Below the pieces are notes generated by a model that worked only from the letters and a program-made list of their open reading frames with translations, did no database searches and was not told where the DNA came from. Of a stretch of DNA of 53,353 bases, positions 1 to 53,353 are shown one piece after another; positions within the stretch are counted from its first letter, which is position 1, and every line of letters begins with the position of its first letter. The stretch comes from Candidatus Heimdallarchaeota archaeon (GTDB taxonomy: Archaea > Asgardarchaeota > Heimdallarchaeia > Heimdallarchaeales > Heimdallarchaeaceae): the NCBI GenBank assembly GCA_023132955.1, contig JAGLXK010000279.1, positions 1-53,353 of the forward strand, read 5' to 3'. The translations under genes were made by a program, and so were the position numbers.

Positions 1-149
1 TTATATTTTTTTAGCAAATCTAAAATCCTTGGCACTCCTCTCTGTATTGCGAATTGCCCTTTTGAGATTCTGACAGGATCTTCTCCTTTTCTGATCTGAG
101 AGCTTTCAGCATCTACATCGAATGTTAAACACACAGAAATTTCATTCAT
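1..149 (-). CDS. Polysaccharide deacetylase-family protein, N-terminal part only
   Basis: The frame begins with ATG at 149 and runs off the left edge, so only about 49 residues are visible. They read MNEISVCLTFDVDAES and, after a gap, a stretch ending GVPRILDLLKKY. The LTFDVDAE segment is the first catalytic strand of NodB-type polysaccharide deacetylases, in which the Asp acts as base or metal ligand. The following RGVPRILDLLKKY matches the helix that normally follows a glycine in this family. The substrate cannot be told from this fragment. An earlier GTG at about 170 is also open, but the ATG gives the usual family start. Confidence 0.7.
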   Translation of the reverse strand, partial: MNEISVCLTFDVDAESSQIRKGEDPVRISKGQFAIQRGVPRILDLLKKY

Positions 150-215
150 AACATTATCATGCGTTTTCACAAAAAAAAGTGTTGTCCACAGAAATTGCTT
201 CTACTGAATTTGATT

Positions 216-695
216 TTAGTTCGAATAGATTTCTTTATCTGTCCATCCAGTGGATCGTTTGAATAGCCAAGTTATTTGACCTAAATGTCTAAGTTCATGG
301 TAAATAAAACCCAGAATAACTGTTTGACGAGGTTTTTTTCCTCTGAATGTCTCTATTATTTCTTCCTCTTCCTCAGATTGTAAATATGAAAGTCTCTGTT
401 TGATAATGTCAGAAACAAGAAGGAAAGCATCTCTAAGATGATCAATACTAACATCATTACTTGATTCTTGACCCGGATTAAGAGCTATTGCTGGTGGTGT
501 TAATTCTTCTCCACCTGGAAGATTGCGAAGTAACCAATAATTACTCATTAAAATGTGTCTAAAAATCAATTCAGAACTCCATGTTCCTTTAGTTTCTTTA
601 AAGCTGAAATGTTTCTTCGCTACTTTGGTGAATCGTTCCAAAATATGTGATCTTTCCTCTTCAAGTATAGAATAAAGCTGAATTAAAGGGAGCAT
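216..695 (-). CDS. DinB-fold (four-helix bundle) protein
   Basis: This 159-residue protein has the histidine layout of the DinB/YfiT superfamily. One His sits in the second helix (IFRHILMSNYW, about residue 46) and a HELRHLGQ segment sits near the C-terminus (about residues 133-140). These residues normally bind one divalent metal. The length fits a single DinB domain. Family members act as metal-dependent thiol transferases or hydrolases, but most are uncharacterised and the substrate here is unknown. A second, divergent DinB-like protein lies at 11731-12270. The ATG start at 695 has no obvious Shine-Dalgarno site. Confidence 0.65.
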   Translation of the reverse strand: MLPLIQLYSILEEERSHILERFTKVAKKHFSFKETKGTWSSELIFRHILMSNYWLLRNLPGGEELTPPAIALNPGQESSNDVSIDHLRDAFLLVSDIIKQRLSYLQSEEEEEIIETFRGKKPRQTVILGFIYHELRHLGQITWLFKRSTGWTDKEIYSN

Positions 696-786
696 GAATC
701 TGATGTTGAGTGGGGGTTAATAAGGTTTTTTCCAAAAGGGAAGAGATAAGATTATAAGCTTCTTTATAATCAGAAAATCGATACTA

Positions 787-1491
787 ATGTCAGAGGAATT
801 TGATTTTGATAAGTACTGGCTTATCAAATTCTCCAGCTGCATCAAAGAAATAGCTGGGAGTGAAATTAGAACTTCTGTAATGAAAGGGAGCGAAGAAATC
901 TCCGCCCAGTCAACTAGGCAAGAAGTTTTTGATTGGTCTAATGAAGCCATGCATAGACTCTCTGAACTTGTTAATGATGAAGAAAAAATCAATATAATGA
1001 CGGGTTGTGCATGTCGTTATTCTACGAAATCATTAGAGAAATATCAGAAATTATATGCTGAAACCAAGGACTTGAAACTTGTTCATCAAGAGTTTCAGAA
1101 TGAATTTGGAAGTTTTATGGAAACAAATCTAAAAATCGAAGACAAGTATAAGGAAGAGATTCTTAGTAGAGGAATGGGAGCAGCTGGTAAATTGCATGGT
1201 AACAAAATTATTGCTACAAAAATTCCCAAAAGTGCATATATCACGGAATGGTTTGAAGAATCTGACCCTATAAAGAAGCGTTCAATCTTTTGTCACTGTC
1301 CAAGAATACGTGATGTCCTTGATAAAGAAAACAATGTTCTTCCTGAACAATACTGCTACTGTGGTGCAGGATTTTATAAAGGCATTTGGGAAGATATTCT
1401 ACAGAAAGAAGTTAAGGTAGAAGTTCTTGAATCTGTAATACATGGAGGAGAAGTTTGTAGAATTGCTATTCATCTTCCAGAGGATATTTGA
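787..1491 (+). CDS. Cysteine-rich protein resembling DUF6144 / thiazoline-carboxylate hydrolase-like proteins
   Basis: The 234-residue soluble protein has three cysteine clusters: GCACRY at about residue 76, FCHCPRIRD at about 176, and YCYCGAGFYKGIWE at about 200. The last motif (CxC, then FYKxIWE) followed by a short beta-rich C-terminus resembles the DUF6144 and L-2-amino-thiazoline-4-carboxylic acid hydrolase-like families. The reaction here is not known. The six paired Cys suggest a metal or Fe-S site, or redox chemistry. It lies divergent from the DinB-fold gene, and a shadow frame on the other strand was ignored. The family name is tentative; the cysteine layout is seen directly. Confidence 0.5.
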   Translation: MSEEFDFDKYWLIKFSSCIKEIAGSEIRTSVMKGSEEISAQSTRQEVFDWSNEAMHRLSELVNDEEKINIMTGCACRYSTKSLEKYQKLYAETKDLKLVHQEFQNEFGSFMETNLKIEDKYKEEILSRGMGAAGKLHGNKIIATKIPKSAYITEWFEESDPIKKRSIFCHCPRIRDVLDKENNVLPEQYCYCGAGFYKGIWEDILQKEVKVEVLESVIHGGEVCRIAIHLPEDI

Positions 1492-1542
1492 AAGATGAGC
1501 ATAGTTTTTTAAATTATTCATTCTTCTTTGTTTTGAGATTAA

Positions 1543-2262
1543 ATGGAAATAGCGAGTCTTATCCTGCTTATCATATTTGCTTTTATCTCTTTAATACATT
1601 TACTTGGAGAACTTTTAGTTGATTTTGGAAAAGATAAATTTGTTCTAGCTAGATTGATAACAAAACCATTATTGATGCCACTTTTATTAGCTTTTTTTGT
1701 ATCGTCCCTTTTGAGTTTTTCAGTGTATGAAGTTTGGTTTGTAATAGCTTTAGTCTTTGGATTTCTAGGGGATGTTTTCTTAATGATACCAGATCCTGAA
1801 AAGAAACTTCTCGGGTTGAAACTTGGTCTTAGTGCCTTTTTGTTAGGGCATATTTCATATATCGTGGTTTTTATTATCAATGCTAGAGGATTTATTTTCT
1901 GGCAATGGTGGAGTATGTTCTTAGCTTTACCATTTGTTGGTGCAGCTTCAATTGCACATCCTTACATAACTAAAAACACAGGAAAGATGACTAAAGCTGT
2001 TACAGCTTATATCTTTGTTATTTGTTTAGTGTGTATCAGTTCAACATTTCTGTTTCTACCTGAAGGATGGTCCAATTATCAAATAGGGGCCATAATTTTG
2101 TATCTCGGAGTTTGGTTATTTGCAGTTTCTGATCTATTTAATGGGATAGGGAGATTTGTTAAAAAATTCAGATATGAAAGATTAATAACAATGTTTACCT
2201 ACATTTCTGGTCAATTATTAATTGTTTTAGGTTTTATTATCTGGTTGAAAGGAAGTCTCTGA
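1543..2262 (+). CDS. YhhN/TMEM86-family membrane protein (lysoplasmalogenase-like)
   Basis: This 239-residue protein is almost entirely hydrophobic, with about eight predicted membrane segments. It carries the YhhN family signature: TKPLLMPLLLAFF early, then FGFLGDVFLM with the conserved acidic residue, then GLSAFLLGHISYIV. Human and bacterial YhhN/TMEM86 enzymes hydrolyse the vinyl-ether bond of lysoplasmalogens in the membrane. Archaeal lipids are ether-linked isoprenoids, so the true substrate here is open. The next gene downstream is convergent, with only about 15 bases between the two stops. Confidence 0.8.
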   Translation: MEIASLILLIIFAFISLIHLLGELLVDFGKDKFVLARLITKPLLMPLLLAFFVSSLLSFSVYEVWFVIALVFGFLGDVFLMIPDPEKKLLGLKLGLSAFLLGHISYIVVFIINARGFIFWQWWSMFLALPFVGAASIAHPYITKNTGKMTKAVTAYIFVICLVCISSTFLFLPEGWSNYQIGAIILYLGVWLFAVSDLFNGIGRFVKKFRYERLITMFTYISGQLLIVLGFIIWLKGSL

Positions 2263-2277
2263 TTTCTTACAGTATCC

Positions 2278-3516
2278 TCATTTACTCATTAGAAGAATAA
2301 GTGTCGACCATCCAAAATTATTAGCTCCTCCACCCCCACCCGTTATTGGATTATAAAACTCTCTAAATCCTGACTTTTCGACTAGTTCTCTTGTTTTCTG
2401 AGCAAGTTCATCAGCTAAAATATTTTCATTATGCTTTTTCAATCCTTTCCAGATGAAAAAGTTAGTATTAACCCAAGTAGATCCTCTCCATAGTAACTGG
2501 ATGTTGTTAGGATTGAAGGATCGCTCGTTCATTGACACAGTTGGTACTGGATAAGTTGACCAATATTCTGTTCTATCGGTTAAGTGAGCTATCAGACTAT
2601 CTTTGATGTCCTTTGGAATATTCAACATTAGAGGTAGTAGGGTTGTAATTGTATTAACATGGATTTGTTTATTTTCACTTGCATTCAAATTTATATCAAA
2701 AAAAAGTTCCTCTTTTTCATTCCAAGAATTTTGTATCAAACTATCTAAAACAGCTTGTGATTTTTCCTTCAATTCTCTAGCAGCATCTTTAAGGTTGTAT
2801 TTGGTTAGAACCTCGCTAAAAGCTTCCATTCCAAACGCATATAGAGTGTTTGTTAAAACACATTTTACTCTAAAGGTAGATTTTTTTGCGATAATTTCTT
2901 GATTCCACTCATATTTAGCTGATTCTTTCAGGAGTGCTCTCATACGTTTCCATTGATGAAATCGCATCAATCTCTTATTGGTTAATTCTAAATCGAATTT
3001 AGGGGATGAATCTAAACCGCTTTCCCAAGGATGAATGATTGAAATTAAATTCATCTTTTCTGGGCCTCTCACTTTAGCTAAGTAAGTATAATGGGAAAGA
3101 ATGCCCTCAATAATTTCTTTCTCTAATTCTGTGCCTTTTTCTGCTAATCTAAGAACTGTATATCCAATTAAAGGTGGTTGAATCAACTCAGAGTAAAGAT
3201 CAGTTGGATATAGTTTATCAAAAATCCACCAGTAAATATTCTTAATTTTTTTCCAAAAGATCATGTGTGGAATGAATTGTTTGTCATCCATCCCAAGTAT
3301 TAAACTGGTAATTTCTTGAATAGCTCTAGATTGTTCTCCTAATTCTGACCAAACTAAACTATGAAGACACGAATCCCAAAACCACTGTTGATCGTAAATT
3401 CCTGGACTTGGGGCAGTATATGTGATTTCGTGGTTTAAGCCCCTTCTAGATATCTGTTTTTGAATTGTGTTCTTAGATAAAAGAGCTCTAACTTGGGTCG
3501 CAAGCAAAATATTCAC
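2278..3516 (-). CDS. GH63-like (alpha/alpha)6-barrel glycosidase
   Basis: The 412-residue protein has the landmarks of the GH63 / mannosylglycerate hydrolase group. YDQQWFWDS lies at about residues 41-49 and its Asp is the likely general acid. HPWESGLDSSP is in the middle, LWRGSTWVNTNFFIWKGL follows at about 340-357, and a GFREFYNP segment then a glycine run with NNFGWSTL close the barrel, with a Glu as probable base. No signal peptide is present, so it acts in the cytosol. Likely substrates are small alpha-glycosides such as mannosylglycerate or glucosylglycerate. No sugar transporter or synthase gene is adjacent, so the substrate is inference. Confidence 0.7.
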   Translation of the reverse strand: MNILLATQVRALLSKNTIQKQISRRGLNHEITYTAPSPGIYDQQWFWDSCLHSLVWSELGEQSRAIQEITSLILGMDDKQFIPHMIFWKKIKNIYWWIFDKLYPTDLYSELIQPPLIGYTVLRLAEKGTELEKEIIEGILSHYTYLAKVRGPEKMNLISIIHPWESGLDSSPKFDLELTNKRLMRFHQWKRMRALLKESAKYEWNQEIIAKKSTFRVKCVLTNTLYAFGMEAFSEVLTKYNLKDAARELKEKSQAVLDSLIQNSWNEKEELFFDINLNASENKQIHVNTITTLLPLMLNIPKDIKDSLIAHLTDRTEYWSTYPVPTVSMNERSFNPNNIQLLWRGSTWVNTNFFIWKGLKKHNENILADELAQKTRELVEKSGFREFYNPITGGGGGANNFGWSTLILLMSK

Positions 3517-3577
3517 TGTATAGAAATTTCTTATGAATATATGACTTTTTTTGAATAAAAGAAAAATAAAAAGAAAG

Positions 3578-5050
3578 TTAGTAGCTTTTTGCTATATAAA
3601 CTGTTTCATGAGCTGGACCACCACAAACTACACATTTTTCGAATTTGTGAGTTTCAGCATCAACTCTCTTACCTCTTACTTGAGCCTTGACTTCTTTTTC
3701 AATAATTTCAGCGCATGGTTCTCCATCAAGATCAATTGAACAGAATCCAGTACAAGCAATCTTATTTTCACCAATAGCTTTCTTGACTTCCTCGACTGTA
3801 TGTGCTATTTCCACTTGTGAATCAAATTGAATAGAATATTTCTCCTTCAGCAGTTTAGTGAAATTTTTGGAGTAATTTTCTATATAATTATTCAGCTTAT
3901 TTTGCTTTACTCTTATCTTCTCTCCGGAAATCCTATTTACAGCTACAATTTGGTTATTTTCTATGTCCTTAGGACCTATTTCAATCCTAAGAGGAACTCC
4001 TTTTAATTCCCATTCATTGAATTTTTCTCCTGGACTTACATAGTCTCTATCATCAAGTTTGATGTATGCATTATCAATGAGGTCAGTAATAAGAAGAGTT
4101 AATTCTCTGGCTTTATCTAAAACCAGTTCTTTGGTATCAGCTCTGTAAATAGGTATTATTACAATTTGAATAGGCGCTAAGTCCCATGGAAGTACTAAAC
4201 CTTGATCATCTCCAAGTAAAGCAATCATTGCTCCATAAATTCTACTTATTGCTGGTCCATAGCAAGTGATGTATCCATATTTCTCTTCATTGTCTTCGTC
4301 CATAAATGTAACATTAAATGGTTTAGAGAAATTTTGCCCTAACAAATGTGTTGAAGGTAATTGTAATACTCTTCCTGAATCCATTAACGCATCGGCTGCA
4401 TATGTGTGAACCGCTCCAGCAAACTTATCGAATTCTGGTCTTTGGAAGAAGATTATTGGAATAGCAAACTCATCTTGAAGCATTTCATATGTTGTTTCCA
4501 TGTCTTCAATGACTTGTTGTCTAGCTTCTTCTTCTGTTGCAAAAACATCATGAGATTCGATCCAATGAAACTCTCTGGCTCGGAAGAAAGCTCTGGTGTC
4601 CCCACCTTCGAATCTGAAAACTTGTCCAGAGACATATCTCTTGAAAGGTAAGTCATTGTAACTTCTTATCCATAGCGAATACATTTGATAAAGAGCAGTT
4701 TCACTAGTTGGTCTTAAAGCAAGTTTTTCTTCTAGTTTCTTCTCTCCACCGTGTGTAACCCAGAAAACTTGAGGTGAAAAGCCTTTAACGTGATCTGCTT
4801 CCAGTAAGAAATTACTTTCTGGTATCAAAGTAGGCATTATTAATGGCAGATGCCCCTTCTTTTCGAGACATTTTTCGTATTTATCATACATTCGTTTTAT
4901 TGAGACAGAAGCCCAAGCTCTATAAGGAACAAGACCTTTAATGTTATATCGTATATCTGCTAGTTCTGCTTTTTGTATTAGTTCTGTGTACCATCTAGAA
5001 AAGTCCTCACTTTTCTTAACCGAAATACCTTTCATCTTTTCTTTTGACAT
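3578..5050 (-). CDS. proS: Prolyl-tRNA synthetase, archaeal/eukaryotic type
   Basis: This enzyme charges tRNA-Pro. The 490-residue length and absence of the bacterial editing insert mark the archaeal/eukaryotic form. Class II motif 1 lies near residue 50, and motif 2 is the FRFEGGDTRAFFRAREF region around residue 146. The motif 3 region lies around GAMIALLGDDQG. The C-terminal zinc domain shows Cys in CTGFC, EPC and CVVC, and the chain ends in Tyr (KSY), the conserved terminal residue of this subtype. The start at 5050 follows no clear ribosome site, so the message may have a short leader. It is divergent from the regulator at 5198. Confidence 0.97.
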   Translation of the reverse strand: MSKEKMKGISVKKSEDFSRWYTELIQKAELADIRYNIKGLVPYRAWASVSIKRMYDKYEKCLEKKGHLPLIMPTLIPESNFLLEADHVKGFSPQVFWVTHGGEKKLEEKLALRPTSETALYQMYSLWIRSYNDLPFKRYVSGQVFRFEGGDTRAFFRAREFHWIESHDVFATEEEARQQVIEDMETTYEMLQDEFAIPIIFFQRPEFDKFAGAVHTYAADALMDSGRVLQLPSTHLLGQNFSKPFNVTFMDEDNEEKYGYITCYGPAISRIYGAMIALLGDDQGLVLPWDLAPIQIVIIPIYRADTKELVLDKARELTLLITDLIDNAYIKLDDRDYVSPGEKFNEWELKGVPLRIEIGPKDIENNQIVAVNRISGEKIRVKQNKLNNYIENYSKNFTKLLKEKYSIQFDSQVEIAHTVEEVKKAIGENKIACTGFCSIDLDGEPCAEIIEKEVKAQVRGKRVDAETHKFEKCVVCGGPAHETVYIAKSY

Positions 5051-5113
5051 AGTATCAAGTCTCAGAAAGAAAAAGGCTTTATTAGTTTTTCAGTTGATGG
5101 AAAATTTGTGCAA

Positions 5114-5184
5114 AACGTATTTATTCATATGTTCATCTATTCTAGTATTCATCTATTCACTAACCCAAGCTTATGAATACACAA
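5114..5184 (+). promoter_or_regulatory. Promoter region with direct and inverted repeats upstream of the HTH-GyrI regulator
   Basis: Between the divergent proS and the HTH-GyrI gene there is a TATA-like stretch (about 5117-5126). After it come two copies of TTCATCTATTC, at 5132-5142 and 5148-5158, 16 bases apart. An inverted repeat pairs GTATTCAT (5145-5152) with ATGAATAC (5173-5180). These repeats lie between the TATA-like box and the start at 5198, where a repressor would block transcription. Autoregulation by the adjacent HTH protein is inference. Confidence 0.45.
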
Positions 5185-5197
5185 GAGATGATACAGT

Positions 5198-6109
5198 ATG
5201 GGTAACATGCCTTTCCATAACAAAGAATCAATTCAGTTGTTTATTCTCGAATCTTTAGAAGAAATATCTAATCTCCATAAAGCATTAGATCATCCTATAA
5301 GACTAGAAATACTCGCTAGATTGCTAACTGAACCTATGGAATTTAGTGATCTACAAGAAAAACTGAGAATTGCTAAAACTTCACTAGCTAACCACCTTAC
5401 AACTTTAGTTGATTGTGGTTTAGTTGAAAAAAGAGAAAGAGGTTTATACCAGATTTCTTTTGATGGAGAAGATATTCTTACAAGTTCAGCTAAAATCTTT
5501 CTAGAAATAAAAGTTAGAGAACAGGAAAAGCTTGAAACCCTTAGATTACGCTATGAAGCGCTAATCAATAAATACACAGTATTAGGTAGTGAAATAAAAA
5601 TGGTTAAAGAAAATGATTTCAAAATAGTAAATTTACCGGAAATGAAAGTTGTATCCTTTCACGCTATGGGTGAATTTTTAGGTGATCCTGAACCAAAAGC
5701 AGGGGAAAAATTGTATTCATGGGCTGAACCCCAAGGTCTATATGATGAACCAGAAAAGCATAGAGTATTCGGTTTCAATAATCCAGATCCAAAATATGAT
5801 AAAGAAAGTGGAAAGTTTGTCATTAACAAAGAAAATCCATATGGTTATGAATTTTGGATGACCATTGATGATGATTTTGAAGTTGATGGTAATTTGACAG
5901 TTAAAACAATTCCTGAAGGCTTATTCGTAACTACGAGTTGTGTTGGAATAGATGATTTGGGAAGAGCTTGGAAAGAACTAGGTGACTGGGTTAAGGAAAG
6001 TAAAGAATACAAATTTGCACCACATCAATGTTTGGAAGAAAATACTAGCCCTAAAATAAGTGATGGAAATAAAATCCCATTCATTTTATACTTCCCAGTA
6101 AAGAAGTAA
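5198..6109 (+). CDS. ArsR-like winged-helix regulator fused to a GyrI-like effector-binding domain
   Basis: Residues about 20-95 form an ArsR-type winged helix: LDHPIRLEILARLL, then a recognition helix around AKTSLANHLTTLVDCGLVEKRE. A linker helix follows. Residues about 140-303 resemble the GyrI-like / AraC effector-binding domain (MKVVSFHAMGEFLGDPE, YGYEFWMTIDDDFEVDG, and an alternating strand pattern to the end). Such proteins sense small aromatic or cationic ligands and switch transcription. No efflux gene is adjacent. Repeats in its own promoter suggest that it controls itself. A strong hairpin plus T-run follows the stop codon. Confidence 0.75.
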   Translation: MGNMPFHNKESIQLFILESLEEISNLHKALDHPIRLEILARLLTEPMEFSDLQEKLRIAKTSLANHLTTLVDCGLVEKRERGLYQISFDGEDILTSSAKIFLEIKVREQEKLETLRLRYEALINKYTVLGSEIKMVKENDFKIVNLPEMKVVSFHAMGEFLGDPEPKAGEKLYSWAEPQGLYDEPEKHRVFGFNNPDPKYDKESGKFVINKENPYGYEFWMTIDDDFEVDGNLTVKTIPEGLFVTTSCVGIDDLGRAWKELGDWVKESKEYKFAPHQCLEENTSPKISDGNKIPFILYFPVKK

Positions 6110-6110
6110 A

Positions 6111-6137
6111 AAGGAAAACCTTCCTTCTTTTTTTTCT
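6111..6137 (+). terminator. Hairpin plus T-tract terminator
   Basis: Two bases after the TAA of the HTH-GyrI gene, AAGGAA (6111-6116) pairs perfectly with TTCCTT (6121-6126) around an AACC loop. A run of T's follows immediately. This is the clearest terminator-like structure in the window. Confidence 0.7.
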
Positions 6138-6410
6138 TAAGAAAAATGAAATCAACTTAGAACTCTCCTGTTTTGAATTGAGATATAGGTAAAGACGCAT
6201 TTTTTCAACCAAATGTAATGCAAGTGTGTAGAAAAAAGAACACTAGAGTAATTTAGCTTATATGCGTGGAAACATACACACATAAGGTTTTTGTCGGAAA
6301 AATAAGTGAAATCCGCCAAACATATACAGATAGTATTCTTAACCAACCAAAAGGCATATAATAGATTTCAATTACTAGTATTAATTAGAATAAAAAGCAT
6401 GGTGACTTAA
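6138..6410 (+). promoter_or_regulatory. Leader and promoter region of the small GTPase gene
   Basis: This stretch has no gene. Near its end is a TATA-like box, GCATATAATAG (6354-6364), preceded by an A/C-rich BRE-like segment. A ribosome site GGTGA lies at 6401-6405, directly before an in-frame TAA (6408-6410) and the proposed CTG start at 6411. The TATA-to-start distance of about 50 bases fits a short leader. Nothing else recognisable was seen between 6140 and 6350. Confidence 0.5.
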
Positions 6411-6989
6411 CTGGAAACAAAGAAGTTTAAAATAGCGCTACTTGGTGAAGGCGCGGTCGGAAAGACGAGTTTACGGAAAAATTTTATAGGAGAAGGATTC
6501 GATCGCGATTATCAAATGACTTTAGGCGCTGATTTCGCTACCAAAGTGATGCATGTTGATGACTACGAAGTTACATTAATTATCTGGGATCTTGCTGGTC
6601 AACCTCGATTTTCAGCTGTTCGTGAAGGATTTTACAAAGGAGTTAGAGGTGCTCTTCTAGTCTTTGATTTAACTCGTCCTGATTCTTATGAGAACCTTTC
6701 AGATTGGGTTAGAGAATTACTTAAGAATAATCAAAATAGAAAAGTTCCTTTAGTTTTAATTGGGAATAAAAACGATTTACGTGGTTCATTATATAATACC
6801 ATTCCTGCTGAATATGGCGAGAAATACGCGAAATCCCTCTCAAATTGGAGTGGATATAACATCCCTTACATTGAAACTTCTGCTAAATTTGGAGACAATG
6901 TTAATGATGCTTTTCAGATCTTAGTCAGCGAAATCATAAAGAGTACTCAGACAGAAGCGATTCAACATTACTTGCGTGGAGAACTTTAA
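6411..6989 (+). CDS. Ras/Rab-like small GTPase (eukaryotic signature protein), probable CTG start
   Basis: All five GTPase boxes are present when reading from CTG at 6411 (192 residues). G1 is GEGAVGKT (12-19), G2 is the T in MTLGADF (37), and G3 is DLAGQ (60-64), keeping the catalytic Gln. G4 is GNKNDL and G5 is ETSAK. The G3 and G5 forms are very close to eukaryotic Rab. The first ATG (6516) lies after the P-loop, so it cannot be the true start. The frame is closed by TAA at 6408, leaving CTG as the only reasonable start behind GGTGA. The C-terminus (RGEL) has no cysteine, so lipid anchoring as in Rab is not expected. It probably acts as a nucleotide-dependent switch in the cytosol. Confidence 0.92.
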   Translation: METKKFKIALLGEGAVGKTSLRKNFIGEGFDRDYQMTLGADFATKVMHVDDYEVTLIIWDLAGQPRFSAVREGFYKGVRGALLVFDLTRPDSYENLSDWVRELLKNNQNRKVPLVLIGNKNDLRGSLYNTIPAEYGEKYAKSLSNWSGYNIPYIETSAKFGDNVNDAFQILVSEIIKSTQTEAIQHYLRGEL

Positions 6990-6991
6990 TA

Positions 6992-9343
6992 TTATTCTTC
7001 CCAAAAACTTTCTATCATTTTAGATAACTGTTTTTTATTGTTTATTAGCTTAATATTCTGCCATGCTTCAGGAAATAGCTTTGTATAGGTATTTGTTGAA
7101 TATCTGTCCCCAATTAGAAGAACAACTCCTTGATCCTTTTCAGTTCTAATAACCCTACCAACTGCTTGCATCACCTTATTCATTCCAGGAAAAGTATAAG
7201 CAAATAAGAATCCCTTGCCATTTTCTGCATCAAAATAGTCTTTTATGAGATTTTGTTCTAGGCTTACTTTAGGTAATCCTACTCCTACAACAACTGCACC
7301 AGACAATTTTTCACCAATGAGATCAATACCTTCTCCAAATATTCCTCCCATCACTGCAAATCCAATTAGTGTTGTCTTTCCAAAATTTGAGAATTTTTCC
7401 AAAAATTCTATTCTTTGCTGTTCTGTCATTCCTTTAGTTTGAACAATGATTTCAGCTTCTTCCTTAACTTCCTCGAACTCCTCTAAAACATTCTCTAAAT
7501 ACACATATGATGGAAAATAAATCAGATAATTTCCTATCTTAGGTTTAGTCACTCTAAGAATGAGATCAGCTACTTCTTTGTAAGATTGTTCTCTATCAAC
7601 ATATCTAGTAGAGATATGATCTTCTATCATTAGAGCTAAATTTTCCTTTGGAAAGGGTGATGGTAGCTGCATCTTAGTGCTTCCTTTATCTCCACCAAGA
7701 AGATAAGCAAAATAATCCAAAGGTGTTAAAGTGGCTGAATAGAAAATTGCTGTATTTCCTCTATTGAGGGCTTTCTTTAACAATTTTGATGGATCTATAC
7801 AGTATAATTTAATCATCACGTTGCTTCTATATTTCCTAAAGTATGTTACATAATAACTGTCATATTCTTCTGCAACACGCAAGAAATTTCTAACATCAAA
7901 AAACAACTCTAACAATTCCTCTCTGAAATCAGTAGGAATGTTCAACTCCAACCAATCTGAAGTTAAGTTTGAGAATTCTCTTAACATCTTGAGAAGTTCT
8001 TCATCTGGTAGTTCTTTCTGAACAATGTAAAAATGTTCTTTCTCCTCACATTTTTTTCTAATTTTAATCATATATTGGTTGATTTTATTCAGAATTTTGG
8101 AGATTTCTGGTATTACCTCTTTAGTTGCTCTTCTTAGTTTCAGAATGGGTTTTTTCAGAAGTTCTGCTGAGAACATCTTTCTGGCTCTATCCACCAAATT
8201 ATGAGCTTCATCAATCAAGAAAGTATAATCTCCTTTTTCTTCAGCAAAGAAACGTTTGAGAAAAACCCTTGGGTCAAATGCATAATTATAATCACAGATT
8301 ATACAATCAGACCAGAGAGCTAAATCTAAAGACAACTCAAAGGGACATACTTTGTGTTTCCTAGCATATTTTTCAATTATTGACTTTGTAAAAGCTTCTT
8401 CCTTAAAAATATCTTTGATAGCTGTATTTACTCTATTGAAGTGTCCTCTGGCATACTCACAGTAATTCGGGTCACATATGTCTTTCTCTTTAAAACAGAT
8501 TTTTGCTTTAGCAGTGATTGAAACAGATTTCAAACTCAAACCTGCTTTTCTAAGTATATCCAATGTTTCTTCTGCTATAAATCTTGTAGTCGTTTTTGCT
8601 GTGAGATAGAAGATTTTTGAGTCAAAGCTAGTTCTAAGTAGTTTTATTGAAGGATAAACAGCTCCAATAGTTTTACCTATTCCTGTAGGAGCTTGACATA
8701 GAAGCTTATTCTTTTCTGAAAGAACCTCTTCAACAATTTTAATCATCTTCTCCTGACCTTTTCGAAAAGATGGAAATGGGAAAGATAGATTATTGATACT
8801 CGAACTTCTCTTTTTCAGCCAATTTGACAAAGTAACTGCCCATTCTAAATATTGATCAATGATGTTTAAACAGAACTTTTCGAGTTCTTGGAGAGAGTAC
8901 CTAATTGTAAATAATTTGATCTGTTTGGTATTGATTTGATAATATGTCAGTTGAACGTTAATTTCTTCCATCTTGTGTTTTCTAGCATACAGAAAAGCAT
9001 AGAATTTTGCTTGAGCCCAATAGTTCTCATTTGATTCTTTTGATAGACCGATAAAATTCTGTGATGTGCTTTTAATTTCTTCAATGAAAGTCACACCCTC
9101 TTTCTCAAAAACACCATCAATACGTCCTCTAAGACTTATAATTGCATTTTTTCTTATAATATCTTCAGCAATATGAACTTCCTTCTGATAATCTTTCCCT
9201 CTTGAACCTTGAATCTTCTGATGTACTTTAGTCCCTTCGACCAATCTAGACTGACTGAAGAATCCATATGAAATATCCCCTTTTCTGAGTACATATTCCA
9301 CTAGATTCCTTACAGATGTCTGAATAATGATCTTGTCTTCCAT
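6992..9343 (-). CDS. PD-(D/E)XK nuclease domain fused to XPD/Rad3-like Fe-S helicase
   Basis: The N-terminal 180 residues form a RecB/Cas4-like nuclease: His at 41, GRIDGVF with D76, FIEEIK with E89 and K91, and QAKFYAFLY (Q111). A superfamily 2 helicase follows, with Walker A APTGIGKT (218-225) and DEAH (378-381). Four cysteines (283, 290, 295, 333) are placed as in the XPD iron-sulfur domain. Helicase C-terminal motifs include VMGGIFGEGIDL and QAVGRVIRTEKD. The likely role is 5'-to-3' unwinding coupled to cleavage of flaps or damaged DNA, similar in logic to Dna2 or AddB. It is convergent with the GTPase, with two bases between the stops. Confidence 0.88.
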   Translation of the reverse strand: MEDKIIIQTSVRNLVEYVLRKGDISYGFFSQSRLVEGTKVHQKIQGSRGKDYQKEVHIAEDIIRKNAIISLRGRIDGVFEKEGVTFIEEIKSTSQNFIGLSKESNENYWAQAKFYAFLYARKHKMEEINVQLTYYQINTKQIKLFTIRYSLQELEKFCLNIIDQYLEWAVTLSNWLKKRSSSINNLSFPFPSFRKGQEKMIKIVEEVLSEKNKLLCQAPTGIGKTIGAVYPSIKLLRTSFDSKIFYLTAKTTTRFIAEETLDILRKAGLSLKSVSITAKAKICFKEKDICDPNYCEYARGHFNRVNTAIKDIFKEEAFTKSIIEKYARKHKVCPFELSLDLALWSDCIICDYNYAFDPRVFLKRFFAEEKGDYTFLIDEAHNLVDRARKMFSAELLKKPILKLRRATKEVIPEISKILNKINQYMIKIRKKCEEKEHFYIVQKELPDEELLKMLREFSNLTSDWLELNIPTDFREELLELFFDVRNFLRVAEEYDSYYVTYFRKYRSNVMIKLYCIDPSKLLKKALNRGNTAIFYSATLTPLDYFAYLLGGDKGSTKMQLPSPFPKENLALMIEDHISTRYVDREQSYKEVADLILRVTKPKIGNYLIYFPSYVYLENVLEEFEEVKEEAEIIVQTKGMTEQQRIEFLEKFSNFGKTTLIGFAVMGGIFGEGIDLIGEKLSGAVVVGVGLPKVSLEQNLIKDYFDAENGKGFLFAYTFPGMNKVMQAVGRVIRTEKDQGVVLLIGDRYSTNTYTKLFPEAWQNIKLINNKKQLSKMIESFWEE

Positions 9344-9504
9344 AGCTAACTCTCACTTGTATAATATCACACAATTCTTCAGTTTTTCAAGTTATGTTAA
9401 ATGTATGTTTTCAATATAAAAATAATTTTTCTTTTTAGTAATATTATTATTCCCATTGTCATATTCTTATAATGAAACCTTACTTGACTTAAAATGGTCG
9501 TATT

Positions 9505-10776
9505 ATGATAATCGAAGAATATGATGCAAAATCACTAGTTCGAACTGCAAGAACATCACTGTTTTCATGGGCTGAAGTCTATCTTAATCCATATCAAGGG
9601 TGTGAACATGATTGCGTTTATTGTGATGGTAAATCTGAAAGTTATTACATGCATGACGATTTTGGTCAGAGAATTAGAGTAAAGAAAAATGCTCCAGAAT
9701 TATTAGAACTTTATTTTAAGAAACAAGGCTTATTTCCAGTAAACCGAGAAAAAACATCCACACTGGTAGATTACTTCCCAAATTTGAGAGAATCTGCAGA
9801 TTCTTCTAAAACAAAGAAGTTTGTTCTATTCATCGGTGGTGGAGTTTGTGATGTTTACCAACCAGTTGAAAAAGAAGTAAAAATGACTAGAAAGCTTCTG
9901 CAAATAGCTTATGATTATAAGATTCCTGTTTTCTTCCTCACCAAAAATAAACTAATTCTTCGTGATTTGGATCTATTAAAAAAAATCAATGAAGAAAGCT
10001 ATGCTTGTGCAAGCTTCACGATAACTTTAGCTGATGAGAAAAAACAGAAAATCTTTGAACCTAATGCTAGTACATCTCAAGAGCGATTCGAAGCTATCGA
10101 AAAGTTAAGAGATGAAGGAATACATTCTGGGATCTATTTCTATCCTACTCTTCCTTTTATAGGCGATACTGTTGAAAACATGAATTCAATCTATAAAACA
10201 GGTAAAGATGTGGGAGCAGAATTCATATACTGTTGGGGTTTAACTCTTAAACCTGGGAGAAACAAAAACCAATTCATGAAAGCTCTCCAAGATCATTTCC
10301 CCAAATACTACCACAAATATAAGGAACTTTATGGAAATGAAGATAAATATGGTAATCTTGATTCAACCAAGCTCGAAGAACTAGGGTTGATATGGCCTGA
10401 GATTAGGGGATATAAACTTGGGTATGAATTAAAAATAGATTATACTTCGAAGAGATATGTTCCTGAAGGGAGAATTGAGACCAATCTAATGATTGCAGAG
10501 GTTCTACATCGCTTAGCTTATCTAAAGAGTTTTTTCATAAAAAGCTCAAAGTACGAAACTAGGCAACTCAATTTAGCTGCGAACTATCTGAATTCTTTCT
10601 CAAAAGATATCTCCCAAATGAGTAATGAAGAGAGAAGTAAATTGGATTTAGATAAAGTTGTCACACCTTACATAGATAAATATCTTCAAGAAAAGCAGAA
10701 TAAAACACTAAGACTACTTGAAAAAGAAGCTTACATGTCTGTTAGTAAGTTTCTTGAACTAAAAGAAATAAACTAG
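9505..10776 (+). CDS. Radical SAM protein of the spore photoproduct lyase-like group
   Basis: The Fe-S motif CEHDCVYC gives C33, C37 and C40 in CxxxCxxC spacing, preceded by NPYQGC as in SplB-like and Rv2578c-like proteins. The GGGVCDVYQPVEK, FFLTKNKLILRDLDLL and ASFTITLADE segments follow in the order typical of this group. The protein has 423 residues. True spore photoproduct lyases repair thymine dimers in spores; the archaeal relatives probably act on nucleic acid, but no substrate is proven. A TATA-like box (CTTATAATG) lies about 30-40 bases before the ATG, so the message is nearly leaderless. Confidence 0.82.
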   Translation: MIIEEYDAKSLVRTARTSLFSWAEVYLNPYQGCEHDCVYCDGKSESYYMHDDFGQRIRVKKNAPELLELYFKKQGLFPVNREKTSTLVDYFPNLRESADSSKTKKFVLFIGGGVCDVYQPVEKEVKMTRKLLQIAYDYKIPVFFLTKNKLILRDLDLLKKINEESYACASFTITLADEKKQKIFEPNASTSQERFEAIEKLRDEGIHSGIYFYPTLPFIGDTVENMNSIYKTGKDVGAEFIYCWGLTLKPGRNKNQFMKALQDHFPKYYHKYKELYGNEDKYGNLDSTKLEELGLIWPEIRGYKLGYELKIDYTSKRYVPEGRIETNLMIAEVLHRLAYLKSFFIKSSKYETRQLNLAANYLNSFSKDISQMSNEERSKLDLDKVVTPYIDKYLQEKQNKTLRLLEKEAYMSVSKFLELKEIN

Positions 10777-10794
10777 AATTTCAGTTCTGGAAAA

Positions 10795-11673
10795 TTAAGA
10801 TATTTTCTTCATTAATTCTCTAATAACTTTTATCATTTCTGCAGAATGTGTAGCTCGATTGGTACCCATATCTATGTATTCTGCATTAGGGATCGCTGCA
10901 GTTATGTCTTTTGATTGTTTAATAGTATGCATTTTATCAGTTTCCATTCCTATGACTACAACATAATTATCTTCTATTTGTCTGTATAAATCCCAAACCT
11001 TAGTAAAACAAACTCTTTTTGCAACGGCTTTCCACTTCTTAAAATCAGCTTCATCTAAAGATCTAATATACTTCGCCGCTTGAACAGGATCCTCGCTTTT
11101 GAATTTCTTAACCCACCACCGCCATATTGGTTTAGTCATAGAAACGAGGAAGAGAGGTACAATATGCGTTACGTATCTAGTTGCTGAAGGCATATTAAAT
11201 TGAAATACAGGTCCAATGAGAACCGATAAAGCTGGTTTAATCTTCTTAGAACCCAGAAGATTTGCAATTGTTAAAGTGCTGAAAGAAGAAGTAAGAGTTA
11301 CCATTTTATTTTGATCAATTTCTAGATATTCTATAATCTCCCGAACATCCAAAGCAAGTCTTTCTATATCATTTTTGATTTTCCCTTGCCCTGGACGAAA
11401 AGACATTTTTTCTCTGGATTCAATGTAGAGGATATCAAAATCATTGATAGCTTCCATGAGGACTTCTTCCCAACCTGGTACAACTGTACCCCAGCCTGGA
11501 ATAAGTAAAAGAGTATATCCATTTACTTCTCCTTTAAGAGCTTTAGTTGTTAAGATTCTAATTTCAGAACCATCTGAAACTTTTACATATTGTTCTTTAG
11601 CAGCTTCTTCGAATTCTGATATGAGTATATTATTGAATACTTGCTCTTGTTGAGACATAACAAGAGAATGCAA
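10795..11673 (-). CDS. Alpha/beta-hydrolase fold protein
   Basis: The 292-residue soluble protein shows the fold order: a strand with the oxyanion segment LLLIPGWGT, a possible nucleophile elbow TSSFST (about residue 128), and a late ATHSAEM with the probable catalytic His. The elbow lacks the usual Gly-x-Ser-x-Gly glycines, so the activity may be weakened or altered. The central IWRWWVKKF segment may form a lid that touches membranes. The first ATG (11673) and the ATG at 11658 (MSQQEQ) are both possible starts, and neither has a clear ribosome site. Confidence 0.65.
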   Translation of the reverse strand: MHSLVMSQQEQVFNNILISEFEEAAKEQYVKVSDGSEIRILTTKALKGEVNGYTLLLIPGWGTVVPGWEEVLMEAINDFDILYIESREKMSFRPGQGKIKNDIERLALDVREIIEYLEIDQNKMVTLTSSFSTLTIANLLGSKKIKPALSVLIGPVFQFNMPSATRYVTHIVPLFLVSMTKPIWRWWVKKFKSEDPVQAAKYIRSLDEADFKKWKAVAKRVCFTKVWDLYRQIEDNYVVVIGMETDKMHTIKQSKDITAAIPNAEYIDMGTNRATHSAEMIKVIRELMKKIS

Positions 11674-11730
11674 AAAGTTGCATTTAAAACCTTTACTTTA
11701 GAATAAAATTACTTTATCTGTGGATTAAAA

Positions 11731-12270
11731 TTAGGAAAAATCTTCTTTACTTTCAGACCACCATTCTAGCCATTCTTTTCTAATTTTCTTTCTAGTAGGT
11801 ATTGACATTGCTTTAACAAAACTATAAGCACCTGCAATTCCTCTTCCTAGCATTTTTCTGATGAGAACGACTTGACCAGTATGTCCAAGGTAGTGAAGGG
11901 CTATCCTTTGTATCCTCTTATTTAGGATTTCCCCAGTTCCTCCAGGATTATCATTATATGCTTCTAGTGGAAATTCTCTTAGCATTCCAAAGAAAGTTTG
12001 AGAGATTTGAAGATACATATCTATTATTTCCTTGAATGAATACTCCTTTTGATCTTTCATTACTCTATTATTTGTATAAGTTTCAATAGTCCTATCCATT
12101 TGTCGGACACAATGTCTTACTATTGTTTTGATTGAGTTTATTTCAGAGTGGGCTTTAACTTCTACATCTTCCGGTTTTAAACCTTGTAAATTTGTTAGAA
12201 AATTAATATCTGCTATCTCTAGTAAATCAATGCATACATCCTTAACATCTATTTCCTTTCTGGATGTCAT
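11731..12270 (-). CDS. DinB-fold protein
   Basis: This 179-residue protein has the DinB metal-site pattern: a His in IVRHCVRQMD (about residue 53) and a C-terminal ALHYLGHTGQVVLIRKML helix (about 128-145) with two more His. It is only distantly similar to the DinB-fold protein at 216-695. Function and substrate are unknown; family members include thiol S-transferases that use bacillithiol or mycothiol. The extended C-terminal tail (RKKIRKEWLEWWSE) is basic and aromatic. Confidence 0.6.
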   Translation of the reverse strand: MTSRKEIDVKDVCIDLLEIADINFLTNLQGLKPEDVEVKAHSEINSIKTIVRHCVRQMDRTIETYTNNRVMKDQKEYSFKEIIDMYLQISQTFFGMLREFPLEAYNDNPGGTGEILNKRIQRIALHYLGHTGQVVLIRKMLGRGIAGAYSFVKAMSIPTRKKIRKEWLEWWSESKEDFS

Positions 12271-12335
12271 AGGTGCTCTATCTCATTTCTCCTAATAAAG
12301 CTGTTTGAAATCTATTTGTAAAATTGAACAAAAAA

Positions 12336-12809
12336 TCAATCAGTAAATTTGTGTTTATGGGGTCCTCTGAACCATCCTCTCAGAATCTTAGGCTTTAGTT
12401 TGAGAATTGTAAAATCAGGATCATCATATCCTAATGGGTAATAGATTTTCCAATTATCCATCCAAATATTCTTTTTAAATTCCTTATCTTCCAATACTTC
12501 AGCTTTCCCTTGTAACATGATTCCTTTAACTTCGTCTGGAATACTGAAATACAAAGCAATTCTCTGGTCATTTAAGATATGTTTCATCTTGACTGAAGAA
12601 GTGTTAGTAGATATATAGATAGTATAAGGATTATCGTCATACTCTTTAATTACTTTAGCAGGATGAGCAAATTTCTCTTTACATCGCAAATTGAAAACAG
12701 TTCTTATGGATGGAAAACCATTTTCATCAATCGTCGCTAGATATGCTGAGTAAGGCCTTTCCATTAATTCCTCCAATAATTGCTTAGTTTTTTCATTCAT
12801 TTTATTCAT
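12336..12809 (-). CDS. Flavin split-barrel protein (pyridoxamine 5'-phosphate oxidase-like)
   Basis: The 157-residue protein has the FMN-binding split-barrel pattern: YSAYLATIDENGFPSIRTVFNL near the start, TIYISTNTSSVKMKHILND in the middle, IMLQGKAEVLED, and a C-terminal ILRGWFRG. Relatives use FMN, F420 or haem. The short length points away from true PdxH and toward a general flavin or deazaflavin reductase. It is divergent from a second split-barrel gene at 12911, about 100 bases away. Confidence 0.75.
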   Translation of the reverse strand: MNKMNEKTKQLLEELMERPYSAYLATIDENGFPSIRTVFNLRCKEKFAHPAKVIKEYDDNPYTIYISTNTSSVKMKHILNDQRIALYFSIPDEVKGIMLQGKAEVLEDKEFKKNIWMDNWKIYYPLGYDDPDFTILKLKPKILRGWFRGPHKHKFTD

Positions 12810-12910
12810 TGTATTTGTATTTAGTTTTTACTTTAAAAAGTCATTTAAGCAGAAGGAAGATGAAATATGCTTATATTCTTTGTAATTTCTCTAATTGTGG
12901 GTGAAGATGT

Positions 12911-13423
12911 TTGTCTATGACTAAGTTCAGCTTTTCTTTTATTGAGCGAGAAATACGAAAAAAAACATTTGGAATACTTAATACTTTGAATTTAGATGGG
13001 ACTCCTCATACAACAGGAATTCTATATGCAGTTTCAAAACCTGATGCTGAATTTGCTTTATATCTTCTAACTTCAAAGAAATATAAGAAAATAAGAAACA
13101 TCAAGAATAATCCGAAAATATCTTTCATTATTCCTTTTCCGCATCATCACTTACGTTTTGTCCCTTCAGGTACAATTACATTGAATGGTATTGCTAAATT
13201 AGTCCCATTAAATTCAAGGGATATAATTGAAATTTTTTTTGAGAAGAGAATTCTGAAATTGATAATTGCAGATATTAATTTTAAGAAAAATGAAGAACTT
13301 GTTTTCATTAAAATAGAACCCGATCCTAAGATTTCATGTTTTGGAGTTGGTTTTAGTATCTGGAAGCTGCGAGGTTCTCATACTGAAGGTAGATATTTTG
13401 TTACTATCCCTCCTGAGAAGTGA
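12911..13423 (+). CDS. Flavin split-barrel protein (F420/FMN-binding type)
   Basis: The 170-residue protein shows the split-barrel signature KTFGILNTLNLDGTPHTTGILYAV, then LYLLTSKKYKKIRNIKNNPKISFII and a GTITLNGIAKLV strand. The KKYKKIRNIKNNP segment is typical of F420 or FMN-dependent reductases of this fold. The start is chosen as TTG at 12911 because GGTGA (12900-12904) sits six bases before it, whereas the ATG at 12917 would be 12 bases away. The pairing with the gene at 12336-12809 suggests an old duplication, or two partners using the same cofactor. Confidence 0.72.
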   Translation: MSMTKFSFSFIEREIRKKTFGILNTLNLDGTPHTTGILYAVSKPDAEFALYLLTSKKYKKIRNIKNNPKISFIIPFPHHHLRFVPSGTITLNGIAKLVPLNSRDIIEIFFEKRILKLIIADINFKKNEELVFIKIEPDPKISCFGVGFSIWKLRGSHTEGRYFVTIPPEK

Positions 13424-13550
13424 ATGTGAGAGAATAATTAGTTCAAAAAGTGCAGGAAAACTTGTCCAAACTGCAGTACTAAAATTGAAAAAAATAAGTG
13501 TTGCTGACACAAACAACTATATCTGTTCAAACTGTCAAAAGTTTGAATAA
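13424..13550 (+). pseudogene. Decayed small zinc-ribbon gene
   Basis: Reading from ATG at 13424, the frame has TGA (13427) and TAG (13439), then FKKCRKTCPNCSTKIE. A shift of one base in a run of seven A's (13488-13494) would continue it as KISVADTNNYICSNCQKFE and a stop at 13550. Together these give a CPxC...CSNC zinc ribbon of about 42 residues. Two stops and one frameshift mean it is inactive as read. The A-run could be a sequencing error, but the two stops argue for real decay. Confidence 0.5.
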
Positions 13551-13558
13551 TTGTATTC

Positions 13559-14644
13559 TTAAGCTTGTTTTGGTTTATTATATCCCATTTTATCAATTAT
13601 TGTGTGCAAATAAGAATAAATCATTTGTTTGTCTTTTAACGAAATGTTATACTTATGTCTTTCATAGTCTTTCTCACTTGTAAGATATTCTTCAATTTCA
13701 GGTAAAGCTTCTTCAAAACCTTCGAGATTAAGTTTATCATAAATCTGCTTTATGAAAGTTATAGGATCAGCTATGAAATCTTCATATTTGATTTCAACTA
13801 AATTATGTTTTGGAACTAGTTTTTTGTCTTTGTAATATTTCTCATAGATATCTCTATAAGAATTGAGAATAAACTTATTTAGATCTGGATACCCTTTTTG
13901 TAATCTAAGGAGTTTACCTGTTCTTTCATGCAATCGTTTTGTTGAAAAGAATACCTCATATGGGTCTCTATAAATATGAACAAATTTGGCGTTGGGATAA
14001 AGATCTATAAGAAGGTCAACTTTTGCTGTATCAAATGGACTTTTCAGAATTAGTAATTTGTTCCCTTTTTTCAGATAAAGTTTTTTGATAACATAGTCTG
14101 TATAAAATTTGATTTTGTTTATTTGATTCTGAGATAAGCCTTTAAATAAAGCATATCGACCGTAGAACTCAACATTCAAAGGGAAATAACCCCCCAAGAA
14201 TGGAGACATTGAACACAGATTGGCAATTGCAATCTCATGTTCATGTGGTGAATCTACACCAAATTTAACATCATCTTGAGGTCTAGTTTCTGGTAAAAAC
14301 AAACCAAGTAGCCATTTCATCAGTTTTTCAAAATACAGAAAATGATTGGAGAAGATTGATTCGAACACAGTCATACAATTATGATTGGGGTTTCGAATAA
14401 GTAATTCTTGGAGAAAGGTTGTTCCATTTCTCCAGTGACCTAGAATGAAGAGCGGATCTTTTTCTAATTTTATATTCTTTACTTTACGATTGAAAAGCAA
14501 AGCTTCTATCCAACCAAAAGGAGTGAAAAATACTACAAGTAGAGTGATAAAGAAAATTTGTGGTATTCTTTTTAGAGATAGGTTAAACTGATTCTCAATC
14601 AATAACCTCATCCATGTTCTAAAGTTTGCACCAACAGCAAACAT
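13559..14644 (-). CDS. PAPS-type sulfotransferase family protein (paralogue A)
   Basis: The 5'-phosphosulfate loop is visible as ILGHWRNGTTFLQELL (about residue 70), and the 3'-phosphate segment as HIYRDPYEVFFSTKRLH. YEDFIADP and a C-terminal helix complete the family pattern. An N-terminal hydrophobic stretch (PQIFFITLLVVFFTPFGW) may anchor the protein in the membrane and suggests a lipid or polyprenyl substrate. It lies just downstream of its tandem paralogue at 14692-15774, on the same strand. The start chosen is the ATG giving MFAVGANF; an upstream TTG at 14659 is also open. No PAPS synthesis genes are in the window. Confidence 0.8.
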   Translation of the reverse strand: MFAVGANFRTWMRLLIENQFNLSLKRIPQIFFITLLVVFFTPFGWIEALLFNRKVKNIKLEKDPLFILGHWRNGTTFLQELLIRNPNHNCMTVFESIFSNHFLYFEKLMKWLLGLFLPETRPQDDVKFGVDSPHEHEIAIANLCSMSPFLGGYFPLNVEFYGRYALFKGLSQNQINKIKFYTDYVIKKLYLKKGNKLLILKSPFDTAKVDLLIDLYPNAKFVHIYRDPYEVFFSTKRLHERTGKLLRLQKGYPDLNKFILNSYRDIYEKYYKDKKLVPKHNLVEIKYEDFIADPITFIKQIYDKLNLEGFEEALPEIEEYLTSEKDYERHKYNISLKDKQMIYSYLHTIIDKMGYNKPKQA

Positions 14645-14691
14645 TGTAATTACAACCAAATACTAAGTTACTTTCTAAACCTTATTAAATT

Positions 14692-15774
14692 TTAGATGAA
14701 CGCTTTTTCATATTTCATCTTTTCGAAAATATTTTGCCATCGTGTGAAAATTCTTTTCTTTTCTTCAGGTGGAATGTTGTATTTGCTAGGAGTGTAGCCC
14801 TTATTTTTTTCAATATAATTCTCAATATATGGCTTAGCTTCATTAAATCTTGGTAGTGATAAAGAATCATATATTTTTTCCATTTCATCTACCGGATTTG
14901 CTATGAATTCTTCATATCTAATTTCGATGAAATTTTCTTTAGGTATTAAATCTACTTCTTTGTAGAACTTAGTATACATTCCTTCATATATCTCAAGAAC
15001 AAATTTATCCAGATCTGGATATCCCTCTTGAAGCTGAAAAATAGGAACTAATTTCTGGTGCATTCTTTTTGTTGAGTAGTAAACTTCGTAGGGATTACGA
15101 GTAATATGAATATATTTCGCGTCTGGAAACAGCTCTAACAGGAATCCAACCCGAGCAGTATCAACAGGACTTTTTAGAACTAATCTTTTGTATTTTTTCT
15201 TAACTATCAATTTTTTCATCAAGTATCTAAAACTACTTTTTATTTTCCCAATTTGTTTTTCAGATAATCCCTCAAGAGTAACATACTTGTTGTAAGCATC
15301 CTGGTTATTAGGAAAATATGCTCCGGAATAGGGTGACATAGAGCTTAGGTTAGCGATTGCAAAATCATGTTCACTAGGTAAATCAGAAGTAATTTTCAAG
15401 TCATCTTGAGGTCTTGTTTCGGGAAGAAAAAGATTAAGAAACCATCTTAAAAACGAAGAAGAATAGAGAAAGTGATTAGGAAATACACTCTCAAAAAGTG
15501 CCATGAATTCATAGTCAGGATTACAGTTAAAGAGTTCATGTAGAAATGTTGTTCCTTGACGCCAATGTCCAAGTATGAATATTGGCTGATGTTTCAGTTC
15601 AACTTCACCTAGTTTTCTCCAAACAAGCAATCTTTCAATTATGGCTAGAGGTGTAAAAAGTATAATTATAAAAGTTATTACAAAAACATGAGGAAGTTTT
15701 TTCCAAGAAATATCTAGTTTATTCTCAAACAACAATTTCAACCAAATAAATATGTTAGTCCCAACTGCAAAGAT
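14692..15774 (-). CDS. PAPS-type sulfotransferase family protein (paralogue B), probable ATC start
   Basis: The protein aligns along its whole length with paralogue A: ILGHWRQGTTFLHELF, ETRPQDDLKI, HITRNPYEVYYSTKRMH and RYEEFIANP. The longest frame with a standard start is TTG at 15741, but the homology runs further upstream, as FAVGTNIFIWLKLLFENK. At the exact position where paralogue A has ATG, this gene has ATC (15774-15772), with GGAGGT (15782-15787) seven bases before it. An ATC start, or a recent ATG-to-ATC change, is the best reading. The hydrophobic N-terminal stretch (about residues 30-50) is shared. Confidence 0.78.
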   Translation of the reverse strand: MFAVGTNIFIWLKLLFENKLDISWKKLPHVFVITFIIILFTPLAIIERLLVWRKLGEVELKHQPIFILGHWRQGTTFLHELFNCNPDYEFMALFESVFPNHFLYSSSFLRWFLNLFLPETRPQDDLKITSDLPSEHDFAIANLSSMSPYSGAYFPNNQDAYNKYVTLEGLSEKQIGKIKSSFRYLMKKLIVKKKYKRLVLKSPVDTARVGFLLELFPDAKYIHITRNPYEVYYSTKRMHQKLVPIFQLQEGYPDLDKFVLEIYEGMYTKFYKEVDLIPKENFIEIRYEEFIANPVDEMEKIYDSLSLPRFNEAKPYIENYIEKNKGYTPSKYNIPPEEKKRIFTRWQNIFEKMKYEKAFI

Positions 15775-15787
15775 TTGAATAACCTCC

Positions 15788-16110
15788 TATACAGATGAAT
15801 ATTTGAAATTTCTATATTATGAAAAGTTGTGTGAAACGAAACATTTGCTGAGATGAATCTCAGATTTCATCAAATAAAATACTAAACAAATAAAGAAAAG
15901 ACCTATGAAATTGTGTGTAAATAATTTCTGGTCATTGTACTTAAATTAGGTGGATTAACTTAACGTTTTTTCTAGGTCCATTTCATTCTATCATATTCTT
16001 TATTTCGAAGTTCTTGAAATGTTTTCTGACAATTGAAGACATTTCTTTCATGAATTATAATAATTAATTAAACTCTTAAGATTTTGGCATGAATGGTTGA
16101 ATATATTTGT
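15788..16110. other. Gene-free stretch before the exporter operon
   Basis: No coding frame with homology or a clear start was seen here. The stretch is AT-rich with scattered A and T runs. A TATA-like ATATATTT lies at 16101-16108. It separates the sulfotransferase pair from the ABC exporter operon on the opposite strand. Confidence 0.5.
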
Positions 16111-16211
16111 CGCTACTCTCTTTGGTAGTAGTTGTGAGAAAGATTTATTATTATTGTTACTACTGTCAATGGTAGTAGTAATCGTTTAGTTTACTACTTG
16201 AAGGTGATAAA
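16111..16211 (+). promoter_or_regulatory. Operator array (two TACT-N9-AGTA dyads plus a half-site) and ribosome site
   Basis: Site 1 has TACT at 16114-16117 and AGTA at 16127-16130. Site 2 is a longer perfect dyad, TTACTACT (16157-16164) and AGTAGTAA (16174-16181), around a 9-base spacer. A half-site TTACTACT follows at 16191-16198. Candidate TATA boxes are at 16101-16108 and 16143-16150, so both dyads sit where a bound protein would block initiation. GGTGA at 16203-16207 is the ribosome site for the TTG start at 16212. The TACT...AGTA pattern resembles sites known for TrmB regulators, and a TrmB-like gene closes this operon. Confidence 0.75.
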
Positions 16212-16967
16212 TTGGCTATTGAAAGTGAGTATGTAATTGAAACTCAAGATCTTGTTAAAATATACAAAACAGGTAAAGTTAAGGCAGTTGATGGTCTAAA
16301 TCTTAAAATCAAAAAAGGAGAAATATATGCTTTAATTGGTGCAAATGGTAGTGGAAAAACTACTTCTCTAAATATGATTTCTGGGGCACTCTTTCCTACT
16401 TCAGGGAATATTCGCGTTCTCGGGTATAATGTACCCAAACATCGAAGAATAATCTCAAATTACATTGGAATAGCTCCACAAGATTACTCCATATTCTATG
16501 ATTTAAGTCTAGAAGAGAATGTTAGGTTTTTCTCTAGAATTTATGGTATGACCAAAGCTGAATTTGAACCTCGTTTTAACGAACTTCTTAATATTTTAAG
16601 ATTAGAAGAGAAAAGAAAAGCTCTTGCAAAGAATCTGTCCGGTGGTATGAAAAGAAGAACTAGTATCGCTTGTGCATTAATTCACAATCCAAGAATCGTT
16701 TTCTTTGATGAAGCAACAGTAGGTATAGATCCAGTTCTTAGAACTTTTTTCTGGAAGTATTTTCATTCCCTAAAAGAAGACGGGATAACTTTAGTTATTA
16801 CATCCCATGTAATGGATGAAGCTGAAAGAGCAGATAGGATTGGTTTAATGCGAGGAGGTAAGCTCATTGCAGAAGGTACCCCATCAGAATTGAGGAATAA
16901 ACATAATGCTGATAGTATTGAAGAGATATTCATCAAACTTAGTGAAGGAGTGATTATCGATGAGTAA
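16212..16967 (+). CDS. ABC-2 exporter, ATP-binding subunit
   Basis: The 251-residue subunit has Walker A GANGSGKTT (about 43-51), Q-loop APQDYS, signature LSGGMKRR, Walker B IVFFDEAT and the switch His in ITSHVMDEAERAD. The DrrA/NatA-like sequence points to an exporter of drugs, lipids or ions. It starts with TTG behind a GGTGA site and overlaps the permease gene by eight bases, so the two are translated together. Regulation by the operator array just upstream is likely. Confidence 0.92.
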   Translation: MAIESEYVIETQDLVKIYKTGKVKAVDGLNLKIKKGEIYALIGANGSGKTTSLNMISGALFPTSGNIRVLGYNVPKHRRIISNYIGIAPQDYSIFYDLSLEENVRFFSRIYGMTKAEFEPRFNELLNILRLEEKRKALAKNLSGGMKRRTSIACALIHNPRIVFFDEATVGIDPVLRTFFWKYFHSLKEDGITLVITSHVMDEAERADRIGLMRGGKLIAEGTPSELRNKHNADSIEEIFIKLSEGVIIDE

Positions 16968-18132
16968 GAAGAATGTTGATCTGAAACCGAAGAATCTAAA
17001 CTTTTCTCTCAGAAGAACAATGGCAATAGCTTTTCGGACTATGAATCAATTTCGAAGAGATAGGAGAACTATCGCTCTTATGTCAATCGTTCCCATTGTA
17101 ATTATGCTAATTTTCGGTTTAGCATTCAGTGGGGAAGTTAGAAATGTGCCTGTCATTATTGATAACCAAGATGTGTTATATACTAATCCATTTCCTCCAA
17201 TTAGTTTGCATCTAGGACCAAATATAACAGATAATTTGGTTGCTGATGATGGAGTAGATGTGACTTTTGGAAATTATGATCAAGGAATCGATTCTGTTGA
17301 ACTAGGAGATGTTTATGCAGCTGTACTTATTCCAGCTAACTTCTCTGAACTTGTGGTTCGAATGTTAACAGGAGAGAATGTTACAATTCAACTTTATGTC
17401 TACATTGATGCAACGAAACCTACAATCAGAGCAAGCGTCATGAGTACAATATATGATGCACTCGACAGTGCTGTTGGAGACAGAGGTATAAAACTTGTTC
17501 AGATTCTTGCTCATGATGGAGCTGAATTTACTGGTCTAGATGTCGGTATTCCATCTGTAATAGCATTTGTTATTATTTTCCTCTTAGTGATCGTGGGTAC
17601 AATTACTGTTACAAGAGAAAAAATACAAGGAACACAAGATAGGTTGTATTCTACACCACTTCGATCCTCAGAACGTCTATTAGGCTATGTTATTGGTTTG
17701 TTACTAATTGCAATATTGATGATTTCACTAACACTCATATTTGGTGTACTTGTGTTTGGAGTGAAAGTGCATGGGAATGTGTTTCTTTTAATCTTTGCAG
17801 CTTTGATTTTTGGAATAGCTCATGTTTTTCTTGCTGTATTTCTATCAAATTTCGCTCAGAACGAATTGCAGGCAATACAATTTGCTCCATTGACAGCTCT
17901 TCCAAGCATGGCTCTCGGTGGGATGTTGGTTCCTATAGTCAGTCTCCCAGTATGGTTACAACCTTTATCTTATGTAGTTCCTTTAACATATGGTATCAAT
18001 CTATTTGAAGGTATCATGCTTAAAGGATGGGGATTCAAAGAACTATGGGTAGATTTTACTGTTGTAGCTGGAATGTGTTTACTATTCTTCATACTTGCGG
18101 TTGTAACTGTAAGGAACAGAATGAGAGATTAG
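16960..18132 (+). CDS. ABC-2 exporter, permease subunit
   Basis: The 390-residue protein has one N-terminal membrane helix (LMSIVPIVIMLIFGLAFSG), an outside domain of about 130 residues with VPVIIDNQD and IQLYVYIDATKPT, and five C-terminal helices. This is the ABC2_membrane_3 layout of the NatB/YhgE-like group. The long extracytoplasmic domain probably contacts the exported substrate at the cell surface. It overlaps the ATPase gene and is followed nine bases later by the regulator gene. The substrate cannot be inferred. Confidence 0.9.
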   Translation: MSKKNVDLKPKNLNFSLRRTMAIAFRTMNQFRRDRRTIALMSIVPIVIMLIFGLAFSGEVRNVPVIIDNQDVLYTNPFPPISLHLGPNITDNLVADDGVDVTFGNYDQGIDSVELGDVYAAVLIPANFSELVVRMLTGENVTIQLYVYIDATKPTIRASVMSTIYDALDSAVGDRGIKLVQILAHDGAEFTGLDVGIPSVIAFVIIFLLVIVGTITVTREKIQGTQDRLYSTPLRSSERLLGYVIGLLLIAILMISLTLIFGVLVFGVKVHGNVFLLIFAALIFGIAHVFLAVFLSNFAQNELQAIQFAPLTALPSMALGGMLVPIVSLPVWLQPLSYVVPLTYGINLFEGIMLKGWGFKELWVDFTVVAGMCLLFFILAVVTVRNRMRD

Positions 18133-18141
18133 GTGTGAAAA

Positions 18142-18966
18142 ATGAAAGGGACCAAACCTATCTCTTTTTCTAAAGAAGAAGCAATTAATGCACTGACAAG
18201 TCTTGGTTTAACACTTGGAGAAGCTAAGACATATACAGCTTTAGTTGGAATAGGACCTACATACGCTTCAACAATTGCTCGATTAGCAAAAGTTCCACAA
18301 CCCAAAGTCTATGGTCATCTAGAAAATCTCATTCAACGAACTTTCGTTACTAGACAAGCAAAGGAAGGAGTACCAGATACTTTTACAGCTGTTCCATATG
18401 AGCTAGTAATTGAGTCTCTCGAAGAAGAAGTTACGGAAAAAATCAAAGCTGCAACCAAGTATTTTGAGGGTGTAAAAGATCTGCAAAAAACCAGAGAAGT
18501 TGAAGACCTGTTTTCTTATTTCGAAGGAGATAAAGCAGTTTTTGCTGGTTTAAAAACTGTGATTGGTAAAATTGAGAAAAATGTTATTCTTATAGTGACC
18601 AACACTGTTCATGAGAAAACACTTTCAGAACTACTAAAAGATAGAAAGAAAACAAATCCGAAAATTAAGATTCTTCATCTCGATGTGAAAGAAAATGTGT
18701 TTATGAGAGCTCCTCCCTTTAAACGCTTGGTTAAATCAGATGGGTTTAAAGGATTGATGTCGAATAGACCTTCTATTCTTTATGTTGATGTAGACTTTGA
18801 GAATATGTCCTGTTCATCGATGAATATGATTCTTCCTCAAATAGATGAATTTGGTACAGCTCTTATTAACATAAAACATCCAATCGCTTTACATTTTCAA
18901 ATTCAACTTGTCTCAAGTCTCTTAGAATCATTCGAAACAATAGGTATGAGTATTAAAGAGCTCTAA
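18142..18966 (+). CDS. TrmB-family transcriptional regulator
   Basis: Residues about 10-75 hold the TrmB winged helix (LTSLGLTLGEAKTYTALVGIG, then STIARLAKVPQPKVYGHLENL). A short coiled segment around residue 100 leads to a C-terminal ligand-binding half with FSYFEGDKAVFAGLKTV, LIVTNTVHEKTL and DEFGTALI. It is the last gene of the exporter operon, with its own ribosome site AGGTGTG before ATG. The operator array at the operon start matches a TrmB-type site, so autoregulated control of the exporter in response to a ligand is the likely circuit. Confidence 0.82.
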   Translation: MKGTKPISFSKEEAINALTSLGLTLGEAKTYTALVGIGPTYASTIARLAKVPQPKVYGHLENLIQRTFVTRQAKEGVPDTFTAVPYELVIESLEEEVTEKIKAATKYFEGVKDLQKTREVEDLFSYFEGDKAVFAGLKTVIGKIEKNVILIVTNTVHEKTLSELLKDRKKTNPKIKILHLDVKENVFMRAPPFKRLVKSDGFKGLMSNRPSILYVDVDFENMSCSSMNMILPQIDEFGTALINIKHPIALHFQIQLVSSLLESFETIGMSIKEL

Positions 18967-18985
18967 TCGAGATACAGCTATAAAT

Positions 18986-19003
18986 CCCTTTTTTTTTCTT
19001 TAT
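18986..19003 (+). terminator. T-tract after the exporter operon
   Basis: A CCC followed by a run of nine T's and then CTTT lies about 20 bases after the TrmB-like stop codon. This suits archaeal U-rich termination. No strong hairpin was seen. Confidence 0.45.
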
Positions 19004-19006
19004 TTA

Positions 19007-19126
19007 ATGTCTCATAAAGAAGCTAGTAAGCTAACTGGTTCTGAAGTAATAGTAGAGTATCTGATAAAAGGAGGTATTCCGTATATTTTTGGTATTAACG
19101 GTTGGGCAGTTATGAACCATCAGTAG
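19007..19126 (+). pseudogene. N-terminal remnant of a thiamine-diphosphate enzyme (acetolactate synthase-like)
   Basis: ATG at 19007 opens a 39-codon frame that includes KLTGSEVIVEYLIKGGIPYIFGING and then ends quickly at TAG. This is the conserved start of TPP-dependent enzymes such as acetolactate synthase, which continue for about 550 residues. Homology stops within the FGINGWA segment, where a transporter fragment begins in another frame. The fragment cannot be functional as an enzyme. Confidence 0.7.
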
Positions 19127-19269
19127 TAACGCCACAAATAATTTTTGGGCTTAAATCTCTTATGTCACTCATTCCTGCAAGTGCACTAATTATAGGAATA
19201 GTTATCCTGTTGTTCTATCCACTAAATAGAAAAGAAGTGAGTAAATTACAAGAAAAATTAAAAACGTAA
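19099..19269 (+). pseudogene. C-terminal remnant of a GPH-family (MelB-like) sugar transporter
   Basis: A frame open from 19099 encodes SYEPSVVTPQIIFGLKSLM and then a membrane helix SLIPASALIIGIVILLFYPL, with a KEVSKLQEKLKT tail and TAA. This matches the last helix and tail of glycoside-pentoside-hexuronide transporters. Nearly all of the transporter is missing. It overlaps the TPP-enzyme remnant by 28 bases in another frame, so the breakpoint of a deletion lies near 19095-19111. Confidence 0.6.
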
Positions 19270-19299
19270 GGAAAAATCCTTACATATCTTTGTTATTAA

Positions 19300-20286
19300 C
19301 TAATATTGTTTGGTTTTTAAGCCTTGAATATATTCTGCTGCACTAAGAGCTGCAATTGTGCCTAAACCTGTTGATGTAGTAATCTGCCTCATAAGTGGAT
19401 TAACTATTTTGTTTGTCACATCACCAGCAGAAAACACTCCAGCAATGTTTGTGAGACAGCCATCATCAATCTTGATTAAACCATCTTCGATTTCACATCC
19501 TAGAGATTCTGCTAGTTCGATGTTTGGGATAGCTCCAATTTCAGCGAAAATACCATCAACTTTCAGAGAAGTTCCATCACTAAAGAGAACTTCTTCTACT
19601 GTGTTAGTACCTTTAATTTCAGTGACTTGCTTTTTGTAAAGAATAGCTATATTACTACGTTCTTTTGCTCTGTCAATATAGATTTTTTCACATTTAAGAT
19701 AATCTGATCTTGAAACCCAGTAAGTCATCTTAGCTCCAACATCACTTAGAGCTAATGTTCCTGTTGCTGCTGCATCCCCTGACCCAACTACGATAACAGT
19801 TTTTTCTTTAAAGAAAGCTGCATCACATGTAGCACAGTAAGAAACACCTTTACCGATAAACTCCTTCTCTCCAGGTACTCCTAGTTCTCTGTGCCTACCA
19901 CCTGTTGCAAGAACCAGGGCTTTAATGATAAAATCTCCCATATCACTCTTAATAAAGAATTTGCCGTCCTCTAGTTTTTCTGCAGTTGAAACTTCTCCAT
20001 AGACTATTTTTGTACCAAATTTTTCAGCTTGAGCCCTCATCTTATCAGCAAGTTCAAGCCCTGTAATCATTTCGAACCCAGGATAATTTTCTATTTCCAT
20101 AGCTAAACCCATTTGTCCTCCATAATCTAGACCTACTTCAACTACTGACAAACCTGCTCTAGATGCATAGAGTGCTGCAGTTAAACCTGCAGGACCAAGT
20201 CCAATTATACCTAAATCTTTTTCAACAGGACCTTCTCTCTGTTCTTCCTCTTCTTCTAAATCTTCTGTAGGACCTAATAGTAACAT
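19300..20286 (-). CDS. Thioredoxin reductase-like flavoprotein lacking the NADPH motif
   Basis: The FAD motif IIGLGPAGLTAALYASRAG is followed by the redox pair CATCDAAF (about 150-153) and the C-terminal GVFSAGDV FAD segment, as in TrxB. In the NADPH domain, the usual HRRxxxR is replaced by WVSRSDYL and the nucleotide loop is GSGDAAATG. The electron donor may therefore not be NADPH; ferredoxin- or F420-linked types are known in archaea. An unusual N-terminal extension of about 20 residues is very acidic (EDLEEEEEQ). The start is firm: GGTGAGG sits four bases before ATG. It probably reduces thioredoxin or a similar protein in the cytosol. Confidence 0.85.
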   Translation of the reverse strand: MLLLGPTEDLEEEEEQREGPVEKDLGIIGLGPAGLTAALYASRAGLSVVEVGLDYGGQMGLAMEIENYPGFEMITGLELADKMRAQAEKFGTKIVYGEVSTAEKLEDGKFFIKSDMGDFIIKALVLATGGRHRELGVPGEKEFIGKGVSYCATCDAAFFKEKTVIVVGSGDAAATGTLALSDVGAKMTYWVSRSDYLKCEKIYIDRAKERSNIAILYKKQVTEIKGTNTVEEVLFSDGTSLKVDGIFAEIGAIPNIELAESLGCEIEDGLIKIDDGCLTNIAGVFSAGDVTNKIVNPLMRQITTSTGLGTIAALSAAEYIQGLKTKQY

Positions 20287-20372
20287 CTTTCCTCACCTAC
20301 TACAAATAGTTATGAAATAAAAATATTGTTCTTTTATCAAAAGTAGTAAAACAGATAAAATTCTTAGGTAAG

Positions 20373-20738
20373 TTATTGAACAATTTCACTAATCATCTTA
20401 CCTAATTTTATAATGCTGAATGGTTTCTGGATAAAAGAAGTCACTCCGAGCTTACTAGCTTCCTCTCTGACAGTAGGATCTGCTGTAATAAAAAGAATTT
20501 TTGTTTTTGCCATAATCTTGTACTGTCTCATCTCTTTTAAAGTATCTAAACCATTTTTAATTGGCATTCTGTGATCAAGGATAATAACATCAGGATGTTT
20601 TTTCATTTTATTAATAAACTCAATAGCTTTTGAGCCATCATGTGCAGTTCCTATAATTTTATGTCCTTCAAGAGATAATCCTTCCTTATAGAGGAATTGA
20701 ATGGTTTCTTCATCGTCTATTATGAATATTGTTGCCAT
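20373..20738 (-). CDS. Single-domain response regulator
   Basis: The 121-residue protein is a lone receiver domain. It has the acidic pair DDEE, the phospho-acceptor Asp in VIILDHRMP (about residue 55), the Thr in FITAD and the Lys in QKPF. No output domain is attached, so it works through a partner protein, as in CheY- or Spo0F-like relays. It starts four bases after the end of the kinase gene at 20743-22629, with AGAGG from the kinase end serving as ribosome site. The two form an operon. Confidence 0.9.
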   Translation of the reverse strand: MATIFIIDDEETIQFLYKEGLSLEGHKIIGTAHDGSKAIEFINKMKKHPDVIILDHRMPIKNGLDTLKEMRQYKIMAKTKILFITADPTVREEASKLGVTSFIQKPFSIIKLGKMISEIVQ

Positions 20739-20742
20739 TTCT

Positions 20743-22629
20743 TTAGCCTCTTGGAAGTGTTATTATTACAGCTGAACCCTTGGTATGATCATCTTGTATC
20801 CTGTTTTCAAAACGAATGATACCATTGTAGGAATTAATGAGAACTCTTGCCATGTATAAACCTAGACCAGTACCTGATTGAAAACGGTTATCTCCTCGTG
20901 ATAGTCTTTTGAAGAACAACGGTTTGTCTTTATCTGGAATCCCCACCCCATAATCAATAAATTTTATTTCGACTAATTTTTCATCTTCTTCTTGTATTTC
21001 TATACACTCTATTTCTAGTTTTACTTCTTTATCATAAGTGTACTTAATTCCATTACTTATGATGTTTTCAAATACATTCTGTAGTAAATCTCCTGCAATT
21101 ATTTTGAGATTCTTAGTACAAGTAACTTTAACATCTACTGTTTTATCGTAAAACATTGATTTCTGAACATCAATAGCATTGTCTAAAATTGGTCTAATAA
21201 TCACTGTCCTTTTAGTTTTTCTTTCTTTTTGTATTTTTGTTAACTGCTGAACAGTTTGAAGAATTCTTTCACTTCTTTCAACAACACTCATGCTCCTTTT
21301 AATATAGCTTTTAAATTTCTCAGTATCTTCCGTTTCAACATATTGGTTCAACAATTCAAGGTAACCATGAACAGAAGTATTTGCATTGAGAAAATCATGT
21401 GAGAGTATATCCAAAAGGATAGAAACAAAATCTCTTTCTTCCTCACTTTGAAGATATAAAAAGTGATGTTCATAATTAAGAGAAATTTGACTGCAAAAAG
21501 CTAAAATTAGATCAAGATCTTCTGGGTAGAATAGATTTTCTATTTTAGAAGTTAACATTATAAATCCTGCAGGAAGCTGATTTAAATGTAAAACTGAGAT
21601 AACTGCTGAATTAGCTTCTTTGTAAACGTGCTTACAATTTCCCTGACAATGGATGATGTTTTCTCCTTTCTTTGCTAAATCTTCCAAGATATCTTGAGGA
21701 TTAAAGTTTTTAGCAAAGCTTCCCTGTTTCGCTAGCACTTCTCCATCTAAAAAGATCATACCTCCATCTGCGTGATAAATATCTGATAAATCAAGCAAAA
21801 CGTTTTCCCAGAAAGAGGATAAGTCTTTGAATCTAGAGAAAAGAGCATATTTGTTAAGAACAGAAACAGTTAGAGAAAGCTTCTTTGTTGCTTCAATATT
21901 AGTGAAAAAACCAACAGAACCAATAGGCGTTCCATATCTATCATATAACAAAGAACCAACGACTCGATAAGTATTAGGACGTCCCTCTTTGTTGATTAGA
22001 ATGAGCTCATAGGAGCTGGATGTTAACTTCCCTTCAGTTCTTTCCTTTAAAACCTGATAATAAAGCTCTTGTGAATTAGGATGGAAGAAGTCTGTTACAG
22101 AACGAGTTCTTATTTCATCAAGTGTATAACCTAGATACTCACACATTCTATCATTAATGAAAACGGTGTGATCATTAATATCATCAACCCAAAATCCAAG
22201 TTCGCTGTGGATTGTAAGTGTTTGGAGTAATGAAGAAACAAGCTCAGGAGACTGTTCAATGAGTGGTTTAGCACTGATATTTATTCCTGTTAAGATTCTA
22301 GAGGGTTTATCATCGAAAATAATGTCATTAGTAATAATCCTGGAAAGGGCAACATTACCATCTTTACTAACAATTCGTAATTGCAAGGTTTTCTCAGGTT
22401 TCCCACCTGATTCAAGAATCTTTATCCGTTCTTGAACTATAGGACGATCATCTTCATGAATTAGATCGATAAGGGTAATTTCACCTAAATCTTCGAAAGT
22501 ATAACCAGTAGAATCTAAAAAAGAACGATTAGCATAAACAATTTTGTGAATGTCCTGAACAATTATAATAGACATAGGGGTGATATCGAAGAATTCCTCG
22601 AAATCAGTAAGAGTGTGCTTATCAGACAT
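20743..22629 (-). CDS. PAS-PAS-GAF-like sensor histidine kinase
   Basis: The 628-residue cytosolic protein has PAS 1 (about 8-115), PAS 2 (about 130-250) and a GAF-like region (about 265-395) with Cys in IIHCQGNCKH. A dimerisation helix with the phospho-acceptor His in LSHDFLN (about 415) follows, then the ATPase domain with N-box NVFENIISNG, DYGVGIPD and GTGLGLYMAR. There is no membrane helix, so it senses an internal signal. The CxxxC-H pattern in the GAF-like part may bind a metal or Fe-S cluster. The receiver gene directly downstream is the obvious partner. Confidence 0.9.
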   Translation of the reverse strand: MSDKHTLTDFEEFFDITPMSIIIVQDIHKIVYANRSFLDSTGYTFEDLGEITLIDLIHEDDRPIVQERIKILESGGKPEKTLQLRIVSKDGNVALSRIITNDIIFDDKPSRILTGINISAKPLIEQSPELVSSLLQTLTIHSELGFWVDDINDHTVFINDRMCEYLGYTLDEIRTRSVTDFFHPNSQELYYQVLKERTEGKLTSSSYELILINKEGRPNTYRVVGSLLYDRYGTPIGSVGFFTNIEATKKLSLTVSVLNKYALFSRFKDLSSFWENVLLDLSDIYHADGGMIFLDGEVLAKQGSFAKNFNPQDILEDLAKKGENIIHCQGNCKHVYKEANSAVISVLHLNQLPAGFIMLTSKIENLFYPEDLDLILAFCSQISLNYEHHFLYLQSEEERDFVSILLDILSHDFLNANTSVHGYLELLNQYVETEDTEKFKSYIKRSMSVVERSERILQTVQQLTKIQKERKTKRTVIIRPILDNAIDVQKSMFYDKTVDVKVTCTKNLKIIAGDLLQNVFENIISNGIKYTYDKEVKLEIECIEIQEEDEKLVEIKFIDYGVGIPDKDKPLFFKRLSRGDNRFQSGTGLGLYMARVLINSYNGIIRFENRIQDDHTKGSAVIITLPRG

Positions 22630-22718
22630 TCAAGTAAGAATATACTGAAATTCCAATATAAGTTCTTTGAAAAAGGCTAAAGGAAAGGAAATAAAAAGAA
22701 AGAAAGGAAAAAAGAGTT

Positions 22719-24089
22719 TTAGATTTTAGGTTTGATAAAACCAGTATCCATCATACTCTTGGTAAGATCTCGTGCATATTTGATTCTCTCTTGAGCCATT
22801 TTGTAAAGTTCGTCTTCTTCATATACTTTACGAGCAACACCTTGTTCAATGGCTTTCATACCTACTTTAGATGCTACGTAGGGGAAGATCTCCCAATCGT
22901 CCATGGTTGGAATGACATAATCGTCTCTGAGACCTTTCTTAATAGCTATATTTGCAATAGCTTGAGCAGCTGCGACACACATCTCGTCGGTGATGGTAGA
23001 AGCGTTAACATCAAGAGTACCTCTAAAAATACCTGGAAAACCAAGACTATTATTGATCTGGTTATCGAAATCACTTCGACCAGTACCAATAACTCTAGCA
23101 CCAGCTTCCTTTGCATCCCAAGGATAAATTTCTGGAAGTGGATTGGCGCAAGCAAAAACAATACTGTCAGATGCCATGCTAGAAATCCATTCTTGCTTAA
23201 CAGTTCCTGGTTCAGATTTGGATGCTGAAATCATAACATCAGCACCTTCTGTAGCAACACCAAAGTCACCGGTTTTTCCTTCAGGATTAGTTTTTTGAGC
23301 TAAGTCATACTTGAAAGTATCATAGTCTTTTTGCTCTATGATGTCAGGTCTATCTTTAGAGATAATTCCCTTGGAATCAGCCATCGTTATGTTTTTTAGA
23401 GGAACACCAGCAGATTCTAGAACATAAGCAGTTCGAGTGTTAGCTGCACCAACACCCAACATAGCAACTTTGATTTGATCAAGTTCCTTACCAACGTGTT
23501 TAACTGCTCCAATAACGCCTGCTGTGACGACAGAAGCTGTTCCCTGAGCATCATCATGCCACACAGGAATTGTTATTTCTGGATCATTTCTTAAAGTCTC
23601 AAGAACTTTGTAGCATTTTGGTTTAGAAATATCTTCTAGATTAATACCTCCAAATGAAGGTTGAATTAATTTTACAAAATTAATTATTTCTTCTGCACTT
23701 GGTCTTGAATCAGTCATTCCAATGCTTAATGGGACTGCATCAACGCCTCCAAGGTATTTGAAAAGTAATGCTTTTCCTTCCATGACAGGTTGCCCAGCCG
23801 CAGGACCGATGTCACCAAGTCCAAGAACACGAGTTCCATCGCTTACTACTGCGATGGTATTAGCACGATTAGTTTGTCTGAATGATTCAGCTGGGTCAGC
23901 TTCTATAGCTCTACAGCTTGCTGCTACTCCAGGAGTATACCAAACTCCAAATGCTGAAAAATCCCAAATGCTGCATTTAGGTACAACTTGAATCTTCCCT
24001 TGGTAGAAAGGATGAAGTTTCAAAGCGTCTTTTGCAGGTTTTTCAGCTTTTGCTAATAATTCTTCTTTTGTAAGTTGTTTTTCACTCAT
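22719..24089 (-). CDS. NAD(P)-dependent malic enzyme
   Basis: This enzyme converts malate to pyruvate and CO2. The malic N-terminal domain shows FGVWYTPGVAASCRAI with the catalytic Tyr, and SDGTRVLGLGDIGPAAGQPVMEGKA. WHDDAQGT holds the metal ligands. The Rossmann loop LGVGAANTR replaces the more usual GAGAA(G/A). The ATG at 24089 is chosen because GGTGA lies five bases before it; the GTG further out overlaps that site. At 456 residues it is the bacterial/archaeal short form without a phosphotransacetylase domain. It links the C4 and C3 pools. Confidence 0.95.
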   Translation of the reverse strand: MSEKQLTKEELLAKAEKPAKDALKLHPFYQGKIQVVPKCSIWDFSAFGVWYTPGVAASCRAIEADPAESFRQTNRANTIAVVSDGTRVLGLGDIGPAAGQPVMEGKALLFKYLGGVDAVPLSIGMTDSRPSAEEIINFVKLIQPSFGGINLEDISKPKCYKVLETLRNDPEITIPVWHDDAQGTASVVTAGVIGAVKHVGKELDQIKVAMLGVGAANTRTAYVLESAGVPLKNITMADSKGIISKDRPDIIEQKDYDTFKYDLAQKTNPEGKTGDFGVATEGADVMISASKSEPGTVKQEWISSMASDSIVFACANPLPEIYPWDAKEAGARVIGTGRSDFDNQINNSLGFPGIFRGTLDVNASTITDEMCVAAAQAIANIAIKKGLRDDYVIPTMDDWEIFPYVASKVGMKAIEQGVARKVYEEDELYKMAQERIKYARDLTKSMMDTGFIKPKI

Positions 24090-24154
24090 AATTGTCACCC
24101 AACAAAGATAGGATTCTAAAAAACCGTCAATTGTCCGTAATATTAAAGGTTTAT

Positions 24155-24232
24155 CTATGACAATATTGTAGTTAAACCAAATTGTGTAACATATTTCTGT
24201 TTGAGTTTCTCTTCAGAGAGTCTGCTACCCAT
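24155..24232 (-). CDS. Possible 25-residue small ORF upstream of malic enzyme
   Basis: ATG at 24232 follows AGGTGGA by about four bases and opens MGSRLSEEKLKQKYVTQ and a short tail ending in TAG. The ribosome site and the charged, helix-like composition are suggestive. There is no recognised family. It could be a leader peptide, a remnant or chance. It lies about 65 bases before the malic enzyme start on the same strand. Confidence 0.2.
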   Translation of the reverse strand: MGSRLSEEKLKQKYVTQFGLTTILS

Positions 24233-24294
24233 TTCTTCCACCTAGTTATAGTTAGAAAAGTAAAAAACAGGATAGGCAAGAAGAAATTCTTTTA

Positions 24295-24810
24295 TTACTC
24301 AGGCTTGAAGCTTTCAGCTTTTCTTTCATCTTTTTCAGCTAAATCTTGAAGATTGTTTTTTCTATGAACTGTAGCTCTAGCTTGATATGCTCTAACTAGT
24401 CCTTGCCAATTGTTAATTGGTTCTTATATTTTTATAGCTTTATTACAGGTTTCTACTATCTCTTCATGATCTGCTTCAGTTATTCCTGCGTTCATAATAT
24501 CTGCTCGAATGATCCAAATCCATCCTGCTCCCTGCTTATGATCAAAAGAATTTCCTTTATTGAACTCCTGTAAAGCTTCTTCAAGCAGTAGAGTTTCCTC
24601 ATTTATATTCCCTGAAGAGATATTCTGAATAGCAGATGAAAATACTGATCTAGCGAGAGTAATTTCATCTTCTGAATTCCGTGCAGCTTCTATTTCTAAT
24701 TTCTTATACAATTCTAAGGCTTTTTTATTTTCCTCTTTTATCTCATATGTGTTCAAAACTTCTTCAATGTTCTCTTCAATCTCCCTTATACTCTTTAGAA
24801 CATCTTTCAT
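24295..24810 (-). pseudogene. TPR-like helical protein broken by an in-frame TAA
   Basis: The frame from ATG at 24810 gives a helical protein of 128 residues that ends ...CNKAIKI at TAA (24424-24426). In the same frame it then continues for 42 more codons with a coding-like sequence (EPINNWQGLVRAYQARATVHR, then an NLQDLAEKDERKAESFKPE tail) to a second TAA at 24295. A TAT-to-TAA change would explain it. The helix pairs resemble TPR motifs. Either it is a fresh pseudogene, or it makes a shortened protein, or the stop is read through. Neighbouring genes show no readthrough. Confidence 0.6.
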
Positions 24811-25021
24811 GGATTATAATTATTGATGCTTGTTATAAATTTATCAGTTTTTAGTGTGTCGTTTTATTCCCATTCACTTCCTAATTGCAGAGGATAGCGT
24901 TAAAATTGTAAGGAAAAGGTTAACAGAGGATTTCAATGAAGTTCACTCAATTATGTTAGTAGTAATTTGCTGTTTAACTCAACTCAAGATCTATTACTGA
25001 GACATTTTTAAAATAGAAGAA

Positions 25022-26359
25022 CTAGGGAATCTTGTATGGTTCAAAATTAAATGCTACATTTTGTTCTTTTAACTTCTTACAGAAAACTTCAGCTAAAATA
25101 GGTTCTTTTATCACTCTGCTAAATGTAAGAATAAGATTGTCCTCAAAACTTGCTACTCCAACTCTTGCCTTGTTTACAGGACCTGGACCTATTACAATTT
25201 CATAACTATCTATTTGGTCAGTTAGACTCTTTGGCAAAGTAATCTTACCCAGATTTGTAAGAATGCCACTATAATATGGTGTTCGAAAGAAATAATATCC
25301 TTTTCTTGCGAAGAATCTCTTCACTTGAAAAGGTGCAATTTGCATTATTGGAGAACCCAAGCTTTTGGTATTTCGTGCAATCATTTGATAAAATGTCTCT
25401 GGTATAATCTTGTTCTTTAAACAATCATTTACTTGTAAAACAATTTCTTTTAAAGTAAGTTGTTCCTTTTTGGGATTAATACTTGGTGTTACACATAAAG
25501 AGAAATTTCTCATTGTTATTGAAGGCAAAACTCTTCTTAAGTTCACAGGAACATTCAGACGGATAGGTTTCATTCTTCTAGTTTTATTTTTGCAGATATC
25601 TTCCTGTATTGTTTTCAAAGAATCCATATAAAGTGCAGATAGAAATCCAGTTATTGAAACATTAAACTCTTTGGCTTTTTGTTTGACATCTTTTAAAGAA
25701 ACAGTTACTTTAGAGGTATGAATTACTCCTGGAGGCTCCATTTTAAATGGTATATTGAAGCTTCTTTTTCCAAATCTTGTTGATTTTCTCTTCACTTTTC
25801 TTTTATAATGATGATCAAAAGCATTTTCAAATTCTTGAAAATCAGGTTCATTTTTGGAATTGAAGATATTTTCCCAATTATCGATTTCTGTTTTCTTTAT
25901 ATTGAAATATTCAGCTATTAGTGAATTTAGAAAAATTAAACCTCCATGACCATCTGTCAAACTATGATGACACTCTATAGCAATTTTATTTTGGTTGACT
26001 AATATTCTATAGAGGTGTTTTTTTCTTCCTATTGGGATATATTGATTAGTATACTGTCCTTCAGGCATAATTTCAGGAATTGATAAATTAGTAATCCATT
26101 TTCCCCATATGAATCCTTTCTTTATACTAACTCTAAAATAGGGAAAACGAGGAAGAATGTTAGCTAGAGCTTTATGGAGTTTCTTTACATCTACCTTTTC
26201 TTTTAAGGTACAAGCTATCCTAAAAACGCATGAAATTTTTTTACTAGACATTAAACTAAAGCCTTCTGCGGCATTATCTAGCTTATATTTCCTTTTATCA
26301 GCTGTAATGCCAAGAGAAATCTTTGCAGTTGCGCTTTTATCAACTAGTACATCACTCAT
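25022..26359 (-). CDS. Condensation-fold acyltransferase (HHxxxDG family)
   Basis: The 445-residue protein has the CoA-dependent acyltransferase active site HHSLTDG at about residue 134. The second half of the fold is marked by LNVPVNLR, a TNLG segment and a late GPGPVNKARVG strand region. This resembles the stand-alone condensation-superfamily enzymes known as alcohol acetyltransferase or PapA-like, which esterify alcohols or amines with acyl groups. No peptide synthetase or polyketide genes are nearby. The start is supported by AGAGGT four bases before ATG. Confidence 0.75.
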   Translation of the reverse strand: MSDVLVDKSATAKISLGITADKRKYKLDNAAEGFSLMSSKKISCVFRIACTLKEKVDVKKLHKALANILPRFPYFRVSIKKGFIWGKWITNLSIPEIMPEGQYTNQYIPIGRKKHLYRILVNQNKIAIECHHSLTDGHGGLIFLNSLIAEYFNIKKTEIDNWENIFNSKNEPDFQEFENAFDHHYKRKVKRKSTRFGKRSFNIPFKMEPPGVIHTSKVTVSLKDVKQKAKEFNVSITGFLSALYMDSLKTIQEDICKNKTRRMKPIRLNVPVNLRRVLPSITMRNFSLCVTPSINPKKEQLTLKEIVLQVNDCLKNKIIPETFYQMIARNTKSLGSPIMQIAPFQVKRFFARKGYYFFRTPYYSGILTNLGKITLPKSLTDQIDSYEIVIGPGPVNKARVGVASFEDNLILTFSRVIKEPILAEVFCKKLKEQNVAFNFEPYKIP

Positions 26360-26735
26360 ATTAACCTCTTAATCCCCATTAAACAATGTTGATGTTCCTT
26401 TTATAATGTTACTTGCAACCTAGAAAATTAACCTTGAAGTATGTAGTATTATTTTTGTAGTTAAAGTTTCAAGAACGAGGTCTATATGGTTTTTTTCCAC
26501 TTCTCTTGAGAATGTTATTCCATCAACTTTTTTTCCGATACTGTTATTGTCGTAAAATGTACTAACTAGCTTATCTAGCTAATTTTTGATAAATCATTTT
26601 GCTCCTATGTTTTTCTCCAGCAAATATCTATTTCTTCCCCTCAGCTGACAATCAACCCAAAAAAAAAGAAAATATTTCATTTGAAGAAAAAGTTTTAACC
26701 TAGTTTTGTTTAAAGTACTAATATCAGTGAATTAT
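26360..26735. other. Intergenic stretch with a possible coding remnant
   Basis: This 376-base stretch lies between divergent genes. On the minus strand, 26420-26578 holds an open run of 52 codons without any ATG, GTG or TTG start. It contains FYDNNSIGKKVDGITFSREVE and then a helix-like VLETLTTKIIL, which looks coding-like. It could be the C-terminal remnant of a small regulator, but no family can be assigned. The rest holds A/T runs and a nearby TATA-like region for the TPR gene; nothing else was seen. Confidence 0.3.
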
Positions 26736-28709
26736 ATGCCCTTCTCTATTCAAGATAAGTTAGAAAGAATTCAGCAGGACCACATTAAGGGTGATTTCCT
26801 GAATTCAATAGCTGAACTAGATGAGTTGCTGAAAAAAGAAGAAATTACGATAGAAGAAAGAATAAAAGCTAAAATACTTAAAAGCCAAATAGTTAATGCT
26901 CTTACCACTTTAGGTTATGAACATAGCTCTTTCGACTACGGGATGAAATTAGCTCAAGAAGTAATACGAGAAAGCAGAGATATTAAAGATAAGAATCTGA
27001 AATTTGATTCTCTTCTAAACTTAGAATTAAATTATTTTAACTTAAACAAATGGCAAGAATTACAAAAATTATATGCTGAAATCATACAAATGTTTGATGA
27101 ACTTGAACCTAGCAAGGATTTAGATTATTTAAAACGTAAGGCTCAGATTATTACTATTAAAGGAATAATCCCATTACTAAGAACTTATTCTGGAGAGAGC
27201 GCTACAGAAGAAGAACTAGAGAAAGGTTTTCAGATATTAATTGAAGGAGAGAAATTTTGTGAGAAAAATAATCTGTCGATTTATCAACTATCTATTCTTG
27301 CGAATATAGGATTTATTCTGACAAATCGAGGAGAACTAGATTCAGCTTTAGAAATAAGTCAAAAAATGGTCGATATATGTAAAGGAGCTAAGAATAAATT
27401 AGCTATTGCTTATAGTTTAGATTTTCTAGCTCAGTCTTACTACCAGAAAAATGATTATAAGAAGTTTTATGAATTGAGTAAAGAGAGATTGGTTATTGCA
27501 GAAGAATTAGAAATTGAGGGTATGATAGCTAATACTTACAACAACATAGGTCTCTATTATTTAGTAATTGGAGAATATGATGAGGCATTAAACTATTATA
27601 CTCGTAGTCTTGAAATTTACCAAAATATAAATAGAGAGAACGCTATTGCAATTACTCAGGAAAAATGTGGTTATGTCTACTTCCTAAAGGGAGATTTTGA
27701 TAAAGCAATAGAATTTTATGACAAGGCTTATCCTGTTTTAAAAGAAAACCAACCTCAACAATGGTATGAAATTTTTTCTGGTTTTGCTGCTGTTTATATA
27801 CAAAAAGGAGAATTAGATAGAGCACTGGAATTCTTATATCAATTGATGACAATACATAAGGGTATGCAGAATCTGCTTGGTATTTCATATGTACTCTCAG
27901 AGCAAGGAATGATTTACTGGCAAAAAGGAATGAAAGAACAGGCATTATCCTTCATTCAAGAAAGCTTAGAGATAAGACAGAAAATAAGTAACAAAGCTCT
28001 TGTGTCAGCTAGTTTGTCATATTTAATTCAGTTTAATGTAGAACTAAACAACATAAAAGAAGCTAGAAAATACTTCGAATCTTTAGATTTGATTAATGAA
28101 GAAATAAAGAACAAACATGTCAGTCAGAATCATAAATATTCAGAAGCTTTAATTCTTAAAACAAGTTCAAATTTACGGGATAAAGTTAAAGCAGAATTGC
28201 TATTTGAGCAATTAGTTGAAGAAGATATTCTTTATCCTATATTGATTCAAGTTTTGCTACATCTCTGTGATATTCTTCTACTTGAGATGAAAGAAACTAA
28301 TGAACCTGAAGTATTAAAGAAAATATACAAACATGTTAATAGACTTCAAGAATTATCTGAAAAAAACAAATCTCATGTTTTACTTGTTGAAACTTTGAGA
28401 TTAAAAGCACAATTATCACTTCTTGAATTTGATGTAGAAGAAGCTAGAACACTTCTACTCGATGCACAAAATATCGCACAAAAGAATGGATTAGACAGAT
28501 TAGTCTTAACCCTACTAAAACAACAGGAAGACCTAATCAAGCAATCTATAGAACTTAAGAAGTTAGAAAAAACATCATCATCGATTTCTCATAGAATGTC
28601 AGTTGTTAAGCTCGAAGACACAGTTGAGAATATTAAAAGAACTAGTTTAACTAAAACAATTTCAAGAGAGGAAGAAGTTTCTAGAAAACTTTTCTCAATA
28701 CAAATCTAG
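26736..28709 (+). CDS. Large TPR-repeat protein
   Basis: The 657-residue protein is a chain of about ten or more tetratricopeptide repeats with the Rapsyn/LGN-type spacing. Examples are IANTYNNIGLYYLVIGEYDEA and ISYVLSEQGMIYWQKGMKEQA. The ATG at 26736 (MPFSIQDKLERIQ) is preferred over a TTG ten codons upstream. No enzyme domain is visible, so it is probably a scaffold or adaptor. The N-terminal QQDHIKGDFLNSIAELD pattern is shared with a short remnant at 30113-30250. Confidence 0.88.
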   Translation: MPFSIQDKLERIQQDHIKGDFLNSIAELDELLKKEEITIEERIKAKILKSQIVNALTTLGYEHSSFDYGMKLAQEVIRESRDIKDKNLKFDSLLNLELNYFNLNKWQELQKLYAEIIQMFDELEPSKDLDYLKRKAQIITIKGIIPLLRTYSGESATEEELEKGFQILIEGEKFCEKNNLSIYQLSILANIGFILTNRGELDSALEISQKMVDICKGAKNKLAIAYSLDFLAQSYYQKNDYKKFYELSKERLVIAEELEIEGMIANTYNNIGLYYLVIGEYDEALNYYTRSLEIYQNINRENAIAITQEKCGYVYFLKGDFDKAIEFYDKAYPVLKENQPQQWYEIFSGFAAVYIQKGELDRALEFLYQLMTIHKGMQNLLGISYVLSEQGMIYWQKGMKEQALSFIQESLEIRQKISNKALVSASLSYLIQFNVELNNIKEARKYFESLDLINEEIKNKHVSQNHKYSEALILKTSSNLRDKVKAELLFEQLVEEDILYPILIQVLLHLCDILLLEMKETNEPEVLKKIYKHVNRLQELSEKNKSHVLLVETLRLKAQLSLLEFDVEEARTLLLDAQNIAQKNGLDRLVLTLLKQQEDLIKQSIELKKLEKTSSSISHRMSVVKLEDTVENIKRTSLTKTISREEEVSRKLFSIQI

Positions 28710-28730
28710 TAAGTGAGTGTTATTCTAATA

Positions 28731-28745
28731 TGCTTTTTTTTATAA
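28731..28745 (+). terminator. T-tract after the TPR gene
   Basis: A run of seven T's (28735-28741) follows the TAG stop by about 25 bases. It suits archaeal U-rich termination. No hairpin was found. Confidence 0.35.
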
Positions 28746-28840
28746 TAACTGGTAACTATTATAAGTGGTTTTGTAGAATCCATCAATAAATTCGTAAAAT
28801 CACAGTAAGATTTATTTCTATCTAGAATAATGAAATAATA

Positions 28841-30145
28841 ATGCAAGCAAAATCTAGACTTTGGTTTTTATTGACAATTATTATTTTATTTTCAAGCTTA
28901 TTTGTATCTCAATCCAAAACTATAGATGGTTTTACATTTCAAGACAACTCTACCAATTATCCTGTTTTAACAAGTATTAATGCCACATCTCCAACAGAGT
29001 ATTTCAACGAAACCAGTTTTCCTCGATATCATCTTGTAGCTAGACCTCTTTCAATAATTCAATCTCCCCACAAAGGTTTTCCTGCAATTATCGATTATAG
29101 TCAAAACATATCAATCACAGCTCAAGCTGATTCAGATACAGCTGGTTGGCAGTTTTCATTAGTTTCGTCTGGAGCAAATATTACTCTTGATATCTTAGAA
29201 TCGACATATAATGAGATTGATGCTCTTTGGTATTTTGAGGTTAATCCTTCAGAGAATATTGCTGGATTATATGATTTACAATTGAATTGTAGTGATGGAG
29301 ATGATTATCAAACAAATTCAGTTAAAATAGTTGTACAGAAATCATATCCATTTAAAATTCTTCATATTTCTGATTCACATATTCCTTCATATGCTGGAAT
29401 GAATACAACTGATATAGTTTTAGACTATATAGACCAAATAAAGAGTCTTGATGTAGATTTTGCAATTTTCACTGGAGATTTAATAGAAGGAGCCCCAGCT
29501 TTAGAATATGTTAATCCTATAACTGGAAAACCCTTAGCTGCTGAAGTGCAGGTAAAATTGGGTTTATGGGTGTTTGATTTACTTGATTTACCTATTTATA
29601 TTATTGGAGGAAATCACGATTTGGATGAATCAACTCTTCTTCCAGATAATCCAAAAGTTGTTTGGGGGAATTACTTTGGTGAGAATTATATGAATTTTAA
29701 TTTTCTAGACTGGTCATTCATTGGATACACTTGTACTAATGAAGGTTTAAATGCATCTGATCTTGATAGAGTAGTGGATATTTTATCAACCGAAGAGGAA
29801 AAACCGAATGTACTATTTTATCATTCAAACTACAAGAATCATGCTTCAAGTTTAAGAGCAAGTTACAATATAGAAATTATGCTTTATGGCCATGAACATC
29901 ATGAAAAGAAATATGTTTCAGCATCTACACTCTATCACTGTGAAGATGCAATGTTCAACAATGAATCTTCTGTAATAACGGTACTGAATAGAACATGTGT
30001 AAGTTTAGATGATTTGGTTTATGATTTTACTACACTTCTAGAAATTTCTACAGAAAAAACAAGCTACAATTACTTCATTTTTACTGGAATACTTAATTTA
30101 TTCATTATAGTACTAATTCTCTGGAGAAAAAAACAAAACATGTAA
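28841..30145 (+). CDS. Surface-anchored calcineurin-like metallophosphoesterase
   Basis: A signal-peptide-like helix (LWFLLTIIILFSSLFVSQS, about residues 7-25) is followed by a beta-rich domain to about residue 170. The phosphoesterase domain comes next, with HISDSH, FTGDLIEGA, GGNHDLDE, FYHSN and YGHEHH, all the metal-ligand motifs of the family. A membrane helix (about 410-428, IFTGILNLFIIVLILW) with a KKQNM tail anchors the C-terminus inside. The catalytic domain therefore faces outside. Several NxT/S sequons are present. The substrate is unknown; extracellular phosphate esters are likely. Confidence 0.88.
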   Translation: MQAKSRLWFLLTIIILFSSLFVSQSKTIDGFTFQDNSTNYPVLTSINATSPTEYFNETSFPRYHLVARPLSIIQSPHKGFPAIIDYSQNISITAQADSDTAGWQFSLVSSGANITLDILESTYNEIDALWYFEVNPSENIAGLYDLQLNCSDGDDYQTNSVKIVVQKSYPFKILHISDSHIPSYAGMNTTDIVLDYIDQIKSLDVDFAIFTGDLIEGAPALEYVNPITGKPLAAEVQVKLGLWVFDLLDLPIYIIGGNHDLDESTLLPDNPKVVWGNYFGENYMNFNFLDWSFIGYTCTNEGLNASDLDRVVDILSTEEEKPNVLFYHSNYKNHASSLRASYNIEIMLYGHEHHEKKYVSASTLYHCEDAMFNNESSVITVLNRTCVSLDDLVYDFTTLLEISTEKTSYNYFIFTGILNLFIIVLILWRKKQNM

Positions 30146-30250
30146 TACAACTAGAACTAAGAATTTTTTTTCTTTAGTTAGAATGTTGTCAATTAGCTTA
30201 ATGGAGGATGAATATTCACCATTAATATGCTCTTGTTCAAGCTCTAACAT
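30113..30250 (-). pseudogene. Short remnant of a TPR protein N-terminus
   Basis: ATG at 30250 opens 45 codons beginning MLELEQEHINGEYSSSIKL and IDNILTKEK, then running into nonsense hydrophobic sequence and TAG at 30113. The first 28 residues align with residues about 8-35 of the TPR protein at 26736-28709 (IQQDHIKGDFLNSIAELDELLKKEE). The 3' end overlaps the phosphoesterase gene on the other strand. It is read as a truncated copy and is probably not functional. Confidence 0.35.
30164..30180 (+). terminator. T-tract after the metallophosphoesterase gene
   Basis: A run of eight T's (30164-30171), flanked by an imperfect ACTAAGAA / TTCTTTAGT dyad, lies about 20 bases after the stop codon. Confidence 0.4.
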
Positions 30251-30399
30251 AAATCTTTTTAGAAAAAAAATAGTTTTAGTACCCCAAAGAATAAATAAAA
30301 CAGTTTCCCAAATTCTACTAAGTCAGAACTTTTCTTATCCTTGAAAAGTCAGGTAAAATATGTTTGTTAATATAAGAGATTAAAGTATGGAATGATATA

Positions 30400-30885
30400 A
30401 TGAAAAAACATGACTTAGTTGCACCATGTGGTGATTATTGTAGTGGTTGTGGACAGTATAACGGACTAATTATTAAAATAGCCAAACTAATGAAGGATCT
30501 AGCAGATCTCTACGGATTTGAATTCCGTTCTAAAGGAGTATTTGATTTCAAGGAATTTGTAAAGGGACTAAAATGGTTTATCAATAATGCAAAATGTCCT
30601 GGGTGTCAACAAGGTGGAGGACCACCTTGGTGTGAAGTAAAGAAATGCTGTTTTGAAAAAGGATTGCGCATCTGTTTTGAGTGTGTAGAATTTCCATGTT
30701 CCAAATTCAAGGAATATTCTGATCCTGACACGATGGATAGATATGAAAGATTCAAGGAAATTGGATTTGAGAAATGGGTTGATGAACAAATGCAAAAAGC
30801 TAAAGAAGGCTACGAAATACACTTACAAAAAGTAGTATCTTTACAAGTTTGTTTTAAAAACCATAATAATACAGTTAAGAATTGA
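30400..30885 (+). CDS. DUF3795 cysteine-rich protein
   Basis: The 161-residue protein starts with APCGDYCSGCGQYNG, the hallmark of DUF3795. It adds CPGCQQGGGPPWCEVKKCC, then CFECVEFPCSKF, giving about a dozen cysteines. These most likely bind zinc, or possibly an Fe-S cluster. The function is unknown across the family, which is common in anaerobic archaea and bacteria. The C-terminal tail after about residue 130 is variable. Confidence 0.8.
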   Translation: MKKHDLVAPCGDYCSGCGQYNGLIIKIAKLMKDLADLYGFEFRSKGVFDFKEFVKGLKWFINNAKCPGCQQGGGPPWCEVKKCCFEKGLRICFECVEFPCSKFKEYSDPDTMDRYERFKEIGFEKWVDEQMQKAKEGYEIHLQKVVSLQVCFKNHNNTVKN

Positions 30886-30900
30886 AGAGCTTCAGTTTAA

Positions 30901-31047
30901 AATTTTCTATTAATAGAAAAACCAGTAAAAGTAATCCATAGAATATCCTACCAAAAAGTTCCAGCTAGAATTGCAGCTGTAGCTGTGATAGTAGTAGCCA
31001 TGATTGTTCTTTCAAATCTGAAAAGAAAAACAAATGCAAGAATGTAA
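30901..31047 (+). other. Open stretch encoding one membrane helix, no start codon; includes an 18-base palindrome
   Basis: Between stops, 30901-31044 is open for 48 codons. It contains YQKVPARIAAVAVIVVAMIV and then a basic LKRKTNARM tail. No ATG, GTG or TTG start is available before the helix. It may be a 3' remnant of a membrane-protein gene. The perfect palindrome TTTTCTATTAATAGAAAA spans 30903-30920. No family is assigned. Confidence 0.25.
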
Positions 31048-31128
31048 GTTTTGAATATCTTATTTTCCACTAGTATCACGATTTATTTGATAAAAGATAT
31101 ATAGGATAATTCCAGCTATATAATCAGG

Positions 31129-31647
31129 ATGCCCTTTACTCCAATGCATTTAGGTTTTGGTATCTTCCTTTTTAGTATACTACCATTTTTGGATCCAATA
31201 GCACTGTTGATAGGAACTATAATTATTGATCTTGAACCAATTTTTTATTTTATTACTGGTATAGGGGCTATGCATGGAATTATACATAGTACTCTTGGTG
31301 TAATTGTTTTCTTTATTCCTGCATCAATCATAAGTTGGTTATGTTACAGATTTTTGAAACTAGATAAATATCTCCCAAAATATAATATTTATTTGTCTCT
31401 CATATCAGGTATTATAGGTTTGTTTTCTCATGTTTTCTTTGATGCAATCCTTTATCCTGAGATAATGTTCTTTTATCCATTTTCGCAGATAAACGGGATA
31501 TTGTACAACATTATGTCTTCAAGAACTGTTTATCTAATTCTAGGAATCATGTTCATAGTTGGTTTTCTAATTTTAGGAATAAGATACTATTTGAAATATA
31601 CAAAGAAAAAGAAAGCAGAAGAGAATTTAGACCTTGTTAGAAGGTAG
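31129..31647 (+). CDS. Membrane-bound metal-dependent hydrolase-like protein (DUF4184/DUF457 type)
   Basis: The 172-residue protein opens with MPFTPMHLGFG, the typical start of these membrane hydrolase-like families. It keeps IIDLEPIFYF, HGIIHSTLG and LFSHVFFDAILYP, with His and Asp placed as possible metal ligands, between four or five membrane helices. The C-terminus is basic. A TATA-like AGATATATAGG sits about 25-35 bases before the ATG, suggesting a leaderless message. The reaction is not known. Confidence 0.68.
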   Translation: MPFTPMHLGFGIFLFSILPFLDPIALLIGTIIIDLEPIFYFITGIGAMHGIIHSTLGVIVFFIPASIISWLCYRFLKLDKYLPKYNIYLSLISGIIGLFSHVFFDAILYPEIMFFYPFSQINGILYNIMSSRTVYLILGIMFIVGFLILGIRYYLKYTKKKKAEENLDLVRR

Positions 31648-31748
31648 AGAGACTGTTTAACCTTATCCTACCTTATTAGATGATTCCTTTTCGGAATGAA
31701 CCCTTTCCAAGAAGATATAACGTTTACTTCGTATGGAAAGTACTTTTT

Positions 31749-32663
31749 TTATTGCCAGTATTCATCATCTGTATAATCTGTAATTAATCCAATAGACTCA
31801 GGTCCTAAATGCGATAGAACTGATCCTCCACTTTGAGCAATTTCAATCTTAATCTTGGGATACTTTTCTCTTATCTTTTCTGCTAGATTCTCAGCATAAT
31901 CTTTTCTACTACCATAAACTATAGAAAATGCTTTAGGTTCCTTTGGCGCATTCTCAAGACTAAGGCGTAAAGATTCTTGCAATCCTTCCTCGACATCAGT
32001 TGCTTCTCCTGCTGGATGAACCTTTCCTTCTTCATCCATTGTTACAATGGGTTTCTTTCTAAGTAAGGAACCTAAAAGGAATTTTGAGGTTCCAAGCCTT
32101 CCTCCTTTCCATAGATATCTTAAGGTTGGTAGTAGAATTATTGTACGAATCTTAATTGCTTGTTCTCTAAGAATTTTTGCGATTTGATCTCCTGAATATT
32201 TTTTCTTTTTAATAAGATTCAATGCCATTCTTATAAGAATAACCTCGGGATAAGAAGCTGATTTGGCATCTATAATGTGGATTTTAACATCGGAATGTTT
32301 TCTCATAACTTTTTTTGCGGCTAAATTTGAACTGTTTGTTGTTCCAGATAATCCAGCTGTAACATTTATAACAATTATTTCCTTTGCTCCTTCTGCGATC
32401 TGTTCTAAATAAGCTTTTTCAAAATCCTGAGGGTTTGGTTGGGATGTTTTTGGAACAAAAGAATACAAATTTAATTTTGGAATGTGAAGAAAAGCTTTTT
32501 CATCTTCAAAGAGTTTATAGTAGCTATCTCTGTCAAAATTCTCATCTTCTACTAACACCTCATCATGAACCATTACATAAAGGGAAACAACTTTAATCTT
32601 ATTTTCTTTAGCAAAATCCCATGGAAGGTCTGAAGCACTATCAGTAACAATTCGTATGGACAT
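31749..32663 (-). CDS. DegV-family fatty-acid-binding protein
   Basis: The 304-residue protein has the DegV start IRIVTDSASDLPWDFAKENKI, then SQPNPQDFEKAYLE, VTAGLSGTTNSSN, and the RYLWKGGRLG motif around residue 195. DegV proteins hold a fatty acid between two domains and, in Firmicutes, present it to a fatty acid kinase. No kinase gene is adjacent here. In an archaeon the natural ligand may differ from bacterial fatty acids. Confidence 0.92.
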   Translation of the reverse strand: MSIRIVTDSASDLPWDFAKENKIKVVSLYVMVHDEVLVEDENFDRDSYYKLFEDEKAFLHIPKLNLYSFVPKTSQPNPQDFEKAYLEQIAEGAKEIIVINVTAGLSGTTNSSNLAAKKVMRKHSDVKIHIIDAKSASYPEVILIRMALNLIKKKKYSGDQIAKILREQAIKIRTIILLPTLRYLWKGGRLGTSKFLLGSLLRKKPIVTMDEEGKVHPAGEATDVEEGLQESLRLSLENAPKEPKAFSIVYGSRKDYAENLAEKIREKYPKIKIEIAQSGGSVLSHLGPESIGLITDYTDDEYWQ

Positions 32664-32752
32664 GATTTGAAGTCAGTATATTAGCATAAAAAGATACCTA
32701 GCTATAGAATTTTTCATGCGAAGCTTTAAAAGGAAACTGAGATTGAAGAAAA

Positions 32753-35700
32753 TCAGAAAATTTCTGTGACATCCTCTTTTGGAATTAGTATTTCAAAACA
32801 TGCTTTTTCTTGCTTATCAGCTAATCTTATTTTCCATCCGTGAGCGTCTACTAGCTTCTTGACAATTGTTAAACCATGAATCGACTCTTTTTCTTTTGTT
32901 GTGAATGTTGATTCAAAAGCTTCTTCCACAGTTTTAGCTTCTATTTGAAGTCCATCATTTTCTACTCTTAAAGCTATTCCCTTATCTAACAATTTACTCG
33001 TCACATATATTTGACTAGGTTTTCCATGTAAAACCGCATTCTCGAAAAGATTTTTGAAAATCTGTGATAGTTTCTCTTTATCTGCTCTGACAGCTACCAG
33101 AGGATCATGATTGAGCTTAATGTTTTGTGGAATTGTTATTGCTCCTATAGTTTCCACAAGCTTATTTAGATTTACTTTTTCGGATTTCTCTATAGTTTGT
33201 CCTGCATCTGCAAGTTCAATAGACCTGTTTAAGAGTTTTCGGAGGTACTCTGTTTGATTGTTTATCTTTTCCAGAACCAATTCTTTTTCTTGCTCATTTT
33301 CAAGGAGTAAATCTGAATACCCCTCAATTGATGAAAGGCAGTTCCTTATATCGTGACCCATCAAGTGTACAAAATCACTAAGCTCTTTCTTTTGTCTAGT
33401 GAGAGTATCTACAATTTTTTTTCTTTCAGAAATATCCACAACTGAGGCTAGAATATTCGTTGAATCAGGCAGAGGGTTAACGGAGATTATTATATTTCTT
33501 GTGGTTCCTTCTTTTGTTATGAAACGTGTTTCATATTGATTTGGAACACTTTCAGGTTGTAGCATTCTCTTTCTGTTATACTCTAACATTAGATTAAGTT
33601 CAGGCTGTGGAATAAATTCAGTCCATTTTCGTCCTTCTATTTCTTCTCTTGAATAACCCGATAGTTCTTCCATTCTTGAATTAACTAGAATGATACTTGC
33701 TTCCAAGTCATAAATGACATTAGCCATACCAGTGCTCTCAAATACATTTCTGTACAGTATTTCCGACTTCTTTAGTTCTTCTTCAGCTAGTTTCATATCA
33801 GTAACATCAAACAAAGATACTATGTAATCCTCTGAAAGTGGAATGGACGTTAGGTTAACTATTGCGTTTCTTACATCACCTTTTCGGTTAACAAATTTTG
33901 TTTCATAAAATGCGGGAATCTTACTAGAGTCTGTTTTTCTAGCCCTACTAAATTCCAGTAAATTATCCATTTCAGATTCGGGTGCAAATTCAACCCAATT
34001 CCTACCAATTAAATCATCCCTCATATATCCTGAAACTTCTTCAAGTTTAGAGTTAACTTGTTTTATGATTCTATTTGGGCCAACAATCATATTGGCAGCT
34101 CCAGTAGCTTCGAATATAGTTTTGTATAATTCAGCAGATTTCAATAGTTCATTCTCTGCTTCTTTAGTCCCTGAAATATCAGTTAATGAAAGTACGAATT
34201 TTTCAGTATTAGGAATTACTCCAACATAAACCAAACTAGGAACGATATTTCCTTTTTTATCCTTAAGCTTAGTTTCATAACTTGTTGGAACACTTGTAGG
34301 GTCAATCATTCTTTTTTTATTATATTCCAATAATCTCTCTAATTCAGATTCATCAACAAAAGAGTGCCAAGCTCGTTTTCCTTCAACTTCCTCTTTAGAA
34401 TAACCAGATATTTCTTCTAGACGATCATTTATTTTTTCTACTATGGAATCTGCTCTAACGATAGCTTTTGCGGTACCTGTGGCTTCGAAAAGTGTTCTAT
34501 AAAGAGCTTCAGATTCTTTGAGTTGTTCTTCCGCTAGTTTAATTTGTGAAATATCAATAAGAGTAACAATAAAATCCGTACTCTCTGGAATGGCTTTTAT
34601 AGTTAGATATACATTTATGATAGTTCCGTCTTTTAGGATTATGGAAGTTTCAAAATGATCTGGAGCTAGAGTAGGGTCTTGGAAGTGTAATTCTTGAAGT
34701 TTTTCAAATCTGATTACTTCTTCTTCTGTAAGAAAATCTGACCATTTCATTTTGTTTTCAATTTCAGTTTTCTTTAAACTAGTCAATTCTTCAAATCTTG
34801 AATTCACCAGATTTATAGTTTTATCACTTTTAGCAATAAAATTTGCCGTTCCAGTGCTTTCAAAAGTAATCTTGTAAAGTTTTTCAGATTCTTTTTGTTT
34901 TTCTTCCACTTCTTTTCTTTGTGTAATGTCTCTGAAAATCCCTTGTATATACTCCTTCCCCTTGATTGTAATTAAATTTGCATTAATACTGACAGGTATT
35001 CTTTTATTGTTACTTGCTAATACTTCACTTTCTACAATTTCCTCAAAACCTTGAGAATGTCTTGTAAATTGTTTAGAGATGAATTCTCTTTTATCCTCAC
35101 AATGTAGTTCTATTGCTTTCATAGTTATTACTTTTTCTTTAGGTAATCCCAGAAGCATTTCTGCTTGTTTGTTACAATCAATAATTGATAGTGTTTCAGG
35201 ATCAACAACAAATACAGCATCAGGAATCCCATCAAACAAGCTTTTAAACTTATTTTCACTTTCTCGAAGATTTTCTTCAATCAGTTTTCTTTCTGTTATA
35301 TCATACAAGCTACCTTGAACAATAAATTGTTCCCCTTCTTTAGAACCTATGTTCTGGATATGTTGTCTTATCCATCTGATTTCACCATTTTTATTTAGTA
35401 TCCTATATTCCATCACATTGCTAAATCCTGGCGTATTTTCTAGTTCTTCATTAATTGCTAGTAATAATTTCATATCTTCTGGTAGTATTAGCTGGTCCCA
35501 AGTTAGTTCCCCTGAAACAAAATCCTCTTCAGTATAACCAGTTATTTGTTCTACTGCCCCATGGAAAAAGAATGGTCTGAAGTCAATTGAACCCCTAAAA
35601 GCTATCCCATCAAAGTTCTGCACAAAACCACGATACTTTTTTTCACTTTCCCTCAAATCCTCTTCTGCTTTCTTTCTTTCAGTTAAATCTCTTCCAATGG

Positions 35701-36889
35701 CCATTAAAGCTATAGGTTTATTTGCTTTATCAGTTATGACTGCTGGAGCGATTTCTGCAGGAAATCTTTCACCATTTTTTTTAAGCAAGGTATATTCAAA
35801 GGTACCTTCTAAAGAAGTAAAATGTTGTTTTTTCATTATGTTCATTAATCTTTCATGATCTTCTGGAGCAATGAATTCCATTAAAGAACTTCCTATTAGT
35901 TCCTCAGGATTTTCAACTCCATGCATTGTTGCTGCTTGTTGGTTCGCTAAAGTGATATTACCCTCCTCCAAATCTGCAAGAATGATAGAATCAGGGGATG
36001 TATCAACTAGCTTTCGATACTTTTCTTCACTTTGTTGCAAAGCTGCTTCTATTTCCTTCCTTTGAGTAATATCATCTCCTACTCCCAATATTTTGATCAC
36101 TTTATCATTTTCATCTTTTATAGTTGTATTACGCCAAGCAATTATTCTTTTATCTCCATTTTTTGTTTCCATTTCAATCTCAAAATATGGCGTTGGTTTT
36201 TGCATACCTACAATAACTTGTTGAAAACTGAATCTTAATTCATCCACATATTCTGATGAATAAGCAGTTGTGAACCAGTTTTTACCAATTAAATCCTTCT
36301 CAGTATAACCTAATATGTAGGTTACTTCTTTATTCATTAATTCAACGATCTCGTTCTCATTTACGATTACAAACATGACATTTGCTTCGTTCAGATAATG
36401 TTGAGTAAGGTCCCTCTCTCTTCTGATAGTTCTTTCACTTTCTGTTAGAGCTTGTTCGGCTTTCTTATGTCTAAGAACTGTACGAATTTGATGTACAAGT
36501 TCGGTATATTGACTTTTTGCATCTAAACCTTTTCTAATGTAATAATCTGCTCCGAGGTTAAGAGCATCAATTACAACTTCTTCCCTTCCTCTACCTGTAA
36601 AGATAATAAAAGGTATTTGAAACTCTCTTTGTTTTATCTGCTTCAACAAATCTAGTCCATTCAGATCCTCCATCAGATAATCACATACTATGATGTCAAT
36701 ATTATTATCTTTTATTCTCTCAAAAACCTCCATGGGGTTCCTTAAAGATTCTACTTGTATCTCTCCTTCACTCATTTTTTCAACAAATTCCTTTGTTAGG
36801 AAAAGAAAATCTTCTTCGTCATCAATATGTAATACTCTGATTACATTAGGTGAAAATTCCTCTTTTTCATCTTTATTAGATTTCACCAC
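32753..36889 (-). CDS. Receiver plus eight-PAS hybrid sensor histidine kinase
   Basis: The 1378-residue soluble protein begins with a receiver domain (HIDDEEDF, phospho-Asp in VCDYLMED, residues about 15-135). Eight PAS domains follow, starting near residues 160, 290, 420, 545, 670, 795, 915 and 1040. The last four open with nearly the same phrase, FESTGTANF, FEATGTAKA, FEATGAANM or FESTGMANV, showing recent tandem duplication. The C-terminus has a dimerisation helix with His in LMGHDIRN and N-box NLFENAVLHG. The G1 box is weak (VENDGLQ) and G2 is HGLTIVKK. Its GTG start has GGAGGT seven bases upstream. Confidence 0.92.
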   Translation of the reverse strand: MVKSNKDEKEEFSPNVIRVLHIDDEEDFLFLTKEFVEKMSEGEIQVESLRNPMEVFERIKDNNIDIIVCDYLMEDLNGLDLLKQIKQREFQIPFIIFTGRGREEVVIDALNLGADYYIRKGLDAKSQYTELVHQIRTVLRHKKAEQALTESERTIRRERDLTQHYLNEANVMFVIVNENEIVELMNKEVTYILGYTEKDLIGKNWFTTAYSSEYVDELRFSFQQVIVGMQKPTPYFEIEMETKNGDKRIIAWRNTTIKDENDKVIKILGVGDDITQRKEIEAALQQSEEKYRKLVDTSPDSIILADLEEGNITLANQQAATMHGVENPEELIGSSLMEFIAPEDHERLMNIMKKQHFTSLEGTFEYTLLKKNGERFPAEIAPAVITDKANKPIALMAIGRDLTERKKAEEDLRESEKKYRGFVQNFDGIAFRGSIDFRPFFFHGAVEQITGYTEEDFVSGELTWDQLILPEDMKLLLAINEELENTPGFSNVMEYRILNKNGEIRWIRQHIQNIGSKEGEQFIVQGSLYDITERKLIEENLRESENKFKSLFDGIPDAVFVVDPETLSIIDCNKQAEMLLGLPKEKVITMKAIELHCEDKREFISKQFTRHSQGFEEIVESEVLASNNKRIPVSINANLITIKGKEYIQGIFRDITQRKEVEEKQKESEKLYKITFESTGTANFIAKSDKTINLVNSRFEELTSLKKTEIENKMKWSDFLTEEEVIRFEKLQELHFQDPTLAPDHFETSIILKDGTIINVYLTIKAIPESTDFIVTLIDISQIKLAEEQLKESEALYRTLFEATGTAKAIVRADSIVEKINDRLEEISGYSKEEVEGKRAWHSFVDESELERLLEYNKKRMIDPTSVPTSYETKLKDKKGNIVPSLVYVGVIPNTEKFVLSLTDISGTKEAENELLKSAELYKTIFEATGAANMIVGPNRIIKQVNSKLEEVSGYMRDDLIGRNWVEFAPESEMDNLLEFSRARKTDSSKIPAFYETKFVNRKGDVRNAIVNLTSIPLSEDYIVSLFDVTDMKLAEEELKKSEILYRNVFESTGMANVIYDLEASIILVNSRMEELSGYSREEIEGRKWTEFIPQPELNLMLEYNRKRMLQPESVPNQYETRFITKEGTTRNIIISVNPLPDSTNILASVVDISERKKIVDTLTRQKKELSDFVHLMGHDIRNCLSSIEGYSDLLLENEQEKELVLEKINNQTEYLRKLLNRSIELADAGQTIEKSEKVNLNKLVETIGAITIPQNIKLNHDPLVAVRADKEKLSQIFKNLFENAVLHGKPSQIYVTSKLLDKGIALRVENDGLQIEAKTVEEAFESTFTTKEKESIHGLTIVKKLVDAHGWKIRLADKQEKACFEILIPKEDVTEIF

Positions 36890-36995
36890 TCGAACAACCT
36901 CCTATTACATATATTCAAAGAGCTATAATTGTTTTTTCTTAAGGAAAAACAAAAATACTTCCAATTATTAACTTAAACATAGAAGTTGATACTCA

Positions 36996-37301
36996 TTGAG
37001 ATATAATTTTACTGAATCTGTTGGAGAAAAAATAACTCTAACAGGGAAAATATCAAAAATCCCATGGCTGTATTTAATTCAATTTTTTAGTGATAGGGAT
37101 CATATAAATTATTTAGATTTAGAAAACGGAGAACAAATCGTAATTTATTCTCGAGAACCGATTACATGCAGAGGAAAAATGAAAATCAATGGAGAAGTAA
37201 TTCTTACTAAAGGAAGCTCCAAGAGACCACAAAAAATTGAGGATGAAACATATCAGGAATATCAGCTTCTGGTAGATTTGTGGGAGTGCCCAAGTAATTA
37301 A
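36996..37301 (+). CDS. Small beta-rich hypothetical protein (OB-fold-like)
   Basis: The 101-residue protein has a strand-rich pattern: EKITLTGKISKIPWLYLIQFF, a YLDLENGEQIVIYS hairpin, and MKINGEVILTKG. This resembles a nucleic-acid-binding OB fold, but I do not recognise the family. The start is TTG with no clear ribosome site, so the exact N-terminus is uncertain. The next gene, the HEAT protein, starts 23 bases later on the same strand, so the two may be co-transcribed. Confidence 0.45.
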   Translation: MRYNFTESVGEKITLTGKISKIPWLYLIQFFSDRDHINYLDLENGEQIVIYSREPITCRGKMKINGEVILTKGSSKRPQKIEDETYQEYQLLVDLWECPSN

Positions 37302-37324
37302 CATCTTTAGAGAGTGGAAAATAA

Positions 37325-38179
37325 GTGATTGAAGATGATGATGTAGAAGCTTTACTTGAAAGTTTAAAAGACGAAGATCTTCATGTTCGTATTTTTACAA
37401 TTAATTCCATTGTTGATAACCCTGGCAAAAAACAAACAGTTTCTGTTCTTATAAAAATGCTCAAGGAAGATGTTGCACTAGTAAGGAGTCGCATAGCTTG
37501 GGCTCTAGGCAAAATAGCGGATGAGAGAACAATCAATCCTTTAATTCTTGCTTTAAATGATGAAGAACCAGAGGTAAGGAAAAATGCTACCAGATCATTA
37601 GGCGATATGATGGTTTTTGGTGCTATTCCTTCCCTAGTGAACAAATTGGAAGATACCAGCTGGGAAGTAAGAGCTGAGTCAGTTGTAGTGTTGGAACATT
37701 TGGGATGGGTTCCTTCTAGTGAAAAAGAAGAATCTTTATCTCTTATAGCCAAGGAAAAGTGGGAAAAGCTGCTGGAACAAGAAAATCTTGATGAACAACT
37801 TCTAGAATACTTCATAGATGATCCTGACAAGGACGTTAGATCAAAAATTGCTTGGATTCTGGGTGAAATTCGAAGTAATAATTCTATTAGGCATCTCTTT
37901 AACCTCTTGATGAATGACAATTTTCAAGATGTAAAAGAACAAGCTGCTTCAGCTATTGGAAAGATTGGAGGTGACGAAGGACTATCACTTCTTAAACAAG
38001 CTTTAGAGAGTGAAAATTGGTTTATCAGAAAATGTGCTACATCTGCCTTAGGATATTCAAGGGATATACTTGTTATAGATATTTTAGAGAATTTATTAGA
38101 AGATGATAATAGATTCATTAGTGAGAGTGCTAAGGAAGCTCTAGAAAGGATAAAGTCCAAACATAATATCAAATCTTGA
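37325..38179 (+). CDS. HEAT-repeat protein (PBS lyase-like repeats)
   Basis: The 284-residue protein is built of about seven HEAT-like repeats such as VALVRSRIAWALGKIADE, EPEVRKNATRSLGDM and KDVRSKIAWILGEIRS. These pack into a curved scaffold for protein contacts. No catalytic domain is attached. It starts with GTG at 37325. A second HEAT protein lies at 48480-49367. Function is inferred only as an adaptor. Confidence 0.85.
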   Translation: MIEDDDVEALLESLKDEDLHVRIFTINSIVDNPGKKQTVSVLIKMLKEDVALVRSRIAWALGKIADERTINPLILALNDEEPEVRKNATRSLGDMMVFGAIPSLVNKLEDTSWEVRAESVVVLEHLGWVPSSEKEESLSLIAKEKWEKLLEQENLDEQLLEYFIDDPDKDVRSKIAWILGEIRSNNSIRHLFNLLMNDNFQDVKEQAASAIGKIGGDEGLSLLKQALESENWFIRKCATSALGYSRDILVIDILENLLEDDNRFISESAKEALERIKSKHNIKS

Positions 38180-38264
38180 TAGAGATATATTTAAAATTGA
38201 ATACATTTTCTCTAGAATAACCAAACATAGTGGAAATTCCTGAACCCTCATGGAGGAATATTAT

Positions 38265-39548
38265 ATGGAAAATATAAGAAATAGATTGAGCATTTCTAAA
38301 GAGAACTTAAATGAGATTCAAAAATTCTTAATTGATGAAAACAACCCCTTTGTTAATGATCTCCTCCAGTTAGTAGATAAATATGGAGGAGTTGATGAAA
38401 TTAATAAAAAATTCAAAGAAGCAAGGAATATTGAAACCATTTATAAAAAGCTCGAAACAGTTAATCCTGATTATATAGACGAACTTGAGTGGTTAATTAA
38501 ACAGAGAGAAAATGAAGCATTCATTAGCATTGATAACTACAGAAGAAAGATTTTAGGAAATGCAGTTGACAGAATCAAATTTGACGACTCGTTCGCTGTA
38601 ACTCTGGAACTTTCTGCATGTCAATTCTTTCCGTATTTAATTAAAGGTGCAAAAAAGGCTATCTCTAATCAAGATCTTATGCCAGGAAGGATAATCCGTG
38701 TCAGATATATGAAAGAACAAGAAAAAGATGGGGATCTTCTGGCAATGCAAGCAGCTGTTGACATAATAGGGGCTTCTATTGTAGAAACTTTAGATACAAA
38801 AGGAACTATGCCTGGACCAGATGGATTTCCAGTAAATGTGCATCTGGGAGGACCAGATACAATAACTGGCTATTTTGGGGGAGTTGGAATGGGGAATGAG
38901 TTAGCTATGAAATGGGTAGACGAACTTCTCTATTACTATACCAACTATGGTGTTAAACAGGTTTTGAATGTTAATCCTGGTACTGTGATCTTAGGATACA
39001 TGCTTTACAAGCTTGGAATAAATAATGAGTTCAAGATTTCTGTATATATGGGAAATGATAATCCCTATTCAGTTCTTTGGACTTTAATGACTGCAAAATT
39101 ATTTGCAAGAGAAGATGGTACTACACCTCTGATTGGATTCAATCTGTCTAATGCAGTGAATAATTGGACAATTGAAATGAGCTCTGATATAAGAAATAAC
39201 TTTGGTTTTGAAGATGTTGTTAGATTAGAACATCATATAATCGAAACACAGAAATCAATTGTGAGACAACCATATGATAGAACACAAGAATTGCTTGAAA
39301 TTGCTCCGAAAGTTAGAAACATTAGTGCTAAGCATGAAGGTGGACCTGTGGAATTAGATCAGACACGAGAACATCCTTCTGATATACTAGATTATTTCCT
39401 TACTAAAGAACAAATAGATGAACAAGGTTTGTGGCCCCATCTTGAACAAAATTATATGGATCGACATACATCTGTGAACAATACGGCTAAAGCTCTTACA
39501 GAAAAAGGTTTGAGTTTTATTGCCGCTAGAAAACTCCATTATAGATAA
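38265..39548 (+). CDS. Conserved protein of unknown function beside an aminotransferase
   Basis: I do not recognise this family. The second ATG (38265) is the better start because GGAGG lies at 38252-38256, eight bases before it, and itself overlaps the first ATG. The 427-residue soluble protein has a helical first third, then a glycine-rich core with PGPDGFPVNVHLGGPDT, GYFGGVGMGNELAMKW, LNVNPGTVILGYMLYKLG and FNLSNAVNNWTIEMS. The alternating strand/helix pattern suggests a barrel-like enzyme. It ends about 16 bases before the aminotransferase start, so the two are one operon. A TATA-like box lies near 38185-38195. Confidence 0.6.
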   Translation: MENIRNRLSISKENLNEIQKFLIDENNPFVNDLLQLVDKYGGVDEINKKFKEARNIETIYKKLETVNPDYIDELEWLIKQRENEAFISIDNYRRKILGNAVDRIKFDDSFAVTLELSACQFFPYLIKGAKKAISNQDLMPGRIIRVRYMKEQEKDGDLLAMQAAVDIIGASIVETLDTKGTMPGPDGFPVNVHLGGPDTITGYFGGVGMGNELAMKWVDELLYYYTNYGVKQVLNVNPGTVILGYMLYKLGINNEFKISVYMGNDNPYSVLWTLMTAKLFAREDGTTPLIGFNLSNAVNNWTIEMSSDIRNNFGFEDVVRLEHHIIETQKSIVRQPYDRTQELLEIAPKVRNISAKHEGGPVELDQTREHPSDILDYFLTKEQIDEQGLWPHLEQNYMDRHTSVNNTAKALTEKGLSFIAARKLHYR

Positions 39549-39564
39549 GCTTTGAGTGATAGTT

Positions 39565-40725
39565 ATGAAAAAAATGACAAACGGAATGTACCGAATTCAA
39601 GGAGAAGGAGCTTTTGAATATCTTGCAAAAGCTCAAGCTCAGGAAAGAGAAGGAAAAGAAGTACTTCATTTCGAAATAGGACAACCCGATTTTCCCACTC
39701 CTCAGAATATTAAGGATACAGCTTATGAATCAATTGAGAACAATTTCACTGGATATGTATCAGCTACTGGAATTTTAGAACTAAAACAAGCAATCCAAGA
39801 TGAAATTGAGCAAACTAGAGGATTTAGACCTTCAATAGAGCAAATTTTGATTTTACCTGGTGCTAAGCCAGGAATTTTCTTTACAATGCTCGGTTTAGTT
39901 AATCCTGGTGATGAGGTAATATATCCTGATCCAGGTTTTCCTACATATGGTTCCGTTGCTAAGTATCTTAATGCTGGAGATGTCCCAATTCAATTAAAAG
40001 AAGAAAACGAATTTCGTTTAAACCCCACTGATATTGAGGAAAGAATCACTGATAAAACAAAGCTAATCATCCTGAATAGCCCACAGAACCCAACAGGTTC
40101 TGTAATGACGAAAGAAGAAATAGACAGAGTTGCAGAAATAGCAGACAAAAACAATATTTTCATCTTATCAGATGAGATTTACTCCAAGATGCTTTATGAA
40201 GCTTCATTCCATTCACCTGCGGTTCGCGATGAATCAAAAGAAAGAACGATAATTCTAGATGGGTTCTCAAAATCATATGCTATGACTGGATGGAGATTAG
40301 GTTATGTAGTAGGTCCTGAAGAAGTAATAGAAAGAATGGGTACATTAATGATTAATGCTTTATCTTGTACAACGTCGTTCGTCCAGAAAGCTGGTATAGC
40401 GGCCCTAAAAGGAACTCAAGAACCTTTGATGAAAATGATGAAAGCCTTTCTTGAAAGAAGAAATGCAATAGTTGAAGGACTAAATAGCATACCAAACTTC
40501 ACATGTTTACGTCCACAAGGTGCTTTCTATGCTTTTCCAAATATCAAGGATACAGGGATGAATTCTCGAGAGATAGCAGATTATATTTTGTATAAAGCTG
40601 GTGTATGTTGTTTACCCGGTTCAGCTTTTGGAGAAGGTGGAGAGGGTTTTCTTAGATTTAGTTATGCTACATCCATAGAAACAATCCAAAAAGCTGTTCA
40701 ACAAATCAAGGATTCTTTCGAGTAA
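39565..40725 (+). CDS. Class I/II PLP-dependent aminotransferase
   Basis: The 386-residue enzyme has the fold-type I markers: GQPDFPTP, a substrate loop NSPQNPTGSVM, LSDEIYSKM, and the PLP lysine in DGFSKSYAMTGWRLGYVVG (about residue 233). The conserved Arg near the C-terminus is in GFLRFSYATS. It belongs to the aspartate/aromatic aminotransferase group; specificity cannot be fixed by eye. It follows the unrecognised 427-residue protein in the same operon. The ATG at 39565 is chosen over an upstream GTG. Confidence 0.92.
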   Translation: MKKMTNGMYRIQGEGAFEYLAKAQAQEREGKEVLHFEIGQPDFPTPQNIKDTAYESIENNFTGYVSATGILELKQAIQDEIEQTRGFRPSIEQILILPGAKPGIFFTMLGLVNPGDEVIYPDPGFPTYGSVAKYLNAGDVPIQLKEENEFRLNPTDIEERITDKTKLIILNSPQNPTGSVMTKEEIDRVAEIADKNNIFILSDEIYSKMLYEASFHSPAVRDESKERTIILDGFSKSYAMTGWRLGYVVGPEEVIERMGTLMINALSCTTSFVQKAGIAALKGTQEPLMKMMKAFLERRNAIVEGLNSIPNFTCLRPQGAFYAFPNIKDTGMNSREIADYILYKAGVCCLPGSAFGEGGEGFLRFSYATSIETIQKAVQQIKDSFE

Positions 40726-40730
40726 GATTG

Positions 40731-41546
40731 TTACAAATTTAGTAGTTTGGCAATATTCTCTCCTAAAATCTTATTTTTCTGTTTTTCTGTTAAGTCCATT
40801 TTTCTAATTTTCTCTATGTTTAGTTCAAGATTCCTATCTCCTAGCGGTGAATCTGAACCAAGTAAAACCTTATCTTCACCAAACTTTTCCATAGCAAAAC
40901 GTATTCTCTTCTCAGAAATGATGAAATATGTTGAAATATCAAAATAGACGTTTTTTAGACTCTCTCCTTTCTTGGCGATAGTTTCTAGACCCATACAATG
41001 AGCTATGATATAATTAGCTTTTGGAAATTCTTGAGCTAGTTTTACTAATTTTTTTGCTTCTTTGAAGTTATAAAGATGGATAAAAATTGGTATGTTCTTT
41101 TCTATTGCAAATTGAGAAATGATTTTCATCCCTTCATCCTCATTTGAGAATTTGTTTAAGCATTGATGAAGCTTAATTCCAGCAAAAGACATTTTCTCAA
41201 AATTCTGCTCTAAAGTAGAGATTAACTCAGGATCATTTGGATTGGTCCAGAAATATTGAATCAATCTGTTAGGATAATCTTTCACGAGTGAAAAAACATA
41301 TTCATTGTCTATATTGTTCATTTTTTTATGAAAAAGACGTAAGAAGAATACGTTTCCCAATATGTGAAAATAGTGGTTATATGAAGATTTTCTATAAGAC
41401 AGTTTAGGAATTTTAAATTCATAATCTGGATCAGTACCACCTGGACATAAAACCACTTTATCGACTCCTAAATTATCCATAAGTGGAATTAGTTTCTCTG
41501 TATAAGCAAATTCTCCAAAAGCATGAGCATGACCATCTATTATCAT
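40731..41546 (-). CDS. Amidohydrolase 2-family TIM-barrel enzyme
   Basis: The 271-residue protein begins IIDGHAHAFGE, the metal-binding HxH of amidohydrolase-2. It continues with AGIKLHQCL, IFIHLYNF, NYIIAHCMGLE and LLGSDSPLGD, whose His and Asp complete the metal site. This group includes decarboxylases and hydrolases of small carboxylates. It is convergent with the aminotransferase gene (5 bases between the stops), so any shared pathway is speculative. Confidence 0.82.
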   Translation of the reverse strand: MIIDGHAHAFGEFAYTEKLIPLMDNLGVDKVVLCPGGTDPDYEFKIPKLSYRKSSYNHYFHILGNVFFLRLFHKKMNNIDNEYVFSLVKDYPNRLIQYFWTNPNDPELISTLEQNFEKMSFAGIKLHQCLNKFSNEDEGMKIISQFAIEKNIPIFIHLYNFKEAKKLVKLAQEFPKANYIIAHCMGLETIAKKGESLKNVYFDISTYFIISEKRIRFAMEKFGEDKVLLGSDSPLGDRNLELNIEKIRKMDLTEKQKNKILGENIAKLLNL

Positions 41547-41563
41547 TCTTACGACTTCCGAAA

Positions 41564-42151
41564 TTATCTTTTTTCAGCGATATTAACCATTCTGGCTATT
41601 AATTTGAAGAAGTATTTTAATTTGTCAATAGAGGTTAACTTTGCAGATAGGGTGCTTTTATTTGCAGATATTATTACAACATCCTTCACAAGTTGGAAGA
41701 AGTATTCACTAACATATGAATCATCTAAAATTTTTGTAGCAAGTTTATCATTGTTAGTTTTTATATTTACAAAGTTGATGATACTCATTCCAGTAACTGA
41801 TTCGAATTCTCTGTTTCTTGTATCTTCCTTAACTGTAACATGCAGAAATAGTGGGAACTCATGGATTAATTCAGCATCTATGTGAACATCTTTGTCACTT
41901 TCTTCTACTAATGTAATTCTTTGAGTTACATCGTCTTCATGTTCAATAGGTAAATCAAATGAGTATTTTGTTAAGTAACCTGAAGATTTCTTAATATTGT
42001 ATGCACCTATTTCAATTAGTTTTTGCATTATTGCTGTATCTCGATCACTTGGAGAATCATCTTTTTCTTCTCCATATTTCTCTCTATAATACTGCTCAGC
42101 TGATGTGATGTTTCTCTTGCGTTGTTTTTTTGATCCGAAGAATCGTGACAT
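41564..42151 (-). CDS. Hypothetical protein, basic N-terminus and mixed alpha/beta body
   Basis: I do not recognise this 195-residue protein. It begins MSRFFGSKKQRKR, followed by an acidic, charged stretch (KYGEEKDDSPSD). It then has a beta-rich middle (TQRITLVEESDKDVHIDAEL, FLHVTVKED) and a helical end (LKYFFKLIARMVNIAEKR). It looks soluble. A TTG three codons upstream is also open. It lies 17 bases from the amidohydrolase start on the same strand, so the two are probably one transcript. Confidence 0.5.
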   Translation of the reverse strand: MSRFFGSKKQRKRNITSAEQYYREKYGEEKDDSPSDRDTAIMQKLIEIGAYNIKKSSGYLTKYSFDLPIEHEDDVTQRITLVEESDKDVHIDAELIHEFPLFLHVTVKEDTRNREFESVTGMSIINFVNIKTNNDKLATKILDDSYVSEYFFQLVKDVVIISANKSTLSAKLTSIDKLKYFFKLIARMVNIAEKR

Positions 42152-42276
42152 GGAATTCAAATTCTATTTAGTTAATTGTTCTTTTATATCTTTTGTACTG
42201 TCAAAGAGACTCCTTGACAACAAATTTATAAGCAAATCCACTTAAAGTAGGCGTGAAAGAACATTGAGGGCTCAAA

Positions 42277-43317
42277 ATGGAATTTAATATAGCTTTTATT
42301 GGATTTGGAGTTGTTGGTCAAGGTTTAGCAGAAATTTTGCTCGAACAAGAAGAATATCTGAAGAAGAATTATAATTTCCACTTCAAAGTGGTTGCTATAT
42401 CTGATACGATGAAAGGTTCCTGGTATAAACGAACGGGTCTGGATTTACGAAAACTACTCAATTTGGTTAATGAAAATGGCAACTTAAAAGGCTATGGAGA
42501 TGGAATTGAAGGTTGGGATTCAATTAAGACTATTGAGGAAACCAATGCTAATCTTATACTTGAAGTTGCTTGGACTGATCTCAAGACTGGAGAACCTGCA
42601 ATTACTCATGTTAAAACTGCTCTGAAAAATAAAAAACATGTAGTTTTAACAAATAAAGGACCCATTGCTCTAGCTGTCAGAGAGTTATTAGATTTAGCTA
42701 AAGAGAATGGTGTCGAAATGAGGTTCGAAGGAACAGTGCTTAGTGGAACACCTGCGTTGAATCTGGGATTAAACAATCTAGCTGGAGCAGGAATAACTAA
42801 AGCAATGGGCATAGTAAATGGTACAACTAACTACATCTTGACAGAAATGGAGAAAGGTCTTAGTTATGAAGATGCACTGAAACAAGCACAAGAGCTAGGA
42901 TATGCAGAAGCTGATCCAACAGCTGATGTTGAAGGGTATGATGCATTAGGAAAAATAGTTATTCTGGCAAATACTGTCATGGGGGCTAATTTGAGCAAAG
43001 ATGAACCGCCATGTGAAGGTATAACAAAAATATCAGCTGAAGACATAGTTAAGGCTAAGGAAGAAGGATATAGATGGAAATTGATTGCAGGTGCAGAGAT
43101 TAAGGATGATGGTTCTGTTGAAGCATATGTCAGACCTGAAAAATTACCCTTAACTCACCCATTAGCTAATATTATGGGACCAACTAATGCTTTGACTTAT
43201 TCTACCAAATATGTTGATGATGTAACTATCGTTGGTCCGGGTGCAGGAAAAACTCCTACAGGCTTCGCTTTACTCACTGACATTCTTGATATTAACAGAC
43301 TGCTTTCAAAGAGTTGA
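42277..43317 (+). CDS. hom: Homoserine dehydrogenase
   Basis: It reduces aspartate semialdehyde to homoserine in threonine and methionine synthesis. The Rossmann start is IAFIGFGVVGQGLAEIL. VVLTNKGPIAL carries the conserved Lys, GTVLSGTPALN follows, and IVNGTTNYILTEME and YAEADPTADVEGYDALGK carry the catalytic acidic residues and Lys. It is the short monofunctional form without an ACT domain (346 residues), so threonine feedback inhibition is not expected. GAGGG lies six bases before ATG. The aldehyde oxidoreductase gene follows almost directly. Confidence 0.95.
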   Translation: MEFNIAFIGFGVVGQGLAEILLEQEEYLKKNYNFHFKVVAISDTMKGSWYKRTGLDLRKLLNLVNENGNLKGYGDGIEGWDSIKTIEETNANLILEVAWTDLKTGEPAITHVKTALKNKKHVVLTNKGPIALAVRELLDLAKENGVEMRFEGTVLSGTPALNLGLNNLAGAGITKAMGIVNGTTNYILTEMEKGLSYEDALKQAQELGYAEADPTADVEGYDALGKIVILANTVMGANLSKDEPPCEGITKISAEDIVKAKEEGYRWKLIAGAEIKDDGSVEAYVRPEKLPLTHPLANIMGPTNALTYSTKYVDDVTIVGPGAGKTPTGFALLTDILDINRLLSKS

Positions 43318-43322
43318 TTTTA

Positions 43323-45110
43323 ATGGGCTATATGCACAAATATCTGGATGTTGATCTAACATCTAGAAAAATTCATGAGAAGAAGTTAGATTTGGAATTA
43401 GCAGAAAAGTTTATTGGAGGTAAGGGTTTAGGCGCTAAAATTCTTTATGATGAATTAAAAGCTGGAGTTGATCCCTTAAGTCCAGAAAATATCATTCTCT
43501 TTATGACTGGGCCACTAACGGGTACTTCTGTTGTAACTTCTGGTCGATGGTGTATAGTCACTAAATCTCCTCACACTGGAATTTTTCTTGATAGCCAAAT
43601 TGGTGGAAACTTTGGTCATCGTTTGAAAAAAGCTGGTTATGATTTTATCCTAGTTAGAGGAAAAGCAGCAAACCTATGCTATTTGTTAGTTACTTCAGAG
43701 GGATCTACAATCATCTCAGCAAAAGAAGTATGGGGGAGAGGAACTTTTGCAACAGAAGAAATTCTTCAAGGAAAACATCCAAAATCTGAAGTGGCATCTA
43801 TTGGAATAGCTGGTGAGAAATTAGTTACGTATGCTAACGTGATGACAGGCAGATCTCATATGGCTGGAAGAGGAGGTTCAGGAGCTGTCATGGGTTCAAA
43901 GAATCTCAAAGCAGTCGTTGTGAGTGGTAATGAAAAAATAGACGCTGTTCATGATAATTTCAGAGAACTCACTAGAACTTTTCGCACTAAAGTACAAAAT
44001 GATGATGGAGTAAAGAACAGGAATAGAATTGGAACAATGATGTGGGTAAATATGTCCAACCAAGGGGGATTCTTACCCACAAAAAATTATCAGAGTGGAG
44101 TTTTTGAAGAGGCTGATTCTATCTCAGGTGAAACAATGTTAGAGAATTATACTTATGCTAACAGAGCTTGTTATGGATGTTTGATCGCTTGTGGAAAAGC
44201 AAACAAATTTGATACAGGGAAATATGCTGGTTTAGATGTAGATGGGCCAGAATATGAAACTACAGCATTACTTGGTTCAAATTGTGGCATTAATGATCTT
44301 GCAGCTGTAGCAAAAGCAAGTGAAATGTGTGATGATTTAGGAATCGATACGATTACAGCAGGTGCGACTATAAGTTTTGCAATGGAATGTGTGGAAAAAG
44401 GATATTTACAACAATCAGATGTTGATAATCTAACTTTTGGAAATGATGATGCAGTACTTGAGATGGTAAAACTTATTTCACATAGAGAGAAAATAGGCGA
44501 TTTGTTTGCACAAGGATCAAAAGCTGCTGCTGTGAAAATTGGTCATGATTCAATGGATTTTGCTATTCAAGTAAAGGGAAATGAATTAGCAGGTGTTGAA
44601 CCAAGAGGGTCTTGGGGGATGGCATTAGCTTATTCTACTTCAGATAGAGGTGCTTGTCACCAAAGAACATGGACTCCGAGTGCTGAATTGCGTGGTGATT
44701 TACCTAGGTTCTCATTTGAAGGCGTTGCCAAATTTGTTAAAGAATCTCAAGATGAAAGAGCTGCTTGTTTCTCTCTTGTTGTTTGTGACTTCTTACCTTT
44801 TAGTGTTCCTGAAATGGTTGAACTGCTTAATTCTGCTACAGGTTTCTCTTATACTCCTGAAAGTTACTTGACTGTTGGTGAAAGAATTTGGAATCTTACA
44901 AGGATGTTTAATGTACGTGAAGGAATAACAGCTGATGATGATATACTTCCAAAACGATTCTACACAGAAAAGATGCCTGAAGGAGATGCTAAAGGTCTTG
45001 TAGTAGATAAAGATCAATTTGAGAAAGCAAAACTTGAGTATTATAGCTTAAGAGAATGGAGCAATGAGGGTATCCCAACTGAAGCAAAATTAAGAAAGTT
45101 GGGACTTTAA
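43323..45110 (+). CDS. aor: Aldehyde ferredoxin oxidoreductase family enzyme
   Basis: The tungstopterin enzyme oxidises aldehydes to acids with ferredoxin as acceptor. Domain 1 shows EKFIGGKGLGAKILYDEL, GPLTGTSVVTSGRW and GRGGSGAVMGSKNLKAVVV. The Fe-S ligands are CYGCLIAC (about residues 285-292) plus a late Cys near ACFSLVVC. ACHQRTW lies in the active-site region. At 595 residues it is full length. The ATG at 43323 is only six bases after the hom stop codon, so the genes are translated together. The real aldehyde is unknown. Confidence 0.93.
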   Translation: MGYMHKYLDVDLTSRKIHEKKLDLELAEKFIGGKGLGAKILYDELKAGVDPLSPENIILFMTGPLTGTSVVTSGRWCIVTKSPHTGIFLDSQIGGNFGHRLKKAGYDFILVRGKAANLCYLLVTSEGSTIISAKEVWGRGTFATEEILQGKHPKSEVASIGIAGEKLVTYANVMTGRSHMAGRGGSGAVMGSKNLKAVVVSGNEKIDAVHDNFRELTRTFRTKVQNDDGVKNRNRIGTMMWVNMSNQGGFLPTKNYQSGVFEEADSISGETMLENYTYANRACYGCLIACGKANKFDTGKYAGLDVDGPEYETTALLGSNCGINDLAAVAKASEMCDDLGIDTITAGATISFAMECVEKGYLQQSDVDNLTFGNDDAVLEMVKLISHREKIGDLFAQGSKAAAVKIGHDSMDFAIQVKGNELAGVEPRGSWGMALAYSTSDRGACHQRTWTPSAELRGDLPRFSFEGVAKFVKESQDERAACFSLVVCDFLPFSVPEMVELLNSATGFSYTPESYLTVGERIWNLTRMFNVREGITADDDILPKRFYTEKMPEGDAKGLVVDKDQFEKAKLEYYSLREWSNEGIPTEAKLRKLGL

Positions 45111-45160
45111 TTTTTCTCTAAAAAAACTATTGCTATCAAACCTCTTTTTTTTCATTTTTT
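45111..45160. terminator. Bidirectional T-tracts between convergent genes
   Basis: On the plus strand, T-runs at 45145-45152 and 45155-45160 follow the aldehyde oxidoreductase gene. On the minus strand, the A-run at 45120-45126 reads as a seven-T tract after the secreted-protein gene. Together they give termination for both directions in 50 bases. Confidence 0.5.
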
Positions 45161-46630
45161 CTAGAAAATTATTCCCCATTCATGTAAGATGTAGTTCGTA
45201 TTCTGACTCACTAAAACATTCCTTGGATTCTTTAGATTAATATCCAAACCTCTGGATTTTGAGTAATAGTACTTGAAGAATAGTCTATTCTGTGAGTATA
45301 GTTTTGTTGTTGAAAGTTGGAAGTTAAAGCTGATCCATTCAGTAGATAGTTGTTGGAGAATATGAGTTCCATCATCGAGGAATAGATCTTGTTCAAAAAA
45401 CCAGTAATCTATGAATTCTGCAACCTCATTTTCATATAATCCTAAGTCAAGAAGAGCATCACTTAGATAATTAAGCAATTGAATTCTGGAATAACATATA
45501 CCATTTAAAATGTAGATGTCATCAATCTTTTCTATTACCCAACCAAACTCAGGTTTACTAAAATCACTGAAAATTCCAGCTTCATAAAATAAATAAGGAT
45601 AGAATTCATCTTCGTATAAAATCTTAGAACCAGGATAGACATCAAAAGAGTTCCATGAAATGAATTGAGACATTTCAACTTCTGGTATTGTCAGTGTAGC
45701 AAATCCATTTGGTATATAAACTGAAAGTGACTCTGTAAAAATTGTTTGTTGCAAATTGTAAAGATAAATTGCTGGTTTCCGAACATTTGAAGACCAGGAC
45801 CAATGGTGTAATGTAATATTATGACTTGCTTTAGAGATGTCGATATAAGCACATGTTAAATTATCACCAAAACTTTCTGTGTAGGGAGTTCTAACAAAAT
45901 ATAAAGAATCCGATCTAAATGTAAAAGAAGTTTCATTATAATATGTTGAATTATTTATTTTGGTAACATTTATGTCTCTTATCGCAGGTAAGCATGTACC
46001 ATGTGTGAAATTAAAAATAGCTGGCCAGTAACATAGTTGAATATATTCTGGTTCAGTTTCTACTTTGGAATAATAGGAAGAAGTATCATTATCAGGCTCA
46101 TCCCATATTACAGTTGTATTTAGATTTATGCTCCCAGAAAAAGTTGTCCACCAATGTATTGTAATTTCATTCTTTTCCGCATTAGTATCAAGAAAGAAAC
46201 TTGTGTATTTATCTTGGTAATCAATTTCATTATACTTATTAGGGACTTTGATTAAATAATGTTCATTGATATCAAAATTCATAATTGTTTTTCCAGTATA
46301 ATACCCACTACTATTTTTTTCCAATTTCAGAGAAGAATCTAAAACCCATTGCGCTTCGTTTAGTTCCCCAATACACCCTAATAGGTCTAAAGGCCCAAGG
46401 AAAGGAGCTTTACCAATATAAATTTCAACATAATCAGGTTCTTCTGTGCATCTTACATATCTTTGATTGGCTCTCTCTTCAGAATGACTGGATGGTTCAT
46501 CCCAGATAACTGTTACACTAACATTAGGTGGATGTGTGGCAAGGTATACTCCAAAGTAAATACCTGTAGATAAACCCGATATTACAACCAAGCCACCTAG
46601 AAGTATTGCAACGAGTTTTCCTTTTAACAT
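45161..46630 (-). CDS. Membrane-anchored extracellular protein with duplicated WDEP domain
   Basis: An N-terminal helix (LVAILLGGLVVISGLSTGIYFG) anchors or exports the protein. Two tandem units follow: VSVTVIWDEP...EPDYVEIYIGKAPF...GCIG (about 37-165) and LNTTVIWDEP...EPEYIQLCYWPAIF...GTCLP (about 175-285). The C-terminal part begins KPAIYLYN and contains YPYLFYEAG, a pattern also seen in bacterial surface proteins of unknown role with KPVIYLYP. There are many NxT/S sequons and paired Cys in each unit, consistent with an outside location. No enzyme motif is recognised. Confidence 0.7.
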   Translation of the reverse strand: MLKGKLVAILLGGLVVISGLSTGIYFGVYLATHPPNVSVTVIWDEPSSHSEERANQRYVRCTEEPDYVEIYIGKAPFLGPLDLLGCIGELNEAQWVLDSSLKLEKNSSGYYTGKTIMNFDINEHYLIKVPNKYNEIDYQDKYTSFFLDTNAEKNEITIHWWTTFSGSINLNTTVIWDEPDNDTSSYYSKVETEPEYIQLCYWPAIFNFTHGTCLPAIRDINVTKINNSTYYNETSFTFRSDSLYFVRTPYTESFGDNLTCAYIDISKASHNITLHHWSWSSNVRKPAIYLYNLQQTIFTESLSVYIPNGFATLTIPEVEMSQFISWNSFDVYPGSKILYEDEFYPYLFYEAGIFSDFSKPEFGWVIEKIDDIYILNGICYSRIQLLNYLSDALLDLGLYENEVAEFIDYWFFEQDLFLDDGTHILQQLSTEWISFNFQLSTTKLYSQNRLFFKYYYSKSRGLDINLKNPRNVLVSQNTNYILHEWGIIF

Positions 46631-46784
46631 CGTTAAATCATAGTTAAAGACACTTTTATAGTTTTCCTTGAGACTTTTTCAGGAGTTTTAACTAGCTGAA
46701 TTTTAGTTCTGATAGTTCCTTTTTTTATGCTCCTTCTTTTGTAACTGGACATTCTAAGAAATTCTTTTGAATCAAGGAAGAATA

Positions 46785-46837
46785 TTTATAACTGTCAATT
46801 AAAAGTTCAAAAACTGTAAACTATACTGGGTCTTCTA
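46785..46837 (+). promoter_or_regulatory. Promoter of the MFS exporter gene
   Basis: A TATA-like AATATTTATAACT lies at about 46786-46798, preceded by a purine-rich BRE-like AAGGAAG. Distance to the ATG at 46838 is about 40 bases, leaving a short leader without a clear ribosome site. Confidence 0.4.
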
Positions 46838-48355
46838 ATGACAAATCAATTATCTAATACTGATGCTAGAAAACAAAGAATTACAGCTCTTTCAATTATT
46901 TCTCTATCATCATTTGTCAGTGCTTTTAGTGGCTCTGCATTTTCAGTTGCGGCACCAGTAATGACTAACCCTCTCAGTCCTCAACATGTTCCAGGACTTG
47001 ATGAAGCTGGAATGGGGTGGATTATTACAATATATATTTTAGCCACTGCCATGCTTCAGATTCCTTTTGGTAAAATTTCTGATAATTATGGGAGGAAAAA
47101 AATCTACATTATTGGAACAATAATTTTTACTTCAGCAACTTTAGTCTTAGGGTTTATGAACAGTGAAACAACGTTAGTAATTTTTCGGTTCGTTCAAGGA
47201 TCTGGTGCAGCTTTAGTATTTGCTACTGGAACAGCCATACTTACATCTATTTACCCACAGGAAGAAAGAGGAAAAGCATTTGGGATTAGTATCGGTTCAG
47301 TTTATCTAGGTTTAACTGTTGGTCCTTCACTAGGAGGAGTTATTGTTGAACACTTGGGGTGGAGAAGCATTTTCTTTAGTGTTGTTCCATTTGGGATCAT
47401 CATCGCTTTCCTTATGGCATTTGTTTTGAAAGGAGAATGGAAAAATGAAGAAAAGGAGAAGATAGATTTTGTAGGAGCTGTTATTTATATTGTAACCTTG
47501 TTTCTACTATTATACGGTTTCAGATCTATTAATACAAGTTATGGATATTATTTGATTGGTGCTTCAGTTTTAACTCTGATTTTTTTCATATTCTGGGAGA
47601 GAAAAGTAGAAATACCTATATTGGAGCTAAAACTGTTCAAGAAGAACAGGTTTTTCACGTTTGCTAATTTAACAGCTTTTCTTTTTTACACGGCTACTTC
47701 CTCAACATCACTTTTGCTGAATTATTATCTACAAGATGTACTCTATCTTTCAGTATCCCTGGCAGGTGTGATACTTCTGGCTAGACCAATTGCACAAGCT
47801 ATTTTATCTCCGATTGGTGGAAGACTTTCTGACAAAATAGAGCATAGAACCATTACAACGATAGGTGTAGCAACAGGATTAGTAGGACTGGTTATGCTTG
47901 CTTTTGTTAGTCAGAAAACACACATAGTTTTAGTAATTTTTGGTTTGCTTCTTGGTGGAATAGGATTTGGATTATTCTCTTCACCTAATGCGAATTCTAT
48001 TATGAGTTCTGTTCCAAAGAGAATGTATGGTGTTGCTTCAGCTTTAATAGGAACAATGCGAACAATTGGTCAATCTATTAGTTTAGGTTTTGCTACTCTA
48101 CTGTTTTCAGTAATTCTTGGTCCTAATATCTCCTCCTCTGCTTTTCAATTCAAAACAGAATTTCTATTACCTATAATTCCAGTAACCTTATCAATCTCAC
48201 AACATAGTCCTCTTCTATTGATGAGCATCAAAATAGCATTCTTCGTAGCTGTTGGATTGGGTATTTTAGCTGTTATATCCTCTTATTTAAGAGGGAAAAT
48301 TAACTTTAGAAACAACAATTCATTAAATCAAGAAAATGAAATTACCAATAACTAA
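46838..48355 (+). CDS. MFS drug-efflux-type transporter (DHA family)
   Basis: The 505-residue integral membrane protein has 12-14 helices. The loop 2-3 motif is GKISDNYGRKKIY, and motif C of antiporters appears as LTVGPSLGGVIVEHLGWRSIFF in helix 5. The size and a second-half GGRLSDKIEHR fit EmrB/QacA-type proton-coupled exporters. No regulator gene is adjacent, so the substrate is not indicated. The final 20 residues are polar and cytosolic. Confidence 0.9.
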   Translation: MTNQLSNTDARKQRITALSIISLSSFVSAFSGSAFSVAAPVMTNPLSPQHVPGLDEAGMGWIITIYILATAMLQIPFGKISDNYGRKKIYIIGTIIFTSATLVLGFMNSETTLVIFRFVQGSGAALVFATGTAILTSIYPQEERGKAFGISIGSVYLGLTVGPSLGGVIVEHLGWRSIFFSVVPFGIIIAFLMAFVLKGEWKNEEKEKIDFVGAVIYIVTLFLLLYGFRSINTSYGYYLIGASVLTLIFFIFWERKVEIPILELKLFKKNRFFTFANLTAFLFYTATSSTSLLLNYYLQDVLYLSVSLAGVILLARPIAQAILSPIGGRLSDKIEHRTITTIGVATGLVGLVMLAFVSQKTHIVLVIFGLLLGGIGFGLFSSPNANSIMSSVPKRMYGVASALIGTMRTIGQSISLGFATLLFSVILGPNISSSAFQFKTEFLLPIIPVTLSISQHSPLLLMSIKIAFFVAVGLGILAVISSYLRGKINFRNNNSLNQENEITNN

Positions 48356-48479
48356 ATTGTTGGTCCTCTTTCTAATCTTCTTTTCACTTTATTTGATATC
48401 TCGATTTTCATGTTTATCTTTAACAATCTTCTCACTCATGTCTAAGGTTCAAGATGTAATTTAGTTGAAAAACTTCCTA

Positions 48480-49367
48480 TTAAAAGGTGGTTTGTATAAT
48501 CTCCCTTATTTCTTCATCTCTCTCGGTTTTGAACAATTTTTCTAGAGAATATTTGACATCCTCATTTTCAAGCATTACAAGTTTTTTTACAATTTCCTTG
48601 CGAATATCTCGATTAGCTTCTTTCAACACATAACGAGACAATTCATAAGCTGTATTCTCTTCGTTTGCTTTTTGAAGTAGATAGAAAAGTAGAAGTTTTC
48701 TAGTCTCATTATCTGGTTTCGATTTAAGCAAATATAGAAAAGTATCTTGCATTTTTTTATCATTAATTCGATCACTTAAAGCCCGAATCAACCAAAGTTT
48801 AACTCGTTTTGATTTCTCAAAATATTTAACTTTATTAATAAAAACTTCTTGAATTTCAGTGTCATGGATAATGGGTCTTAATCCCCATACTGCCCACAAT
48901 CTTACTTTTGGAGAACTATCGTCTAATTTCCTAATTAATAATCTTTTAACTTCAGATTTGTCAGTAAGATCAGCTAACAAGGAAACAGCTTTTACTCTAC
49001 AGAGAGAATAAGAATCTTTGAAAGCTATTTCTTTGAGAAATTCCTCTAAATCACTGTTTGGGAGGAGTTCAGCTATCTTATCAATCATCAGGACTCTATC
49101 TTTGTTCTTTCTTGTTTTCTCATACTCATTAAGAATCTCTTGAATTTTCTCTGATGATGTTACTATTATTTTCTCAGCTTGAATATCTTCAATATGCGAA
49201 TCTAGACCTTCATCCGATTCATAGGTGTCAACAATATATGTGTCCTTGATTTCTAGATTTTTTTTCTCATACTTACTTGATTTGACAAATTCTTTAGAAT
49301 CTTCTTCTAATTCTTCTAAAATAATCTCTACTTCATCTTCCTCTGAATCTAGAGTATGGTTGGTCAA
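48480..49367 (-). CDS. HEAT-repeat protein with acidic N-terminus
   Basis: The first 75 residues are strongly acidic (DSEEDEVEIILEELEED and more), probably disordered. From about residue 85 on, HEAT-like helical pairs follow, such as CRVKAVSLLADLTDKSE, PKVRLWAVWGLRPI and NRDIRKEIVKKLVML. It starts with TTG at 49367, behind GTGAGA. It is a likely scaffold protein; partners are unknown. It differs from the HEAT protein at 37325-38179, which lacks the acidic part. Confidence 0.75.
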   Translation of the reverse strand: MTNHTLDSEEDEVEIILEELEEDSKEFVKSSKYEKKNLEIKDTYIVDTYESDEGLDSHIEDIQAEKIIVTSSEKIQEILNEYEKTRKNKDRVLMIDKIAELLPNSDLEEFLKEIAFKDSYSLCRVKAVSLLADLTDKSEVKRLLIRKLDDSSPKVRLWAVWGLRPIIHDTEIQEVFINKVKYFEKSKRVKLWLIRALSDRINDKKMQDTFLYLLKSKPDNETRKLLLFYLLQKANEENTAYELSRYVLKEANRDIRKEIVKKLVMLENEDVKYSLEKLFKTERDEEIREIIQTTF

Positions 49368-49455
49368 TTTCTCTCACATTCTTAATAACTTGGTGATTAA
49401 AAAAGCTATCATTTCATTGCGAAGAGCTTAAAAAAGAGAGATAAAATAGCAGTTT

Positions 49456-50097
49456 ATGAGCGAAATAAAAATTATAACAGAAGAAACAGGTCCAATAAAA
49501 ACTAACTGTTACCTTCTCTATGATGAAGTTAAGAAAGAAGCTGCTCTATTTGATGTAGGTGGGGAGATCAACCAAATTCTATCAATTATTGAAAGAGAAC
49601 AATTGTCTGTGAAGTATTTATTCTGTACTCATCTACATTTTGATCATGTGCTAGGTTTGGAGGACATAAGAGTGTTATTTCCTGAAGCTAGACTAGTATA
49701 TAATGAAAGAGAAGAAGAAGTTCTCAAAAGTTTAGGTCCCTTTGCTAGAATGTTTGGTTTCAAATCAAAATCAATAGGAAAATGTGATATTTTTGTTAAA
49801 GATGAAGATACATTCAATGTTGGAGATATAGAGATTAAAGCAATTTTGTCTCCTGGGCATACTCCAGGAAGTATCTGTTACTATTTCGATGAGTACTTGA
49901 TTTCAGGTGATGTACTATTTAACAAGGGTATTGGAAGAACTGATTTACCTGGTGGAGATTATGATACTTTGTTTCAATCAGTTATGGGTTTATATGAACT
50001 CCCTGATGAAACGAAAGTTTATCCAGGTCATGGACCAACCACTTATATTGGCAATGAAAAACTAGAAAATCCTTTCATTTCAATAGATGATATGTGA
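49456..50097 (+). CDS. Metallo-beta-lactamase fold hydrolase (glyoxalase II-like)
   Basis: The 213-residue protein has the full zinc site: THLHFDHVLG (about 58-67), SPGHTPGSICYY, ISGDVLFNKGIGRTDLPGGD and YPGHGPTT. This is the YcbL/glyoxalase II-like subgroup of short thioester or sulfur-compound hydrolases, without the C-terminal glutathione-binding domain. The substrate is unknown. The gene ends six bases from the convergent phosphatase stop codon. Confidence 0.9.
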   Translation: MSEIKIITEETGPIKTNCYLLYDEVKKEAALFDVGGEINQILSIIEREQLSVKYLFCTHLHFDHVLGLEDIRVLFPEARLVYNEREEEVLKSLGPFARMFGFKSKSIGKCDIFVKDEDTFNVGDIEIKAILSPGHTPGSICYYFDEYLISGDVLFNKGIGRTDLPGGDYDTLFQSVMGLYELPDETKVYPGHGPTTYIGNEKLENPFISIDDM

Positions 50098-50103
50098 TGC
50101 AAA

Positions 50104-50760
50104 TTACTCATTTAGTATTTTTTCTAGAAAGTTCTGAACATCTTTAAAATTGGAAAATTCTACCAATCTAGGATCTTCATGGAGTTTTTTGGCTAAGTCT
50201 TCATTTCTTTTAGCAATAATATAATCAGCTAACTTTTCAGAAGGAAGGATGTCAGAAAGTCCATCACCTATGTAAACCACTTTATCATGTTCCTCTTTGA
50301 TTCTCAATACTTGCGAATATTTACAGTTTGCACAATCATGCTCACAATTATCAGTTAGAAATTTTAGATGAATTTTATTGTCAATTAATTCCATGTCATT
50401 AGCTCTTATTTCCAGCTTTTCACTGTCGATTCCATGATTCTCAAGAATTCTGGTAATATAGGTATTAAAACCATCTGAGAGAACGATAAAAAAGATTTCA
50501 CTTTTTTTAATCCAGTTGTAAAAATCTAAAAATGTGGGGTCTATCTTTATTCTGTCAACGATTTCGAATATTTCATCCATAGTTGTATATTCAATCATAC
50601 CCCATTGCTTGACTAAAGCTGCTCTAGTACCAATTTCACCGTTTATTACTAATTTATCATAATACTGCCAGTCTTTATTTGTTAAAGAAGTTAGCATTTC
50701 TTTTCCTGTATCTGTCAAAGTTATAGTTCCGTCAAAATCACAGCAAATAGCAATGTTCAT
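50104..50760 (-). CDS. HAD phosphatase, MtnX/SerB-like
   Basis: The 218-residue enzyme has the HAD motifs: nucleophile DFDGTIT (residues 8-14), motif II in VLSDGFN, and motif IV YIGDGLSDILPSEKADY-like acidic residues near 170. A CEHDCANCK segment at about 140-148 precedes them, a cysteine cluster typical of the MtnX-type subgroup (HAD-IB). Possible substrates are phosphoserine-like or methylthio-sugar phosphates. No other methionine-salvage gene is in the window. Confidence 0.82.
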   Translation of the reverse strand: MNIAICCDFDGTITLTDTGKEMLTSLTNKDWQYYDKLVINGEIGTRAALVKQWGMIEYTTMDEIFEIVDRIKIDPTFLDFYNWIKKSEIFFIVLSDGFNTYITRILENHGIDSEKLEIRANDMELIDNKIHLKFLTDNCEHDCANCKYSQVLRIKEEHDKVVYIGDGLSDILPSEKLADYIIAKRNEDLAKKLHEDPRLVEFSNFKDVQNFLEKILNE

Positions 50761-50862
50761 TACATTATTCTTCCACGAGGATAAGAAAAGTTTTCCTATA
50801 TACCTTCAAATTTTGCCATTTGGTTACTTATTTATATGTTAAAGTTATGTAATGGCATTAGG

Positions 50863-52239
50863 GTGCAATTTATCGAAACCTTAGATTCACTGATTGAAAC
50901 TTCTATAAAACAAGGAACGTCCTATACAGATGTACGTCATGGTAGAGTAGTTAACAAGAATATTATTGCTCAAAATGGTAAAATTGTAGATGAAAGAAAT
51001 TGCATTAATTCTGGGTATGGGATTCGAATGCTCTCAGAAGGTATTGTGACCTTTACTTCAACTCCGGGAATTAGATTTGCTGAGAAAGAGATAAAGAAAG
51101 CAATTAGTGTTTCTAAATTACTAACAAATTGGAAAAAAGGAATTTCAGAACTAGCAGATGCCCCAGTAGCTGATTCATCTACTGTTAAGAAACCTAAAAT
51201 TAATTGGGTAGATTTAGGAAATGAGGAATTTGAGGAGAAAATTAAAGATTTAGATTCTTTTATCAATGAGTTTTTGAGAGTGGATTGCAGCATAGAGACT
51301 GATATTCAGTTAATTAATTGGTCAGAAAAATTTAGAAATTCTGAAGGTACAAAAGTTTATCAAGAATATCCTTATGTGATCCTCACTTTAACAGGTAGAT
51401 TATCTAAAAATGGAAACCAACTAAAATATTACAAATCCTATGGTGGAATGGGTGGATTAGAAATTCTTCCTTTCGATAAAATGGAAGAAACACTAGGTTT
51501 TATTGAAACAATTAATAATATACAAAAGGCTAAAAACGTTGAACAAGGGGTGTACAACTCTGTTCTAAGTGAGGATATGGCATGGACACTGAACCACGAA
51601 GTTTTTGGACACTCATTAGAAGCTGATAACGTTCTTTCAGGTCGTTCTTTTAGTAGTGGTCTTCTAGGAATGAAAATAGCTCCATCTGTTGTAAGTGTTA
51701 TAGATGACCCATATATAGAATCTTTAGGTTATTACGAATTTGATTCTGAAGGTGTTAAAGGAAGAGGAAATTTGTTAGTTGATGAAGGAATTTTAACTGA
51801 TTTCTTACATAGTAGATTATCAGCAGCAGCTATGGGGACTGAATCTTCTTCTAACTACAGAGCTAGTAATTTCGAATTTCTACCACAGGTAAGAATGAGT
51901 AATTTCTTCTTTGAGCCAAAAGATTATTCTGAAGAAGAGCTCTTTGAGCACGTGAAAAATGGTTTGTATATCGGCGATGGACTTGGGGGTTCTTCAGAAC
52001 CTCAAACAGGTGAATTCAACCTTGATGCTCAATTTGGTAGAGAAATAAAAGATGGGGAATTGGGTGATTATATACTTCAATTCCAAATCAGTGGCACTAT
52101 GATGGATACTCTTTCCAAGATTGAATTAATAAGTGACAAGATTATTGCTCAACCAGGAAGTTGTGTTAAGAATAATCAACGTGTGTTTGTTGGTTCTATT
52201 GGACCAAAGATAACTATATCTGAGGTGAGGGTTAGCTAA
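50863..52239 (+). CDS. tldD: TldD-family metalloprotease subunit
   Basis: TldD with TldE forms a heterodimeric zinc protease that cleaves unfolded or modified peptides. HEVFGH in LNHEVFGHSLEADNV gives the HExxxH zinc motif, with the downstream GxGxGG-like YIGDGLGGSSEPQTGEF and the C-terminal SCVKNNQRVFVGSIGP. The frame is open from ATG at 50836, but GTG at 50863 is preferred. It begins exactly at the usual family N-terminus (QFIETLDSLIE), and the TATA-like TTTATATG sits about 30 bases upstream, as in leaderless genes. It overlaps tldE by one base. Confidence 0.92.
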   Translation: MQFIETLDSLIETSIKQGTSYTDVRHGRVVNKNIIAQNGKIVDERNCINSGYGIRMLSEGIVTFTSTPGIRFAEKEIKKAISVSKLLTNWKKGISELADAPVADSSTVKKPKINWVDLGNEEFEEKIKDLDSFINEFLRVDCSIETDIQLINWSEKFRNSEGTKVYQEYPYVILTLTGRLSKNGNQLKYYKSYGGMGGLEILPFDKMEETLGFIETINNIQKAKNVEQGVYNSVLSEDMAWTLNHEVFGHSLEADNVLSGRSFSSGLLGMKIAPSVVSVIDDPYIESLGYYEFDSEGVKGRGNLLVDEGILTDFLHSRLSAAAMGTESSSNYRASNFEFLPQVRMSNFFFEPKDYSEEELFEHVKNGLYIGDGLGGSSEPQTGEFNLDAQFGREIKDGELGDYILQFQISGTMMDTLSKIELISDKIIAQPGSCVKNNQRVFVGSIGPKITISEVRVS

Positions 52240-53353
52240 TGTATACTGATGAAGAATTAAAAGAATTAAGCATCAGAGTGCTGCATAAACTTGATCAAAA
52301 GTTTAGTTTTAAGGAAGCAGAAGTATATGTACAATCACTTTCACATATGATGGGTGGAACTGAATATAGAACTCCAAAAGTTTTTCAATCCATCAATAGA
52401 GAAGGTTGTGCTATTAGATTCTTTAAAGATGATAGGCTCTATTTTGCATGTTTTCCTCTCAAATCTGTTTTATCTGATATAGATAAAATAAATACAATTG
52501 TATCTTTTCCAATTGATTCTCCTAAATTTGAGTTTCCTGAAATTAAGATATCTCAAGATGAGATTGATAAGATTTATGACAAAAGAATAGCGGCTATGAA
52601 TGAAGAAGAAATTTATTCACTGTCATATTCCTTGAATGATTTAGAAGACAAAATGAAAGATATTATTCTAGATGGTTCAATTCGATTTTCCTTAGAAAGA
52701 AAGATAATTGCTAATTCTACACAATCACTAGCTTTTGAAAAAAGTACTTGGAGTGATATCAATCTTAGAGCTCTCTATAGGGGATTTGACCTGATTTCAA
52801 GTTCAGAAAAACATCTAACTAGTCGTCAAATACCAAGTTCAGTATCTAGCATCGTTGAAGATTTAGTACAGGAAGCTATCCAAAGGTCTACCATGGATGA
52901 AAACACAATAAACACTGAGGTTCCAGTGATTTTCTCACCAATGGCTCTATCACAGATTTTTTCATTCACAATTATACCTCATCTGAAATTGGGTGATGCA
53001 GGAAAATTAGCTGAGCAAGATTTCTCATCAGATTTTAATTTAATTGATGACGGAACTGTTCCAGGGCTTCCCAACTCCACAGCATTTGATGATGAAGGAA
53101 TAAGTCAATCAAGAACCATAATCATCAGAAACGGTTCTTTCCAAACAGCACTAAATAACTGTCAATATGAGGTTGAACCAGCTAAAAGAACTGGAAATTC
53201 CTTCAGAGTAAAAATGTTTGAAGCTTTCCCAAGAAACTTTCAAGCTTACCCCGAAATCTATCCATCTAATTTAATAATTGGTGAAGGAAGAACATCTTTG
53301 GAAGAAATGTACGATGATACAAAAGAGTGCATCTTAATTAATTCCACACAAGG
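52239..53353 (+). CDS. tldE: TldE/PmbA-family partner subunit, truncated by window end
   Basis: The ATG overlaps the tldD stop codon (TAATG) and has GAGGTGAGG just upstream. About 371 codons are visible and the frame runs off the right edge. FSFKEAEVYVQSLSH at the start, PVIFSPMALSQIFSFTIIPHL in the middle (where TldD has its HExxxH helix) and DGTVPGLPNSTAFDDEG mark the TldE/PmbA partner. No HExxxH is present, as expected for the non-catalytic subunit. The two should be translated at equal levels. Confidence 0.92.
   Translation, partial: MYTDEELKELSIRVLHKLDQKFSFKEAEVYVQSLSHMMGGTEYRTPKVFQSINREGCAIRFFKDDRLYFACFPLKSVLSDIDKINTIVSFPIDSPKFEFPEIKISQDEIDKIYDKRIAAMNEEEIYSLSYSLNDLEDKMKDIILDGSIRFSLERKIIANSTQSLAFEKSTWSDINLRALYRGFDLISSSEKHLTSRQIPSSVSSIVEDLVQEAIQRSTMDENTINTEVPVIFSPMALSQIFSFTIIPHLKLGDAGKLAEQDFSSDFNLIDDGTVPGLPNSTAFDDEGISQSRTIIIRNGSFQTALNNCQYEVEPAKRTGNSFRVKMFEAFPRNFQAYPEIYPSNLIIGEGRTSLEEMYDDTKECILINSTQ

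Follow-up and report, generated by a model that had tools for sequence, protein, structure and literature searches.

Predicted TrmB/TrmBL2-like autoregulator and palindromic operators at an ABC-2 exporter operon of a Candidatus Heimdallarchaeota archaeon

The window analyzed here (the whole stretch of DNA, 53,353 nucleotides) is contig C200 of the 3.58-Mb draft genome of a Candidatus Heimdallarchaeota archaeon. The operon of interest consists of three genes on the forward strand: an ABC transporter ATPase gene (bp 16212-16967, 251 aa; Pfam ABC_tran, 5.3e-31), an ABC-2 type exporter permease gene (bp 16960-18132, 390 aa; Pfam ABC2_membrane_3, 8.5e-38) that overlaps the first by 8 bases, and a TrmB/TrmBL2-like regulator gene (bp 18142-18966, 274 aa) that starts 9 bases past the permease stop. 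The last assignment is based on a Pfam TrmB match (1e-13), on orthologues that also lie next to the permease and on a TrmBL2-like structural model, and it bears out the preliminary description of this DNA, which had placed a TrmB-type regulator at the end of the operon. The ATPase gene begins with a TTG codon preceded by the ribosome-site motif AGGTGATA (bp 16202-16209, forward strand; assigned from sequence), and GGTGA was found ahead of the start codon in 13 of 16 promoters inspected (counted by eye, with that of the window included). DrrAB-type ABC-2 drug exporters likewise have a separate ATPase and ABC-2 permease, and drrA is the top NCBIfam match of the ATPase, but the pair scores below both curated cut-offs (228.7 bits against 312.45 for drrA and 42.7 against 223.05 for drrB) and thus falls outside DrrAB membership.

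Two adjacent opposite-strand genes with similar sequences precede the operon (bp 13559-14659 and 14692-15741). The second encodes a sulfotransferase according to Pfam, and the first looks like its duplicate by eye. The intergenic stretch at the sulfotransferase gene start (bp 15742-15889) is 90-94% identical in the related genomes G008, G011 and G012 (loci L089, L090 and L087), and the DNA from there to the operators gave no blastn match; the operators form a separate conserved island. A search of bp 15700-16300 for RNA elements gave no Rfam family at or above its gathering score. On the other side, a hairpin with T following it on each strand (bp 19264-19285) lies between the operon and a convergent reductase gene; two terminator-like sites were found in bp 18900-19400, compared to a shuffle mean of 0.1. 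Two gene remnants directly past the operon (bp 19007-19102 and 19111-19263) look like a deletion scar. The first resembles, at 59% identity, the first 32 codons of the gene that follows a regulator-less operon at locus L064, where the counterpart frame is open for 588 codons up to the locus end and presumably encodes a thiamine-diphosphate enzyme. The second is the tail of a transporter-like gene, with 53% identity over 51 residues to a 489-aa ORF of locus L066 that we take to be an MFS protein.

Upstream of the ATPase gene are two TACT-N9-AGTA dyads (bp 16114-16130 and 16161-16177) which, as the preliminary description reported, have the same 9-base spacer and centres (bp 16122 and 16169) that are 47 bp, or 4.48 helical turns, apart. 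Two features had been missed: the dyads form the inner part of a palindrome that extends over 21 bp, ACTACT-nYC-nnn-GRn-AGTAGT, and they bracket a TATA-like box. The upstream operator, GCTACT-CTCTTTGGT-AGTAGT (bp 16112-16132), matches the long form ACTACT-N9-AGTAGT at 11/12 and is centred 22 bp before the start of this box. The downstream operator, TTACTACT-GTCAATGGT-AGTAGTAA (bp 16157-16181), contains a 12/12 match (bp 16159-16179) and is centred 25 bp after the box start, at the expected transcription start. Between the dyads lies a putative BRE/TATA-like element, GAAAGA-TTTATTA (bp 16138-16150, forward strand), assigned by resemblance, in which TTTATTA starts at bp 16144. The half-site that had been noted beside the ribosome site does exist (ACTACT, bp 16193-16198, forward strand, adjoining the ribosome-site motif GGTGAT), but its place is not conserved: inspection by eye of the 15 other promoters showed no ACTACT at the corresponding place. 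In the 53-kb window, the bare TACT-N9-AGTA motif is only marginally above chance (four matches compared to a shuffle mean of 1.16, with 4 of 100 shuffles reaching four). The long form at the promoter is beyond chance, a 12/12 match in the 170-nt upstream region having been reached by 0 of 300 dinucleotide shuffles, and an N8 or N9 site scoring 11/12 or better was found nowhere else in the window.

Conservation of these sites was assessed at 16 promoters of orthologous operons. Thirteen of these operons carry the regulator in cis, ten within the genus (G000, G001, G002, G004, G005, G007, G008, G011, G012 and G015) and three in another family of the same order (G024, G028 and G030), while three lack it (G003, G014 and G017). 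Promoters at contig ends were left out (G016, G018, G019 and G021), as was that of G006, whose ATPase gene is cut by a contig end. All 13 regulator-bearing promoters have a site scoring 11/12 or better, whereas a lack of conservation upstream of orthologous operons had been named beforehand as the outcome that would speak against the dyads. In 11 of the 13, such a site with N9 was found directly, and 0 or 1 of 300 shuffles was as good in each case. For G024 and G030, the initial scores of 9 and 8 were due to a region that stopped at the homologous start codon. After the start had been shifted, the scores are 11/12 (N9) and 12/12 (N8), respectively, and both sites end two bases before the ATG. 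The regulators of the other 12 operons range from 61% down to 30% identity to that of the window, so the operator is retained even where much of the protein sequence has diverged. The regulator match of G030 covers a short stretch (9-151, with one stop) and may reflect a broken gene or a faulty assembly. As G008, G011 and G012, G004 and G007, and G002 and G015 are close kin, these promoters represent fewer than 13 independent cases.

Among the 21 genomes of the genus, 13 have a regulator orthologue (E-value ≤ 1e-60), and the permease adjoins it in 12 of these; the exception is G018, whose contig begins within the regulator gene. Four genomes have the exporter without the regulator (G003, G006, G014 and G017) and four have neither (G009, G010, G013 and G020), although single absences carry little weight because the genomes are 78-92% complete. 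In named public records, the closest regulators are those of Candidatus Heimdallarchaeota MAGs (L096-L106). Outside the order, 41 named loci whose regulators are all distant (L107-L147) yielded no permease matches and three distant ATPase matches (E-value ≤ 1e-6), and no site at these three loci reaches 11/12.

The internal structure of the operator was derived from 14 N9 sites, without that of G030, which is an N8 site. Counting from the centre, positions 5 to 8 do not vary on either side. Within the spacer, position +2 is G in 13/14 and position +3 is a purine in 14/14, while the symmetric positions on the left are C in 9/14 and a pyrimidine in 12/14. Complementary pairs within the spacer number 27 of 56, compared to a shuffled mean of 15.5, and only 1 of 2000 shuffles scored as high. 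With a symmetric spacer between these invariant positions, the operator can be described as the 21-bp palindrome given above.

The positions of the dyads relative to the promoter are also recurrent. In distances worked out by hand from TATA-like boxes that were partly chosen by eye (wholly so for G015), the upstream dyad, present in six promoters (G000, G001, G005, G008, G011 and G012), is in each of them centred 21-22 bp before the box start. The downstream dyad, present in nine of the regulator-bearing promoters, has its centre 23-25 bp past the box start in seven (G000, G001, G002, G004, G007, G015 and G028). The two exceptions are G024, at +15, and G030, which has no clear TATA-like box. 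G000 and G001 alone have two full dyads, with centres 47 bp and 46 bp (4.38 turns) apart, respectively. The remaining 11 of the 13 regulator-bearing promoters have a single full dyad, either upstream (G005, G008, G011 and G012) or downstream (G002, G004, G007, G015, G028, G024 and G030). Spacings of 47 and 46 bp, about 4.4-4.5 turns, put the dyad centres on opposite faces of B-DNA. The preliminary description had proposed a self-regulated export module with cooperative binding on one DNA face; a self-regulated export operon is still predicted, but same-face cooperativity is not supported by the spacing of 4.48 turns, and a single full dyad is the rule among relatives. The spacing between dyads is explained by the promoter geometry.

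The regulator contains a TrmB winged-helix domain (PF01978, 51.3 bits compared to a cut-off of 25.6), which is its sole Pfam match at E ≤ 0.001, and profile searches match it to 3qph and TrmBL2. In alignment A1, four distant paralogues (L022, L023, L025 and L026) are included and counted in the invariant columns. The four NCBIfam equivalogs that gave a match all stayed far below their thresholds, with bits and cut-offs of 33.9/600 for TrmB, 46.6/650 for TrmBL1, 25/530 for TrmBL2 and 24.1/500 for the haloarchaeal TrmB. A predicted structure (pLDDT 81.4, pTM 0.53) found its best whole-chain match in TrmBL2 (5bqt; Z 13.7, 224 of 274 residues), and the regulator as modelled is a TrmBL2-like two-domain fold. 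The rmsd of this match, 16.4, probably reflects two domains that are turned differently. Matches to TrmB were weaker in Z (3qph, 10.4; 2f5t, 10.0 for residues 123-273) and stop at TrmB residue 244, by which point residue 273 of the 274 in the model has been reached. The C-terminal sugar-binding part of sugar-sensing TrmB (sensu stricto) is therefore missing from the 274-aa protein. This part has residues near N305 and G320 of Pyrococcus furiosus TrmB, and near E326 as well (the last from passages of PMC4158304). With the sugar-contact part missing, a sugar effector is unlikely.

Comparison with characterized members of the family shows both likenesses and differences. TrmBL2 chromatin proteins bind DNA genome-wide and largely independently of sequence, whereas the window has a conserved palindrome at one operon, which, to judge from the sites themselves, speaks against this mode of binding. 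The structures in question, from Thermococcales (5bqt, 5box, 5bpd and 5bpi), are described as chromatin proteins in their PDB titles; they are also similar in length to the regulator. Arms of the TACT...AGTA type, which the preliminary description had named for known TrmB sites, are indeed published for some TrmB proteins, while other members differ (passages of PMC4158304). The predicted operator, with such arms at the BRE/TATA or start site, would be in keeping with the TrmB superfamily. According to the same passages, TrmB of Thermococcus litoralis and P. furiosus acts on a trehalose/maltose ABC operon through the operator TACT-N3-AGTA and represses by preventing the recruitment of RNA polymerase (PMC4158304). 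Like the system described here, it is a winged-helix regulator encoded with an ABC transporter, with a TACT...AGTA site at the core promoter. It differs, as far as those passages go, in serving a sugar importer, in its sugar effectors and in its N3 spacer, the window having an ABC-2 exporter, N9 and longer arms. TrmB of Halobacterium salinarum (VNG1451C) recognizes TACT-N7-8-GAGTA and binds many metabolic promoters (passages of PMC4158304). Its TACT-to-AGTA distance is nearly equal (N8 plus G gives N9), but only one site-bearing promoter was found in the draft genome of the window, and the base before AGTA, G in the VNG1451C motif as given there, is T in 10 of the 14 Heimdallarchaeota sites and G in one.

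At 13 of 13 operons, the regulator gene lies in the operon and a predicted operator lies at its promoter, the arrangement of an autoregulated TrmB-type ABC operon as far as can be read from sequence. We consider it quite probable that a TrmB/TrmBL2-like autoregulator, lacking the sugar-contact part, acts through operators on both sides of the core promoter to control the ABC-2 exporter encoded with it. A homodimer of the regulator would bind the 21-bp palindrome. The upstream operator would stop some 11 bases short of the TATA-like box, beside the BRE, and the downstream operator would cover the expected transcription start; from these positions, a bound protein would block TBP/TFB and RNA polymerase. 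A dimer on either or both operators would thus repress the exporter operon along with its own gene, until a ligand, perhaps the exported compound, releases it. We infer that the operon's own regulator is the binder, that it binds as a dimer, that a ligand releases it and that the direction of control is likely to be repression.

Repression from every site fits some relatives poorly. In the TrmB family, sites at or below the BRE/TATA repress and sites above it activate (passages of PMC4158304, PMC9426492 and PMC10817205). As published sites upstream of the BRE/TATA mostly activate, at least in these passages, simple repression is a poor fit at G005, G008, G011 and G012, which have only an upstream full dyad. 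The same regulator might then exert dual-mode control, activating from the upstream dyad and repressing from the downstream one, with the sign depending on which dyad was kept, and the division of the relatives into promoters with both dyads, the upstream full dyad only or the downstream one only agrees with this. The upstream dyads, however, end 10-11 bases before the TATA-like box, beside the BRE, and haloarchaeal TrmB sites that overlap the BRE are repressive (passages of PMC10817205). Furthermore, AGTAGT half-sites occur downstream of the box in G008 and G011 (only GTAGTA in G012), so these may not be purely upstream promoters. We regard dual-mode control as unlikely, if the best of the alternatives. 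Since relatives keep the upstream dyad, the downstream dyad or both, a change of sign between species is possible; that the sign of exporter regulation was flipped between close relatives by gain or loss of one palindrome, at two recurrent positions bracketing the TATA-like box, is a proposal to which we give a low probability.

A further alternative is that the dyads serve a different, trans-acting regulator (TrmB-type or winged-helix), while the operon's own regulator binds elsewhere. In its favour, three operons without the regulator (G003, G014 and G017) retain altered, partly matching sites and so do not amount to a clean natural knock-out. G003 has a 10/12 site with N9 at the place of the downstream dyad and G014 an 11/12 site with N9 within ACT/AGT repeats, and in both cases 0 of 300 shuffles were as good. 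G017 has only 7/12 with N9 (298 of 300 shuffles were as good) and 11/12 with N8 (2 of 300 over spacers 6-10). These retained sites fit either recent loss of the regulator with drift or, alternatively, use by another DNA-binding protein. They count against autoregulation in that another such protein could use them. Three findings count against a trans-acting regulator. First, every promoter examined with a regulator in cis has a site. Second, sites with TACT...AGTA arms have been published for TrmB proteins (passages of PMC4158304). Third, a trans-acting regulator with several targets would be expected to have sites elsewhere, and in the draft genome all further N9 sites with up to one mismatch lie within ORFs. 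Based on these findings, we judge a trans-acting regulator to be quite improbable.

Two other observations concern the regulator-less operons. At L088 (G014) and L093 (G017), the ACT/AGT triplets upstream of the ATPase gene are rearranged into ACTAGTAGTAGT-like runs, which suggests that operators may change through triplet slippage. At L064, L065 and L066, the exporters without a regulator adjoin a 438-aa gene, which we take to encode a tryptophan-synthase-beta-like enzyme, and not sulfotransferases as in the window; the operon surroundings have therefore changed too.

Motif counts across genomes are low. In the draft genome, bare TACT-N9-AGTA has 74 matches compared to 161 for a reversed-pattern control, and the long form with N9 and at most one mismatch has 10 sites compared to 30. 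Two of these 10 are the window operators and the other eight are all inside ORFs (threshold of at least 80 codons, the shortest having 95). Two of the eight are less clear: the L152 site is in the 95-codon ORF and a 140-codon ORF starts 192 bases on, and the L155 site has an ORF start 196 bases on. The genome scan that had been proposed to find a TACT-N9-AGTA regulon thus gave no enrichment of the bare motif, and for long-form N9 sites with up to one mismatch a wider regulon is not supported. In the 21 genomes of the genus, exact ACTACT-N9-AGTAGT occurs 10 times compared to 38 for the control (hand-summed), and seven of the 10 matches, in six genomes (G000, G001 twice, G004, G005, G007 and G015), are directly before the exporter ATPase gene. 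With long-form totals below the reversed control, the evidence for the operator lies in location, not in number. The idea that the dyads are chance matches or functionless low-complexity ACT/AGT repeats draws on these counts and on the repeated triplets of some relatives, but can practically be dismissed given sites at 13/13 regulator-bearing promoters, their recurrent positions, the symmetric spacer and the seven of 10 exact genus matches at one gene.

A limited search of open-licence papers returned no description of TrmB-type control of an ABC-2 exporter or of this operator. The kind of switch is already known; what is new is that the target is an exporter, that the effector domain lacks the sugar-contact part, that the palindrome is longer and that the operators bracket the core promoter. 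The autoregulator proposed here and its operator make up a precise predicted pair in an Asgard lineage that has not been cultured, and comparison with relatives has defined each base of the operator. With this pair, TrmB-type control would reach beyond sugar uptake and metabolism and include export. The variation between one and two dyads provides a natural series on the way in which the sign of control at an archaeal promoter depends on where the operator lies.
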